From assembly GCA_026390775.1 (NCBI GenBank), contig JAPLFF010000001.1:1-39506 (forward strand): a DNA stretch of 39,506 bases, written 5' to 3'. This DNA comes from Ignavibacteriales bacterium (GTDB lineage Bacteria; Bacteroidota; Ignavibacteria; Ignavibacteriales; Melioribacteraceae). Of this stretch, positions 1 to 39,506 are shown piece by piece. The first letter of the stretch is position 1, and every line of letters begins with the position of its first letter. The notes beneath the pieces were generated by a model. That model was given only the letters and a program-made list of their open reading frames with translations. It searched no databases and was not told the origin of the DNA. A program made the position numbers and the translations under genes.

Positions 1-1
1 C

Positions 2-541
2 CACAGCGGGTTGACAAACAATTCCAATTACGATGAGATCGGTGCAAAAGATTTAGTCTTTGCTTTCCCTTCAGTAACACAATTCGGATGGACAAAATAT
101 TATGTGGATGTAACGGTACCGAGTGATCCAAAAGTAAAATCGCTATCGGTAAGAATTCATCCGTACTCAAGATTTACCGGAACAATATACTTTGATGATT
201 TGGAAATTGAAGTGATTAATACGGTCACGGATGTAAAGAACAATCAAGTCATTCCGATGACATATTCTTTATATCAGAATTATCCTAATCCATTCAACCC
301 GAGTACAGTCATCAGTTATACATTACCAGAAATTGCAAGAATTACACTGAAGATTTATGATGTTCTGGGCAGAGAAGTAAAAACGCTGATCAATGGAGAA
401 CAACCTGCCGGAGTCTATAAATTAAGTTGGAACGGTAATAATAATTTAGGTTCCAAAGTTGCAAGCGGTATTTATATTTATAGAATAGAAGCAGGCAGCG
501 GTAAATTCATTCAGACTAAAAAAATGATCTTACTCAAGTAA
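2..541 (+). CDS. Secreted T9SS protein, 3' end only (beta-sandwich domain + sorting domain)
   Basis: The frame is open from the left edge, so this is the C-terminal fragment of a larger gene; the TTG at 11 need not be the real start. The first ~75 visible residues, ending in 'GTIYFDDLEIEV', look like the end of a galactose-binding/CBM-type beta-sandwich. The last ~90 residues are a T9SS type A sorting domain: 'QNYPNPFNPSTVISY', then 'IYDVLGREVKTL', 'SGIYIYRIEAG' and a terminal 'KKMILLK'. In this family the domain directs export across the outer membrane and surface attachment. The catalytic part lies outside the window. Given the mannoside locus downstream, a mannan-active hydrolase is plausible, but that is inference only. 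The gene is closed by the hairpin at 553-588. Confidence 0.85.
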   Translation, partial: HSGLTNNSNYDEIGAKDLVFAFPSVTQFGWTKYYVDVTVPSDPKVKSLSVRIHPYSRFTGTIYFDDLEIEVINTVTDVKNNQVIPMTYSLYQNYPNPFNPSTVISYTLPEIARITLKIYDVLGREVKTLINGEQPAGVYKLSWNGNNNLGSKVASGIYIYRIEAGSGKFIQTKKMILLK

Positions 542-552
542 CAAATCCTTCG

Positions 553-588
553 GAGCCGGAATGAGCTTTTATTCCGGCTCTATTTTTT
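553..588 (+). terminator. Rho-independent terminator after the first secreted protein gene
   Basis: A perfect 10-bp stem, GAGCCGGAAT (553-562) with ATTCCGGCTC (571-580), has an 8-nt loop and is followed by a T-rich tail (581-588). It lies 12 nt after the stop codon and separates the first gene from the TonB-receptor operon. Confidence 0.9.
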
Positions 589-610
589 ACTAATTAAATT
601 TATCGTATCG

Positions 611-625
611 GTTCTTTTAAAGAAC
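611..625. promoter_or_regulatory. 15-bp perfect palindrome in the operon leader (candidate operator)
   Basis: GTTCTTTTAAAGAAC is a 7-bp inverted repeat around a single central T. It lies between the upstream terminator and the TonB receptor start, where the promoter of the long downstream operon should be. The position and symmetry suggest a regulator site. No regulator gene is in the window and no convincing -35/-10 pair was assigned. Confidence 0.35.
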
Positions 626-653
626 AAAAGTTAAAAATGGATGGGTGAATTTA

Positions 654-3344
654 ATGTTCATTAAAAATTTATATAAGTATATATTATTTCTTCTTCCTGT
701 TTTCTTTTTATTGAATCAAAATGCTTTATATGCAGGCACAACCGGAAAAATTGCAGGGAAGGTTTTTGATAAGAAAACGGGTGAAGCGTTGATAGGCGTT
801 ACGATTCTTCTTGTAGATACAAAGATGGGCGCCGCCTCGGATATTGACGGAAATTATTTCATAATAAACATTCCTCCGGGAGTTTATGAGCTTAAAGTAA
901 GTCTTATAGGTTACGCTCCTGTAGTGATTAAAAATGTCCGGGTTTCGATTGATCAAACAACAAGAATTGATTTTGAAATGTTGGAACAAGCTGTTCAAGG
1001 TACAGAAATCATTGTAACAGCGGAAAAACCTATTGTAAGAAAAGATTTAACCTCCACTGAAGTGAAAGTAAGCGGCGATAAAATTGCATTGCTGCCTTTG
1101 GAAGACGTTCAATCCGTTGTAAACCTTCAAGCAGGAGTTGTGGACGGACATTTTAGAGGCGGTCGAAGCAACGAAGTAAAATATTTGATTGACGGAGTTT
1201 CTGTGAACGACGCATTTTCCGGCAGTTCGGCTTTGGAAGCAGAGGTTAATAGCATTCAGGAAGTTGAAGTTTTGACTGGAACTTTCAACGCAGAATACGG
1301 CGAAGCACTTTCAGGTGTTGTTAATCAAGTTACAAAAATTGCCGGAGATAAAATTACCGGCGAGTTCTCGGCATATTCCGGAGATTATTTCAGTCCGAGG
1401 AAAGATTTGTTCCCAAACATCAACCTCCTCGATCCATCTAAAATTTATAACCTCCAGGGAAATGTGAGCGGACCAATTCCGGGAACGAGTAATCTTTTAA
1501 AATTTTTTCTGTCCGGCCGGTATTTATATGACGACGGTTACATTTACGGTAGACGCATGTTCAATCCATCTGATTCATCAAATTTCTCCGCGAACGATCC
1601 GAAAAATTGGTATGTAGGTGCTACCGGGGATAATAAATATGTTTCAATGAATTATAATAAAAGACTTACACTGCAGGGCAAACTGTCATTAAACGTCGGC
1701 GGTGGAAAAGGAATTGTCTTTAACGGATTATACCAGGATAATCAATACAGAACTTACGACAATCTGTTCCGGTTAAATCCCGACGGGGACTACACATATT
1801 ACCAAAAAAGCTATTTGGGAAGTCTAAATTATACACTTGTTCTCAGCAATTCTGCTTTTATAGATTTTTTGGGTTCTATGTTTGTAAGCAAGTATCAGCA
1901 ATATGTTTTTGAGGATCCGTTTGATCCACGTTATGTTAAACCGGAAAGGATGCGCGATGTGAGCGGCAATGCATTCTTAACAGGCGGAACGGAGAATTGG
2001 CATTTCAACAGGACAACAACAACCTGGAGCGCAAAGACAGACTTGACCTGGCAGATCAATAATATACATCAATTTAAAACCGGTCTTGAATTAAAGCTTC
2101 ACAATCTTGACTATCTCGATTATCAAATTGTAATTGACGCCTCGAATCAATACAAACCGACATTGCCAGCTCTTGGGTCATTCAATTATAATACATACAA
2201 TACTAAGCCGTACCAGTTTGCATATTATGTGCAGGATAAAATTGAATTGGATTATTTGGTTGTGAATATTGGCTTTCGTCTGGACTATTTTGAACCCGAC
2301 GGAAAATATTTAAAGAACCCGGATAACATTGCTGCACTGGACGGATTATTACCACCGTTCCCGGATTCATTAATGACAACAGCAAAAGCTAAATATCAAT
2401 TTAGCCCGCGCATCGGAATTTCCTATCCGATCACGGATAAAGGCGCAATACATATTTCATACGGTCATTTTTTTCAGATACCGCCTTTCGAATACTTATA
2501 TCAAAATCCGAATTTCCGAATACCATTAACAGGAGATTTTCCAAACAACATAGGCAATACCATAGGCAATGCTGATCTTGCGGCTCAGCAAACAATTATG
2601 TACGAGATCGGGTTGCAGCAGGAACTCACACCCGAGATTGGAGTTACCTTAACAGCGTATTATAAAGATATCAGAAATCTCCTCGGAACAGAAATTCATA
2701 TTAAAAACGATTTTAGAAAATTCAGCAAGTTGATTAACAGAGATTACGGTGCGGTAAAAGGATTTACCGTTTCGCTCGAAAAAAAATTCAGCGAAGGATT
2801 CGGAGCTAGTCTCGATTACACTTTCCAGATCGCGAAAGGAGACGCATCCGATCCGAACGACGCATTTGATAAAGCGCAGGCTAATCCCCCGATCGAATCG
2901 AACAAACAATTGGTTCCGTTAAACTGGGATAGACGGCATTCTTTGAATTTTACTATTACGGCAGGCGTACCCAGAGATTTTATTGCGAGCGCAATCGGCA
3001 GACTCGGTTCCGGATTACCTTATACTCCGTCATTGATAAATCAAAGAACAGGTTTGGAGAACAGCGATAGTAAACCGGCTTATTTCAATGTCGATCTTTA
3101 TCTAACTAAATATTTAGAATTATTCGGGCAACAATTTTCAGTATTCTTGAAAGTTTATAACTTGTTCGACACAGCAAACGAAATCAATGTGTTCGGTGAT
3201 ACCGGACGGGCAGGTTATACTCTTGAACTTACCCGTGCACAGGAGGCTCCGCGCGGAGTTAATACTTTGCAAGAATTTTTTACCCGTCCCGATTTCTATT
3301 CGTCGCCAAGACAGATATCGCTGGGCGCGTCAGCTAATTTTTAG
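654..3344 (+). CDS. TonB-dependent outer-membrane receptor (SusC-like, without SusD)
   Basis: This is a ~896-residue outer-membrane receptor that would import oligosaccharides or other large substrates with TonB energy. After a signal peptide ending near 'NALYAG' comes a CarboxypepD_reg-like beta-sandwich ('GKIAGKVFDKKTGEALIGV', ending 'TRIDFEML'). A plug domain follows ('DVQSVVNLQAGVVDG', 'RGGRSNEVKYLIDGVSVND', 'VEVLTGTFNAEYGEALSGVV'), then a long barrel ending in aromatic 'SLGASANF'. I chose ATG 654 over the in-frame GTG at 645 because GGATGGG lies just upstream of 654. It is the first gene of the + strand run. Residue order and the N-terminal extension match SusC-type transporters, but no SusD partner follows; the next gene is a large secreted protein instead. 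The substrate is inferred from the mannoside enzymes downstream. Confidence 0.9.
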   Translation: MFIKNLYKYILFLLPVFFLLNQNALYAGTTGKIAGKVFDKKTGEALIGVTILLVDTKMGAASDIDGNYFIINIPPGVYELKVSLIGYAPVVIKNVRVSIDQTTRIDFEMLEQAVQGTEIIVTAEKPIVRKDLTSTEVKVSGDKIALLPLEDVQSVVNLQAGVVDGHFRGGRSNEVKYLIDGVSVNDAFSGSSALEAEVNSIQEVEVLTGTFNAEYGEALSGVVNQVTKIAGDKITGEFSAYSGDYFSPRKDLFPNINLLDPSKIYNLQGNVSGPIPGTSNLLKFFLSGRYLYDDGYIYGRRMFNPSDSSNFSANDPKNWYVGATGDNKYVSMNYNKRLTLQGKLSLNVGGGKGIVFNGLYQDNQYRTYDNLFRLNPDGDYTYYQKSYLGSLNYTLVLSNSAFIDFLGSMFVSKYQQYVFEDPFDPRYVKPERMRDVSGNAFLTGGTENWHFNRTTTTWSAKTDLTWQINNIHQFKTGLELKLHNLDYLDYQIVIDASNQYKPTLPALGSFNYNTYNTKPYQFAYYVQDKIELDYLVVNIGFRLDYFEPDGKYLKNPDNIAALDGLLPPFPDSLMTTAKAKYQFSPRIGISYPITDKGAIHISYGHFFQIPPFEYLYQNPNFRIPLTGDFPNNIGNTIGNADLAAQQTIMYEIGLQQELTPEIGVTLTAYYKDIRNLLGTEIHIKNDFRKFSKLINRDYGAVKGFTVSLEKKFSEGFGASLDYTFQIAKGDASDPNDAFDKAQANPPIESNKQLVPLNWDRRHSLNFTITAGVPRDFIASAIGRLGSGLPYTPSLINQRTGLENSDSKPAYFNVDLYLTKYLELFGQQFSVFLKVYNLFDTANEINVFGDTGRAGYTLELTRAQEAPRGVNTLQEFFTRPDFYSSPRQISLGASANF

Positions 3345-3367
3345 TACTGTTAAAACGGAGGTTTAAG

Positions 3368-6300
3368 TTGTTCAAGCGAATAACTTTTTTATCATTCATT
3401 CTTGTTCACATGATTATTCTTTTCAACAATGATTATGCCCAAAGAATAGTTGATAAAAATAAAGGCGACCATAATCAAACCAGAAAAGGATTTATGGACG
3501 GCAACCTTGCGGCAACGGTGTATTATAATTTTGGAGAGATAGCCGACTGGAAAAACGAAGCTAGCCGGAGCGGTGTTTGGCCGAAGGGTACAAATCATAC
3601 TTACGTTGACGGAGTTGCAATCATAGTTCAAGCGGAAGCAAAAGATCCTGTCGGAAATGTAATTTATCCTCTCGAATCAAATTATTATGAGTTCACACGA
3701 TACGATCCCTCGACCGGAATCACTTACGGTTGGTGGTCATTGCCCGGTTATGCTGCGCCGTATTCTTCATCGCCGGCAAGAAGCGACGACAACACAACCT
3801 GGCCGTTTACCTGGCCGGATAGAACTTCCGATTGGAGCGGTTACTGGAACGGATTCTTCGGTAAAGGTGTAATGAATGCCGATGTGGAAACATACTTTGT
3901 TTTTGACGATAACGAGGATAGGGAATACATTCTGAAAAATAATTTTAGACCAGATGCCGATGATCATTTGCGCGGCGGTTTGGGCATGCAGGTAAAAGCG
4001 AGAGGTTTCCAATGGTCTCAAGTTCTTGCTCAGGACGCAATATTCTGGTATTATGAAATTACAAACATGACTACGACCGATTACGATAAAACTCTTTTCG
4101 CTCAGTATGTCGATTGGGGAATCGGAGGTCATGATAATTCATCCAACAATGCCGGAGATTACAACGAAGTTCTGGCTATGTCTTACGCATGGTCTACCGT
4201 TGCATTTGGAAATCCGGGCAATTGGACTCCTGTCGGATTAGCCGGTTACGCATTCCTTGAAAGTCCGGGAGTTTCCAATGACGGAATCGATAATGATTAT
4301 GATGGTCTAACCGATGAACGGAGAGATAACGACGCTAGGATTTTTATCAAAGATGTAAATCAAGATCCGTTCATTAAAAATCCGGATCGCGATACTGTGA
4401 GGTTTCATCAATTTTACGGTTATTCATGGAGACCTCACTGGGACGCCGATGAAAATGCTAATTGGCGTTCTTACACCGACTTGAACGGTAACGGTAAATG
4501 GGATTCAGGTGAACCTTTGAATGACGATGTTGGTACCGATGGAATTGGGCCCCTGGATGCCGGATATACCGGACCTGATCCAGACGGATCCGAAGGCGAC
4601 GGTAAACCGGAACAAGGTGAACCTAATTTCGGAATTTTAGATAAGGACGAATCGGATCAATTAGGATTAACAGGTTTCGCTATTTATCCTGTTCACAAAT
4701 ATGAACTGAACAAAGACGAAGAAAACTGGAAAGTGCTTTCGGGTTTACCGGCGCCGCACGGACAATCGTTAGCGGGTGTTAATCTGGCAAATTATTTCTC
4801 ATGTTATCTTTTCCACTTAGAAGGTAAAAACAAATATTCGCAAAGTACCGGAACGCTTGAAGAAACGGGAGAGACCGAACGTTTTTCCATGGCAATGATT
4901 TACGGCATTGATCAAGGCGATCTGTTCCGGAGGAAAAAAACTGTACAATCAATTTATAATGCAAATTACAGATTCGCCAAACCTCCGGAAAAACCAATTG
5001 TAAAAGTTATTCCCGGCGATCACAAAGTAACACTTTTCTGGGATGATAGAGCCGAACAAACATTCGATGCATTTTATCAAAGATATAATTTTGAAGGATA
5101 CAGGATTTATAGATCTACCGAAGCGAATTTTTTGGAAGACCAGGTTATTACTGATGCTTATGGTAAAGCGACATTCCGAAAACCGATCGCGCAATTCGAC
5201 AAAATCGATGGTATAAAAGGTCTCCACCCGATAGATGTTAACGGAGCTTTATTCTATCTTGGCAACGATACCGGGCTGCAGCATTCATATATAGATACAA
5301 CAGTAGTCAACGGTCAAACTTATTATTACGCCGTTGTAGCTTACGACCAGGGCTTTACTACTCGTACCGTAGCAGGCGCTTTTGAAGGTATTCCCCCTTC
5401 CGAAACAACAAGCATTATTAAAGTTGATATTAATGGAAAAATCAAAACTGATGTTAATACCGCGGTAGCAATTCCCCATGCACCGGCAGCAGGATATATC
5501 GCGCCGGAAATAAAAAATTTTACTGCAAGCGGACCCGGAACAGGTACGGTTTCAATTCAAGTTTTGGATCCTGACTCAATTAGAATATCGCATACGTATC
5601 GAATCGAATTTAAAGACAAAACTGTTTTTCATACAAACCCGCATCCGTCTTTTAGTCTAATTGATTACACGGCAAATGATACTTTGTTTAAATATACTCC
5701 TATCCTTGGAGCATCAGTACAGACTTCCGTCAGACACGGATTTTCAGTTGGGATCAATAACGATACTTCCGTTGTTGTTGATCAGGATAAATCGCGTTGG
5801 ATAGTTGGTAACAGCAATTATATCGTTAAGATCGGATTTGATTCGCGTTATGCCGCTGCTTATAATGCAAAGCGCGTAAACTACCCCGGTGATTTTGATT
5901 TTTATCTTGTAAATCCTTCTGAAGGCGATCAAGGATTTCCCGCGACTTCATTCAGTAGTCCTAATCCTTCCAACATCAGAATAAAAAATCTGACGGACGG
6001 TATCGACCGCGCGCAATTTATTTTCCGCGATGATAATAAAGACGGAATATTCAACGATAACGATGCGGTGTTTCTTGCCTTCGGAGATTCCGTAGGAAAG
6101 AAAGCTACTGATTTCTCAAATCTTCATGTAGGTTGGTCAATTACTCTGGTAAAAGATACAACGATAACACCGGATAAACAGAGACCGCCACAAATAGGTG
6201 ATATATTCCGTGTTATAACAAAAAAACCTTTTAGAACAGGAGAATATTTCCAGTTCCAATCGCAGGCGCAAGCATTCGATAATTCTAAAGCAGCGAAAGA

Positions 6301-6613
6301 TCTGGACAACATCGCTGTTGTACCTAATCCTTATGTGGGCGCCGCATCCTGGGAACCGGCAACAACTCAAGTAGGCCGCGGCGATAGGTTGATATATTTC
6401 ATACATCTTCCCGCACAATGTACAATAAGAATTTATACAATCAGCGGTAAACTTGTGAAAACTTTGGAACATAATAGCACTATAGCTAACGGCCAAGAGC
6501 CATGGAATTTAATTTCTCAGGACGGAATGGATATTGCGTTCGGCATTTATGTCTTTCATGTTACCGCGCCCGAAATAGGAGAGAAAATTGGAAAGTTTGC
6601 AATCATCAAATAA
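3368..6613 (+). CDS. Large secreted protein with FN3-like domain and T9SS-like C-terminus
   Basis: This is a 1081-residue exported protein. TTG is taken as the start because GGAGG (3357-3361) sits 6 nt upstream and the product begins with a good signal peptide ending '...NNDYAQ'. The N-terminal half is rich in Trp, Gly and Asp and includes Ca-binding-like stretches such as 'DNDYDGLTDERRDND' and 'DLNGNGKWDSGEPLND'. An FN3-like domain follows at about residues 538-680 ('PPEKPIVKVIPGDHKVTLFW' through 'YYYAVVAYDQ'). The end resembles a T9SS sorting domain: 'NIAVVPNPYVGA', 'TIRIYTISGKLVKTL', 'GIYVFHVTAP', 'GKFAIIK'. It lies 23 bp after the TonB receptor and is followed by a PorV homologue. It may be the surface partner that takes the place of SusD, which is inference. 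No catalytic motif was recognised. Confidence 0.8.
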   Translation: MFKRITFLSFILVHMIILFNNDYAQRIVDKNKGDHNQTRKGFMDGNLAATVYYNFGEIADWKNEASRSGVWPKGTNHTYVDGVAIIVQAEAKDPVGNVIYPLESNYYEFTRYDPSTGITYGWWSLPGYAAPYSSSPARSDDNTTWPFTWPDRTSDWSGYWNGFFGKGVMNADVETYFVFDDNEDREYILKNNFRPDADDHLRGGLGMQVKARGFQWSQVLAQDAIFWYYEITNMTTTDYDKTLFAQYVDWGIGGHDNSSNNAGDYNEVLAMSYAWSTVAFGNPGNWTPVGLAGYAFLESPGVSNDGIDNDYDGLTDERRDNDARIFIKDVNQDPFIKNPDRDTVRFHQFYGYSWRPHWDADENANWRSYTDLNGNGKWDSGEPLNDDVGTDGIGPLDAGYTGPDPDGSEGDGKPEQGEPNFGILDKDESDQLGLTGFAIYPVHKYELNKDEENWKVLSGLPAPHGQSLAGVNLANYFSCYLFHLEGKNKYSQSTGTLEETGETERFSMAMIYGIDQGDLFRRKKTVQSIYNANYRFAKPPEKPIVKVIPGDHKVTLFWDDRAEQTFDAFYQRYNFEGYRIYRSTEANFLEDQVITDAYGKATFRKPIAQFDKIDGIKGLHPIDVNGALFYLGNDTGLQHSYIDTTVVNGQTYYYAVVAYDQGFTTRTVAGAFEGIPPSETTSIIKVDINGKIKTDVNTAVAIPHAPAAGYIAPEIKNFTASGPGTGTVSIQVLDPDSIRISHTYRIEFKDKTVFHTNPHPSFSLIDYTANDTLFKYTPILGASVQTSVRHGFSVGINNDTSVVVDQDKSRWIVGNSNYIVKIGFDSRYAAAYNAKRVNYPGDFDFYLVNPSEGDQGFPATSFSSPNPSNIRIKNLTDGIDRAQFIFRDDNKDGIFNDNDAVFLAFGDSVGKKATDFSNLHVGWSITLVKDTTITPDKQRPPQIGDIFRVITKKPFRTGEYFQFQSQAQAFDNSKAAKDLDNIAVVPNPYVGAASWEPATTQVGRGDRLIYFIHLPAQCTIRIYTISGKLVKTLEHNSTIANGQEPWNLISQDGMDIAFGIYVFHVTAPEIGEKIGKFAIIK

Positions 6614-6642
6614 AAAATATAAAAATTACGGCGAGGGAAAAT

Positions 6643-7680
6643 ATGCATAGTAAACAACTCGCGAAATACAGTTTGTTATTTCTCGTTATACTATTTTATT
6701 CCGGTACTGTTATTGCTCAAAGAGTATCGAAGACCGGAACAACTGCTGCAAGTTTTTTGGAAATTGGCGTTGGAGCAAATGCAGTAGCTATGGGCGGAGC
6801 GTTTGTGAGCATTGCCAATAATGCATCGGCACTATACTGGAACGCTAGCGGCATAGCAAACATATCGCAGAACGAAGTTTTGGTAATGCATACAAATTGG
6901 ATTGCACAAACATCATTCGATTATGCCGCTTTAGTTTTACCACTGGGAACTTTCGGTAACCTCGGATTTAGTTTTACTTCTTTAAGTATGGAAGATATGA
7001 AAGTTCGAACTGTTGATCAGCCCGAGGGAACAGGTGAATATTTCAGCGCAGGAGACTTAGCGGTTGGTATATCTTATGCTAGAAATTTAACCGACAGATT
7101 TTCAATCGGGTTCTCGGCAAAATTCATTCAGCAAAAGATTTGGCATATGAGCTCAACTGGTTTTGCTTTCGATGCTAGCACTTTATTCCATACTGATTTA
7201 TTCGGCGGAATGGTAATCGGTGCTTCTATTTCAAATTTCGGAACACCGATGCAGCTGGTGGGCAGAGACAACCGGCAGTATATCAGTGTCGATAATACAC
7301 AGCTCGGTTCAAATGATAGAATTCCCAGTGGTATCGAAATGGATTCCTGGGATCTGCCTTTAATTTTCCAAATTGGCATATCAACAAAAGCCATTAATAC
7401 ACAGGATTATAAGCTGACGGTTGCTTTTGATGCGATTCATCCCAACAACGATTTTGAAAGTATGAACGTAGGTACAGAATTTTCCTTTAAAGATTTCTTA
7501 TTCATAAGAGGCGGTTATCAATCATTGTTCCTTAAAGATTCCGAAGGCGGTTTAACTCTCGGAATTGGGGTTAATACAAAGATGCTATTTTCAAATACAA
7601 ATATTAGTTTTGATTATGCATATAGAGATTTCGGAAGACTCGAAGGTTTGCATACTTTTTCGATCGATCTTAAATTTTAG
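6643..7680 (+). CDS. PorV/PorQ-family outer-membrane protein
   Basis: This is a 345-residue beta-barrel protein of the PorV/PorQ (UPF0164-like) family. In the T9SS, PorV binds cargo sorting domains at the outer membrane and hands them to the attachment machinery. The start is ATG 6643, preceded by GAGGG (6632-6636), with a signal peptide ending 'GTVIAQ'. The diagnostic motif follows at once: 'SFLEIGVGANAVAMGGAF' and 'NNASALYWNASGIAN'. The C-terminal beta signature ends 'FSIDLKF'. It starts 29 bp after the secreted FN3 protein, in the same direction. A locus-specific paralogue that serves the two T9SS proteins of this operon is plausible. It could equally be a FadL-like barrel of the same superfamily. 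Confidence 0.85.
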   Translation: MHSKQLAKYSLLFLVILFYSGTVIAQRVSKTGTTAASFLEIGVGANAVAMGGAFVSIANNASALYWNASGIANISQNEVLVMHTNWIAQTSFDYAALVLPLGTFGNLGFSFTSLSMEDMKVRTVDQPEGTGEYFSAGDLAVGISYARNLTDRFSIGFSAKFIQQKIWHMSSTGFAFDASTLFHTDLFGGMVIGASISNFGTPMQLVGRDNRQYISVDNTQLGSNDRIPSGIEMDSWDLPLIFQIGISTKAINTQDYKLTVAFDAIHPNNDFESMNVGTEFSFKDFLFIRGGYQSLFLKDSEGGLTLGIGVNTKMLFSNTNISFDYAYRDFGRLEGLHTFSIDLKF

Positions 7681-7699
7681 TAAAACTTATCCGGGTATA

Positions 7700-9241
7700 A
7701 TGAATAAAAATTCGTGTGTGAAATTCATATTGATTCTTATTTTGAGCACATCAATCATTGCTTCTTACCCTACTCAAGAGCAGTATAAATCTAAACGTCT
7801 CTCATCACCCGTCGATGAAAGAGTTGTAGCTTCCATAGGAAAGCTAAAAATCACTGCCGATGAATTTAAAAGAGGTTACGATTACGGTCCGGCATTTTAT
7901 AAGAGAGAAAAAAAATCAAAAGAAGTATACTTGAAATTTTTAATCAACGAGAAATTACTGGCACTTGACGGATATAAACGCAGAGTAGACACGGTCAAAC
8001 AGGTTGCCGATATGTTCCGCGCCTTTCATGACGATTTGATTACCGGTGAATTATTCAATGATGAAATATTTAACAAAATCAAAGTCACGGATGCGGAAAT
8101 CGATTCCGTGATTACGCAAAAACAATTGGAGCTTGATATTAAATGGTTATATACACTAAATAAAGATGAAGCGTTCAACTATATGACTTTGTTGAATAAA
8201 GGTTGGGTCTTCGATTCTTTATTTAAGAAACAGTCTACGGATAGCACGTTGATAAATGACCGACAACTGAAAACCGATTTGTATCATATTAAAATAAAAA
8301 ATCCGGTGATGGCCAAAATTATTGATACCTTGAAAGTTGGAAAGGTTTCTCTTCCAATTCACGCGCAGGATGGATGGTATTTGGTAAAACTCGAAAATTT
8401 ATCTCGAAATTTAATCTCGACCGAATCGGAAGGAACCAAGCTTCGGAGCGAATCTATTGAAGCAGTTAAGATGAATAAAATGGACCGTTTCTCAGAACAG
8501 TATACCGTTAAATTAATGAGCGGTGAAAAACCGGTTATCAGAAAAGATGAGTTCAACATTTTAAGATCTTACATTGGAAATTATATTTTGCCAAAGGAAA
8601 AGTATGAAGAATGGCAATTAGCCGAAAAATTGGACTCGACTTTATCCGTTCTTAAAATTAAAGATAAAGAAAAGATACCCAGCCTCAAGCTTGTGGAAAT
8701 GAAGAACGGTTCAGTAACGCTTACCGATATATTAAACTGGTACTGGACGCGCGATCAGTATCTCAAATTTAATGAGAAAAATCTTATGACCTATTCAATC
8801 TCGCTTGAACAGATGATTTGGAGAATGGTAAGAGATAAACTGCTTGTGGCTGAAGCCAACAAAAGAAATCTTTCCGAAAGGCAAAGCGTAAGGAATGAGG
8901 AAAGATTGTGGAAAGATAAAATAGTTTACAGTTATGTCCGGAATGAATTAACCAACGCGGTTATGTTGGAAAACAAGGAACTGCCGGAATTGAACGAAGG
9001 TTCCAAGCCAAAAAATAACGCTGAAAAACTTAGCGCCGAGTTGTCAAAAAAAATTCTTAGAAAAGTAAATCAGCTTAAACAAAAAGAAGCTGTAAAAATT
9101 TACAGCAATGTTCTTAATTCGATCAACGTTACGGATGAAAACAATCCAAAAGTTATTGAGTTGTATACCGTTAAGAAAGGCGGTCTGATTCCGCGTACTC
9201 CGTATCCAACCATAGATAACGATTGGAAAAGCTGGGAGTGA
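7700..9241 (+). CDS. Periplasmic PpiC/SurA-type peptidyl-prolyl isomerase-like foldase
   Basis: This 513-residue exported protein starts at ATG 7700, with hydrophobic signal 'FILILILSTSIIAS'. After it, 'VVASIGKLKITADEFKRGYD' matches the entry segment of SurA/PrsA-type chaperones, followed by a charged helical region. A rotamase-like segment lies at about residues 144-235, including 'GKVSLPIHAQDGWYLVKLEN', which is a typical end of a parvulin domain. The C-terminal half is helical and charged and has no recognised domain. It would assist folding of outer-membrane or secreted proteins, here probably the TonB receptor, PorV-like barrel and T9SS cargo next to it. It ends one base before the binding-protein gene. 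The isomerase domain is divergent, so chaperone-only activity is possible. Confidence 0.75.
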   Translation: MNKNSCVKFILILILSTSIIASYPTQEQYKSKRLSSPVDERVVASIGKLKITADEFKRGYDYGPAFYKREKKSKEVYLKFLINEKLLALDGYKRRVDTVKQVADMFRAFHDDLITGELFNDEIFNKIKVTDAEIDSVITQKQLELDIKWLYTLNKDEAFNYMTLLNKGWVFDSLFKKQSTDSTLINDRQLKTDLYHIKIKNPVMAKIIDTLKVGKVSLPIHAQDGWYLVKLENLSRNLISTESEGTKLRSESIEAVKMNKMDRFSEQYTVKLMSGEKPVIRKDEFNILRSYIGNYILPKEKYEEWQLAEKLDSTLSVLKIKDKEKIPSLKLVEMKNGSVTLTDILNWYWTRDQYLKFNEKNLMTYSISLEQMIWRMVRDKLLVAEANKRNLSERQSVRNEERLWKDKIVYSYVRNELTNAVMLENKELPELNEGSKPKNNAEKLSAELSKKILRKVNQLKQKEAVKIYSNVLNSINVTDENNPKVIELYTVKKGGLIPRTPYPTIDNDWKSWE

Positions 9242-9242
9242 A

Positions 9243-10553
9243 ATGAAGTTAACCCGGTTGTACCATAAAATAAGTTTATCTGTTGCAGCGGTTTTCATTT
9301 TCGCTATGATCAATTCATGCGGCAGCGGTTCGAGTCATGATATGAATCATATCTTATATTGGTCTTCCAACAACAGCTATGAAATTGAATTTGCTAAATA
9401 CATTACCGAAAGCTGGAATAAAGAACATCCCGATACAAGAGTAAATTTTCAGCCGGTACCGGAAGGGCAATCCAGCGAGGAAGTAATTCTAGCGGCGGTT
9501 GTTGGAAAAACCACACCGGACATTTATTCGAATATGTGGGAAGGTGACGTTGAATCCTACGCTAAAGCGAATACCTTAGTCGCGCTCGATACTTTAAAAG
9601 GATTCAAAGAGTTTCTTGCTGAAAGATGCTACAGCAGTGTTATCGCCGAAATCACTTCCGGCAACGGGCACATCTACCAAATACCATGGAAGATTAATCC
9701 CATCATGCTTATCTACAACGAAAATATTATTCATGATTTGGGTTACCAAAGACCGCCGTTAACTTTTTCGGAATTCTTCGACGCTTCTAAAAAATTTCAG
9801 AAGGATATTGACGGAGACGGTTATGTGGATCGCTGGTTCGGATACTCCGAAGTTCTTGTTACATGGTGGCAGAGGTTTTTCGATTTTTATCCTTTGTACC
9901 TGGCAGCTTCCGGAGGAGCCCCGCTGGTTAAAGGCGACAGCGCCGCTTTCAATAATAAATACGCCGTTGAAGTTTTCACATTCCTCCGCGAGTTATACGC
10001 GAAAAATTATTTCTCGAGGGAACGACTTTCGGCGCGTCAGGATGTTTTTCTATCCGGCATTATAGCAACACGCTTTACCGGACCGTGGGAGATTGCACAT
10101 TCGGAGACATATAAACCAGAAGGATTCAAATATAGTTTTTCACCGATGCCGATTCCTGACGATCATAAAGGGCCGATTTATACTTACGGTGACCCGAAAA
10201 ACATTGTGATTTTTAAAACGTGTCCAAATCCTCAACTTGCCTGGGATTTTTTAAAATATCTGCTGGAAGAAAAAAACGAATTAAAGTTTTTGGAATTGAC
10301 TAATCAACTGCCTAGAAGAATAAATCTTGATACTAATCCTTTGTTCGAAGATTATTTTAACAAAAATCCGAAGATGAAAATATTTGCCGAACAAGCTAAG
10401 TTTGTAAAAGGTACGGATCAGTCACCGGTTCTTAAAGAAGTTTTCGATTTGATATCGCAGGAGTACGAGGCGTGTGTAATCTATGGCAAGAAAACACCGG
10501 AAGAAGCAGTCAGAGATGCAGCAAAAGCCGTTAATCTATTATTTCTAAAGTGA
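9243..10553 (+). CDS. Sugar ABC transporter substrate-binding lipoprotein (family 1)
   Basis: This 436-residue extracellular solute-binding protein family 1 (MalE-like) member presents sugar oligomers to the inner-membrane permease. A lipoprotein signal ends 'FAMINSC', with the lipidated Cys at residue 26. Typical family stretches follow: 'NHILYWSSNNSYEIEFAKYI', 'WNKEHPDTRVNFQPVP', 'TPDIYSNMWEGD', 'IPWKINPIMLIYNENI' and 'TRFTGPWEI'. It starts 1 base after the foldase stop; its ribosome site GGGAG lies inside that gene's last codons. Two permease genes follow directly. The sugar class is inferred from neighbouring beta-mannoside enzymes, most likely mannooligosaccharides. Confidence 0.92.
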   Translation: MKLTRLYHKISLSVAAVFIFAMINSCGSGSSHDMNHILYWSSNNSYEIEFAKYITESWNKEHPDTRVNFQPVPEGQSSEEVILAAVVGKTTPDIYSNMWEGDVESYAKANTLVALDTLKGFKEFLAERCYSSVIAEITSGNGHIYQIPWKINPIMLIYNENIIHDLGYQRPPLTFSEFFDASKKFQKDIDGDGYVDRWFGYSEVLVTWWQRFFDFYPLYLAASGGAPLVKGDSAAFNNKYAVEVFTFLRELYAKNYFSRERLSARQDVFLSGIIATRFTGPWEIAHSETYKPEGFKYSFSPMPIPDDHKGPIYTYGDPKNIVIFKTCPNPQLAWDFLKYLLEEKNELKFLELTNQLPRRINLDTNPLFEDYFNKNPKMKIFAEQAKFVKGTDQSPVLKEVFDLISQEYEACVIYGKKTPEEAVRDAAKAVNLLFLK

Positions 10554-10559
10554 TTTGAT

Positions 10560-11414
10560 ATGATAAAAAAGTTTACTCCATATTTGCTTGTCTCGCCTTA
10601 CATAATTCATTTTGCTTTGTTCGTGGCATTTCCGGTTGTGTTCTCAATTGTACTAACATTTCATAACTGGAATATAATTTCGCCGATGCAGTATACCGGG
10701 ATAAGCAACTACAAGAGACTATTCAGCGATGCAACATTTTGGAAGTCCATACTTAACACTCTCATATTTCTTGTTATTCATATTCCGCTTCAAATAATTG
10801 TTGCGCTTACTTTAGCGGAAGTATTGAATCAGAATATAAAATTCAGAGCATTTTTCCGCGGCGCGTTTTTTCTGCCGGTAATTGTATCCGGAGTTGTTGT
10901 TACAATTTTGTGGCAGCAGTTATACGGTTTTGATACCGGTTTGCTTAACAGATTATTAATCAAAATCGGGCTCGGTAAGATCGGTTGGCTGAACGATCCT
11001 GCTTGGGCTATGCCTTCGATTGCGGTAATGGCTACGTGGAAAAATGTTGGTTTATATGTTGTGCTTTTTCTTGTAGGACTTCAAACCGTACCTCCGCAAT
11101 ATTACGAAGCGGCAGAATTGGAAGGAGCTACTCATCTCCAAAAATTTTTCAAAATTACACTTCCGTTGATCAACCCGACAATACTAATGGTAGTAATTCT
11201 TTCTACGATCGGCGGATTTTCTCTTTTTATCGAACCATATGTTATGACGGGCGGAGGACCACTTAACAGTACAATCTCTGCCGTGCTCTATATTTACAAA
11301 CAGGGCTTCTTCTATTATCGTATGGGTTACGCAGCTACACTCGGCATTTTCTTCGCATTAATAATTCTCGGTGTAATAATTCTTCAGAAAAAATTTGTTG
11401 AGAGAGAGAATTAA
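10560..11414 (+). CDS. Sugar ABC transporter permease, MalF/UgpA type
   Basis: This 284-residue inner-membrane permease has about six transmembrane helices. The binding-protein-dependent transport (EAA) loop is clear: 'EAAELEGATHLQKFFKITLP', beginning near residue 183, which docks on the ATPase. The N-terminus 'YLLVSPYIIHFALFVAFPVV' is typical of the UgpA/MalF class that lacks the large MalF periplasmic insertion. It lies 6 bp after the binding lipoprotein and abuts the second permease with no gap (stop 11414, next start 11415), so the pair is co-translated. Confidence 0.93.
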   Translation: MIKKFTPYLLVSPYIIHFALFVAFPVVFSIVLTFHNWNIISPMQYTGISNYKRLFSDATFWKSILNTLIFLVIHIPLQIIVALTLAEVLNQNIKFRAFFRGAFFLPVIVSGVVVTILWQQLYGFDTGLLNRLLIKIGLGKIGWLNDPAWAMPSIAVMATWKNVGLYVVLFLVGLQTVPPQYYEAAELEGATHLQKFFKITLPLINPTILMVVILSTIGGFSLFIEPYVMTGGGPLNSTISAVLYIYKQGFFYYRMGYAATLGIFFALIILGVIILQKKFVEREN

Positions 11415-12224
11415 ATGAAGAAAATAATATTTTATTTCTGTCTAGTGGTTTTTGCACTGATATTCATTTATCCATTCATCTGGATGTTAAGCGCATCAAT
11501 TGCGCCGGAAAACCAAATCGGTGGATTAACATTTCTTCCTACAGATTTTACATTTAGTAGTTTCCGGCAAATGTTTGATAAAATACCAATCGGAAGAGCA
11601 TTTGTTAACAGTTTGCTGGTTGCCCTCTCAATTACATTCGGTGTTTTAGTATTTGGTTCGATGGTCGGTTATGCTTTATCAAGGTTACGCTTTAGAGGAA
11701 GGAATCTTATTTTCTACATCATCATCTTTACGATGACTTTGCCTTTCCAAATTACTCTCATTCCGCAATACATCATAATGGTAAAGTTCGGATGGGTTGA
11801 TACTTACTGGGCGTTAATCGTTCCGTACCTTATGAATTCGTTCGTGATAATTATGTTCAGACAATATTTTAATTCCTTACCTCAAGACTTGATAGACGCG
11901 GCGCGCATTGACGGATGCAATGAACTCGAAATTATTTTTAGAATTTTGTGGCCGAATTCAATACCTGCGCTTGTTACTGTGGGCATTATTACATTTATGG
12001 CTTCATGGAATGAAGTGCTTTGGCCGTTAATAGTTATACGCCAGGAGAATATGATGACTATGCCGCAGATGGTTACATTATTTGCCGTAGGCGGAAGAGC
12101 CGAATCGCAATTGGGAGTAAAGCTTGCCTCGGCGGTTGTGCTAGCGCTGCCGATAGTAGTTGCGTATCTCTTCTTCCAAAAATATTTTATACAAAGTATG
12201 GCTTCATCTGGACTTAAAGAATAG
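11415..12224 (+). CDS. Sugar ABC transporter permease, MalG/UgpE type
   Basis: This 269-residue permease has about six transmembrane helices and is the partner of the preceding one. Family signs are the N-terminal 'FIYPFIWMLSASIAPENQI', the central 'FTMTLPFQITLIPQYIIMVK' and the EAA loop 'DAARIDGCNELEIIFRILWP' starting near residue 161. The C-terminus 'YFIQSMASSGLKE' is the standard end of MalG-type proteins ('GxxxGAVKG'-like). With the binding protein and the ATPase at 24121 it completes one importer. The ATPase gene is about 12 kb downstream in the same run, separated from it by the enzymes that would process the imported sugar. Confidence 0.93.
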   Translation: MKKIIFYFCLVVFALIFIYPFIWMLSASIAPENQIGGLTFLPTDFTFSSFRQMFDKIPIGRAFVNSLLVALSITFGVLVFGSMVGYALSRLRFRGRNLIFYIIIFTMTLPFQITLIPQYIIMVKFGWVDTYWALIVPYLMNSFVIIMFRQYFNSLPQDLIDAARIDGCNELEIIFRILWPNSIPALVTVGIITFMASWNEVLWPLIVIRQENMMTMPQMVTLFAVGGRAESQLGVKLASAVVLALPIVVAYLFFQKYFIQSMASSGLKE

Positions 12225-12244
12225 TATCACTACGGAGATTAAAA

Positions 12245-13660
12245 ATGTCTTTAGAAATATTACCGATAAAAATTTTGCCGGATTCAAAAAGAGTTATAAC
12301 ACTATTCTTTATACTCCATCCGGAAAGAATAAAGCAGATTATAAAAAGAATAATTTCGCTTTCTGATGAAGAAACTTCTCAACATATAGAGAAAATCAAA
12401 ATTCAATTTGGGAACAGACACAGAAATATTCATGAAGTAATTCTTTCTAATTATGAGAAAGTACGCGGGCACATCGTTAATGATTTGAAAATTACGCACG
12501 AGAAAAAGATGTTGATCGGGGCATACTTCACAAAGGAATATTCGATTCAATCAGCGGCTTTGTTCAATCCGTCAATTGTGGCTCATCCTGATCAAACTGG
12601 TTTACACCATGACGAGCTGCGATTCGTGATGAGTTTGCGAGCTACAGGAGAAGGACATCTTTCTTCCATTGAATTCAGAGAAGGATTAATCAAGAACAAT
12701 GAAGTTATTGTGGCGGATGTTTCAAAGATTTGTGAATTACCCCGGAGGCTCGAAAATAAAAAATTTGAGAAGAGACTTATTGGTGAAAGATTTCGGTCAA
12801 AAAAAAATCTTCTCGAAATATTCTTGAGAGATTTGGATGAAGAATTTTCTTTTGATGAATTTGAAAATGCTTCACGGGGGAAAAGAAACACGAAGGAAGA
12901 AAATGAACTTTATGATGAGTTACTGGATTTCCTGGAATCGAACTATGAAATTGAGTTCGATTCAAATTCTACTTTGGATGAAAGAGTAATCTTTCCGACT
13001 GCTAAAAGCGAATCGGTTGGAATGGAAGATGTAAGACTCGTAAAATTTCAAAATGCCGACGGCACTTCCTGTTATTACGGAACATACACCGCATATAATG
13101 GAAAAACTTTTAGAGTTCAATTGCTCAAGACAGTTGATTTTCGAAGATTTAATATCCATACCTTGCACGGCAGTCAAATTGAAGATAAAGGAATGGCGCT
13201 TTTCCCCAGAAAAATAAACAGCAAATATGTAATCACTTCGCGCAACGACGGCGAAAACCTTTACATTATGTTTTCCGATGATCTCTATAACTGGAACGAA
13301 AAAAAAATATTGTATGAGCCGAGCAAAGCATTCGATTTTGTGCAGGTAGGCAACTGCGGGTCGCCGATTGAGACTAAATACGGCTGGTTATTAATAACTC
13401 ATGCAGTTGGATATTTCAGAAGGTATTCAATAAGTGCAATGCTTTTGGACATAGACGACCCGACGAAAATTATCGGCTCGCTGGACGAACCACTGATCGA
13501 ACCGATTGAATCTGAACGAGAAGGCTACGTTCCTAATGTTGTGTATTCATGCGGTTCAATGCTTCATGGCGATAATGTCATTATTCCTTTTGCAATGTTC
13601 GACTCTTATTGCGGCTTTGCAAGAATTCCGCTTGAAGAATTAATTTCTAAAATGAGTTGA
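12245..13660 (+). CDS. GH130 family beta-mannoside-active enzyme, long form
   Basis: This is a 471-residue member of glycoside hydrolase family 130, a five-bladed beta-propeller family of mannoside phosphorylases and beta-1,2-mannosidases. The start is ATG 12245 with GGAG at 12234-12237. An extra ~100-residue N-terminal region ('LFFILHPERIKQIIKRII', 'IQFGNRHRNIHEV', 'LIGAYFTKEYSIQSAALFNPS') is seen in a long GH130 branch. The acid motif is 'GMEDVRLVKF' (Asp262, equivalent of the EDPR Asp). 'KGMALFPRKINSKYVI' follows, then 'SRNDGENL', where phosphorylases usually have a basic phosphate-binding 'HRP'-type element. It may therefore be a hydrolase rather than a phosphorylase, but I cannot settle this. 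No signal peptide is seen, so it is cytoplasmic. A second GH130 follows after 38 bp. Confidence 0.85.
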   Translation: MSLEILPIKILPDSKRVITLFFILHPERIKQIIKRIISLSDEETSQHIEKIKIQFGNRHRNIHEVILSNYEKVRGHIVNDLKITHEKKMLIGAYFTKEYSIQSAALFNPSIVAHPDQTGLHHDELRFVMSLRATGEGHLSSIEFREGLIKNNEVIVADVSKICELPRRLENKKFEKRLIGERFRSKKNLLEIFLRDLDEEFSFDEFENASRGKRNTKEENELYDELLDFLESNYEIEFDSNSTLDERVIFPTAKSESVGMEDVRLVKFQNADGTSCYYGTYTAYNGKTFRVQLLKTVDFRRFNIHTLHGSQIEDKGMALFPRKINSKYVITSRNDGENLYIMFSDDLYNWNEKKILYEPSKAFDFVQVGNCGSPIETKYGWLLITHAVGYFRRYSISAMLLDIDDPTKIIGSLDEPLIEPIESEREGYVPNVVYSCGSMLHGDNVIIPFAMFDSYCGFARIPLEELISKMS

Positions 13661-13698
13661 CAATTCCCGATATTCTGAAAATAATCTAGGTGATAACT

Positions 13699-14607
13699 AT
13701 GAGCATAGAAAAATATTCTAAGAATCCGATTTTGACAAAAGATATGGTTCCTTTCAATGTTAACAGCATTTTTAATCCCGGCGCTGTAAAGTATGGAGAT
13801 AAATATCTTCTTCTCTGTCGGGTAGAGATGCCGGACGGCCGGTCATCTTTTGTTTTGGCTGAGAGCAAAGACGGAATTGGTTTTGAAGTGAATGAGAAAC
13901 CGACGTTATCGCCAGAGGATCATAAATATTGTTTTGAATATGTTAATTGGGGTATCGAAGATCCGCGCGTAACAAAAATCGACGATAGATATTTTATTTT
14001 ATATACCGGTTATTCCAAACACATGCCGCTTGTTATTCTATCGGAGACGAAAGATTTTCAATCATTCAAAATACACGGACCGATAAGCGAACCATCCAAC
14101 AAAGATGCAGCGTTATTCCCGGAAAAGATTAATGGTTACTACTGGAAAGTAGATCGTCCTGCTGCCGAAGTGAAAAGAGAAATTTGGATTAGCAGCAGTC
14201 CGGATTTGATTCACTGGGGAAATTATAAGTGTTTAACAGAACCTTTACCGGGAACCTGGGAAGGCGATAAAATTGGCAATTCGGGTACACCCGTTAAAAC
14301 AAAAGATGGTTGGATGATGCTATATCATGGTGTGAGAGGATTCGGAATTACTTCTACTTATAGGCTCGGAGTTTTGTTGATGGATTTGGAAAAACCCTGG
14401 ATTCTTAAAGGCAGAAGTATGGAACCTATAATGAGTCCTGAATACGATTATGAACGCGTAGGAGATGTGATGAACGTTGTATTTTCCAACGGCTGGATTG
14501 TTGAAGACGACGGTTTGGTAAAAATTTATTATTCCGGCGCCGATACTAATATTTGTTTAGCCGAAACAACAATCGATTACCTCTTATCTGTGTGCCGACC
14601 AGTATGA
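13699..14607 (+). CDS. GH130 beta-1,4-mannoside phosphorylase-like enzyme
   Basis: This 302-residue GH130 protein has the usual length for mannooligosaccharide phosphorylases, which turn beta-mannosides plus phosphate into mannose-1-phosphate. ATG 13699 is preferred over GTG 13690 because AGGTG lies just upstream. Family elements: 'NPILTKDMVPFNVNSIFNPG', 'WGIEDPRVTKI' with the proton-donor Asp at residue 88, 'KDAALFPEKINGYYWKVDRP', 'SSSPDLIHWG', 'GTPVKTKDGWMMLYHGV' and 'VGDVMNVVFSNG'. The usual 'HRP' phosphate-site triad reads 'DRP' here, so activity should be checked. It is cytoplasmic (no signal) and its stop overlaps the next start (ATGA, 14604-14607), indicating translational coupling. 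Confidence 0.88.
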   Translation: MSIEKYSKNPILTKDMVPFNVNSIFNPGAVKYGDKYLLLCRVEMPDGRSSFVLAESKDGIGFEVNEKPTLSPEDHKYCFEYVNWGIEDPRVTKIDDRYFILYTGYSKHMPLVILSETKDFQSFKIHGPISEPSNKDAALFPEKINGYYWKVDRPAAEVKREIWISSSPDLIHWGNYKCLTEPLPGTWEGDKIGNSGTPVKTKDGWMMLYHGVRGFGITSTYRLGVLLMDLEKPWILKGRSMEPIMSPEYDYERVGDVMNVVFSNGWIVEDDGLVKIYYSGADTNICLAETTIDYLLSVCRPV

Positions 14608-15920
14608 AAGAGTTAAAGCTAAAATTCTTTATTCTGATTTTCATTTTAGGTTTTGCCACCTTCTTTATAAATTGCCGGGCGAAGGACCAACATGAATTAA
14701 ATCCCGGAAACAAATTCGTTCTTGTTATCCCTTCCCATCTTGATAATCTCTATGAAGAGATTAAAGTTGGAGGAAAGCAGATGGCGATAATCCATATCTA
14801 TTGCGATTACCCCGACTACCAATGGGTCGAAGCAAAAGGGGAAGGGATAGCTTGCATAGACGATGTTGCTCGAGCCGCTGTTTTTTATTCTAATTATTAT
14901 AAAAGTACACACGACAAGATATACCTGCGGAAAGTTAGGCTGTTGACCGAATTCATTTTATACGTGCATGCCGAGAACGGATACTTTTATAACTTCATTG
15001 AGAGCGATTATTCAATAAACAAAACTTACAAAACAAGCGTGGCGCAGCCCGACTGGTGGAGCTGGCGTGCAGTATGGGCTCTCTCCGAAACTTATAAATT
15101 GTTTTCTAAAAATGATGCCGCATTTTCAAGTCGTATTTTTCAAAGTATGAGCAAGCTCTTTTCGGCGCTTAAAAAAAAATTACCACTGAAAAAGAGTTTT
15201 AAAAATATCGGCGGATTTGAAAGACCAACATGGCTCCCAGCCGAGACCGGCGCGGATCAGTCATCAATTTTGATTCTGGCACTTGTAAATTATCTCGAGA
15301 TCAAAAAGGATCCTGTGCTGCTCACTTATCTCAAGGATATTTGCGGTGGAATTATTCTGATGCAGGAAGGGGACAAAGAAAATTTTCCTTACTACGCATT
15401 TATGAGTTGGGAAAATCTTTGGCACGCCTACGGAAATTCCCAAGCATACGCATTATTAAAAGCGTATAAACTAACGCATGATGAAAATTATAAAATCAAG
15501 GCTCTGCTTGAGATCAATTATTTTTATCCCTATCTGCTGAAAGAAAATTTTCTCAATTACTTCACTATAAAGAATGATAACGGCAAGATAATAATTGATG
15601 AGCGCAAGCAGTTCTCACAAATCGCTTACGGAATTAGACCAATGATTTTTGCATCGCTTGAAGCAGCGAAGATTACAGGAGAAAAATTATATACCGAATT
15701 GGCAGGCAAAATCAGTTTATGGTTCTTCGGAAAAAATTTGGCTGAGAAAGAAATGTATGACAGTAAAACCGGCTTCTGTTTTGACGGTATTAACAGCGAG
15801 AAAGATGTTAATAAAAATTCCGGGGCAGAATCGACGATAGAAGCATTGCTTAGCTTAACAGCTATCCAGCAAAACAAGACAGCGCTTGATGTTGTAAAAA
15901 ATTTTCTGAGGGATAAATGA
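14604..15920 (+). CDS. Lipoprotein with (alpha/alpha)6-barrel glycosidase-like fold
   Basis: This 438-residue protein has a lipoprotein signal ending 'FATFFINC' (Cys24). The start is ATG 14604, overlapping the previous stop by 4 bases; the codons upstream in frame lie inside the GH130 gene. Repeating helical-hairpin segments suggest a six-hairpin barrel: 'GEGIACIDDVARAAVFYSN', 'HAENGYFYNFIESDYSINK', 'QPDWWSWRAVWALSETY', 'SWENLWHAYGNSQAYALLKA' and 'FSQIAYGIRPMIFASLEAA'. 'DDVAR' and 'WWSWRAVWAL' resemble helical domains associated elsewhere with GH130 and mannosyl-transfer genes. No CAZy family can be assigned with confidence. Likely role: a periplasm-facing lipoprotein acting on imported mannoside. 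The ATGA overlap at its end couples it to the next gene. Confidence 0.65.
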   Translation: MKELKLKFFILIFILGFATFFINCRAKDQHELNPGNKFVLVIPSHLDNLYEEIKVGGKQMAIIHIYCDYPDYQWVEAKGEGIACIDDVARAAVFYSNYYKSTHDKIYLRKVRLLTEFILYVHAENGYFYNFIESDYSINKTYKTSVAQPDWWSWRAVWALSETYKLFSKNDAAFSSRIFQSMSKLFSALKKKLPLKKSFKNIGGFERPTWLPAETGADQSSILILALVNYLEIKKDPVLLTYLKDICGGIILMQEGDKENFPYYAFMSWENLWHAYGNSQAYALLKAYKLTHDENYKIKALLEINYFYPYLLKENFLNYFTIKNDNGKIIIDERKQFSQIAYGIRPMIFASLEAAKITGEKLYTELAGKISLWFFGKNLAEKEMYDSKTGFCFDGINSEKDVNKNSGAESTIEALLSLTAIQQNKTALDVVKNFLRDK

Positions 15921-18445
15921 TTTGCTCTTACTCAAAGGAAAATAATTCGTTGATAATTGGATTTCTTTTTTTTGTATTAACCTTATCATCTGTTTTCCCG
16001 CAACATCTCAATGATAGTTCGATTGCCGTTAAATATAAAGGCGATGCAAAGGTAGAAGTCGGAAGTCCGTTCATCGGCATGGAATTCCATCATAGTTCAC
16101 CAGTGCCGCAAAGAATAAGTTTTTATTATCCGGTTGCAAACAGTTTTGATCTCAGCTCGGATTACTGGAAACGCGATACAACATTTGTTTCTTCTCTTGG
16201 CCTTAAGATCAATAACGGAAAGTTTCATGAGATTGGGAAAGAATCTTTTCTGCTTGAGTTGACACCGTATTATGCATTGTTCACAAAAAAAAATAAAGTC
16301 TATCAATTCAAAATCTCATACAATTTTACGAGGAATCAATCTGCGTCGGTTGTTACTTATGAACTGACGAACATAACGGACCAAACAAACACATATGAGT
16401 TCGACACAAAATATTATCTGACCTTAAGGACTTGTCATACTTATGATTTCATCAATAAAATCCGTCCGGAGTTTAACGAAGACAAATCTGCATTATTTGT
16501 TGATTATGGCGATAAAGCAACTAACTATGCGCAGATCTTTATTGCAAACGCCGGTGAAAAACCGGATGGATATGAACTCTCCAAAGAAGCGAATGCAATT
16601 CATATTGATAACCGGATCATTGAAAAACCGTACATCAAATATTCCTTCAAGAAAAAATTAGCTCCAAAAGAAAAAATGATTGTTGTGCAGATTATCGGAT
16701 CGACAAAAAAGGATGAAGGGAAAAAAGTTGCCGGCTATATGATAGACAATTATAAGAAGGAGATTCGAGACTATTCTAATTATGTTTTAAATAAAAGTGT
16801 CAACGAGAAAAAAATAAAGTTGAACGATCATGTAATGGATCATTCAACACTCTGGGCTAAGGCAATTCTTGCGGCTAATTCTCATTACATCGACGGCTCT
16901 TTCGAACCTATGCCGTGTCCGGCGGAATATAATTTTTTCTTTACACACGATGTCTTGCTCACCGATCTTGCCGTCGTGAATTTCGATCTGCAGAGAGTTC
17001 ACAGCGATCTCTCATTTATAATAAATCACGCCGATAAAAATAAAGTGATACCCCACGCGTATTATTGGAAAGACAGCACATACAAAACCGAGTACGCGGA
17101 TGCAGATAACTGGAATAATTATTGGTTTATTATTTTGTCTGCAAAATATTTGATGCACTCGGCGGATACCACCTTCCTTAATCGGCTTTATCCTTATATC
17201 AACAAAAGCTTGGAAACAGCTCTCCACACAAAAAGCGATGATGATTTGATATGGTCCAACCGTCCCGACTGGTGGGACATTGGGAAAAAATACGGACCGC
17301 GGGCTTATATGACCATACTTGCTATCAAGGCTCTTCGCTCTTATAATTACATTTCCGCAGCGCTTAATCTTAATCTGGATCGCTTAAAAAATTATGAAGA
17401 ACTTACCGAACGAATGGATGAGAGCCTGAATAAAAAATTATGGGCTAATGATGTTAATTACTTAATGAATTTTTATTCTGATGGAAAACGAGACGAACAT
17501 TATTACATGGGATCTTTGCTGGCCGCACATTATAATCTTTTGAATACACAACTGATTGAAAAAATGGTAAAAACCGTGGAAGAAAAACTGCTTGATAAAA
17601 ATATCGGTGTGTATACAGTGTGGCCAATGGATTTTAACAAGCTCATCGATTTTTGGAATTTCAGCGGCAACGAAGCGGGCGATCCGTATTATTATATTAA
17701 CGGGGGAGTATGGTCTCACGCGAATGCATGGTATGCGCTTGCTCTTTCAAATTTAAATCGAAAAAGTGAAGCTGTTGACTTCATAAAAAAAACTATGACG
17801 GTGAAAGGAATAATGAACGGACCAAACGGACAGCCGGCAATGTATGAAGTTCGAAACGGCAATTCGAAGGATCTGAAAGTTTACGGCACAGTTGATAAAC
17901 CTCAATTCCTTTGGGCTGCCGGCTGGTATTTGTATGATCTGTATAACATTTTTCTTGTTAAGGAGAACGATTGGAATCTGCAGTTTGATACATTTCTAAA
18001 TATAAATCAGAAGTCCGCAACTTTTGATTATGCGTTCAACGGTTCTAACGTAAAAGTTATGATTGACCGGGAAAGTAAAAATAACAAGGTTGTAAATTAT
18101 GACGGGAAGTATATTCCAAGTTTAGTACTGCCGCAAAATTTAATGGGAGTGAAAAAAATAAATCTGAAATGCGTTGAGACTGATCAACCGCTGTTAAAAT
18201 CAACTTCTTCAATATTAAATAAAGCGGAATACCGCGACAAATTAATGACTCTTGAACTCAAAGCATTTGTCGAGCATAAAAATACAACTATGATACACGC
18301 ATTGAGCGTACCGAAATCGGTTATAATCGATGGAGACAAACTCGTGACTTTCAATTCAATAAAAAAGGGCAACGGGTTCGACATAACATTTGGATTTATT
18401 CATAAGACGAATTCAGTCGAATCAGTAAAAATAAATTTTAAATGA
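15917..18445 (+). CDS. Secreted six-hairpin glycosidase (GH94/GH63-like barrel)
   Basis: This 842-residue exported protein has signal '...LSSVFPQ'. An N-terminal beta-sandwich region (residues ~30-280) is followed by a long helical barrel with motifs typical of GH94/GH63/GH133-type (alpha/alpha)6 enzymes: 'PCPAEYNFFFTHDVLLTDLA', 'WSNRPDWWDIGKKYGPRAYM', 'NYLMNFYSDGKRDEHYYMG', 'SGNEAGDPYYYINGGVWSHA' and 'QFLWAAGWYLYDLY'. 'NGGVWSHANAW' is close to the GH94 phosphorylase barrel, but a signal peptide argues against phosphorolysis, since phosphate chemistry normally pairs with a cytosolic enzyme. Its start overlaps the previous stop (ATGA). Substrate is not readable from sequence; a mannoside or its side-chain sugar is inferred from context. 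Confidence 0.7.
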   Translation: MICSYSKENNSLIIGFLFFVLTLSSVFPQHLNDSSIAVKYKGDAKVEVGSPFIGMEFHHSSPVPQRISFYYPVANSFDLSSDYWKRDTTFVSSLGLKINNGKFHEIGKESFLLELTPYYALFTKKNKVYQFKISYNFTRNQSASVVTYELTNITDQTNTYEFDTKYYLTLRTCHTYDFINKIRPEFNEDKSALFVDYGDKATNYAQIFIANAGEKPDGYELSKEANAIHIDNRIIEKPYIKYSFKKKLAPKEKMIVVQIIGSTKKDEGKKVAGYMIDNYKKEIRDYSNYVLNKSVNEKKIKLNDHVMDHSTLWAKAILAANSHYIDGSFEPMPCPAEYNFFFTHDVLLTDLAVVNFDLQRVHSDLSFIINHADKNKVIPHAYYWKDSTYKTEYADADNWNNYWFIILSAKYLMHSADTTFLNRLYPYINKSLETALHTKSDDDLIWSNRPDWWDIGKKYGPRAYMTILAIKALRSYNYISAALNLNLDRLKNYEELTERMDESLNKKLWANDVNYLMNFYSDGKRDEHYYMGSLLAAHYNLLNTQLIEKMVKTVEEKLLDKNIGVYTVWPMDFNKLIDFWNFSGNEAGDPYYYINGGVWSHANAWYALALSNLNRKSEAVDFIKKTMTVKGIMNGPNGQPAMYEVRNGNSKDLKVYGTVDKPQFLWAAGWYLYDLYNIFLVKENDWNLQFDTFLNINQKSATFDYAFNGSNVKVMIDRESKNNKVVNYDGKYIPSLVLPQNLMGVKKINLKCVETDQPLLKSTSSILNKAEYRDKLMTLELKAFVEHKNTTMIHALSVPKSVIIDGDKLVTFNSIKKGNGFDITFGFIHKTNSVESVKINFK

Positions 18446-18464
18446 AAAATATGATAAGAATGCA

Positions 18465-20921
18465 ATGTTGAAAATTTTTCTTGACGATAATTGGAAATTC
18501 AAATTAAGCGATGATTCCGATATCGCGAAAATACCGCCGGAAATAATTAAGCATATAAAAAAATGGGATTATGCATCTGTCCCTGGTACGGTTCATACCG
18601 ATCTACTCAACAATAAATTGATCGATGAGCCATTCTATTCGGATAACGAACTTATTCTTGGTTGGATTGCCGAGAGCGATTGGATCTATGAGACAAAATT
18701 CAATCTTCCCGAAGATTACACACTATCGTCGCCGATCCGTTTAGTATTTGAAGGCATCGATACGGTAGCTGAAATATTTCTGAACGACATGAAATTAGCC
18801 GAGGTCGATAATATGTTCCGGCGATATTCGTTCGATGTAACAGACATGCTGAAACCGCGACATAATGTTCTCTTCGTAACTCTTCATTCACCTCTAAGAG
18901 TCGGAAGAGAACTAAAAAAAAAATACGGTAAGCTTCCCGTTGCATTAAACTCCGAAAGAGTTTATTTAAGAAAGGCGCAGTATTCATTCGGCTGGGATTG
19001 GGGTCCGTCATTTCCAACCTTAGGAATTTGGAAGAGCGTTTATCTTGAGCAAATACCACCAGCAGAGTTAACTAAACTTACGTTTAACACGATTGAAGCC
19101 GATGAACAAAGAGCTGAAGTTGAGATCAGCGTTTTTCTTAAAGGAAATATTGATGCTATTTCCCAAATAAACCTCACTCTTGAAAATGGGGATTCCCGGA
19201 TTGTAAAAGAAATTTTTAAACCGGATAAATCTGAAATCAGTTTTAAAATTGTTCTCCATGATCCAAAACTTTGGCATCCGAACGGAGAGGGTGAACAATC
19301 TCTTTATAATTTAAGCGCGGAAATAATTGCACCGGATGGGACGATCATCGATTCAAAAAATCGAAAAGTAGGAATAAGAAAAATCGAGCTGAGGCTGGAA
19401 GAGGATGGCAAATCCACATTCCGTTTTATTGTGAACGGGAACCCGGTATTCATCAGAGGAGTAAATTGGATTCCCGCTGATTCATTCTTACCTCGTGTTA
19501 CTCCAGAAAAATATTCCGCTCTGCTTAAACTTGCACAAGAAGCGAATATAAATATGGTGCGTGTTTGGGGTGGAGGAATTTATGAATCGGATTGTTTCTA
19601 CGACATATGCGATGAACTGGGGCTTCTAGTCTGGCAGGATTTTTTGTTTGCCTGTGATTCTTATCCTGAACACAAAGAGTTTCTCGAAAATGTAAAAATT
19701 GAAGTGGAAGAAAATGTTGCCCGGCTTCAGCATCACTCTTGCATTGCACTTTGGTGCGGTAATAACGAAAACGAATGGATCTGGTATCAGAACAAGAAAA
19801 CATCTTACAAAAACATGCCCGGTTATAAAATATACAATGAGCTGCTTCCGGCAATAATTAAAAAAATGGATCCACACCGTTCGTATTGGCAGTCATCGCC
19901 ATTTGGAGAAGGTGAAGATCCGAATCAGCAGGGAAGCGGGAACAATCATCAATGGGATATATGGAGCCGATGGATCGATTACGATATGATCGTTAATGAT
20001 CAAAGTTTATTTGTTACTGAGTTCGGTTTCCAGGGACCGGCTAATATTTCAACACTGAACAAAGCGATTCCTCCGAAAAACAGAAAAACATACGACCGGA
20101 TATTCGAGCATCATAACAAACAAGTTGAAGGCACGGAAAGAATATTCCGTTTCATGGCAGCACATCTGCCGGTTAGAAACGGTTGGGAAGATTTTAATTA
20201 TCTCGGACAATTGAATCAAGCCCTTGCATTAAAAACCTGCGTTGAACATTGGCGTTCCAACTATCCGCGAACCAACGGAACAATCATCTGGCAGATCAAC
20301 GATTGCTGGCCGGTAACGAGTTGGGCGTTGGTGGATTCGAACCTGATGCCGAAGATTGCTTATCATGCAGTTAAAAATTCTTTCTCGCAGAGTTTAACAG
20401 TATTTGTGAAAAATGATAAGACTGCCGAAGTTAGAGTCTTAAACCAGCAATCGAAATTTTTCCGCGGTGAATTGGTCTTGAAACAATATCATCTTCAAAC
20501 AGGAAAAGAATTATCAGCGAAAATATTTAAACTGAATTCTGAACAAAATTCATCCGAAACGGTTTATCATATATCACTAATGGATCGCAATACAATCTTT
20601 GTTTCTTACCTTTATAATGAAGTAGGTGAAACGATTCATAAAAATATTTTTTATCCCGATCCGTGGAAACATGCACCATTGGCCGAGGCACGTGTTAATA
20701 AAAAAGTAATCAGGAAAGGGAATGATTATTATCTTGAACTCAATTCCAGTAAACCCGCTCTCTTCCTGGATTTCTATCATCCCAAATTAACTTTTTCCGA
20801 TAGAGGATTTTCGCTCATGCCCCGAGAAAAAGTATTAATCAAAATGAGCGGTAAGGGAGTTGACAAAATCCAGGCGGATGAAATCAAAGTATTTACTCTT
20901 AACGATTATCTGAACGACTAA
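18465..20921 (+). CDS. GH2 beta-mannosidase
   Basis: This 818-residue GH2 enzyme hydrolyses terminal beta-mannose from oligosaccharides. The layout is the usual sugar-binding jelly roll, Ig-like domain, TIM barrel and C-terminal sandwich. Mannosidase-branch motifs: 'FGWDWGPSFPTLGIWKSVYL', 'WGGGIYESDCFYDICDELGL', 'VWQDFLFACDSYP' and 'WCGNNENEW' with acid/base Glu435. The nucleophile is Glu519 in 'FVTEFGFQGP', and 'IIWQINDCWPVTSW' follows. Length and motif order match bacterial and eukaryotic beta-mannosidases. No signal peptide is visible from ATG 18465, so it probably acts in the cytoplasm after ABC import. It lies 19 bp after the six-hairpin gene. Confidence 0.95.
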   Translation: MLKIFLDDNWKFKLSDDSDIAKIPPEIIKHIKKWDYASVPGTVHTDLLNNKLIDEPFYSDNELILGWIAESDWIYETKFNLPEDYTLSSPIRLVFEGIDTVAEIFLNDMKLAEVDNMFRRYSFDVTDMLKPRHNVLFVTLHSPLRVGRELKKKYGKLPVALNSERVYLRKAQYSFGWDWGPSFPTLGIWKSVYLEQIPPAELTKLTFNTIEADEQRAEVEISVFLKGNIDAISQINLTLENGDSRIVKEIFKPDKSEISFKIVLHDPKLWHPNGEGEQSLYNLSAEIIAPDGTIIDSKNRKVGIRKIELRLEEDGKSTFRFIVNGNPVFIRGVNWIPADSFLPRVTPEKYSALLKLAQEANINMVRVWGGGIYESDCFYDICDELGLLVWQDFLFACDSYPEHKEFLENVKIEVEENVARLQHHSCIALWCGNNENEWIWYQNKKTSYKNMPGYKIYNELLPAIIKKMDPHRSYWQSSPFGEGEDPNQQGSGNNHQWDIWSRWIDYDMIVNDQSLFVTEFGFQGPANISTLNKAIPPKNRKTYDRIFEHHNKQVEGTERIFRFMAAHLPVRNGWEDFNYLGQLNQALALKTCVEHWRSNYPRTNGTIIWQINDCWPVTSWALVDSNLMPKIAYHAVKNSFSQSLTVFVKNDKTAEVRVLNQQSKFFRGELVLKQYHLQTGKELSAKIFKLNSEQNSSETVYHISLMDRNTIFVSYLYNEVGETIHKNIFYPDPWKHAPLAEARVNKKVIRKGNDYYLELNSSKPALFLDFYHPKLTFSDRGFSLMPREKVLIKMSGKGVDKIQADEIKVFTLNDYLND

Positions 20922-20928
20922 ACAAGTA

Positions 20929-23900
20929 ATGAAAATTAAAAAAGCGAATCTGATTTTGATTCTTGTAACGGCTCTTATTTTTATAGATGGAGCCGTGCTG
21001 AACGCTCAGCAAATAAGTATCAGTACAATCGAAAAGATGCAGAACGCGCCTTCACCTTACAGTATGCGCAATTGGAAGAAGGTTGCCGCCGGTTACGATT
21101 CGCTTGTATTCAATTCATCTCTCAGCGGTCAGTACCTTCCGTTGATCTTTGACATCAACAATACTGTAAATTATCCCGGGCAGAGAAGCTTTGGCATCAA
21201 TTCTTACGTCGGGACTTACACTCTTCAGCAGGGCGAAGCAATTAATGTTTTGCCGGCTATTATCGGAGCGAGCTTAATCGGCATCGATAAAAGCAATCCT
21301 AACGTAAGAAATTATGTTTTGGAATCGAGAGAGTATTTTAATAAACGTCCGGAAGAAAATATTTATCTCAATCAGCCTGTTGTAAGCAGCGGCAGCGATT
21401 GGTGGTACGAAACTATGCCGAATGTTTTCTTCTATCAATTGTATAGTCTTTATCCCGGTACGCCGGAGTTTAATAATCAATTCACAACTGTTGCGGATAG
21501 ATGGCTGCAAGCTGTCTATGCAATGGGTGCTGCAACAACTCCGTGGAAAATTCCCGGTATGAATTATAGAGCATGGAATTTTTCATTAATGACTCCGAAC
21601 GCATCCGGAGTTCCCGAACCGGAAGCTTCCGGTGCAATCGCTTGGATACTATATAATGCTTTCACTGTTACCGGCGAACAGAAATATCGTATCGGGGCAG
21701 AACTTGCAATGGAATATTTAAATTCGTTAGGATCTAATCCTGCTTACGAGATTCAACTTCCTTATGGTACTTATCTTGCCGCACGAATGAACGCAGAACT
21801 GGGAACGAATTACGATATTGAAAAAATGGTCAACTGGTGTTTCGACCTTAATCAGAGAAGCTGGGGCGCTACAACAGGTGATAAGTGGGGAGTGAATGAT
21901 GTAAACGGACTCATCGGAGAATTGGAGCCGCGGAATTACGCCTTCGCGATGAACACCTTCGAGCAGATTGGTGCGCTTGTTCCGCTTGTAAGATATGATT
22001 CGAGATTTGCCCGGGCAATAGGTAAATGGGTTCTAAATGCTGCTAATTCATCGAGACTGTTTTATTCAAATTATTTGTTGGATACGGAACAAGACAGCAG
22101 ATCGTGGGCAGAGCAATATGACCCGAATTCGGTAATAGCTTACGAAGCATTATTGAAAACCGACAGCAAATGGATCAAAGCTACCGGTGATGCTGTTTCC
22201 AACGGATGGGCTGCTACAAATCTTGGACTTTACGGCTCTTCACACGTTGGAATTCTAGGTGCGATAATAGACACGACAAATGTTTCGATGATTCTAAAAC
22301 TAGATCTTCTAAAAACCGATTACTTTCACAAATCCGCCTATCCCAGTTTTTTAATATTCAATTCATACAATATTGATAAAGATGTTCTTGTTGATGTCGG
22401 ATCAAATAACAGCGACATATATGATGCTGTCTCGCATGCCGTGATTGCAAGTAATGTTAAAGGAATAACTTCATTTACCATTCCAGCTGATCAGGCAATA
22501 ATTGCAGTGATTATTCCTGCCGGCAGTAGTTTGAATTTTGAATTGGGTAAAACTTTAGTGAACGGTACAATTATAGATTATAAAAACGGTTTGCTTGTTC
22601 TAAATTATCCACCAAGAATTAAAAGTCTTTCTTCTGCGAAAATTAATATTACAGTACACGATTCAACTAATATATACTGCACTGCTATGGATAGAGAAGG
22701 ACAGCAATTAAGTTATCAATGGAAAGCTTCCGGAGGAAATATAGTTGGATCGGGCTCCACTGTAAAATGGAAGCCTCCGAACTCGGCCGGAATTTATTCT
22801 TTATCCGTAATTGTTGATGATCCTCCTGGCGCAAAAGATTCTGCTCAGATTAATATAACAGTAAGCTGGTTCATAAATTATCCGCCAGTGATAAACAAAA
22901 TAAAAGCGTCGCCGCGAAAAATAAACATCGGTTCATCGAGCGGACTAAGCTGCGATGCTACTGATCTCAATGGAGATTCTCTTGCTTATTCCTGGTCTGC
23001 CTCGTACGGGATTTTAGCAGGCAGCGGAAAAAATATTTCGTGGGAAGCCCCGGTAGCCGAAGGGAATTATTATATCAAATGTACTGTAACAGATACTCAC
23101 AGCGCTTCGGTTACAGATAGTCTAGGCGTTGAAGTCCGTGATTCCAGTAATAATCAAACCGGGAGTTTGATCGCGTTTTATCCGTTCAACGGAAATGGGG
23201 ATGATCAAACCGGAAACCACCACAATGGAATAGTCAACGGGGCATTCTTAACAAAAGATAGATTCGGAAATCCCGACCAGGCTTACAGCTTCGACGGTGT
23301 AACCAATAATATTCAAATACTGAATTCTTCTTCGTTGAATTTCGGCGGGTCGATAACCATTAGTCTATGGTTCAAAATCGGTACCTTGTTTAACCGCGAA
23401 GCATTTTTAATCTCGCACGGAAGCTGGCAAAAGAGATGGAAGATTTCCGTTACTAATAGAAAAATTCGTTGGACAATTAAGACCGATTCGAATGTTAATG
23501 ACAGCACTAAAGATTTGGATTCAGAAACGGAACTGCTTCCTAATAAATTATATCTTGTCACAGTTACATATTCTGGTGCCGACATGGAATTATGGTTAAA
23601 CGGCGAACTCGATTCATTTACTTCACGGAGTGGAAAAATTTTACAGACTTCATACAATCTTACAATTGCGCAAATGCTTCCTGAAAACACTAATTACCCT
23701 AATTACAATAATTACAATTTCAGCGGTATCATTGATGATGTACGGCTTTACGATTATGCTTTACCGATAGAGGAGATTCTAAAATTGTTTGATATTCAGA
23801 CAAGTGTAAAAAATAGTATTGAGATTCCCAGCGAATTCCGGTTATATCAAAATTATCCCAACCCTTTTAACCCGTCAACAGTGATAAATTATCGGTTGGT

Positions 23901-24102
23901 AACCGGCGGTCGTGTTATTCTGAAAGTTTATGATATACTTGGAAGAGAAGTGGTTACATTAGTTGATGAATATCAGAATGCAGGGATTCATAATTCTCAA
24001 TTCTCAATTCTCAACTCTCAATTATCTTCCGGTGTTTATTTCTACCAGCTGAGGGTCGGGGACCATTTCGTTCAATCGAAGAAGATGTTGTTGATAAAAT
24101 AA
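20929..24102 (+). CDS. T9SS-exported multidomain protein: helical glycosidase-like domain, two Ig/PKD-like domains, LamG-like domain
   Basis: This 1057-residue surface or secreted protein has signal '...GAVLNAQQ'. Domain order: helical (six-hairpin-like) domain at residues ~40-460 ('SSGSDWWYETMPNVFFYQLY', 'MNYRAWNFSLMTPNASG', 'NAELGTNYDIEKMVNWCFDL'); a small beta domain; two Ig/PKD-like domains (~560-745) starting 'YPPRIKSLSS' and 'YPPVINKIKA'; a LamG/concanavalin-like domain (~745-945: 'IAFYPFNGNGDDQTGNHHNG', 'YSFDGVTNNIQI', 'IIDDVRLYDYALP'); and a T9SS type A sorting domain from ~967 ('FRLYQNYPNPFNPSTVINYR'). The sorting domain contains a heptanucleotide repeat, listed separately. A surface glycan hydrolase, lyase or binding protein is likely; no catalytic family was recognised. 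Confidence 0.8.
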   Translation: MKIKKANLILILVTALIFIDGAVLNAQQISISTIEKMQNAPSPYSMRNWKKVAAGYDSLVFNSSLSGQYLPLIFDINNTVNYPGQRSFGINSYVGTYTLQQGEAINVLPAIIGASLIGIDKSNPNVRNYVLESREYFNKRPEENIYLNQPVVSSGSDWWYETMPNVFFYQLYSLYPGTPEFNNQFTTVADRWLQAVYAMGAATTPWKIPGMNYRAWNFSLMTPNASGVPEPEASGAIAWILYNAFTVTGEQKYRIGAELAMEYLNSLGSNPAYEIQLPYGTYLAARMNAELGTNYDIEKMVNWCFDLNQRSWGATTGDKWGVNDVNGLIGELEPRNYAFAMNTFEQIGALVPLVRYDSRFARAIGKWVLNAANSSRLFYSNYLLDTEQDSRSWAEQYDPNSVIAYEALLKTDSKWIKATGDAVSNGWAATNLGLYGSSHVGILGAIIDTTNVSMILKLDLLKTDYFHKSAYPSFLIFNSYNIDKDVLVDVGSNNSDIYDAVSHAVIASNVKGITSFTIPADQAIIAVIIPAGSSLNFELGKTLVNGTIIDYKNGLLVLNYPPRIKSLSSAKINITVHDSTNIYCTAMDREGQQLSYQWKASGGNIVGSGSTVKWKPPNSAGIYSLSVIVDDPPGAKDSAQINITVSWFINYPPVINKIKASPRKINIGSSSGLSCDATDLNGDSLAYSWSASYGILAGSGKNISWEAPVAEGNYYIKCTVTDTHSASVTDSLGVEVRDSSNNQTGSLIAFYPFNGNGDDQTGNHHNGIVNGAFLTKDRFGNPDQAYSFDGVTNNIQILNSSSLNFGGSITISLWFKIGTLFNREAFLISHGSWQKRWKISVTNRKIRWTIKTDSNVNDSTKDLDSETELLPNKLYLVTVTYSGADMELWLNGELDSFTSRSGKILQTSYNLTIAQMLPENTNYPNYNNYNFSGIIDDVRLYDYALPIEEILKLFDIQTSVKNSIEIPSEFRLYQNYPNPFNPSTVINYRLVTGGRVILKVYDILGREVVTLVDEYQNAGIHNSQFSILNSQLSSGVYFYQLRVGDHFVQSKKMLLIK
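23992..24026 (+). repeat. Five tandem heptanucleotides inside a T9SS sorting-domain coding sequence
   Basis: Three exact AATTCTC units (23992-24012) are followed by AACTCTC and AATTATC. They encode 'NSQFSILNSQL' between the turn and the last two strands of the sorting domain. Seven is not a multiple of three, so gain or loss of one unit would shift the frame and remove the final export signal ('SSGVYFYQL...KKMLLIK'). Confidence 0.9.
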
Positions 24103-24120
24103 TTTAGAGGGAAATAAAAG

Positions 24121-25212
24121 ATGGCTCATGTAAAACTTGTCAATGTCTCGAAAAATTACGAAGGCAAAAGTAAAGCGGTAGATAATGTTAATCTTGAAAT
24201 CAACGATAAGGAATTTGTTGTGCTTGTCGGACCTTCCGGATGCGGTAAATCAACAACATTAAGAATGATTGCCGGACTTGAAGAAATAAGCGAAGGCGAG
24301 ATTTATATTGACGGAGTTCTCGTTAATAACATTCCTCCTAAGGACCGCGATATTGCAATGGTTTTTCAAAACTACGCGCTTTACCCGCACATGACCGTTT
24401 TCGACAACATGGCTTTTGGATTGAAGCTGAGGAAATACGATAAAGAAGAAATCAAAGAACGAGTGAATTACGCGGCGAAAATTCTTGAGATAGAAGAACT
24501 ATTGAATAGAAAACCGAAACAACTTTCCGGCGGACAGCGCCAGCGTGTTGCGGTCGGACGCGCAATAGTGCGTAAACCGAAAGTATTTTTATTTGATGAA
24601 CCTCTCAGCAACCTCGATGCTAAACTCCGCGTTCAGACACGTTCAGAAATCAAAAGGCTGCATCAGCGGCTCAAGGCGACAATTGTTTATGTTACCCATG
24701 ATCAGGTAGAAGCAATGACAATGGGCGATCGGATTGTTGTGATGAAACACGGTATTATTCAGCAAGTTGATACACCGCTCAATCTTTATAATAACCCGGT
24801 GAATAAATTTGTCGCCGGATTTATCGGCAGTCCCGCAATGAATTTTATTGAAGGGAAAATTTTGGATGACAACGGATTAAAATTTGCAAGTAATAAAAAA
24901 TCTTTGATTATCTCTCTTGATGAATCCCAAAAGGCAAAACTTTCTTTATACATCAATAAAAACATTACCGTCGGTATTCGTCCCGAATCATTTAGTCTCG
25001 ATCCTATAGCCGACAATAAAATAACAGTTAATATTGACGTTGTTGAACAGATGGGGAACGAATCCTTTCTATATTTTGACTTAGATGGCTCACAATTCAT
25101 CGCTCGATCTAAACCCTATGATAAAGTTCGTTATGGGGATGAAATTGCTCTTTACGTAAATAATAATGCAGTCTACTTATTTGCCGATGATAACAATGAA
25201 CGCATTTATTGA
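24121..25212 (+). CDS. Sugar ABC transporter ATPase, MalK/UgpC/MsmX type
   Basis: This 363-residue ATPase has all nucleotide-site motifs: Walker A 'GPSGCGKST' (residues 37-45), Q-loop '[13 protein letters not shown]', signature 'LSGGQRQR' from residue 135, Walker B 'VFLFDEP' with Asp159-Glu160, D-loop 'LSNLDA' and H-loop 'VYVTHD'. A C-terminal OB-fold/TOBE region (from ~235, '[13 protein letters not shown]', 'VGIRPES') identifies the MalK/UgpC class that powers carbohydrate importers. It starts 18 bp after the T9SS protein with AGAGGGA upstream, so it closes the same transcription unit as the binding protein and permeases, for which it is the obvious ATPase. MsmX-like ATPases may serve several importers. 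Confidence 0.95.
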
Positions 25213-25244
25213 TTTTGTATAGTGAAGAAAGTTCCTTTCAAATT

Positions 25245-25442
25245 GTTGTCCATATCCAAAACTCAGCGCACATATAGAAAGCAAAATATAATATTGCCAT
25301 TTGAAAATTTATTATTGAAAGATCACATATATAGATAGAAAAATAAAAACTTGATCACTTTTTGGTCATAGCTTTTCAAAAAATTGCATATTTAAGATAA
25401 TAATGCAGTATTTTGAACACTAAGGAGAATCCCTCTCTCCTC
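25245..25442. repeat. Dispersed intergenic repeat, full-length copy A
   Basis: This noncoding stretch is clearly related to 33925-34112. Shared blocks, in order: TGTCCATATCCAAAACT (25247-25263); TGAAAATTTATTA; ATAGATAGAAAAAT; TTGATCAC; and a terminal hairpin AGGAGA (25423-25428)/TCTCCT (25436-25441) with 7-nt loop ATCCCTC. The spacing of the blocks is similar in both copies. No open frame spans it. It begins ~30 bp after the ABC ATPase stop. Confidence 0.7.
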
Positions 25443-25452
25443 ACAGAAAAAT

Positions 25453-25500
25453 AAAACCTCGACTATTGCAAATGAATGCTGTTTTCGAGGTTTTTGTTTT
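25453..25500 (+). terminator. Rho-independent terminator closing the mannoside operon
   Basis: A 10-bp stem, AAAACCTCGA (25453-25462) with TCGAGGTTTT (25485-25494), has a 22-nt loop and is followed by a T-rich tail ending at 25500. It lies ~240 nt after the ABC ATPase stop, directly behind repeat copy A, and is the first strong terminator after that gene. The A-run on the left arm means it could also act on the minus strand. Confidence 0.65.
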
Positions 25501-25511
25501 TAAAAGTAGTT

Positions 25512-25560
25512 TGTCTATATCCAAAACTTTGTCCGCAAATAAAAATGCAAAAATATTGCA
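25512..25560. repeat. Dispersed intergenic repeat, truncated copy C
   Basis: It begins TGTCTATATCCAAAACT (25512-25528) and continues with GTCCG, ATAAAAATG and ATATTG in the same order as the 5' part of copy B (33927 onward). After about 50 bp the similarity stops, so this is a 5' fragment of the repeat. Confidence 0.6.
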
Positions 25561-25843
25561 TGACATAACTGTAAAATGGAGAGAAAATAATTGTTGAGGC
25601 TAAATATAAAGCTGGGTTCTTGGTTTGAAAAAACCGAGGCAGAAAGAGATTAGGGATTTGAACATATTAGTTTTGAGTATTTTTTATAGAGATGAGATTT
25701 TGAATTTGTACAAGAGTTTTACAATTCTCCTTTTTTGTTCATCACCACTAAATCCTAAGTTTGTAATTTCTATTGGATAAATTATAAACTATCTATTAAC
25801 TTATTTACAAAGCAATCTAAATATTGTTTAAGGAACCCAAACA
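25561..25843. other. Noncoding stretch with a GNRA-capped hairpin, upstream of an unknown gene
   Basis: No credible reading frame lies here. The one notable element is a hairpin at 25619-25638: CTTGGTTT, GAAA tetraloop, AAACCGAG (8 bp including one G-T pair). The remainder up to ATG 25844 is AT-rich leader, ending in a weak AAGGAA ribosome site. It probably contains the promoter of the 229-residue protein gene; a structured leader or small RNA cannot be excluded. Confidence 0.4.
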
Positions 25844-26533
25844 ATGGAAACACCAAAACTTCCATACTTGAAAAAAGTTGGTCTGCGGGGAGCAATTAGT
25901 ATATGGATCGTTGACGGAACATATGTTCGTACTCATATTGACGAAGAATTCACAAATTACGGGCAACATTATAATTTCAAATATATTCCTAAAGAAGAAT
26001 TCTGGTTAGATCATGAAGGGAAACCTGATGAGCAAAAATTTTTTATTGATCATCTGCTTGTTGAACATAGACTTATGGCAAAGGGTATCTCTTATAATGA
26101 TGCTTTAGAACAAGCTGACAAAATCGAATTATTAGAAAGAAAAAAATCTGGCGATGTTAGAAAATTAACAAAAGGGAAAAATCTTCCGGATACCGAAAAA
26201 GTCCATGTTAGACTTTGGAAGAAATTAGAAACACCTGTTAGTGTTTGGATTATCGATGGCCGACTTGTGAGAAGTGTTTTTGATGTAGATTTTACAGAAG
26301 GCGGACATGATTATGTATATGAGTTTGTCCCGCAGAATGAAGTTTGGATTGATAATGATTTGGAAGAAGTTGAACGTCCATATGTTTTACTTCACGAATT
26401 ACATGAGAGAAATCTAATGGCAAAGGGATGGGATTATGATCGCGCACATGAAGATTCAAGCAAGATAGAATATCATTGTAGACACAATCCCAATGAATTG
26501 CATATTGCTTTAGGAAACGAGGGTTGGGAATAG
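25844..26533 (+). CDS. Unknown protein made of two tandem homologous domains
   Basis: This 229-residue cytoplasmic protein has no recognised family. It is an internal duplication: residues 17-95 and 131-209 align without gaps at an offset of 114, with about 31 of 79 positions identical. Each unit begins 'IWIVDG.YVR' / 'VWIIDG.LVR', has a 'FT..G..Y' and 'P..E.W.D' core, and ends with a helix: 'DHLLVEHRLMAKGISYNDAL' and 'LHELHERNLMAKGWDYDRAH', then 'KIE'. The helix carries conserved His and Glu plus 'LMAKG', similar in style to short hypothetical proteins of phages and their hosts. There is no signal or membrane segment. It stands alone between repeat-rich intergenic DNA and convergent tatA. 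Function unknown. Confidence 0.8.
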   Translation: METPKLPYLKKVGLRGAISIWIVDGTYVRTHIDEEFTNYGQHYNFKYIPKEEFWLDHEGKPDEQKFFIDHLLVEHRLMAKGISYNDALEQADKIELLERKKSGDVRKLTKGKNLPDTEKVHVRLWKKLETPVSVWIIDGRLVRSVFDVDFTEGGHDYVYEFVPQNEVWIDNDLEEVERPYVLLHELHERNLMAKGWDYDRAHEDSSKIEYHCRHNPNELHIALGNEGWE

Positions 26534-26559
26534 GAAAAATTCGAAAATTCTTGTAAAAA

Positions 26560-26754
26560 TTATTTCTTCTCGTCTTTCGATTCGATTGTATTAGTAATCT
26601 TAATTTCTTCTTGAACATCGTTTAATGCTTTTTTGAATTCGCGTATTCCTTTACCTAAGCCTTGAGCAAGTTCAGGAATTTTCTTTGCGCCAAATAAAAT
26701 CACAAAAACAAGAACAATTAAAAATAATTCTCCTCCGCCAATGTTTTCAAACAT
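26560..26754 (-). CDS. tatA: Twin-arginine translocase subunit TatA/E family
   Basis: This 64-residue protein has the full TatA layout: a short N-terminus 'MFENIGGGE', a single transmembrane helix 'LFLIVLVFVILFGAKKIPEL' with the hinge 'FGAKKIPELA', the amphipathic helix 'QGLGKGIREFKKALND', and a charged tail. TatA oligomers form the pore that carries folded, twin-arginine-signal proteins across the inner membrane. TatB/TatC are not in the window. It converges on the unknown 229-residue protein gene, with 26 bp between stop codons and no clear hairpin there. Confidence 0.93.
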   Translation of the reverse strand: MFENIGGGELFLIVLVFVILFGAKKIPELAQGLGKGIREFKKALNDVQEEIKITNTIESKDEKK

Positions 26755-27165
26755 ATATTTCTCTCTAAGATTGTTTACTATTTAATTAGCCTAAGCATAA
26801 TGTTAACAAAATATGCTGAATAATAGTGTATAATAATTTGTGTTACAGATTTGACAATTTATATCTGTAAGTGTTCCCAAGTAACAGATCGTATTAAAAT
26901 TCATGATGGGAGATCGATTTATTATGAACATGAAGCATTATCAAGGTTTTAGTACGAATTCAACAATTATTAAGCCGATGAAGTCCGAAGACTAGCAGCA
27001 CAATTGCATAAACCATCAGTAATTGCTATCATTAACAAATTAATTCTCGTCTTTTCACTTTGGCTAATTGTATTACCGACAGCATTGTGAATTATTCAGA
27101 AATGGTAAATTAAGAGTTGAATAAAAAAGATTAACAGAAGAATTCAAAACAAACATACAAATATT
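26755..27165. other. Intergenic region with traces of a decayed reading frame
   Basis: No intact gene is seen. One + frame reads sensibly from TTG 26851 to a stop after 'VTDRIKIHDGRSIYYEHEAL', has two stops (TAG ~26950, TAA 26971), then continues in the same frame from 26974 to TGA 27090 as 'ADEVRRLAAQLHKPS' plus a hydrophobic stretch ending 'LIVLPTAL'. This could be a small gene killed by nonsense mutations, or chance in AT-rich DNA. The region should also hold the divergent promoters for tatA and the DUF1003 gene; none was assigned. Confidence 0.25.
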
Positions 27166-27561
27166 ATGAATACTAAGAATGCAAATTATATTTATAAATC
27201 CTTATTGAAGCAATCAGAAAAATTTGCTATTTGGATTACGACTAAAGTTGGAACGATTGGTTTTTTTGCAATAATATTTTTTTGGACGGTATTATGGCTG
27301 ACCTATAATACGCTTGCCCCTACATCAGCTCGTTTTGATCCTTTTCCCGCTTTTGTTTTTTGGTTGTTCATTTCTAATATGATACAAATATTTTTAATGC
27401 CTTTAATTATGGTAGGACAAAATTTGCAATCCAAACACTCTGAAATCCGTGCTGAGACAGATTTTGAAGTTAACGTGAAGGCTGAGAAGGAAATTGAAGA
27501 GATAAAACAAGAACTCAAAGAAATAAAAGATTTACTGCACAAGATAGCTGCGGATAAATAA
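27166..27561 (+). CDS. DUF1003 family membrane protein
   Basis: This 131-residue protein has two transmembrane helices ('GTIGFFAIIFFWTVLWLTYN' and 'AFVFWLFISNMIQIFLMPLI') joined by the DUF1003-type loop 'RFDPFPAF'. After the second helix come 'MVGQNLQSKHSEIRAETDFE', matching the family's 'QN.Q...R...D...N' segment, and a coiled-coil tail 'KEIEEIKQELKEIKDLLHKI'. The family is widespread and its biochemical role is not established. It is transcribed alone; the hairpin at 27642 suits the opposite strand better. Confidence 0.85.
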   Translation: MNTKNANYIYKSLLKQSEKFAIWITTKVGTIGFFAIIFFWTVLWLTYNTLAPTSARFDPFPAFVFWLFISNMIQIFLMPLIMVGQNLQSKHSEIRAETDFEVNVKAEKEIEEIKQELKEIKDLLHKIAADK

Positions 27562-27582
27562 ATTTTTAACAGTCTATAATAT

Positions 27583-27610
27583 TGTCCTTATCCGAAATCT
27601 TTATCAAATA
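27583..27610. repeat. Dispersed intergenic repeat, short degenerate copy D
   Basis: TGTCCTTATCCGAAATCT (27583-27600) and the following TTATCAAATAA match the left end of copies A-C with several substitutions. It lies 21 bp after the DUF1003 stop. The similarity is short, so a chance match is possible. Confidence 0.4.
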
Positions 27611-27631
27611 ACAAATAATAGAATGAATGTA

Positions 27632-27667
27632 AAATAAAAAAATAGGTGAATCACACGATTCACCTAT
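27632..27667 (-). terminator. Rho-independent terminator of the minus-strand DUF2723 gene
   Basis: A perfect 11-bp stem, ATAGGTGAATC (27642-27652) with GATTCACCTAT (27657-27667), has a 4-nt loop. Read on the minus strand it is followed by a T-rich run (complement of 27632-27641) and sits 21 bp after the stop of the gene at 27689-30631. There is no T-run on the + side. Confidence 0.9.
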
Positions 27668-27688
27668 CTAAAGACTTCAAAAGAAAAG

Positions 27689-30631
27689 TTATTTAACAGT
27701 TTTCAAACTGTCATATTTAATTTCCATCTGCTTGATAGACGGATCGTTAGGGAAGAAGTACTCAAGTTTTTTTAGAATATTAATAGCTTTATCATACTCC
27801 CGCAGATTCTCATATATCTGGAGAAGAATGCTGTAAGGATTATAGTAAGAATTAACATCAGTAGGGTTGGAGTCAATCATCTTTAACATTTTAGGTTCAA
27901 TCTTGGAGGCCATTTTTTTATATTCATCCAAGTTTCCTACCAAGAAATATAAATTTGTTACGTCGAATAAAATCCTGAAATCGGTATTATCAATATCAAA
28001 CGGTATTTTTTTCTTCAACGTATCTATAACAGCAGAAGCTTTTTCTTTCTGATTATTGTAAACATAATTCATCGCCAGTCTTAAAAAAATCATTCTGTAA
28101 TTCTGTATCATTCCTCTGTGATTGTCATCGAAATAAATATTTTTATCATTCAATCCTCTGAATAGAAATCCGGACTGATATGTTTTACTAGTAGATGGAT
28201 TCTCATGCAATAAATTTTTTGACAACAATGCTTCATCGAGGAATTCTGATCTACTTTTATTTTTAAAAGGAACAAGTCTGTATGCCATTCCTTCAAGACG
28301 AAGATACTGATCCAATCCAATCTTACTGTCCTCTGAACAAGTTGAAGCGAAATAAATTGGGCGTTTCCAATTATTTGCCATTACAATAGACTGAACCGCC
28401 AGATCCTGAGGGCGTACTGCGTGCGCTTCTCCATAGTTAAGTGTCGGCTTCATCTCAAATTCAACTTTACCGGAATTAGTAATAGCGGTATCTGTAATAC
28501 CAAATTTGGTATACACATCTTTTGTAACCGGGATCATATAATTTTGTGTTTCCCATCTTACTGTTCCAATTTTATCTATCTCTTCATCGGTAAGATCCAT
28601 ATCGACTTTTTTGGCGCCATGAGGCTCTTCATCCTTTAATTGTCTTATATACCAATTAGTATTTATAAGACTAAGGCATGCAACGCGAACGTCTTGGCGA
28701 ACACCCTCAACTTCCTGAAGATACCAAAGAGGGAAAGTATCGTTATCGCCATTTGTAAAGAGAACTGCATCAGTTGCGCAACTTTGAAGAAAATTGTAAG
28801 CTACGTCCCAAGGCAACCAGTCTTTGGACCGATCCTGTTCATGATAATTGGAGATAAAGAGTCGAGCCGGAATTAAAACAAATGCCAAAGGCAAAACTAA
28901 AACCGGAATAAATTTAGATAAAGATTTAGAGTTGTACTTATTCTTCAAAAAATCAATGATGTTATATAGTCCGACCGAGATCCACATGCTGAAGAGAAAA
29001 CACATTGTTCCGTAGAATTTTATTCTTTCTCGCGGTTGCGGCTCCTGCTGATTTTGGTAATAGGCAGTTACGTAAGTAATCATTATAAATAGAACTAGAA
29101 AGACAGAAGCCATTTTCCAATCTTTTCTAAAATGAAAAAAGATACCAATCAAACCGATCAAGAATGGAATACCAAAATACGATTTAGAGACGTCGCCATC
29201 GAAACGCAGACCGAACAAACTGCCAAAGATATTTGCTATTCCATTAAAGGGCGCAACATTCGGCCCCGAATCCTGATCCCATGATTGTCTGCCCGCAAAA
29301 TTCCAAAGAATATATCTTGACATCATATGATTCATTTGATAATTCCACAAGAAGTCCAGATCGCTTGAATATTTTGTAAAGATTTCCTGCTGATGGGGCT
29401 CAATCGAATAACGACGCTGAAATGTAGGCCAGTCTCCGTACTGCTCTCTGTTAAGATAGGTCACTAATTCATTGAAATTATTAGGAGAGTTTTCATTTAT
29501 TGGAGGATTCTGGTTTGACCTGATTATTATTACACCATAGGATGTGAATCCAAGAATTACAAAAAAGAATGATTTTAAAATAAGGTTAAGTGTTGTTTTA
29601 CCTTTCTTTCCTGTATAAAAAATTAGATAGAATAGAGTGGAGAGAAGAACAAGAATTACTATCGTTGCAAGAAAATTATTAGCGCCCACAATTTTGGCAA
29701 TTAAATTAGGGAGGTAACGTACGATCCCGGGATATATTAATACCAGAGTTATTCCGCCTGTAATAAGAATAAGGTAGATTGAATTTCTGTTAAATAATTT
29801 TTTCCGAAACGCACCAATAAAAATTGCCGAAGCAGCAAAGATTATCCAGGCAAACTTTTTATCGAAACTTTGATACTCTTCAGGCGTAGGAGGCTGTAAC
29901 AGAGTCTGACTTGACCATAAAATTACCCCTATAAGTAAAATTAAAGCAACGTGCGCTAGGAAATAATAAACTGTACGCTTTAACTCCTTTTCGTCATAGA
30001 CATATTTTCTGAACATTATAAGCATGACGATTGAAATTGTGGTCAGAGCACCCATTAATCTCAAACTGGTAGAAAGACCAACGAGGTAAGCTAAAAGCAA
30101 AATAAATTTTTCATTATCCACTTTATCGGCTCTTTCATTCCAGATAAGAAGAAGGAGAACGATCGAAGCAAATACAAATGTGTTGGTTGCATAGACCTCT
30201 GTTTCTACAGCGTTCCACCATGTGATCATTGTAAAGGCAAATGTTAATGATCCTATAGCAGCAGTAAAATAAACAACCAAAACCTCGGATAAATTTGAGT
30301 AAGTATTTCCTCTAAAGTTTTCTATGATTTTTATTATTACGAGATAGAGCAAAAGAACTGCAGCTGCGCTAGTAAAAACAGAGATCAAATTCATCCTAAA
30401 AGCAATGTTTGTGGCGATTGGCAGCATAGAAACAAATCTAGCCAGCAATAGGAATAATGGTGCTCCTGGCGGATGAGGTATTTCCATTCCGGATGCTGTT
30501 GCAAGATATTCTCCGCAATCCCAAAATGAAACCGAAGGCTGTGCCGTTAAATAGTAAGTTATTCCGGCTAGGAGAAAAACTAATAGAGCTAAACTTCTTT
30601 TAATAATTTTGTAATTCATTTTGATCTTCAT
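27689..30631 (-). CDS. DUF2723 membrane protein, GT-C type glycosyltransferase-like
   Basis: This 980-residue inner-membrane protein has about 12 transmembrane helices followed by a soluble C-terminal part. The N-terminus has the DUF2723/protein O-mannosyltransferase-like signature: first helix, then 'FWDCGEYLATASGMEIPHPP' with Asp38 and Glu41 at the position of the catalytic acidic motif of GT-C enzymes, and 'HPPGAPLF'. The soluble region carries the family segment 'LFTNGDNDTFPLWYLQEVEG'. TPR-like helices sit near the end ('LREYDKAINILKKLEYFFP'). GT-C enzymes use lipid-linked sugars to glycosylate proteins or glycans in the periplasm; the acceptor here is unknown. It starts 66 bp after the PRC/MgtE_N/CBS gene on the same strand and is followed by a strong terminator. 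Confidence 0.88.
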   Translation of the reverse strand: MKIKMNYKIIKRSLALLVFLLAGITYYLTAQPSVSFWDCGEYLATASGMEIPHPPGAPLFLLLARFVSMLPIATNIAFRMNLISVFTSAAAVLLLYLVIIKIIENFRGNTYSNLSEVLVVYFTAAIGSLTFAFTMITWWNAVETEVYATNTFVFASIVLLLLIWNERADKVDNEKFILLLAYLVGLSTSLRLMGALTTISIVMLIMFRKYVYDEKELKRTVYYFLAHVALILLIGVILWSSQTLLQPPTPEEYQSFDKKFAWIIFAASAIFIGAFRKKLFNRNSIYLILITGGITLVLIYPGIVRYLPNLIAKIVGANNFLATIVILVLLSTLFYLIFYTGKKGKTTLNLILKSFFFVILGFTSYGVIIIRSNQNPPINENSPNNFNELVTYLNREQYGDWPTFQRRYSIEPHQQEIFTKYSSDLDFLWNYQMNHMMSRYILWNFAGRQSWDQDSGPNVAPFNGIANIFGSLFGLRFDGDVSKSYFGIPFLIGLIGIFFHFRKDWKMASVFLVLFIMITYVTAYYQNQQEPQPRERIKFYGTMCFLFSMWISVGLYNIIDFLKNKYNSKSLSKFIPVLVLPLAFVLIPARLFISNYHEQDRSKDWLPWDVAYNFLQSCATDAVLFTNGDNDTFPLWYLQEVEGVRQDVRVACLSLINTNWYIRQLKDEEPHGAKKVDMDLTDEEIDKIGTVRWETQNYMIPVTKDVYTKFGITDTAITNSGKVEFEMKPTLNYGEAHAVRPQDLAVQSIVMANNWKRPIYFASTCSEDSKIGLDQYLRLEGMAYRLVPFKNKSRSEFLDEALLSKNLLHENPSTSKTYQSGFLFRGLNDKNIYFDDNHRGMIQNYRMIFLRLAMNYVYNNQKEKASAVIDTLKKKIPFDIDNTDFRILFDVTNLYFLVGNLDEYKKMASKIEPKMLKMIDSNPTDVNSYYNPYSILLQIYENLREYDKAINILKKLEYFFPNDPSIKQMEIKYDSLKTVK

Positions 30632-30697
30632 TTTTTTTAAAGTTTGGCCAAATTCTGAAATCTAATCTAAAAGAATTCCAGATGGATTAAAAATCTT

Positions 30698-31984
30698 CTA
30701 ATCAATTATTCTGTGTTTTAAATTCATCATATCTCTGTACGTAACAACACCAAGAATTTTATCAGTCTTATCAACAATGGGAATTGCACGGAAGCCGTAT
30801 CTTGAAAATATAATTGTTGCTTCTTTCATATCGCAATCATTCTCAAGCTTGATTACGTTTTCGACCATGATATCAAGAAGAATTAAATGATCAGGGGAAC
30901 ATAATAGAAACGGTAAATCAATTACACCTAGAATAAGCTTATCCGGACTGACAACATAAATGTAACGTTTGAAATCTTTATCCTCAGCTGTTTTTCTATA
31001 TTCTTTAATAGCATCTGCTACAGTCATAGTTGGCGGAAATTGGATAAATTCAGTTGTAGTAAGATTAAGAATACTTTCTTCCTGCTTGTTAAGACTTGCC
31101 GTAATTTTCTCAACATCTTCTTTATCTAGGTGCAAAAGTATTTCATCTCTTTCATTAACCGGAAGTACGGCTAAAAGATCAGCAGCTTGTGCTGGTGTCA
31201 TCTCATTAATCAGTTCAATAACTTTTTCTCGCCTTAGGGAAATTACCAAATCTCTTTGAACGTTTGGATCGATTTCTTCTAAGATGTCCGAAGCTTGTTC
31301 AGAATCAAGACCTTCAAAAATAGTTATTCTCTGTTCGGGTTCTAATTCTTCAATAATATCGGCTAGATCAACCGGATGCATCTCCGATAACTTCTCTTTG
31401 AGTATATTTAATTTAACGTTTCCTTTAAAACTGCTAAGTTGTGTTGGAAGTGTTTGGATATAAGTCCATGAAACAATTTCTTCACTTATATCTTCTGCAT
31501 TTTTATAAATGAAATTGGCAAGTTTTTTCAAGCCAATTCTTCTAAGCAAACCATATTTACTCAAATCAACATCGCTCACATATAACTTATTATTGCGTAA
31601 GATCAGCTTAATATCATAAACCACTTCCACTTCTCGGTCCTCGATATCAATTACTTTTTTATCCAATACATAATCCTTAAGCAGAAGGTGATCTTTGCTC
31701 GGATCAAATAAAAAATTATCAATCTCAGTTGCATCGAAGCTTACTTCAATTTCAGTAGTAGAAAATCTTTTTACATTTGCCCATGAAAGTAATAATGAAG
31801 TTTTGCCTGCCGGTCTTTTAATCTTGATCGAAGTTACTTCAGGGATCTTTCCCGTTTCAACAATTACTAAATCCTCAAGCTTGCCGATCTTACTGCCGTT
31901 TAATATGACCTTGATACCTGAGATCTCGCTAAGGAAGAATTCATTTCCATTATGATTCTTTTCAGAAATATTTTGTCCATTCAT
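30698..31984 (-). CDS. Cytosolic PRC-barrel / MgtE_N / CBS protein (magnesium-sensing module without a channel)
   Basis: This 428-residue soluble protein has two PRC-barrel-like segments at the N-terminus (~15-85, 'EISGIKVILNGSKIGKLEDL'; ~90-165, 'LLKDYVLDKKVIDIEDREVE'). An MgtE_N superhelix follows (~190-300, 'LSEMHPVDLADIIEELEPEQ', 'LDSEQASDILEEIDPN', 'MTPAQAADLLAVLP'), then two CBS motifs (~310-428, ending 'YGFRAIPIVDKTDKILGVVT'). In MgtE the N and CBS domains sense cytosolic Mg2+ and gate the pore. Here there are no transmembrane helices at all. It is the third gene of a minus-strand set with an Nramp-like transporter and a small membrane protein (12 bp from the latter), so it may regulate that transporter. 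Confidence 0.88.
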   Translation of the reverse strand: MNGQNISEKNHNGNEFFLSEISGIKVILNGSKIGKLEDLVIVETGKIPEVTSIKIKRPAGKTSLLLSWANVKRFSTTEIEVSFDATEIDNFLFDPSKDHLLLKDYVLDKKVIDIEDREVEVVYDIKLILRNNKLYVSDVDLSKYGLLRRIGLKKLANFIYKNAEDISEEIVSWTYIQTLPTQLSSFKGNVKLNILKEKLSEMHPVDLADIIEELEPEQRITIFEGLDSEQASDILEEIDPNVQRDLVISLRREKVIELINEMTPAQAADLLAVLPVNERDEILLHLDKEDVEKITASLNKQEESILNLTTTEFIQFPPTMTVADAIKEYRKTAEDKDFKRYIYVVSPDKLILGVIDLPFLLCSPDHLILLDIMVENVIKLENDCDMKEATIIFSRYGFRAIPIVDKTDKILGVVTYRDMMNLKHRIID

Positions 31985-31996
31985 AAATCACCTTCC

Positions 31997-32203
31997 TTAT
32001 AGCAATGTAATAAATTTGTAGAATAGAATTGCAATCAATAGAAATAAGTACACTCTCAGCATTAACAAAGAGATTCTTACCAAAGGAGTTGTTTTTGTAT
32101 GAGGCACACGATACTTTTTATTTATCTCTCTAACTTCACGAAATGTGTTTTCGAAAAATTTATTAAAGCGCGATGATATTAACTCAAAAATCTGAAATCT
32201 CAT
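31997..32203 (-). CDS. Small single-span membrane protein
   Basis: This 68-residue protein has a basic, helical N-terminal part ('FFENTFREVREINKKYRVPH') and one C-terminal transmembrane helix 'LRVYLFLLIAILFYKFITLL'. It is probably real: it fits exactly between its neighbours (18 bp from the Nramp stop, 12 bp to the PRC/MgtE_N/CBS start), follows AT-poor wobble use like theirs, and is preceded by GGAG on the minus strand. No family recognised. It may be an accessory subunit linking the transporter to the soluble sensor, which is inference from position only. Confidence 0.6.
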   Translation of the reverse strand: MRFQIFELISSRFNKFFENTFREVREINKKYRVPHTKTTPLVRISLLMLRVYLFLLIAILFYKFITLL

Positions 32204-32221
32204 TTCTCATTTCTCCTTCTA

Positions 32222-33496
32222 TTACATAAATGCATTGGGGAACAGAGCGCTAATTGCATATAGAGTTGACAGTATGATAATCAGTGCAACAATTGTTATG
32301 TTAATAATATTTTGTGAGCGAGTATTTTTATACTTACCCATAACTTCTCCGTCATTAAGCAAAAGGATTAGAAATACGAGCGCTGCGGGAAGAAGCGTAA
32401 CCGCTATCACTTGAACAAAAAGAGTAATCAGTATTAGAGGCGCACCCGGAATTAAAGTAACAGCACCGGCGGTAAGTAATGCAAACATATAAACAGCATA
32501 AAACCAAGGAGCTTCTTTTATTTTATTATTAAGTGAATGTGCCCAACCAAAAACTTCTCCGAATGCCCATGAGCTAGCAAGTGAAATACAGATAGCGCCA
32601 AGAAATCCAGCGTCGAAAAGTCCAATTGCTAATAGTGTTCCGACATTTTTGTCAATATGCATTAAAGCTATTGCAGCTTGTGCCGCACTTTCAATTTCAA
32701 CTCTTCCAAAAAGAAGAGTTCCAGTTACAATTACACAGAAAATTGCAACAGTTACAGTGAAGAACGAACCAATCAAAGTATCAACCTTTCCCCATGGAAT
32801 ATCTTTTTCAAGAATACCCTTATCAACTACAGCGCTTTGTTGGAAGAAGATCATCCAAGGCGCAATGGTTGTTCCAATATTTGCCATTAAAAAAAAGAAT
32901 ACTTCATTTGTAAAACCACCTTTAGGTAAGCTGGGAATAAAAGTACCGGCAAGAACTTGATTTACAAAAGGATGAACCATGAATGCTGCGGGTATGTATA
33001 CTAAGTTGACTGCGCAAAATAAAAATGCAATCTTTTCCCAAGTCCAATAACTTCCTTGAAGAATCATTATAAGCATAACAAAAGAAACAACAAGGATCGT
33101 GATAACCGATGGTATCCCAAATATAGATAATGCTGCGGTCATGCCTATGAATTCTGTAACTAGAGTTAACCAATCTGTTAGAAGTAAGTCAATCAGTGAA
33201 AACCATCCCCAGAATGAACCGAACGCATAAAAGATTGCCTCAGCATGACCTCTTTTAGTAACTGCGCCTAACCTAACAGTCATTTCTTGAACGAAATAAG
33301 CGACAGGCAACAGCAGTAACAAAAACCAAAGAAGACTATATCCAAACTTTGAACCAGTAACTGCGTAAGTAGTAATTCCCCCTGCGTCGTTATCGGCTAG
33401 CATTACAATAAGGCCCGGACCAGCAATCATAAAATACAATTTGATTACCTTGGCAAATTTCCGGTATTGATAAAAAAGTTTTGCCCAAATGTTCAT
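32222..33496 (-). CDS. Nramp (SLC11) family divalent-metal transporter, Mg-type variant
   Basis: This 424-residue protein has about 11 transmembrane helices. The first helix, 'AGPGLIVMLADNDAGGITTY', corresponds to the Nramp 'GPG...DPGNIAT' region. The metal-site Asp is kept (Asp37) but DPGN reads DAGG, so the coordinating Asn is Gly40. In helix 6 the canonical 'MPH' reads 'APW' (Ala212-Pro-Trp214), so the transition-metal-selective Met is lost. These changes resemble Nramp-related magnesium transporters rather than MntH. The partner with MgtE_N and CBS domains two genes downstream agrees with Mg2+ as substrate. It is the first gene of the minus-strand group, and inverted repeats lie in its leader. 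Confidence 0.88.
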   Translation of the reverse strand: MNIWAKLFYQYRKFAKVIKLYFMIAGPGLIVMLADNDAGGITTYAVTGSKFGYSLLWFLLLLLPVAYFVQEMTVRLGAVTKRGHAEAIFYAFGSFWGWFSLIDLLLTDWLTLVTEFIGMTAALSIFGIPSVITILVVSFVMLIMILQGSYWTWEKIAFLFCAVNLVYIPAAFMVHPFVNQVLAGTFIPSLPKGGFTNEVFFFLMANIGTTIAPWMIFFQQSAVVDKGILEKDIPWGKVDTLIGSFFTVTVAIFCVIVTGTLLFGRVEIESAAQAAIALMHIDKNVGTLLAIGLFDAGFLGAICISLASSWAFGEVFGWAHSLNNKIKEAPWFYAVYMFALLTAGAVTLIPGAPLILITLFVQVIAVTLLPAALVFLILLLNDGEVMGKYKNTRSQNIINITIVALIIILSTLYAISALFPNAFM

Positions 33497-33515
33497 AATA
33501 GTTCCTTTAATTCAT

Positions 33516-33543
33516 TTAGTTACCAAAAAGTTTCTGTAACTAA
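33516..33543. promoter_or_regulatory. Inverted repeat just upstream of the Nramp-like start
   Basis: TTAGTTAC (33516-33523) and GTAACTAA (33536-33543) are perfect 8-bp arms around a 12-nt spacer, 19 bp upstream of the transporter start on the minus strand. It could form an mRNA hairpin that limits translation or be an operator for metal-dependent control. It is not an M-box: the leader is too short and lacks its core. Confidence 0.4.
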
Positions 33544-33566
33544 GAACCTATTAATCAGTAATTTCT

Positions 33567-33582
33567 AACTTCCTGGGAAGTT
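33567..33582. promoter_or_regulatory. Near-palindrome in the Nramp-like leader
   Basis: AACTTCC (33567-33573) and GGAAGTT (33576-33582) form a 16-bp palindrome with a 2-nt centre, about 70 bp upstream of the start. The short centre argues for a protein-binding site rather than an RNA hairpin. Confidence 0.35.
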
Positions 33583-33924
33583 GATTATAAATAATTTTAG
33601 GGTTAAAGATTATTTACTACTTGGACAATTCTTGAAAGTGGTACAGTCTGAGAGATTGATGAAGGATTATTAGAGGTCTATCAAACATGGAGACTGTATT
33701 TCTTCCAATATGAAAGATGTATTTGTGATTTCGGATGAACCACTCACATCTCCAACTGAATCTTCCACAGATTCTCCTATATTTGTTTTTAAATCTACCT
33801 TTGCAAAGTTAAGAAATATTTTTTTCTTTTCAATAGTAGAGTTCTTCATTTTATGATTTTTATCAAAAGAATATCTATTCTTTTTAATAATATGTAACAA
33901 AAAATTGTTCCCACGAAACGGGAT

Positions 33925-34112
33925 GTTGTCCATATCAAAAACTTCATCCGTTTATAAAAATGAACAGATATTGAGAAATCTACATGAAAATTTATTACTG
34001 ATCAAAGCCTATATAATAGATAGAAAAATTTTTTTATTGGGCGCAATTTGATCACAACAACCTCAAGAGCTGCTAAAATAAATTGAAAGTAGAGGAGAAT
34101 CTCTATCTCCTC
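33925..34112. repeat. Dispersed intergenic repeat, full-length copy B
   Basis: Homologous to 25245-25442 in the same orientation. It begins TGTCCATATCAAAAACT (33927-33943), contains TGAAAATTTATTA, ATAGATAGAAAAAT and TTGATCAC, and ends with hairpin GAGGAGA (34092-34098)/TCTCCTC (34106-34112) with 7-nt loop ATCTCTA. The stem keeps pairing and loop length with copy A although the bases differ slightly, which suggests a conserved structure. Confidence 0.7.
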
Positions 34113-34271
34113 CGGATTTTTAAAAGTCCTAAAATTGTTAAGCTTTTTTTATTAACTATATATAAGAAAATTGTTATCTTAATATTTAGATAGATGAATA
34201 TTCACCAAGCTCAGCATTTCTAAACTGGTTGCTCAAGTTATTTCTACATAAATAAAATTAATAATTATTCA
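34113..34271 (+). promoter_or_regulatory. AT-rich leader of the electron-transfer cluster
   Basis: No gene. An AT-rich stretch (34141-34200) precedes the membrane-cytochrome gene and includes the 10-bp palindrome TGAATATTCA (34195-34204). The promoter probably lies here, but no confident -35/-10 pair could be chosen. There is no clear ribosome site before ATG 34272. Confidence 0.35.
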
Positions 34272-35147
34272 ATGTCTAAAACACTTCATAGGATATTTAT
34301 ACTTATTCTCATTTTAATAGGGACTGCCACTTTTTTTTATTTTGGTATTTATGGGTATAGTTACTACTCAACCTCAAACGAAGAAAGATTTTTTAACGAA
34401 TTGCACAAATTTCTAAAACCAAGCGGATTAATCGGTCATGGATTAGGAATAATTGGATCTTTAATGATGATTATAGGTGTAAGTACATACATGATTAGGA
34501 AAAGAGTTAGAAAATTTGTCCGGTTAGGTTTTCTAAAATATTGGTTAGAAATACACATTTTTTTATGTAGTGTTGGTCCAATTTTAGTCTTATATCATAC
34601 AACATTTAAGTTTGGAGGAATTGTTGCCGTAAGTTTTTGGAGTATGATTGCTGTTGTTATCAGTGGTGTAATTGGAAGATTCATCTATATACAAATACCG
34701 AGAACAATTCAAGGACAAGAATATTCTTTAGATGAGTTAAAATCATTAGACCAAGATTATACACATAGACTTAAAGCAGAATTCGGCTTAGATGATATCT
34801 TGATAACAAAACTGGAATATTTTAATAAGATTCAGATTCATAAAAGAACAAATTTTTTCTCAATCGGTTGGTTGATATTAAAAGATTATTTTATGAACAA
34901 AAAATTGATCAGTGAGTTCAAGAAAGAATTAATCTTACGAAAAATTGAACCAAACAAAGTCAAAGCGATTGTAAAACTTTGTAATTCAAAATTAATTTTA
35001 TCTAGAAAAATCAGTCTTTTACATTCCGTACATAAAATTTTTAAATACTGGCATATTGTTCATCTTCCGTTTGCAATCATTATGCTAATAATTATGCTCG
35101 TTCATGTTACAGTAGCTGTAGCATTTGGTTATAAATGGGTTTTTTAG
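34272..35147 (+). CDS. Membrane protein with transmembrane histidines, probable haem-b cytochrome
   Basis: This 291-residue protein has about four transmembrane helices: residues ~7-30, ~52-75, ~95-140 (one or two) and ~262-284. Histidines lie in or at the ends of these helices: His56 ('GLIGHGLGIIG'), His95 and His109 ('EIHIFLCSVGPILVLYHTT'), and His261, His264 and His278 ('YWHIVHLPFAIIMLIIMLVH'). Paired histidines near membrane faces are typical of b-type haem sites in cytochrome b561 or ferric-reductase-like proteins. A charged cytoplasmic loop (~150-245) separates the helical halves. It is the first gene of a cluster with a ferredoxin-flavoprotein and multihaem cytochromes c, so it would carry electrons across the inner membrane. 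No exact family was recognised. Confidence 0.65.
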   Translation: MSKTLHRIFILILILIGTATFFYFGIYGYSYYSTSNEERFFNELHKFLKPSGLIGHGLGIIGSLMMIIGVSTYMIRKRVRKFVRLGFLKYWLEIHIFLCSVGPILVLYHTTFKFGGIVAVSFWSMIAVVISGVIGRFIYIQIPRTIQGQEYSLDELKSLDQDYTHRLKAEFGLDDILITKLEYFNKIQIHKRTNFFSIGWLILKDYFMNKKLISEFKKELILRKIEPNKVKAIVKLCNSKLILSRKISLLHSVHKIFKYWHIVHLPFAIIMLIIMLVHVTVAVAFGYKWVF

Positions 35148-35169
35148 AAAGATAATTCAATGTTTTTGA

Positions 35170-36510
35170 ATGGAAGTATTAATAGAAAATATTATTACAT
35201 ATTCAATTGTTGCATTCCTGGCAATTGGGATAATTTATTTCCAGTTGAGAAGAAACAAGAAGAAATCAAAAATCATTCAAGGCAAAATTGAAAAAGCAAA
35301 AGAACTTGGTTTCCACGAACCCGTCTCTCTCCATCCTGTAGTCAATTTAGATATATGTATTGGAAGCGCTGCTTGTATTAAAGCCTGCCCCGAACATGAT
35401 ATTCTCGGTATTGTTGATGGTAAAGCTGCAACTATAAATGCATCCCGTTGTGTAGGGCATGGTGCGTGCTTTCATGCTTGTCCCGTTGGAGCTATAACTC
35501 TTTTGATAGGGACAGAAAAACGCGGTGTAGATTTGCCTCATATTAGCCAAGAATTTGAAACTAATGTTAAAGGAATTTATATAGCGGGAGAATTGGGAGG
35601 TATGGGCTTGATAAAAAATGCTGTAGCTCAGGGTAAGCAAGCTGTAGATAACATAGCTAAAAATTTAAAAAAATCTCAAAAAGCAAAATACGATATTGTC
35701 GTTGTTGGCGCCGGTCCTGCCGGAATCTCAGCAACATTAGCAGCCAAAGAAAAAAATCTAAAGTATCTTACACTTGAACAAAATAGTTTAGGAGGCACAG
35801 TTTTTTCTTTCCCTAGAAAGAAAATTGTAATGACCTCTCCAATGCATTTGCCGCTTTATGGTAAAGTTAAATTCACTGAAACTTCTAAACCGGAATTGTT
35901 GGAATTATGGAATGAAGTTTTACAGAAAAATAAAATTACTATTAGGGAAAACCAAAAGGTTGTTTCGATAGAAAAATTTGATGATCATTTCTTGGTTAAA
36001 ACATTAGATGATACATTTACAACAAATTCAATTTTGTTGGCAATTGGCAGAAGAGGATCACCAAGAAAATTAGGTGTTCTTGGGGAACAACTAGAAAAAG
36101 TTGCTTACCGATTAATTGAACCTGAATTAATTAATAATCAAAATGTTTTAATAGTAGGAGGTGGAGATTCTGCTATTGAGGCTGTATTATCATTGCTTGA
36201 AGACAAAAGTAATAAAGTAACATTATCATATCGAGGCGATTCCTTCGCACGGATTAAACCCAGAAATTCTGAAAATATCAATAAAGCTGAAAAAAATAGT
36301 CAGGTAGAAATACTTTATAGTTCTCAAGTTGTTGAGATTAAAGATAAATCTGTAATGTTCAGTTTTATTAAAGACGGCATAATGTTTGAGAAAGAAGTAA
36401 TTAACGATTTGGTCTACATTTTTGCAGGCGGCGAATTACCTAATGAATTTTTAGAAAAAGCCGGAATAAGAATAACCAAAAAGTTTGGTGAGGTAATATT
36501 AAAACATTAA
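35170..36510 (+). CDS. Membrane-anchored ferredoxin + TrxR-like flavoprotein with permuted motif order
   Basis: This 446-residue protein has an N-terminal membrane helix (~5-26), then a two-cluster ferredoxin domain (C63.....C69...C73P; C94.....C100...C104P). In both motifs the second Cys of the classic CxxCxxCxxxCP is replaced (Ser66, His97). Next comes 'ETNVKGIYIAGELGGMGLIK' (~129-148), the FAD-binding element normally at the C-terminus of thioredoxin-reductase-like flavoproteins. Only after that come the FAD Rossmann motif 'VVGAGPAG' (178-185) and NAD(P)H motif 'IVGGGDSA' (from 328). The chain ends at 'GIRITKKFGEVILKH', just where that element would normally follow. It probably oxidises NAD(P)H, or reduces NAD(P)+, in exchange with the membrane haem protein upstream (22 bp away). 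Confidence 0.85.
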   Translation: MEVLIENIITYSIVAFLAIGIIYFQLRRNKKKSKIIQGKIEKAKELGFHEPVSLHPVVNLDICIGSAACIKACPEHDILGIVDGKAATINASRCVGHGACFHACPVGAITLLIGTEKRGVDLPHISQEFETNVKGIYIAGELGGMGLIKNAVAQGKQAVDNIAKNLKKSQKAKYDIVVVGAGPAGISATLAAKEKNLKYLTLEQNSLGGTVFSFPRKKIVMTSPMHLPLYGKVKFTETSKPELLELWNEVLQKNKITIRENQKVVSIEKFDDHFLVKTLDDTFTTNSILLAIGRRGSPRKLGVLGEQLEKVAYRLIEPELINNQNVLIVGGGDSAIEAVLSLLEDKSNKVTLSYRGDSFARIKPRNSENINKAEKNSQVEILYSSQVVEIKDKSVMFSFIKDGIMFEKEVINDLVYIFAGGELPNEFLEKAGIRITKKFGEVILKH

Positions 36511-36518
36511 AGAAAATA

Positions 36519-38087
36519 TTGTTTTTGTTTTTACTGGTAATATTTACCTTACCTGTAGATGCACAGGTTTCGCCGGGCGATCTTACTAAACCGCATGCCT
36601 ATTTAGAAGGTATGAGTAATTGTACTAAATGCCATCATATCGGAGGGCAAGTTCGTAATCAGGAATGTCTTACTTGCCATACTGAAATTACCAAACTGCA
36701 AAATGAAAAAAGAGGTTACCATTATTTTAGTGAGGCTGCAAAAAAGAATTGCTTCGATTGCCACAGTGAACATCACGGCAGAAATTTTAGAATAGTAAAT
36801 CTCAACGAGAAGAATTTTGATCACACTAAAACGGGTTTTGTCCTAACCGGCAAACATTCTAAAATAAATTGTGCCGATTGCCATAAATCAGAATTCATAA
36901 AAGATAATAAAACTACAAAGCGTGCCGGAACTTTTATGGGATTGCGATCAGTATGCCTGGATTGCCATCAAGATGAACATCAATCAACTCTTGGCAACAA
37001 ATGTGAGAACTGTCACTCATCTGAAAATTTTAAGCCGGCATCAAAGTTTAAACACGATACTGCTAAGTACACATTAAACGGATCTCATGTTAAAGTTGAA
37101 TGCATTAAATGTCATCCGGCAGAAATGAAGAACGGAAAAAAGTTCCAGAGATTTAAAGGCCTTGTGTTTGAGTCATGTAATTCCTGTCATCAAGATTTTC
37201 ATAAAGGGAAATTTGGTAATAAGTGCGAAAGCTGTCATATAACCGAATCATTCCGCACAATAAAAAATTTAGAAAAATTTGATCACGGAAAAACAAATTA
37301 TCCTCTAATTGGTAAACATGTCTCTGTAAAATGTGTTGATTGCCATAAAGGGGGATTAAATGTTAAACCTAAATATGAAAAATGCATTAGCTGTCATAAT
37401 GATTATCATATCGGTGAATTCAATAAAAACGGTTCAGTAACAGATTGTTCTGTTTGCCATGATATAAATGGATTTGAGAATACATCCTTTTCTATCGAAA
37501 ATCATTCTAGGACCAAATTCAATTTATCAGGAAGTCATCTTGCTATTCCGTGTATAACATGTCATAAGAAAAATACTAAATGGGAATTTAGACTAGACGG
37601 AAATGCTTGTGTGAATTGTCATCAAAATTTTCATGGAAGTTCAATTACACTTCAAAACTATAAAGGGAATAATTGCGAGGCTTGTCACACTACAGAAAAA
37701 TGGAATGTAGTAAATTTCGAACACAGGCTCACCGGATTTGAATTATTTGGCGTTCATAAAAAACAAGATTGCAGCAAATGCCATAGTAACAAAAATGAAA
37801 ACACAAGTAAGATAATCTCATTTACTACCAAGTCAGATTGCGTCTTTTGTCATAAAGATGTTCATGTTGGACAGTTCATAAAAAATGGGATTGCAGATTG
37901 CCAAAGATGTCATCATTTTGATAATTGGAAACCGGATCTGTTTGATCACACCCAAACATCATTCCAATTAGAAGGAGCGCATCTAAAGCAACCTTGTTAC
38001 AAATGTCACAAAACAATAGTTGATGAGAAAGGAAAGTATATCAAGTATAAACTTGGCGAGGTAAAATGCGCGGACTGTCATTCGTAA
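36519..38087 (+). CDS. Exported 20-haem cytochrome c
   Basis: About 522 residues from TTG 36519 (529 from ATT 36498) with 20 CxxCH haem-binding motifs, roughly one haem per 25 residues. The signal peptide ends 'LPVDAQ'. The first in-frame conventional start, TTG 36519, gives a signal with no basic N-region and no ribosome site. ATT 36498 gives 'MKTLKKILFLFLLVIF' with GAGG 4 nt upstream, so the true start is probably ATT 36498, overlapping the flavoprotein gene by 13 bases. A unit 'F.H..T.F.L.G.H.....C..CH' recurs about six times ('FDHTKTGFVLTGKHSKINC', 'FDHGKTNYPLIGKHVSVKC', 'FDHTQTSFQLEGAHLKQPC'); its extra histidines are probable distal haem ligands. No lipobox or sorting domain is seen. 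It would act as a periplasmic or extracellular electron conduit. The 3' end overlaps the next gene by 22 bases. Confidence 0.9.
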   Translation: MFLFLLVIFTLPVDAQVSPGDLTKPHAYLEGMSNCTKCHHIGGQVRNQECLTCHTEITKLQNEKRGYHYFSEAAKKNCFDCHSEHHGRNFRIVNLNEKNFDHTKTGFVLTGKHSKINCADCHKSEFIKDNKTTKRAGTFMGLRSVCLDCHQDEHQSTLGNKCENCHSSENFKPASKFKHDTAKYTLNGSHVKVECIKCHPAEMKNGKKFQRFKGLVFESCNSCHQDFHKGKFGNKCESCHITESFRTIKNLEKFDHGKTNYPLIGKHVSVKCVDCHKGGLNVKPKYEKCISCHNDYHIGEFNKNGSVTDCSVCHDINGFENTSFSIENHSRTKFNLSGSHLAIPCITCHKKNTKWEFRLDGNACVNCHQNFHGSSITLQNYKGNNCEACHTTEKWNVVNFEHRLTGFELFGVHKKQDCSKCHSNKNENTSKIISFTTKSDCVFCHKDVHVGQFIKNGIADCQRCHHFDNWKPDLFDHTQTSFQLEGAHLKQPCYKCHKTIVDEKGKYIKYKLGEVKCADCHS

Positions 38088-39506
38088 TATTTTTAATAGT
38101 AACCGTTTCTTTGTGCAATGCACAATCTCCTCACGGAAATAAATTTAACCGTGATTGCCAGGATTGCCATACTAGTGATTCATGGAAAGTAAATCTTGCT
38201 AAAATTAATTTTAAGCATGAAGAAACCGGTTTTGCTCTTACCGGCCAGCACAAAATTGTTACTTGCCGAGCTTGTCATTCATCATTGGAATTCACTTCTA
38301 GTAAAAACAAATCTCAATGTTTTAATTGTCACGAAGATATTCATGAAAATTCTGTTGGGAAAAACTGCGTTAGATGTCATGATACACGAACATGGATCAT
38401 AGAAAAAATTACTGATTTACATCGTATGTCTCGTTTCCCGTTAATAGGAAATCATACCAAAGCAAATTGCAATCAATGCCATCTATCTTCTTCCAAATTA
38501 AAATTTGATCCAATCGGCATAAATTGTTTCGATTGCCATTCAGTTAATTATTATGCAACTAAAAACCCGAATCATGTAAATGCAAATTTTTCAACAGATT
38601 GCCAGCAATGTCATAGCCTAATTTCTCCAGTGTGGTTAACAACATCTGTAATACATGATTTTTTTCCATTAACTGGATCTCACAACATTGCAAATTGTTT
38701 TGCATGTCATAATCAAACAAGTTATAAAGGATTAACTCAAGATTGTTATTCATGCCATAAGCAGAGGTATGAATCTGTAAGTTCTCCAAATCACGTTACA
38801 CTAAATTTTCCAAAAGATTGTAAACAATGCCATACAACAAATGGCGGCTGGAAACCGGCGAGTTTTGCTAATCATGATTCATTCTATCCTTTAACTGGAG
38901 CTCATAATTTAATTAGAAATAATTGTTCTCAATGCCATTCAACCGGTTATAGTTCTCCGGCACGTCAGTGTGTAAATTGTCATCAGCAAAATTATAATGG
39001 TGCACCGAATCATCTATCACAGGGTTACCCCACGGATTGTTCGCAATGTCATACAACAACAGTTTGGCAAGGAGCTACATTTAATCATTCATCAACAAAT
39101 TTTCCATTAGTTGGTGCACATACAAGTGTATCATGTCAGCTATGTCATACAAACGGATATGCAGGAACACCAACAACATGTATCTCGTGCCATCAAAGTA
39201 AATTTACCACAGCACCAAATCATGTTGCACAAAATTATCCTCAAGATTGTAAACAGTGCCATTCTCCTGTAGATTGGAAACAAATAAGTTTTGATCATAA
39301 TACAACTAGATTTCCTTTAGTCGGATCGCATGTTAATGTTAGTTGCAGCTCGTGTCATATAACTAAACTAACAGGAACACCAACAACATGTATCTCATGC
39401 CATCAAACAAATTTTAATAGTGCACTAAATCATGTTGCACAAGGATACCCAACAGATTGTGCAAAGTGCCATACCACAGTTGCATGGAACGCAGTTACAT
39501 TCAATC
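38066..39506 (+). CDS. Repetitive multihaem cytochrome c, 5' part (runs off the window)
   Basis: Start ATG 38066 with GAGG 4 nt upstream, inside the last codons of the preceding cytochrome gene. Signal peptide 'MRGLSFVIFLIVTVSLCNAQ'. The frame stays open to the right edge: about 480 residues with 19 CxxCH motifs. It is built from repeats: early ones resemble the upstream cytochrome ('FKHEETGFALTGQHKIVTC'), later ones are regular 70-residue units with three haems each ('NHVAQ.YP.DC.QCH', 'F.H..T.FPLVG.H', 'TGTPTTCISCHQ'). The repeats become more alike toward the right edge. Very likely a long extracellular or cell-surface haem chain; the end, and any anchor or T9SS domain, lie outside the window. 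Confidence 0.9.
   Translation, partial: MRGLSFVIFLIVTVSLCNAQSPHGNKFNRDCQDCHTSDSWKVNLAKINFKHEETGFALTGQHKIVTCRACHSSLEFTSSKNKSQCFNCHEDIHENSVGKNCVRCHDTRTWIIEKITDLHRMSRFPLIGNHTKANCNQCHLSSSKLKFDPIGINCFDCHSVNYYATKNPNHVNANFSTDCQQCHSLISPVWLTTSVIHDFFPLTGSHNIANCFACHNQTSYKGLTQDCYSCHKQRYESVSSPNHVTLNFPKDCKQCHTTNGGWKPASFANHDSFYPLTGAHNLIRNNCSQCHSTGYSSPARQCVNCHQQNYNGAPNHLSQGYPTDCSQCHTTTVWQGATFNHSSTNFPLVGAHTSVSCQLCHTNGYAGTPTTCISCHQSKFTTAPNHVAQNYPQDCKQCHSPVDWKQISFDHNTTRFPLVGSHVNVSCSSCHITKLTGTPTTCISCHQTNFNSALNHVAQGYPTDCAKCHTTVAWNAVTFN
39008..39506 (+). repeat. Tandem 210-bp repeats coding three-haem modules
   Basis: Units begin at 39008, 39218 and 39428, exactly 210 bp (70 codons) apart; the third is cut by the window edge. 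DNA identity is high locally: the ~35-bp block beginning AGGAACACCAACAACATG at 39163 recurs at 39373 almost unchanged. This indicates recent duplication. Two further, more diverged units (about 72-73 codons each) lie just upstream, starting near 38571. Confidence 0.85.

Follow-up and report, generated by a model that had tools for sequence, protein, structure and literature searches.

A candidate PCC3-type electron conduit with a probable NAD(P)H-linked inner end in Ignavibacteria and other Bacteroidota

Described conduits and the locus

PCC3 was proposed in 2017 as a conduit of Proteobacteria (He et al. 2017, PMC5566968) and modelled there as quinone-linked, the inner membrane proteins of PCC3 and PCC4 being regarded as possibly quinone-active. 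It is present in Fe(II) oxidisers, and a role in electron uptake has been proposed for it (PMC5566968, PMC10734462). The Gallionellaceae version, as published, comprises four components, none of them a flavoprotein (PMC10734462), and a 2025 paper refers to PCC3 as functionally unverified (PMC12442390). As a possible route of extracellular electron transfer, PCC3 has hitherto been discussed chiefly for Proteobacteria, Fe(II) oxidisers among them. In Burkholderiales, a porin gene comes after genes for cytochromes of 24 and 49 haems, the haem count of the larger differing from relative to relative; this set was tied to He et al. 2017 by its authors (PMC7399161), who also report Ignavibacteria with largest cytochromes of 40 and 33 motifs. 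A Bacteroidetes anode metagenome-assembled genome (MAG) has six multihaem genes plus a predicted barrel (PMC8258643), and Saprospiraceae cytochromes with over 100 haem motifs have been described (PMC11495043).

The window analysed here, i.e., the whole stretch of DNA under study, is the entire contig C1 (39,506 bp) of an Ignavibacteriales genome. A sequence-only reading had placed four electron-transfer genes at its end and counted 20 and at least 19 haem motifs in two of them; both the gene positions and the CxxCH counts were borne out. The features are as follows.

CYB, 34272..35147, + strand: 291 aa; inner membrane protein of PCC3 type with five helices, predicted to be a di-haem cytochrome b.
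FLP, 35170..36510, + strand: 446 aa; membrane-anchored ferredoxin-FAD-NAD(P) protein.
MHC1, 36519..38087, + strand: 522 aa, TTG start; exported cytochrome c with 20 CxxCH.
MHC2, 38066..39506, + strand: exported multihaem cytochrome c built of repeats; 19 CxxCH within the first 480 codons, the frame running off the contig end.
MHC1/MHC2 overlap, 38066..38087, + strand: 22 bp; the last MHC1 haem motif and stop overlie the MHC2 start.
Contig terminus, 39409..39506, + strand: 98 bp, matching the reversed end of contig C3 at every position.
Porin gene, C3:845472-847076, - strand: 3′ of the MHC2 continuation; 78% identity to the porin of a relative (locus L058).

The four genes follow one another in order, as first read, but they do not overlap except at the MHC1/MHC2 junction; the CYB-FLP and FLP-MHC1 gaps are 22 bp and 8 bp. 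The same 22-bp overlap length recurs in 47 of the 61 neighbouring MHC1/MHC2 pairs measured. Because the window is a whole contig, MHC2 is interrupted by the assembly. Extension of this second cytochrome, suggested in the sequence-only reading, leads into C3, which contributes 16 CxxCH (one within the 98-bp overlap) and a stop codon, followed by the porin gene. Joined across C1 and C3, MHC2 has at least 34 haem motifs, a count in which repeats are possibly collapsed, and the portion in the window is not the whole protein. No tandem array was found in 36000-39506, and the window's end matches C3 in repeats at 70-82% (BLAST). Together, the genes appear to build a wire of over fifty haems that leads from NAD(P)H across both membranes to the outside.

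Components of the cluster

CYB carries the motifs W91-x3-H95-x13-H109 in helix 3, S131-G-x-x-G135 in helix 4, and W260-x3-H264-x13-H278 in helix 5, the modelled membrane helices spanning residues 3-27, 53-78, 91-109, 117-141, and 260-288. In an alignment of all 67 relatives listed plus the window's own sequence, the pairs H95/H109 and H264/H278, each 14 residues apart, are invariant (68/68), and every row has exactly two WX3HX13H motifs and SGxxG. From these two pairs, two b haems are predicted. All 19 distant CYB proteins (18 loci plus an Emticicia plasmid) retain SGxxG and the two HX13H pairs, with both tryptophans kept in 12/19 and that of the first motif replaced in 7/19. The window's CYB matched no Pfam family above cut-off, DUF4405 being weakly matched by 43/68 relatives. 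The structure model is only fair (pLDDT 79, pTM 0.66); Foldseek returned 27 matches to it, none at an E of 0.001 or better, which proves neither a new fold nor the absence of haem. Likewise, VIA-align gave no match above Z 7.4, with human STEAP4 at rank 18 (Z 5.1) and no reliable fold match, and a PDB sequence search with CYB found weak matches alone (best E, 0.1).

FLP consists of an N-terminal membrane anchor, two ferredoxin-like motifs, and FAD and NAD(P) domains of the YpdA/thioredoxin reductase kind. Eight ferredoxin cysteines had been claimed; six were found, with Ser and His at the remaining positions. Motif 1 reads C63-x2-S66-x2-C69-x3-C73-P, its second Cys replaced by Ser, and motif 2 reads C94-x2-H97-x2-C100-x3-C104-P, its second Cys replaced by His. 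The six cysteines and H97 are invariant in 55/55 rows (54 of the 59 relatives listed plus the window's own), and from this His the second Fe-S cluster is predicted to be unusual. All 18 distant FLP proteins (from 17 loci and the Emticicia plasmid) retain the His, and 14 of the 18 have motif 1 in the usual four-cysteine form. The best solved relative of the FAD/NAD(P) half is YpdA 7a7b (profile search; E, 1.1e-44), although FLP reaches only 156 bits with the YpdA model against a cut-off of 339.9, and the cysteine position of GxGPCG is Ala. FLP has no cysteine outside the ferredoxin motifs, which disfavours a role as thiol reductase. A motif in common with YpdA points to NADPH as the more likely substrate.

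A chance origin of the haem motifs is excluded, since shuffled MHC1 and MHC2 sequences (2,000 each) gave at most 3 CxxCH. Residues per haem amount to 26.1 in MHC1 and 25.3 in MHC2 of the window (median, 25.4 over 43 MHC2). Besides the 20 CxxCH histidines, exactly 20 other histidines are conserved in ≥95% of 39 MHC1 rows (38 of the 61 listed, chosen for 20 or 23 motifs, plus the window's own), and all MHC1 haems are therefore predicted to be bis-His. With haem numbers taken as CxxCH counts, MHC1 has 20 or 23 in 62 of 66 complete frames from loci among the best 80 of at least 524 relatives. MHC2, counted only when directly before a protein recognised by the porin profile, ranges from 13 to 82 haems with a median of 30 (43 loci, complete frames).

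The porin of a relative is predicted to fold as a 22-strand outer-membrane barrel (pLDDT 85.7), its model aligning with solved outer-membrane barrels at a Z of up to 19.8 (rmsd 4.9, 346 residues). The MtrB/PioB family was absent from the 22 Pfam families matched by 41 porins (all those listed; E up to 1).

Gene order and distribution

Conservation of gene order, the test named in the sequence-only reading, was evident among the best 80 of at least 524 relatives, a set that leans towards relatives of the window and in which two loci (L184 and L185) come from one MAG. FLP lies downstream of CYB on the same strand in 75/80 of these named loci, directly after CYB in 58/80 and after a gene for a TPR protein in 16/80. 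All five genes are present in 43/80; most of the other 37 end at the locus edge, and five break the row (L135, L159, L163, L164, and L188). In distant loci, FLP follows the porin position in 16/18; in that scan one CYB (L114) had been removed by the frame filter, and its position was taken from the genome-wide CYB scan. The CYB-FLP pairing thus survives changes in gene order, as the position of FLP differs between named and distant loci.

Across 395 genomes of the phylum, CYB was found in 39, FLP in 38, and both in 38 (Fisher p 2.7e-52, kinship ignored), the CYB and FLP scans being taken as covering the same genomes from their equal totals and shared identifiers. FLP without CYB occurred in 0/395. 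The one genome with CYB and no FLP, G036, has two stop codons in its CYB match. For FLP, 42/395 genomes passed the threshold of E 1e-70; four of them (G030, G036, G075, and G117) were not counted, as they match only at 122-432 inside ~830-aa frames, an exclusion decided after the rows were seen, while G411 (match, 5-257) was counted. The distribution is patchy, CYB being missing from 356/395 genomes, including the near-complete G010 of the same genus.

Complete copies reside in two named strains, Emticicia oligotrophica DSM 17448 and Maribellus sediminis Y2-1-60. An Emticicia plasmid carries the full cluster together with a cytochrome-c synthase gene; it was found by protein-level search, a plasmid megablast with CYB-FLP having given no match. 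Plasmid modules of Spirosoma, Bradyrhizobium, Methylophaga, and Qipengyuania combine a CYB relative with a 7-haem cytochrome and a flavoprotein of another kind (FAD_binding_6, NAD_binding_1, Fer2). The five CYB relatives concerned score 46-72 bits (E 3e-15 to 4e-23, 15-sequence set), with no first WX3HX13H found in any and SGxxG in 3/5. Since these modules carry a different flavoprotein, the CYB family has at least two separate associations with flavoproteins of the NAD(P)H type. The best plasmid FLP match outside Bacteroidota, from Pseudoalteromonas, is a 784-aa protein encoded among glycosyltransferases, with no such cluster.

Proposed electron path and comparison with known systems

We consider it rather probable that the locus encodes a PCC3-type conduit carrying electrons across the cell envelope, with NAD(P)H linked to its inner end. 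In the path that we infer, from cofactor binding to carrier order, direction, and acceptor, NAD(P)H as physiological partner would reduce the FAD of FLP at the cytoplasmic face, and the Fe-S clusters of FLP would pass electrons to the haem b that CYB holds on the cytoplasmic side (H95/H264). Electrons would then cross the membrane to its other haem b, on the periplasmic side (H109/H278), move to the 20-haem MHC1 bridging the periplasm, and leave via MHC2 held in the porin, the outside acceptor being possibly a mineral, humics, an electrode, or another cell. Each electron that leaves the cytoplasm costs membrane potential, and for this reason we prefer a NOX-like overflow valve, disposing of surplus reductant, to a respiratory chain that conserves energy. 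Emticicia oligotrophica is a strict aerobe, and anaerobic respiration therefore cannot be the sole use. A more specific form of the proposal, which we advance tentatively and at less than even confidence, is an outward, quinone-independent NADPH oxidase in which a YpdA-type flavoprotein with a His-substituted cluster and the di-haem CYB would feed a wire of ~20-23 periplasmic haems plus 10 to 88 outside. By it, fermentative Bacteroidota would dump reductant on minerals or cells, the system having spread across the phylum and, once, onto a plasmid.

The alternative that survives best, though we think it unlikely, is an ordinary PCC3 in which the menaquinone pool is the redox partner of CYB, FLP being a regulator or a side entry instead of the chief source of electrons. 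It agrees with the modelling of PCC3/PCC4 inner membrane proteins bearing these very motifs as possibly quinone-active (PMC5566968) and with the four-component, flavoprotein-free Gallionellaceae PCC3 (PMC10734462); however, FLP accompanies CYB in 38 of 39 genomes of the phylum, a closer association than an optional partner would suggest. The published quinone-linked PCC3 lacks a flavoprotein, so CYB need not draw on FLP, an observation that runs against the NAD(P)H-linked reading.

Somewhat less likely still is an inward conduit, in which electrons from Fe(II) or partner cells would pass via MHC2 and MHC1 to CYB and FLP would make NAD(P)H. The proposed uptake role of PCC3 in Fe(II) oxidisers (PMC5566968, PMC10734462) and the possible two-way working of such conduits (Mto/Mtr, PMC10734462; also PMC8258643) speak for it, whereas electrons bound for NAD(P)+ would have to climb a redox gradient and also oppose a membrane potential that is negative inside, and the cluster shows no apparent coupling device. 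That FLP instead serves cytochrome maturation, by supplying reductant for the cysteines that bind haem in the very large cytochromes, is very improbable: YpdA and thioredoxin reductase are the nearest relatives of its catalytic half, a TPR protein adjoins CYB in many loci, and the Emticicia copy adjoins a cytochrome-c synthase gene, but all six FLP cysteines lie in ferredoxin motifs, the YpdA GxGPCG Cys is Ala, and the porin and the CYB HX13H pairs are left without explanation.

If the NAD(P)H-fed conduit is confirmed, the cytosolic nicotinamide pool would be coupled to extracellular acceptors in a quinone-free manner, and CYB plus FLP would be a genetic marker of electroactivity in Ignavibacteria, Prolixibacteraceae, and Saprospiraceae. 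FLP also offers a partner gene for testing the quinone model of PCC3, complete copies being at hand in the two named strains.

The Ignavibacterium album Pcc (IALB_1837-1840; Shi et al. 2014, PMC4245776) resembles the window in combining a porin with multihaem cytochromes in a related bacterium and differs in its 400-aa, 14-haem periplasmic cytochrome. The window's genome has a separate locus of this shape (C7, ~512.7-516.4 kb), whose 421-aa protein reaches 17.3 bits with the cluster's porin profile (E 2.8e-7; 4-sequence set, filters off), and both conduit kinds seem to co-exist there. The trans-outer-membrane porin-cytochrome logic is that of MtrCAB/MtoAB, from which the cluster departs in that no MtrB/PioB porin family was found and MHC1 scores 47.1 bits with the decahaem DmsE model (cut-off, 192.2). 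The Burkholderiales set belongs to Betaproteobacteria, and the section on that cluster mentions neither a flavoprotein nor a di-haem protein (PMC7399161).

CYB-FLP is reminiscent of NADPH oxidase/ferric reductase, in which an NAD(P)H-FAD protein feeds two b haems on two His-x13-His helices, a likeness in spacing noted by He et al. (PMC5566968). These enzymes have an FNR-kind dehydrogenase, whereas that of FLP is YpdA/TrxR-like and joined to a ferredoxin part, and the ferric reductase/NOX family is not among the 25 listed of the 59 Pfam families matched by the 68 CYB. Relative to YpdA, a bacillithiol disulfide reductase, FLP lacks the GxGPCG Cys and has an added membrane anchor and ferredoxin part; none of the redox-active cysteines of thioredoxin reductase/YpdA (CxxC, or the GxGPCG Cys) is found in it.

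The route proposed in the sequence-only reading, between NAD(P)H and a long haem chain in either direction, fits these findings; its view that the set corresponds to none recognised does not hold, as four of the five genes match PCC3 in published description and motifs. Like the PCC3/PCC4 inner membrane protein as described, CYB has ~300 aa, five helices, SGxxG on helix 4, and WX3HX13H on helices 3 and 5. The published haem medians for PCC3 are 21 and 34, compared to mostly 20 and a median of 30 (43 loci) here, at a density of 22-39 residues per haem (median, 26) and ~25, respectively. The hosts are Ignavibacteria and Bacteroidota instead of Proteobacteria, and the porin is modelled with 22 strands as opposed to the up to 42 predicted transmembrane regions of published PCC3 porins. 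A protein like FLP is not named as a member of such clusters in the text passages considered from open-access papers (PMC5566968, PMC10734462, and PMC12442390; likewise PMC6295460, PMC11475568, PMC11748539, PMC8258643, PMC11495043, PMC4245776, and PMC7399161). FLP is a near-constant fifth gene here, in contrast to the PCC3 published without a flavoprotein, where this trait was not used to exclude members. Overall, the cluster is probably a PCC3-type conduit with an NAD(P)H-linked inner end. That end looks new, the link to FLP being the real difference from PCC3, and it recurs in scattered members of one large phylum.

The gene set and its continuation on a second contig

The electron-transfer gene set claimed by the sequence-only reading was confirmed and could be extended across an assembly break. 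The window is the whole of contig C1 (39,506 bp), in a 3.0-Mb genome of 8 contigs, and carries the following:

34272-39506, + strand: four genes, in the order CYB (five-helix membrane protein, predicted di-haem cytochrome b), FLP (membrane-anchored ferredoxin-FAD-NAD(P) protein), MHC1 and MHC2 (first and second exported multihaem cytochromes c)

MHC1 has 20 CxxCH motifs and the visible part of MHC2 has 19, compared with at most three per shuffle in 2,000 shuffles of each. MHC2 starts 22 bp before MHC1 ends, within the codons for the final haem motif and the stop; the overlap has this length in 47 of 61 measured pairs. A search for the porin gene found after MHC2 in a relative (L058) gave one match in the genome, close to an end of contig C3. 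The C1 and C3 ends are identical over 98 bp, and the C3 side of the junction adds 16 CxxCH motifs (one within the overlap), then a stop, then the porin gene. MHC2 thus totals 34 motifs or more, and its repeats are where the assembly broke.

The same genome has a separate multihaem locus on contig C7 (L055, ca. 512.7 to 516.4 kb), encoding a 421-aa protein, barrel-like by eye, and cytochromes of 14 haems (401 aa) and 9 haems (391 aa), with 19-haem and 16-haem cytochromes just upstream. Its layout resembles that of Ignavibacterium album IALB_1837-1840.

Conservation of the gene order

CYB matches were found in 30 of 57 relatives, this genome counted (in one, G030, as a 24% match within a larger protein), and in 39 of 395 genomes across the phylum. 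A scan of named genomes returned at least 524 relatives, of which the best 80 loci were used; their titles include Ignavibacteria, Prolixibacteraceae (Maribellus, Draconibacterium, Mariniphaga, Sunxiuqinia), Saprospiraceae, and others. The gene order, which the sequence-only reading had proposed to check in other genomes, is conserved: of these best 80 loci, 75 have FLP downstream of, and co-oriented with, CYB; it is the next gene in 58 and is separated from CYB by a TPR gene in 16 and by inserted genes in L155. The five-gene set of CYB, FLP, MHC1, MHC2, and porin is seen in full in 43 of the 80, and the row is broken in L135, L159, L163, L164, and L188. Complete MHC1 genes in this sample (n = 66) have 20 motifs in 52 cases, 23 in 10, and 18, 16, 13, or 10 in the remaining 4, while MHC2 directly before a recognized porin (43 loci) has 13 to 82 motifs (median, 30). 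A complete MHC2 frame in L186, with no porin in view, has 88.

Of a further 18 distant loci, 16 have FLP after the porin position, one (L109) has it after CYB, and one (L126) has it on another contig. The porin position holds a recognized porin in 12 of the 16 and only a porin-sized protein in L116, L120, L121, and L124. The second cytochrome has just 10 motifs in L112, L113, and L115.

The search with FLP passed 42 of the 395 genomes; 38 of the proteins were of the cluster kind, and CYB was present in all 38 (Fisher's P = 2.7e-52 for co-occurrence, kinship ignored). The single genome with CYB and without FLP is G036, whose locus (L083) is decayed: CYB contains two stop codons, the 16-kb locus has no multihaem gene, and no cluster-type FLP was found. 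A split locus, L065 (G047), has FLP about 15 kb away from CYB.

Several loci carry further genes. Many encode, between CYB and the next gene, a TPR protein (ca. 200 aa, a single N-terminal helix; L075:10812-11417 and L063:11787-12377 among them); the window has no such gene beside CYB. Directly before CYB, L075 has a DapF-like gene (ca. 286 aa) and a ca. 101-aa gene (12420-13607; Pfam, this locus only), and other loci have genes there that are alike as judged by length alone. Near the conduit, at L075:128-2034, a 191-aa frame that is CYB-like (weak matches to Ni_hydr_CYTB and DUF4405) overlaps a 10-haem cytochrome gene.

Features of the encoded proteins

Across 68 aligned CYB sequences, H95, H109, H261, H264, and H278 are invariant, and every row has two and only two WX3HX13H motifs along with one or more SGxxG. 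Distant CYBs (the 18 loci plus an Emticicia plasmid) retain both HX13H pairs and SGxxG in 19/19 and both Trp residues in 12/19, the first Trp being Leu, Val, Tyr, or Phe in the other 7. Given that loop 76-90 is basic (seven K/R, no D/E) and was placed inside, H95 and H264 would sit toward the cytoplasm and H109 and H278 toward the periplasm, an arrangement that would suit two stacked b haems. Pfam assigned the window's CYB to no family above cut-off; DUF4405 matched 43 of the 68 relatives weakly (best E value, 3.7e-5), and a CYB model of fair quality gave no reliable match among PDB structures.

FLP begins with a helix followed by a very basic stretch, which suggests that the rest of the protein is cytoplasmic. 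Pfam and PDB searches identified a two-cluster ferredoxin part and an FAD/NAD(P) part nearest to the bacillithiol disulfide reductase YpdA and thioredoxin reductase. In both ferredoxin motifs (window 35356-35481) the second Cys is replaced, and the window's FLP has no Cys outside them. Position 66, in the first motif, is Ser in 41, Thr in 11, Cys in 2, and Val in 1 of 55 sequences. A [4Fe-4S]-type motif with His as second ligand occurs in every sequence examined: the second motif has His at residue 97 in 55/55 and keeps it in 18/18 distant FLPs (17 loci, L109-L125, plus L209, the Emticicia plasmid). Because the distant FLPs all keep this His and 14/18 have the first-motif Cys, the His is the older feature, and Ser/Thr is largely limited to the window's closer relatives. 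The stretch Y-R-x3-F-x-R-x-K-P is similar to its counterpart in YpdA, hinting at NADPH as the partner. Frames of about 830 aa in G012, G024, G028, G030, G036, G075, and G117 match FLP at 122-432 only, so that the FAD/NAD(P) half known from FLP is joined to another part in them; a 784-aa Pseudoalteromonas protein (L214; match at 123-436) may resemble them.

An alignment of 39 MHC1 sequences, chosen for having 20 or 23 motifs, has exactly 40 His conserved at ≥95%, 20 in CxxCH and 20 outside. Since the latter were themselves outside the selection criterion, bis-histidine ligation of all 20 haems is predicted. A porin model (L131 sequence, 40 relatives in the alignment; pLDDT, 85.7) has a small N-terminal beta part and 22 long strands by our count, and against solved outer-membrane barrels its residues 135-536 reached a best Z of 19.8 (rmsd, 4.9, over 346 residues).

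Plasmid copy and modules, putative electron route, and comparison with PCC3

In Emticicia oligotrophica DSM 17448, a single plasmid row comprises ccsA, with ResB and Cytochrom_C_asm domains, then CYB, FLP, 23-haem and 40-haem cytochromes, and a porin, possibly a mobile electron-conduit cassette:

NC_018749.1 (pEMTOL02), 78197-89995: complete ccsA-CYB-FLP-MHC-MHC-porin row (L209)

Bradyrhizobium, Methylophaga, Qipengyuania, and Spirosoma plasmids (L210 to L213) have a three-gene module of an FNR-type flavoprotein with 2Fe-2S, a CYB-like five-helix protein, and a 7-haem cytochrome, with a DUF1622 gene next in two and copper-related genes nearby in two. These CYB relatives have at least two HX13H in 5/5, WX3HX13H once in 4/5, and SGxxG in 3/5. 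The module follows the logic of the window's cluster with a dehydrogenase unrelated to FLP.

The strict CYB-FLP pairing suggests that, in this phylum, CYB receives electrons from NAD(P)H, which would reach the predicted di-haem protein via FLP. The sequence-only proposal that such electrons enter the membrane and leave through the haem chain is plausible; electrons may also flow inward through the conduit. By charge balance, outward transfer from the cytoplasm through CYB would draw on the membrane potential, like that of NADPH oxidases; the route therefore looks more like reductant disposal than energy-conserving respiration.

The claim that the gene set fits no known system was too strong. 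PCC3, in the description by He et al. 2017 (PMC5566968), was proposed from Fe(II)-oxidizer genomes, is reported there for Alpha-, Beta-, and Gammaproteobacteria, and comprises a porin, an extracellular cytochrome (median, 34 haems; maximum, 85), a periplasmic cytochrome (median, 21), and an inner membrane protein with five helices, SGxxG, and two WX3HX13H, interpreted as a di-haem cytochrome b that may be quinone-active; later papers likewise describe four components (PMC10734462, PMC12442390). Judged by this published description rather than by PCC3 sequences, the window's cluster agrees feature by feature. Among the literature matches listed, no report was found of PCC3 in Bacteroidota or with a flavoprotein component. 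As described in the respective sources, a Bacteroidetes anode MAG has six multihaem genes plus a barrel, with relatives in Ignavibacteriae (PMC8258643), Ignavibacteria have cytochromes with 40 and 33 motifs (PMC7399161), and Saprospiraceae have cytochromes with >100 motifs (PMC11495043); these may be pieces of window-type clusters. Variable second-cytochrome length is not new in itself, because Burkholderiales clusters reported in PMC7399161 combine 24- and 49-haem cytochromes with a porin. Matched by description, we regard the cluster as a PCC3-type conduit, new in its near-constant flavoprotein, FLP, and its wider host range.
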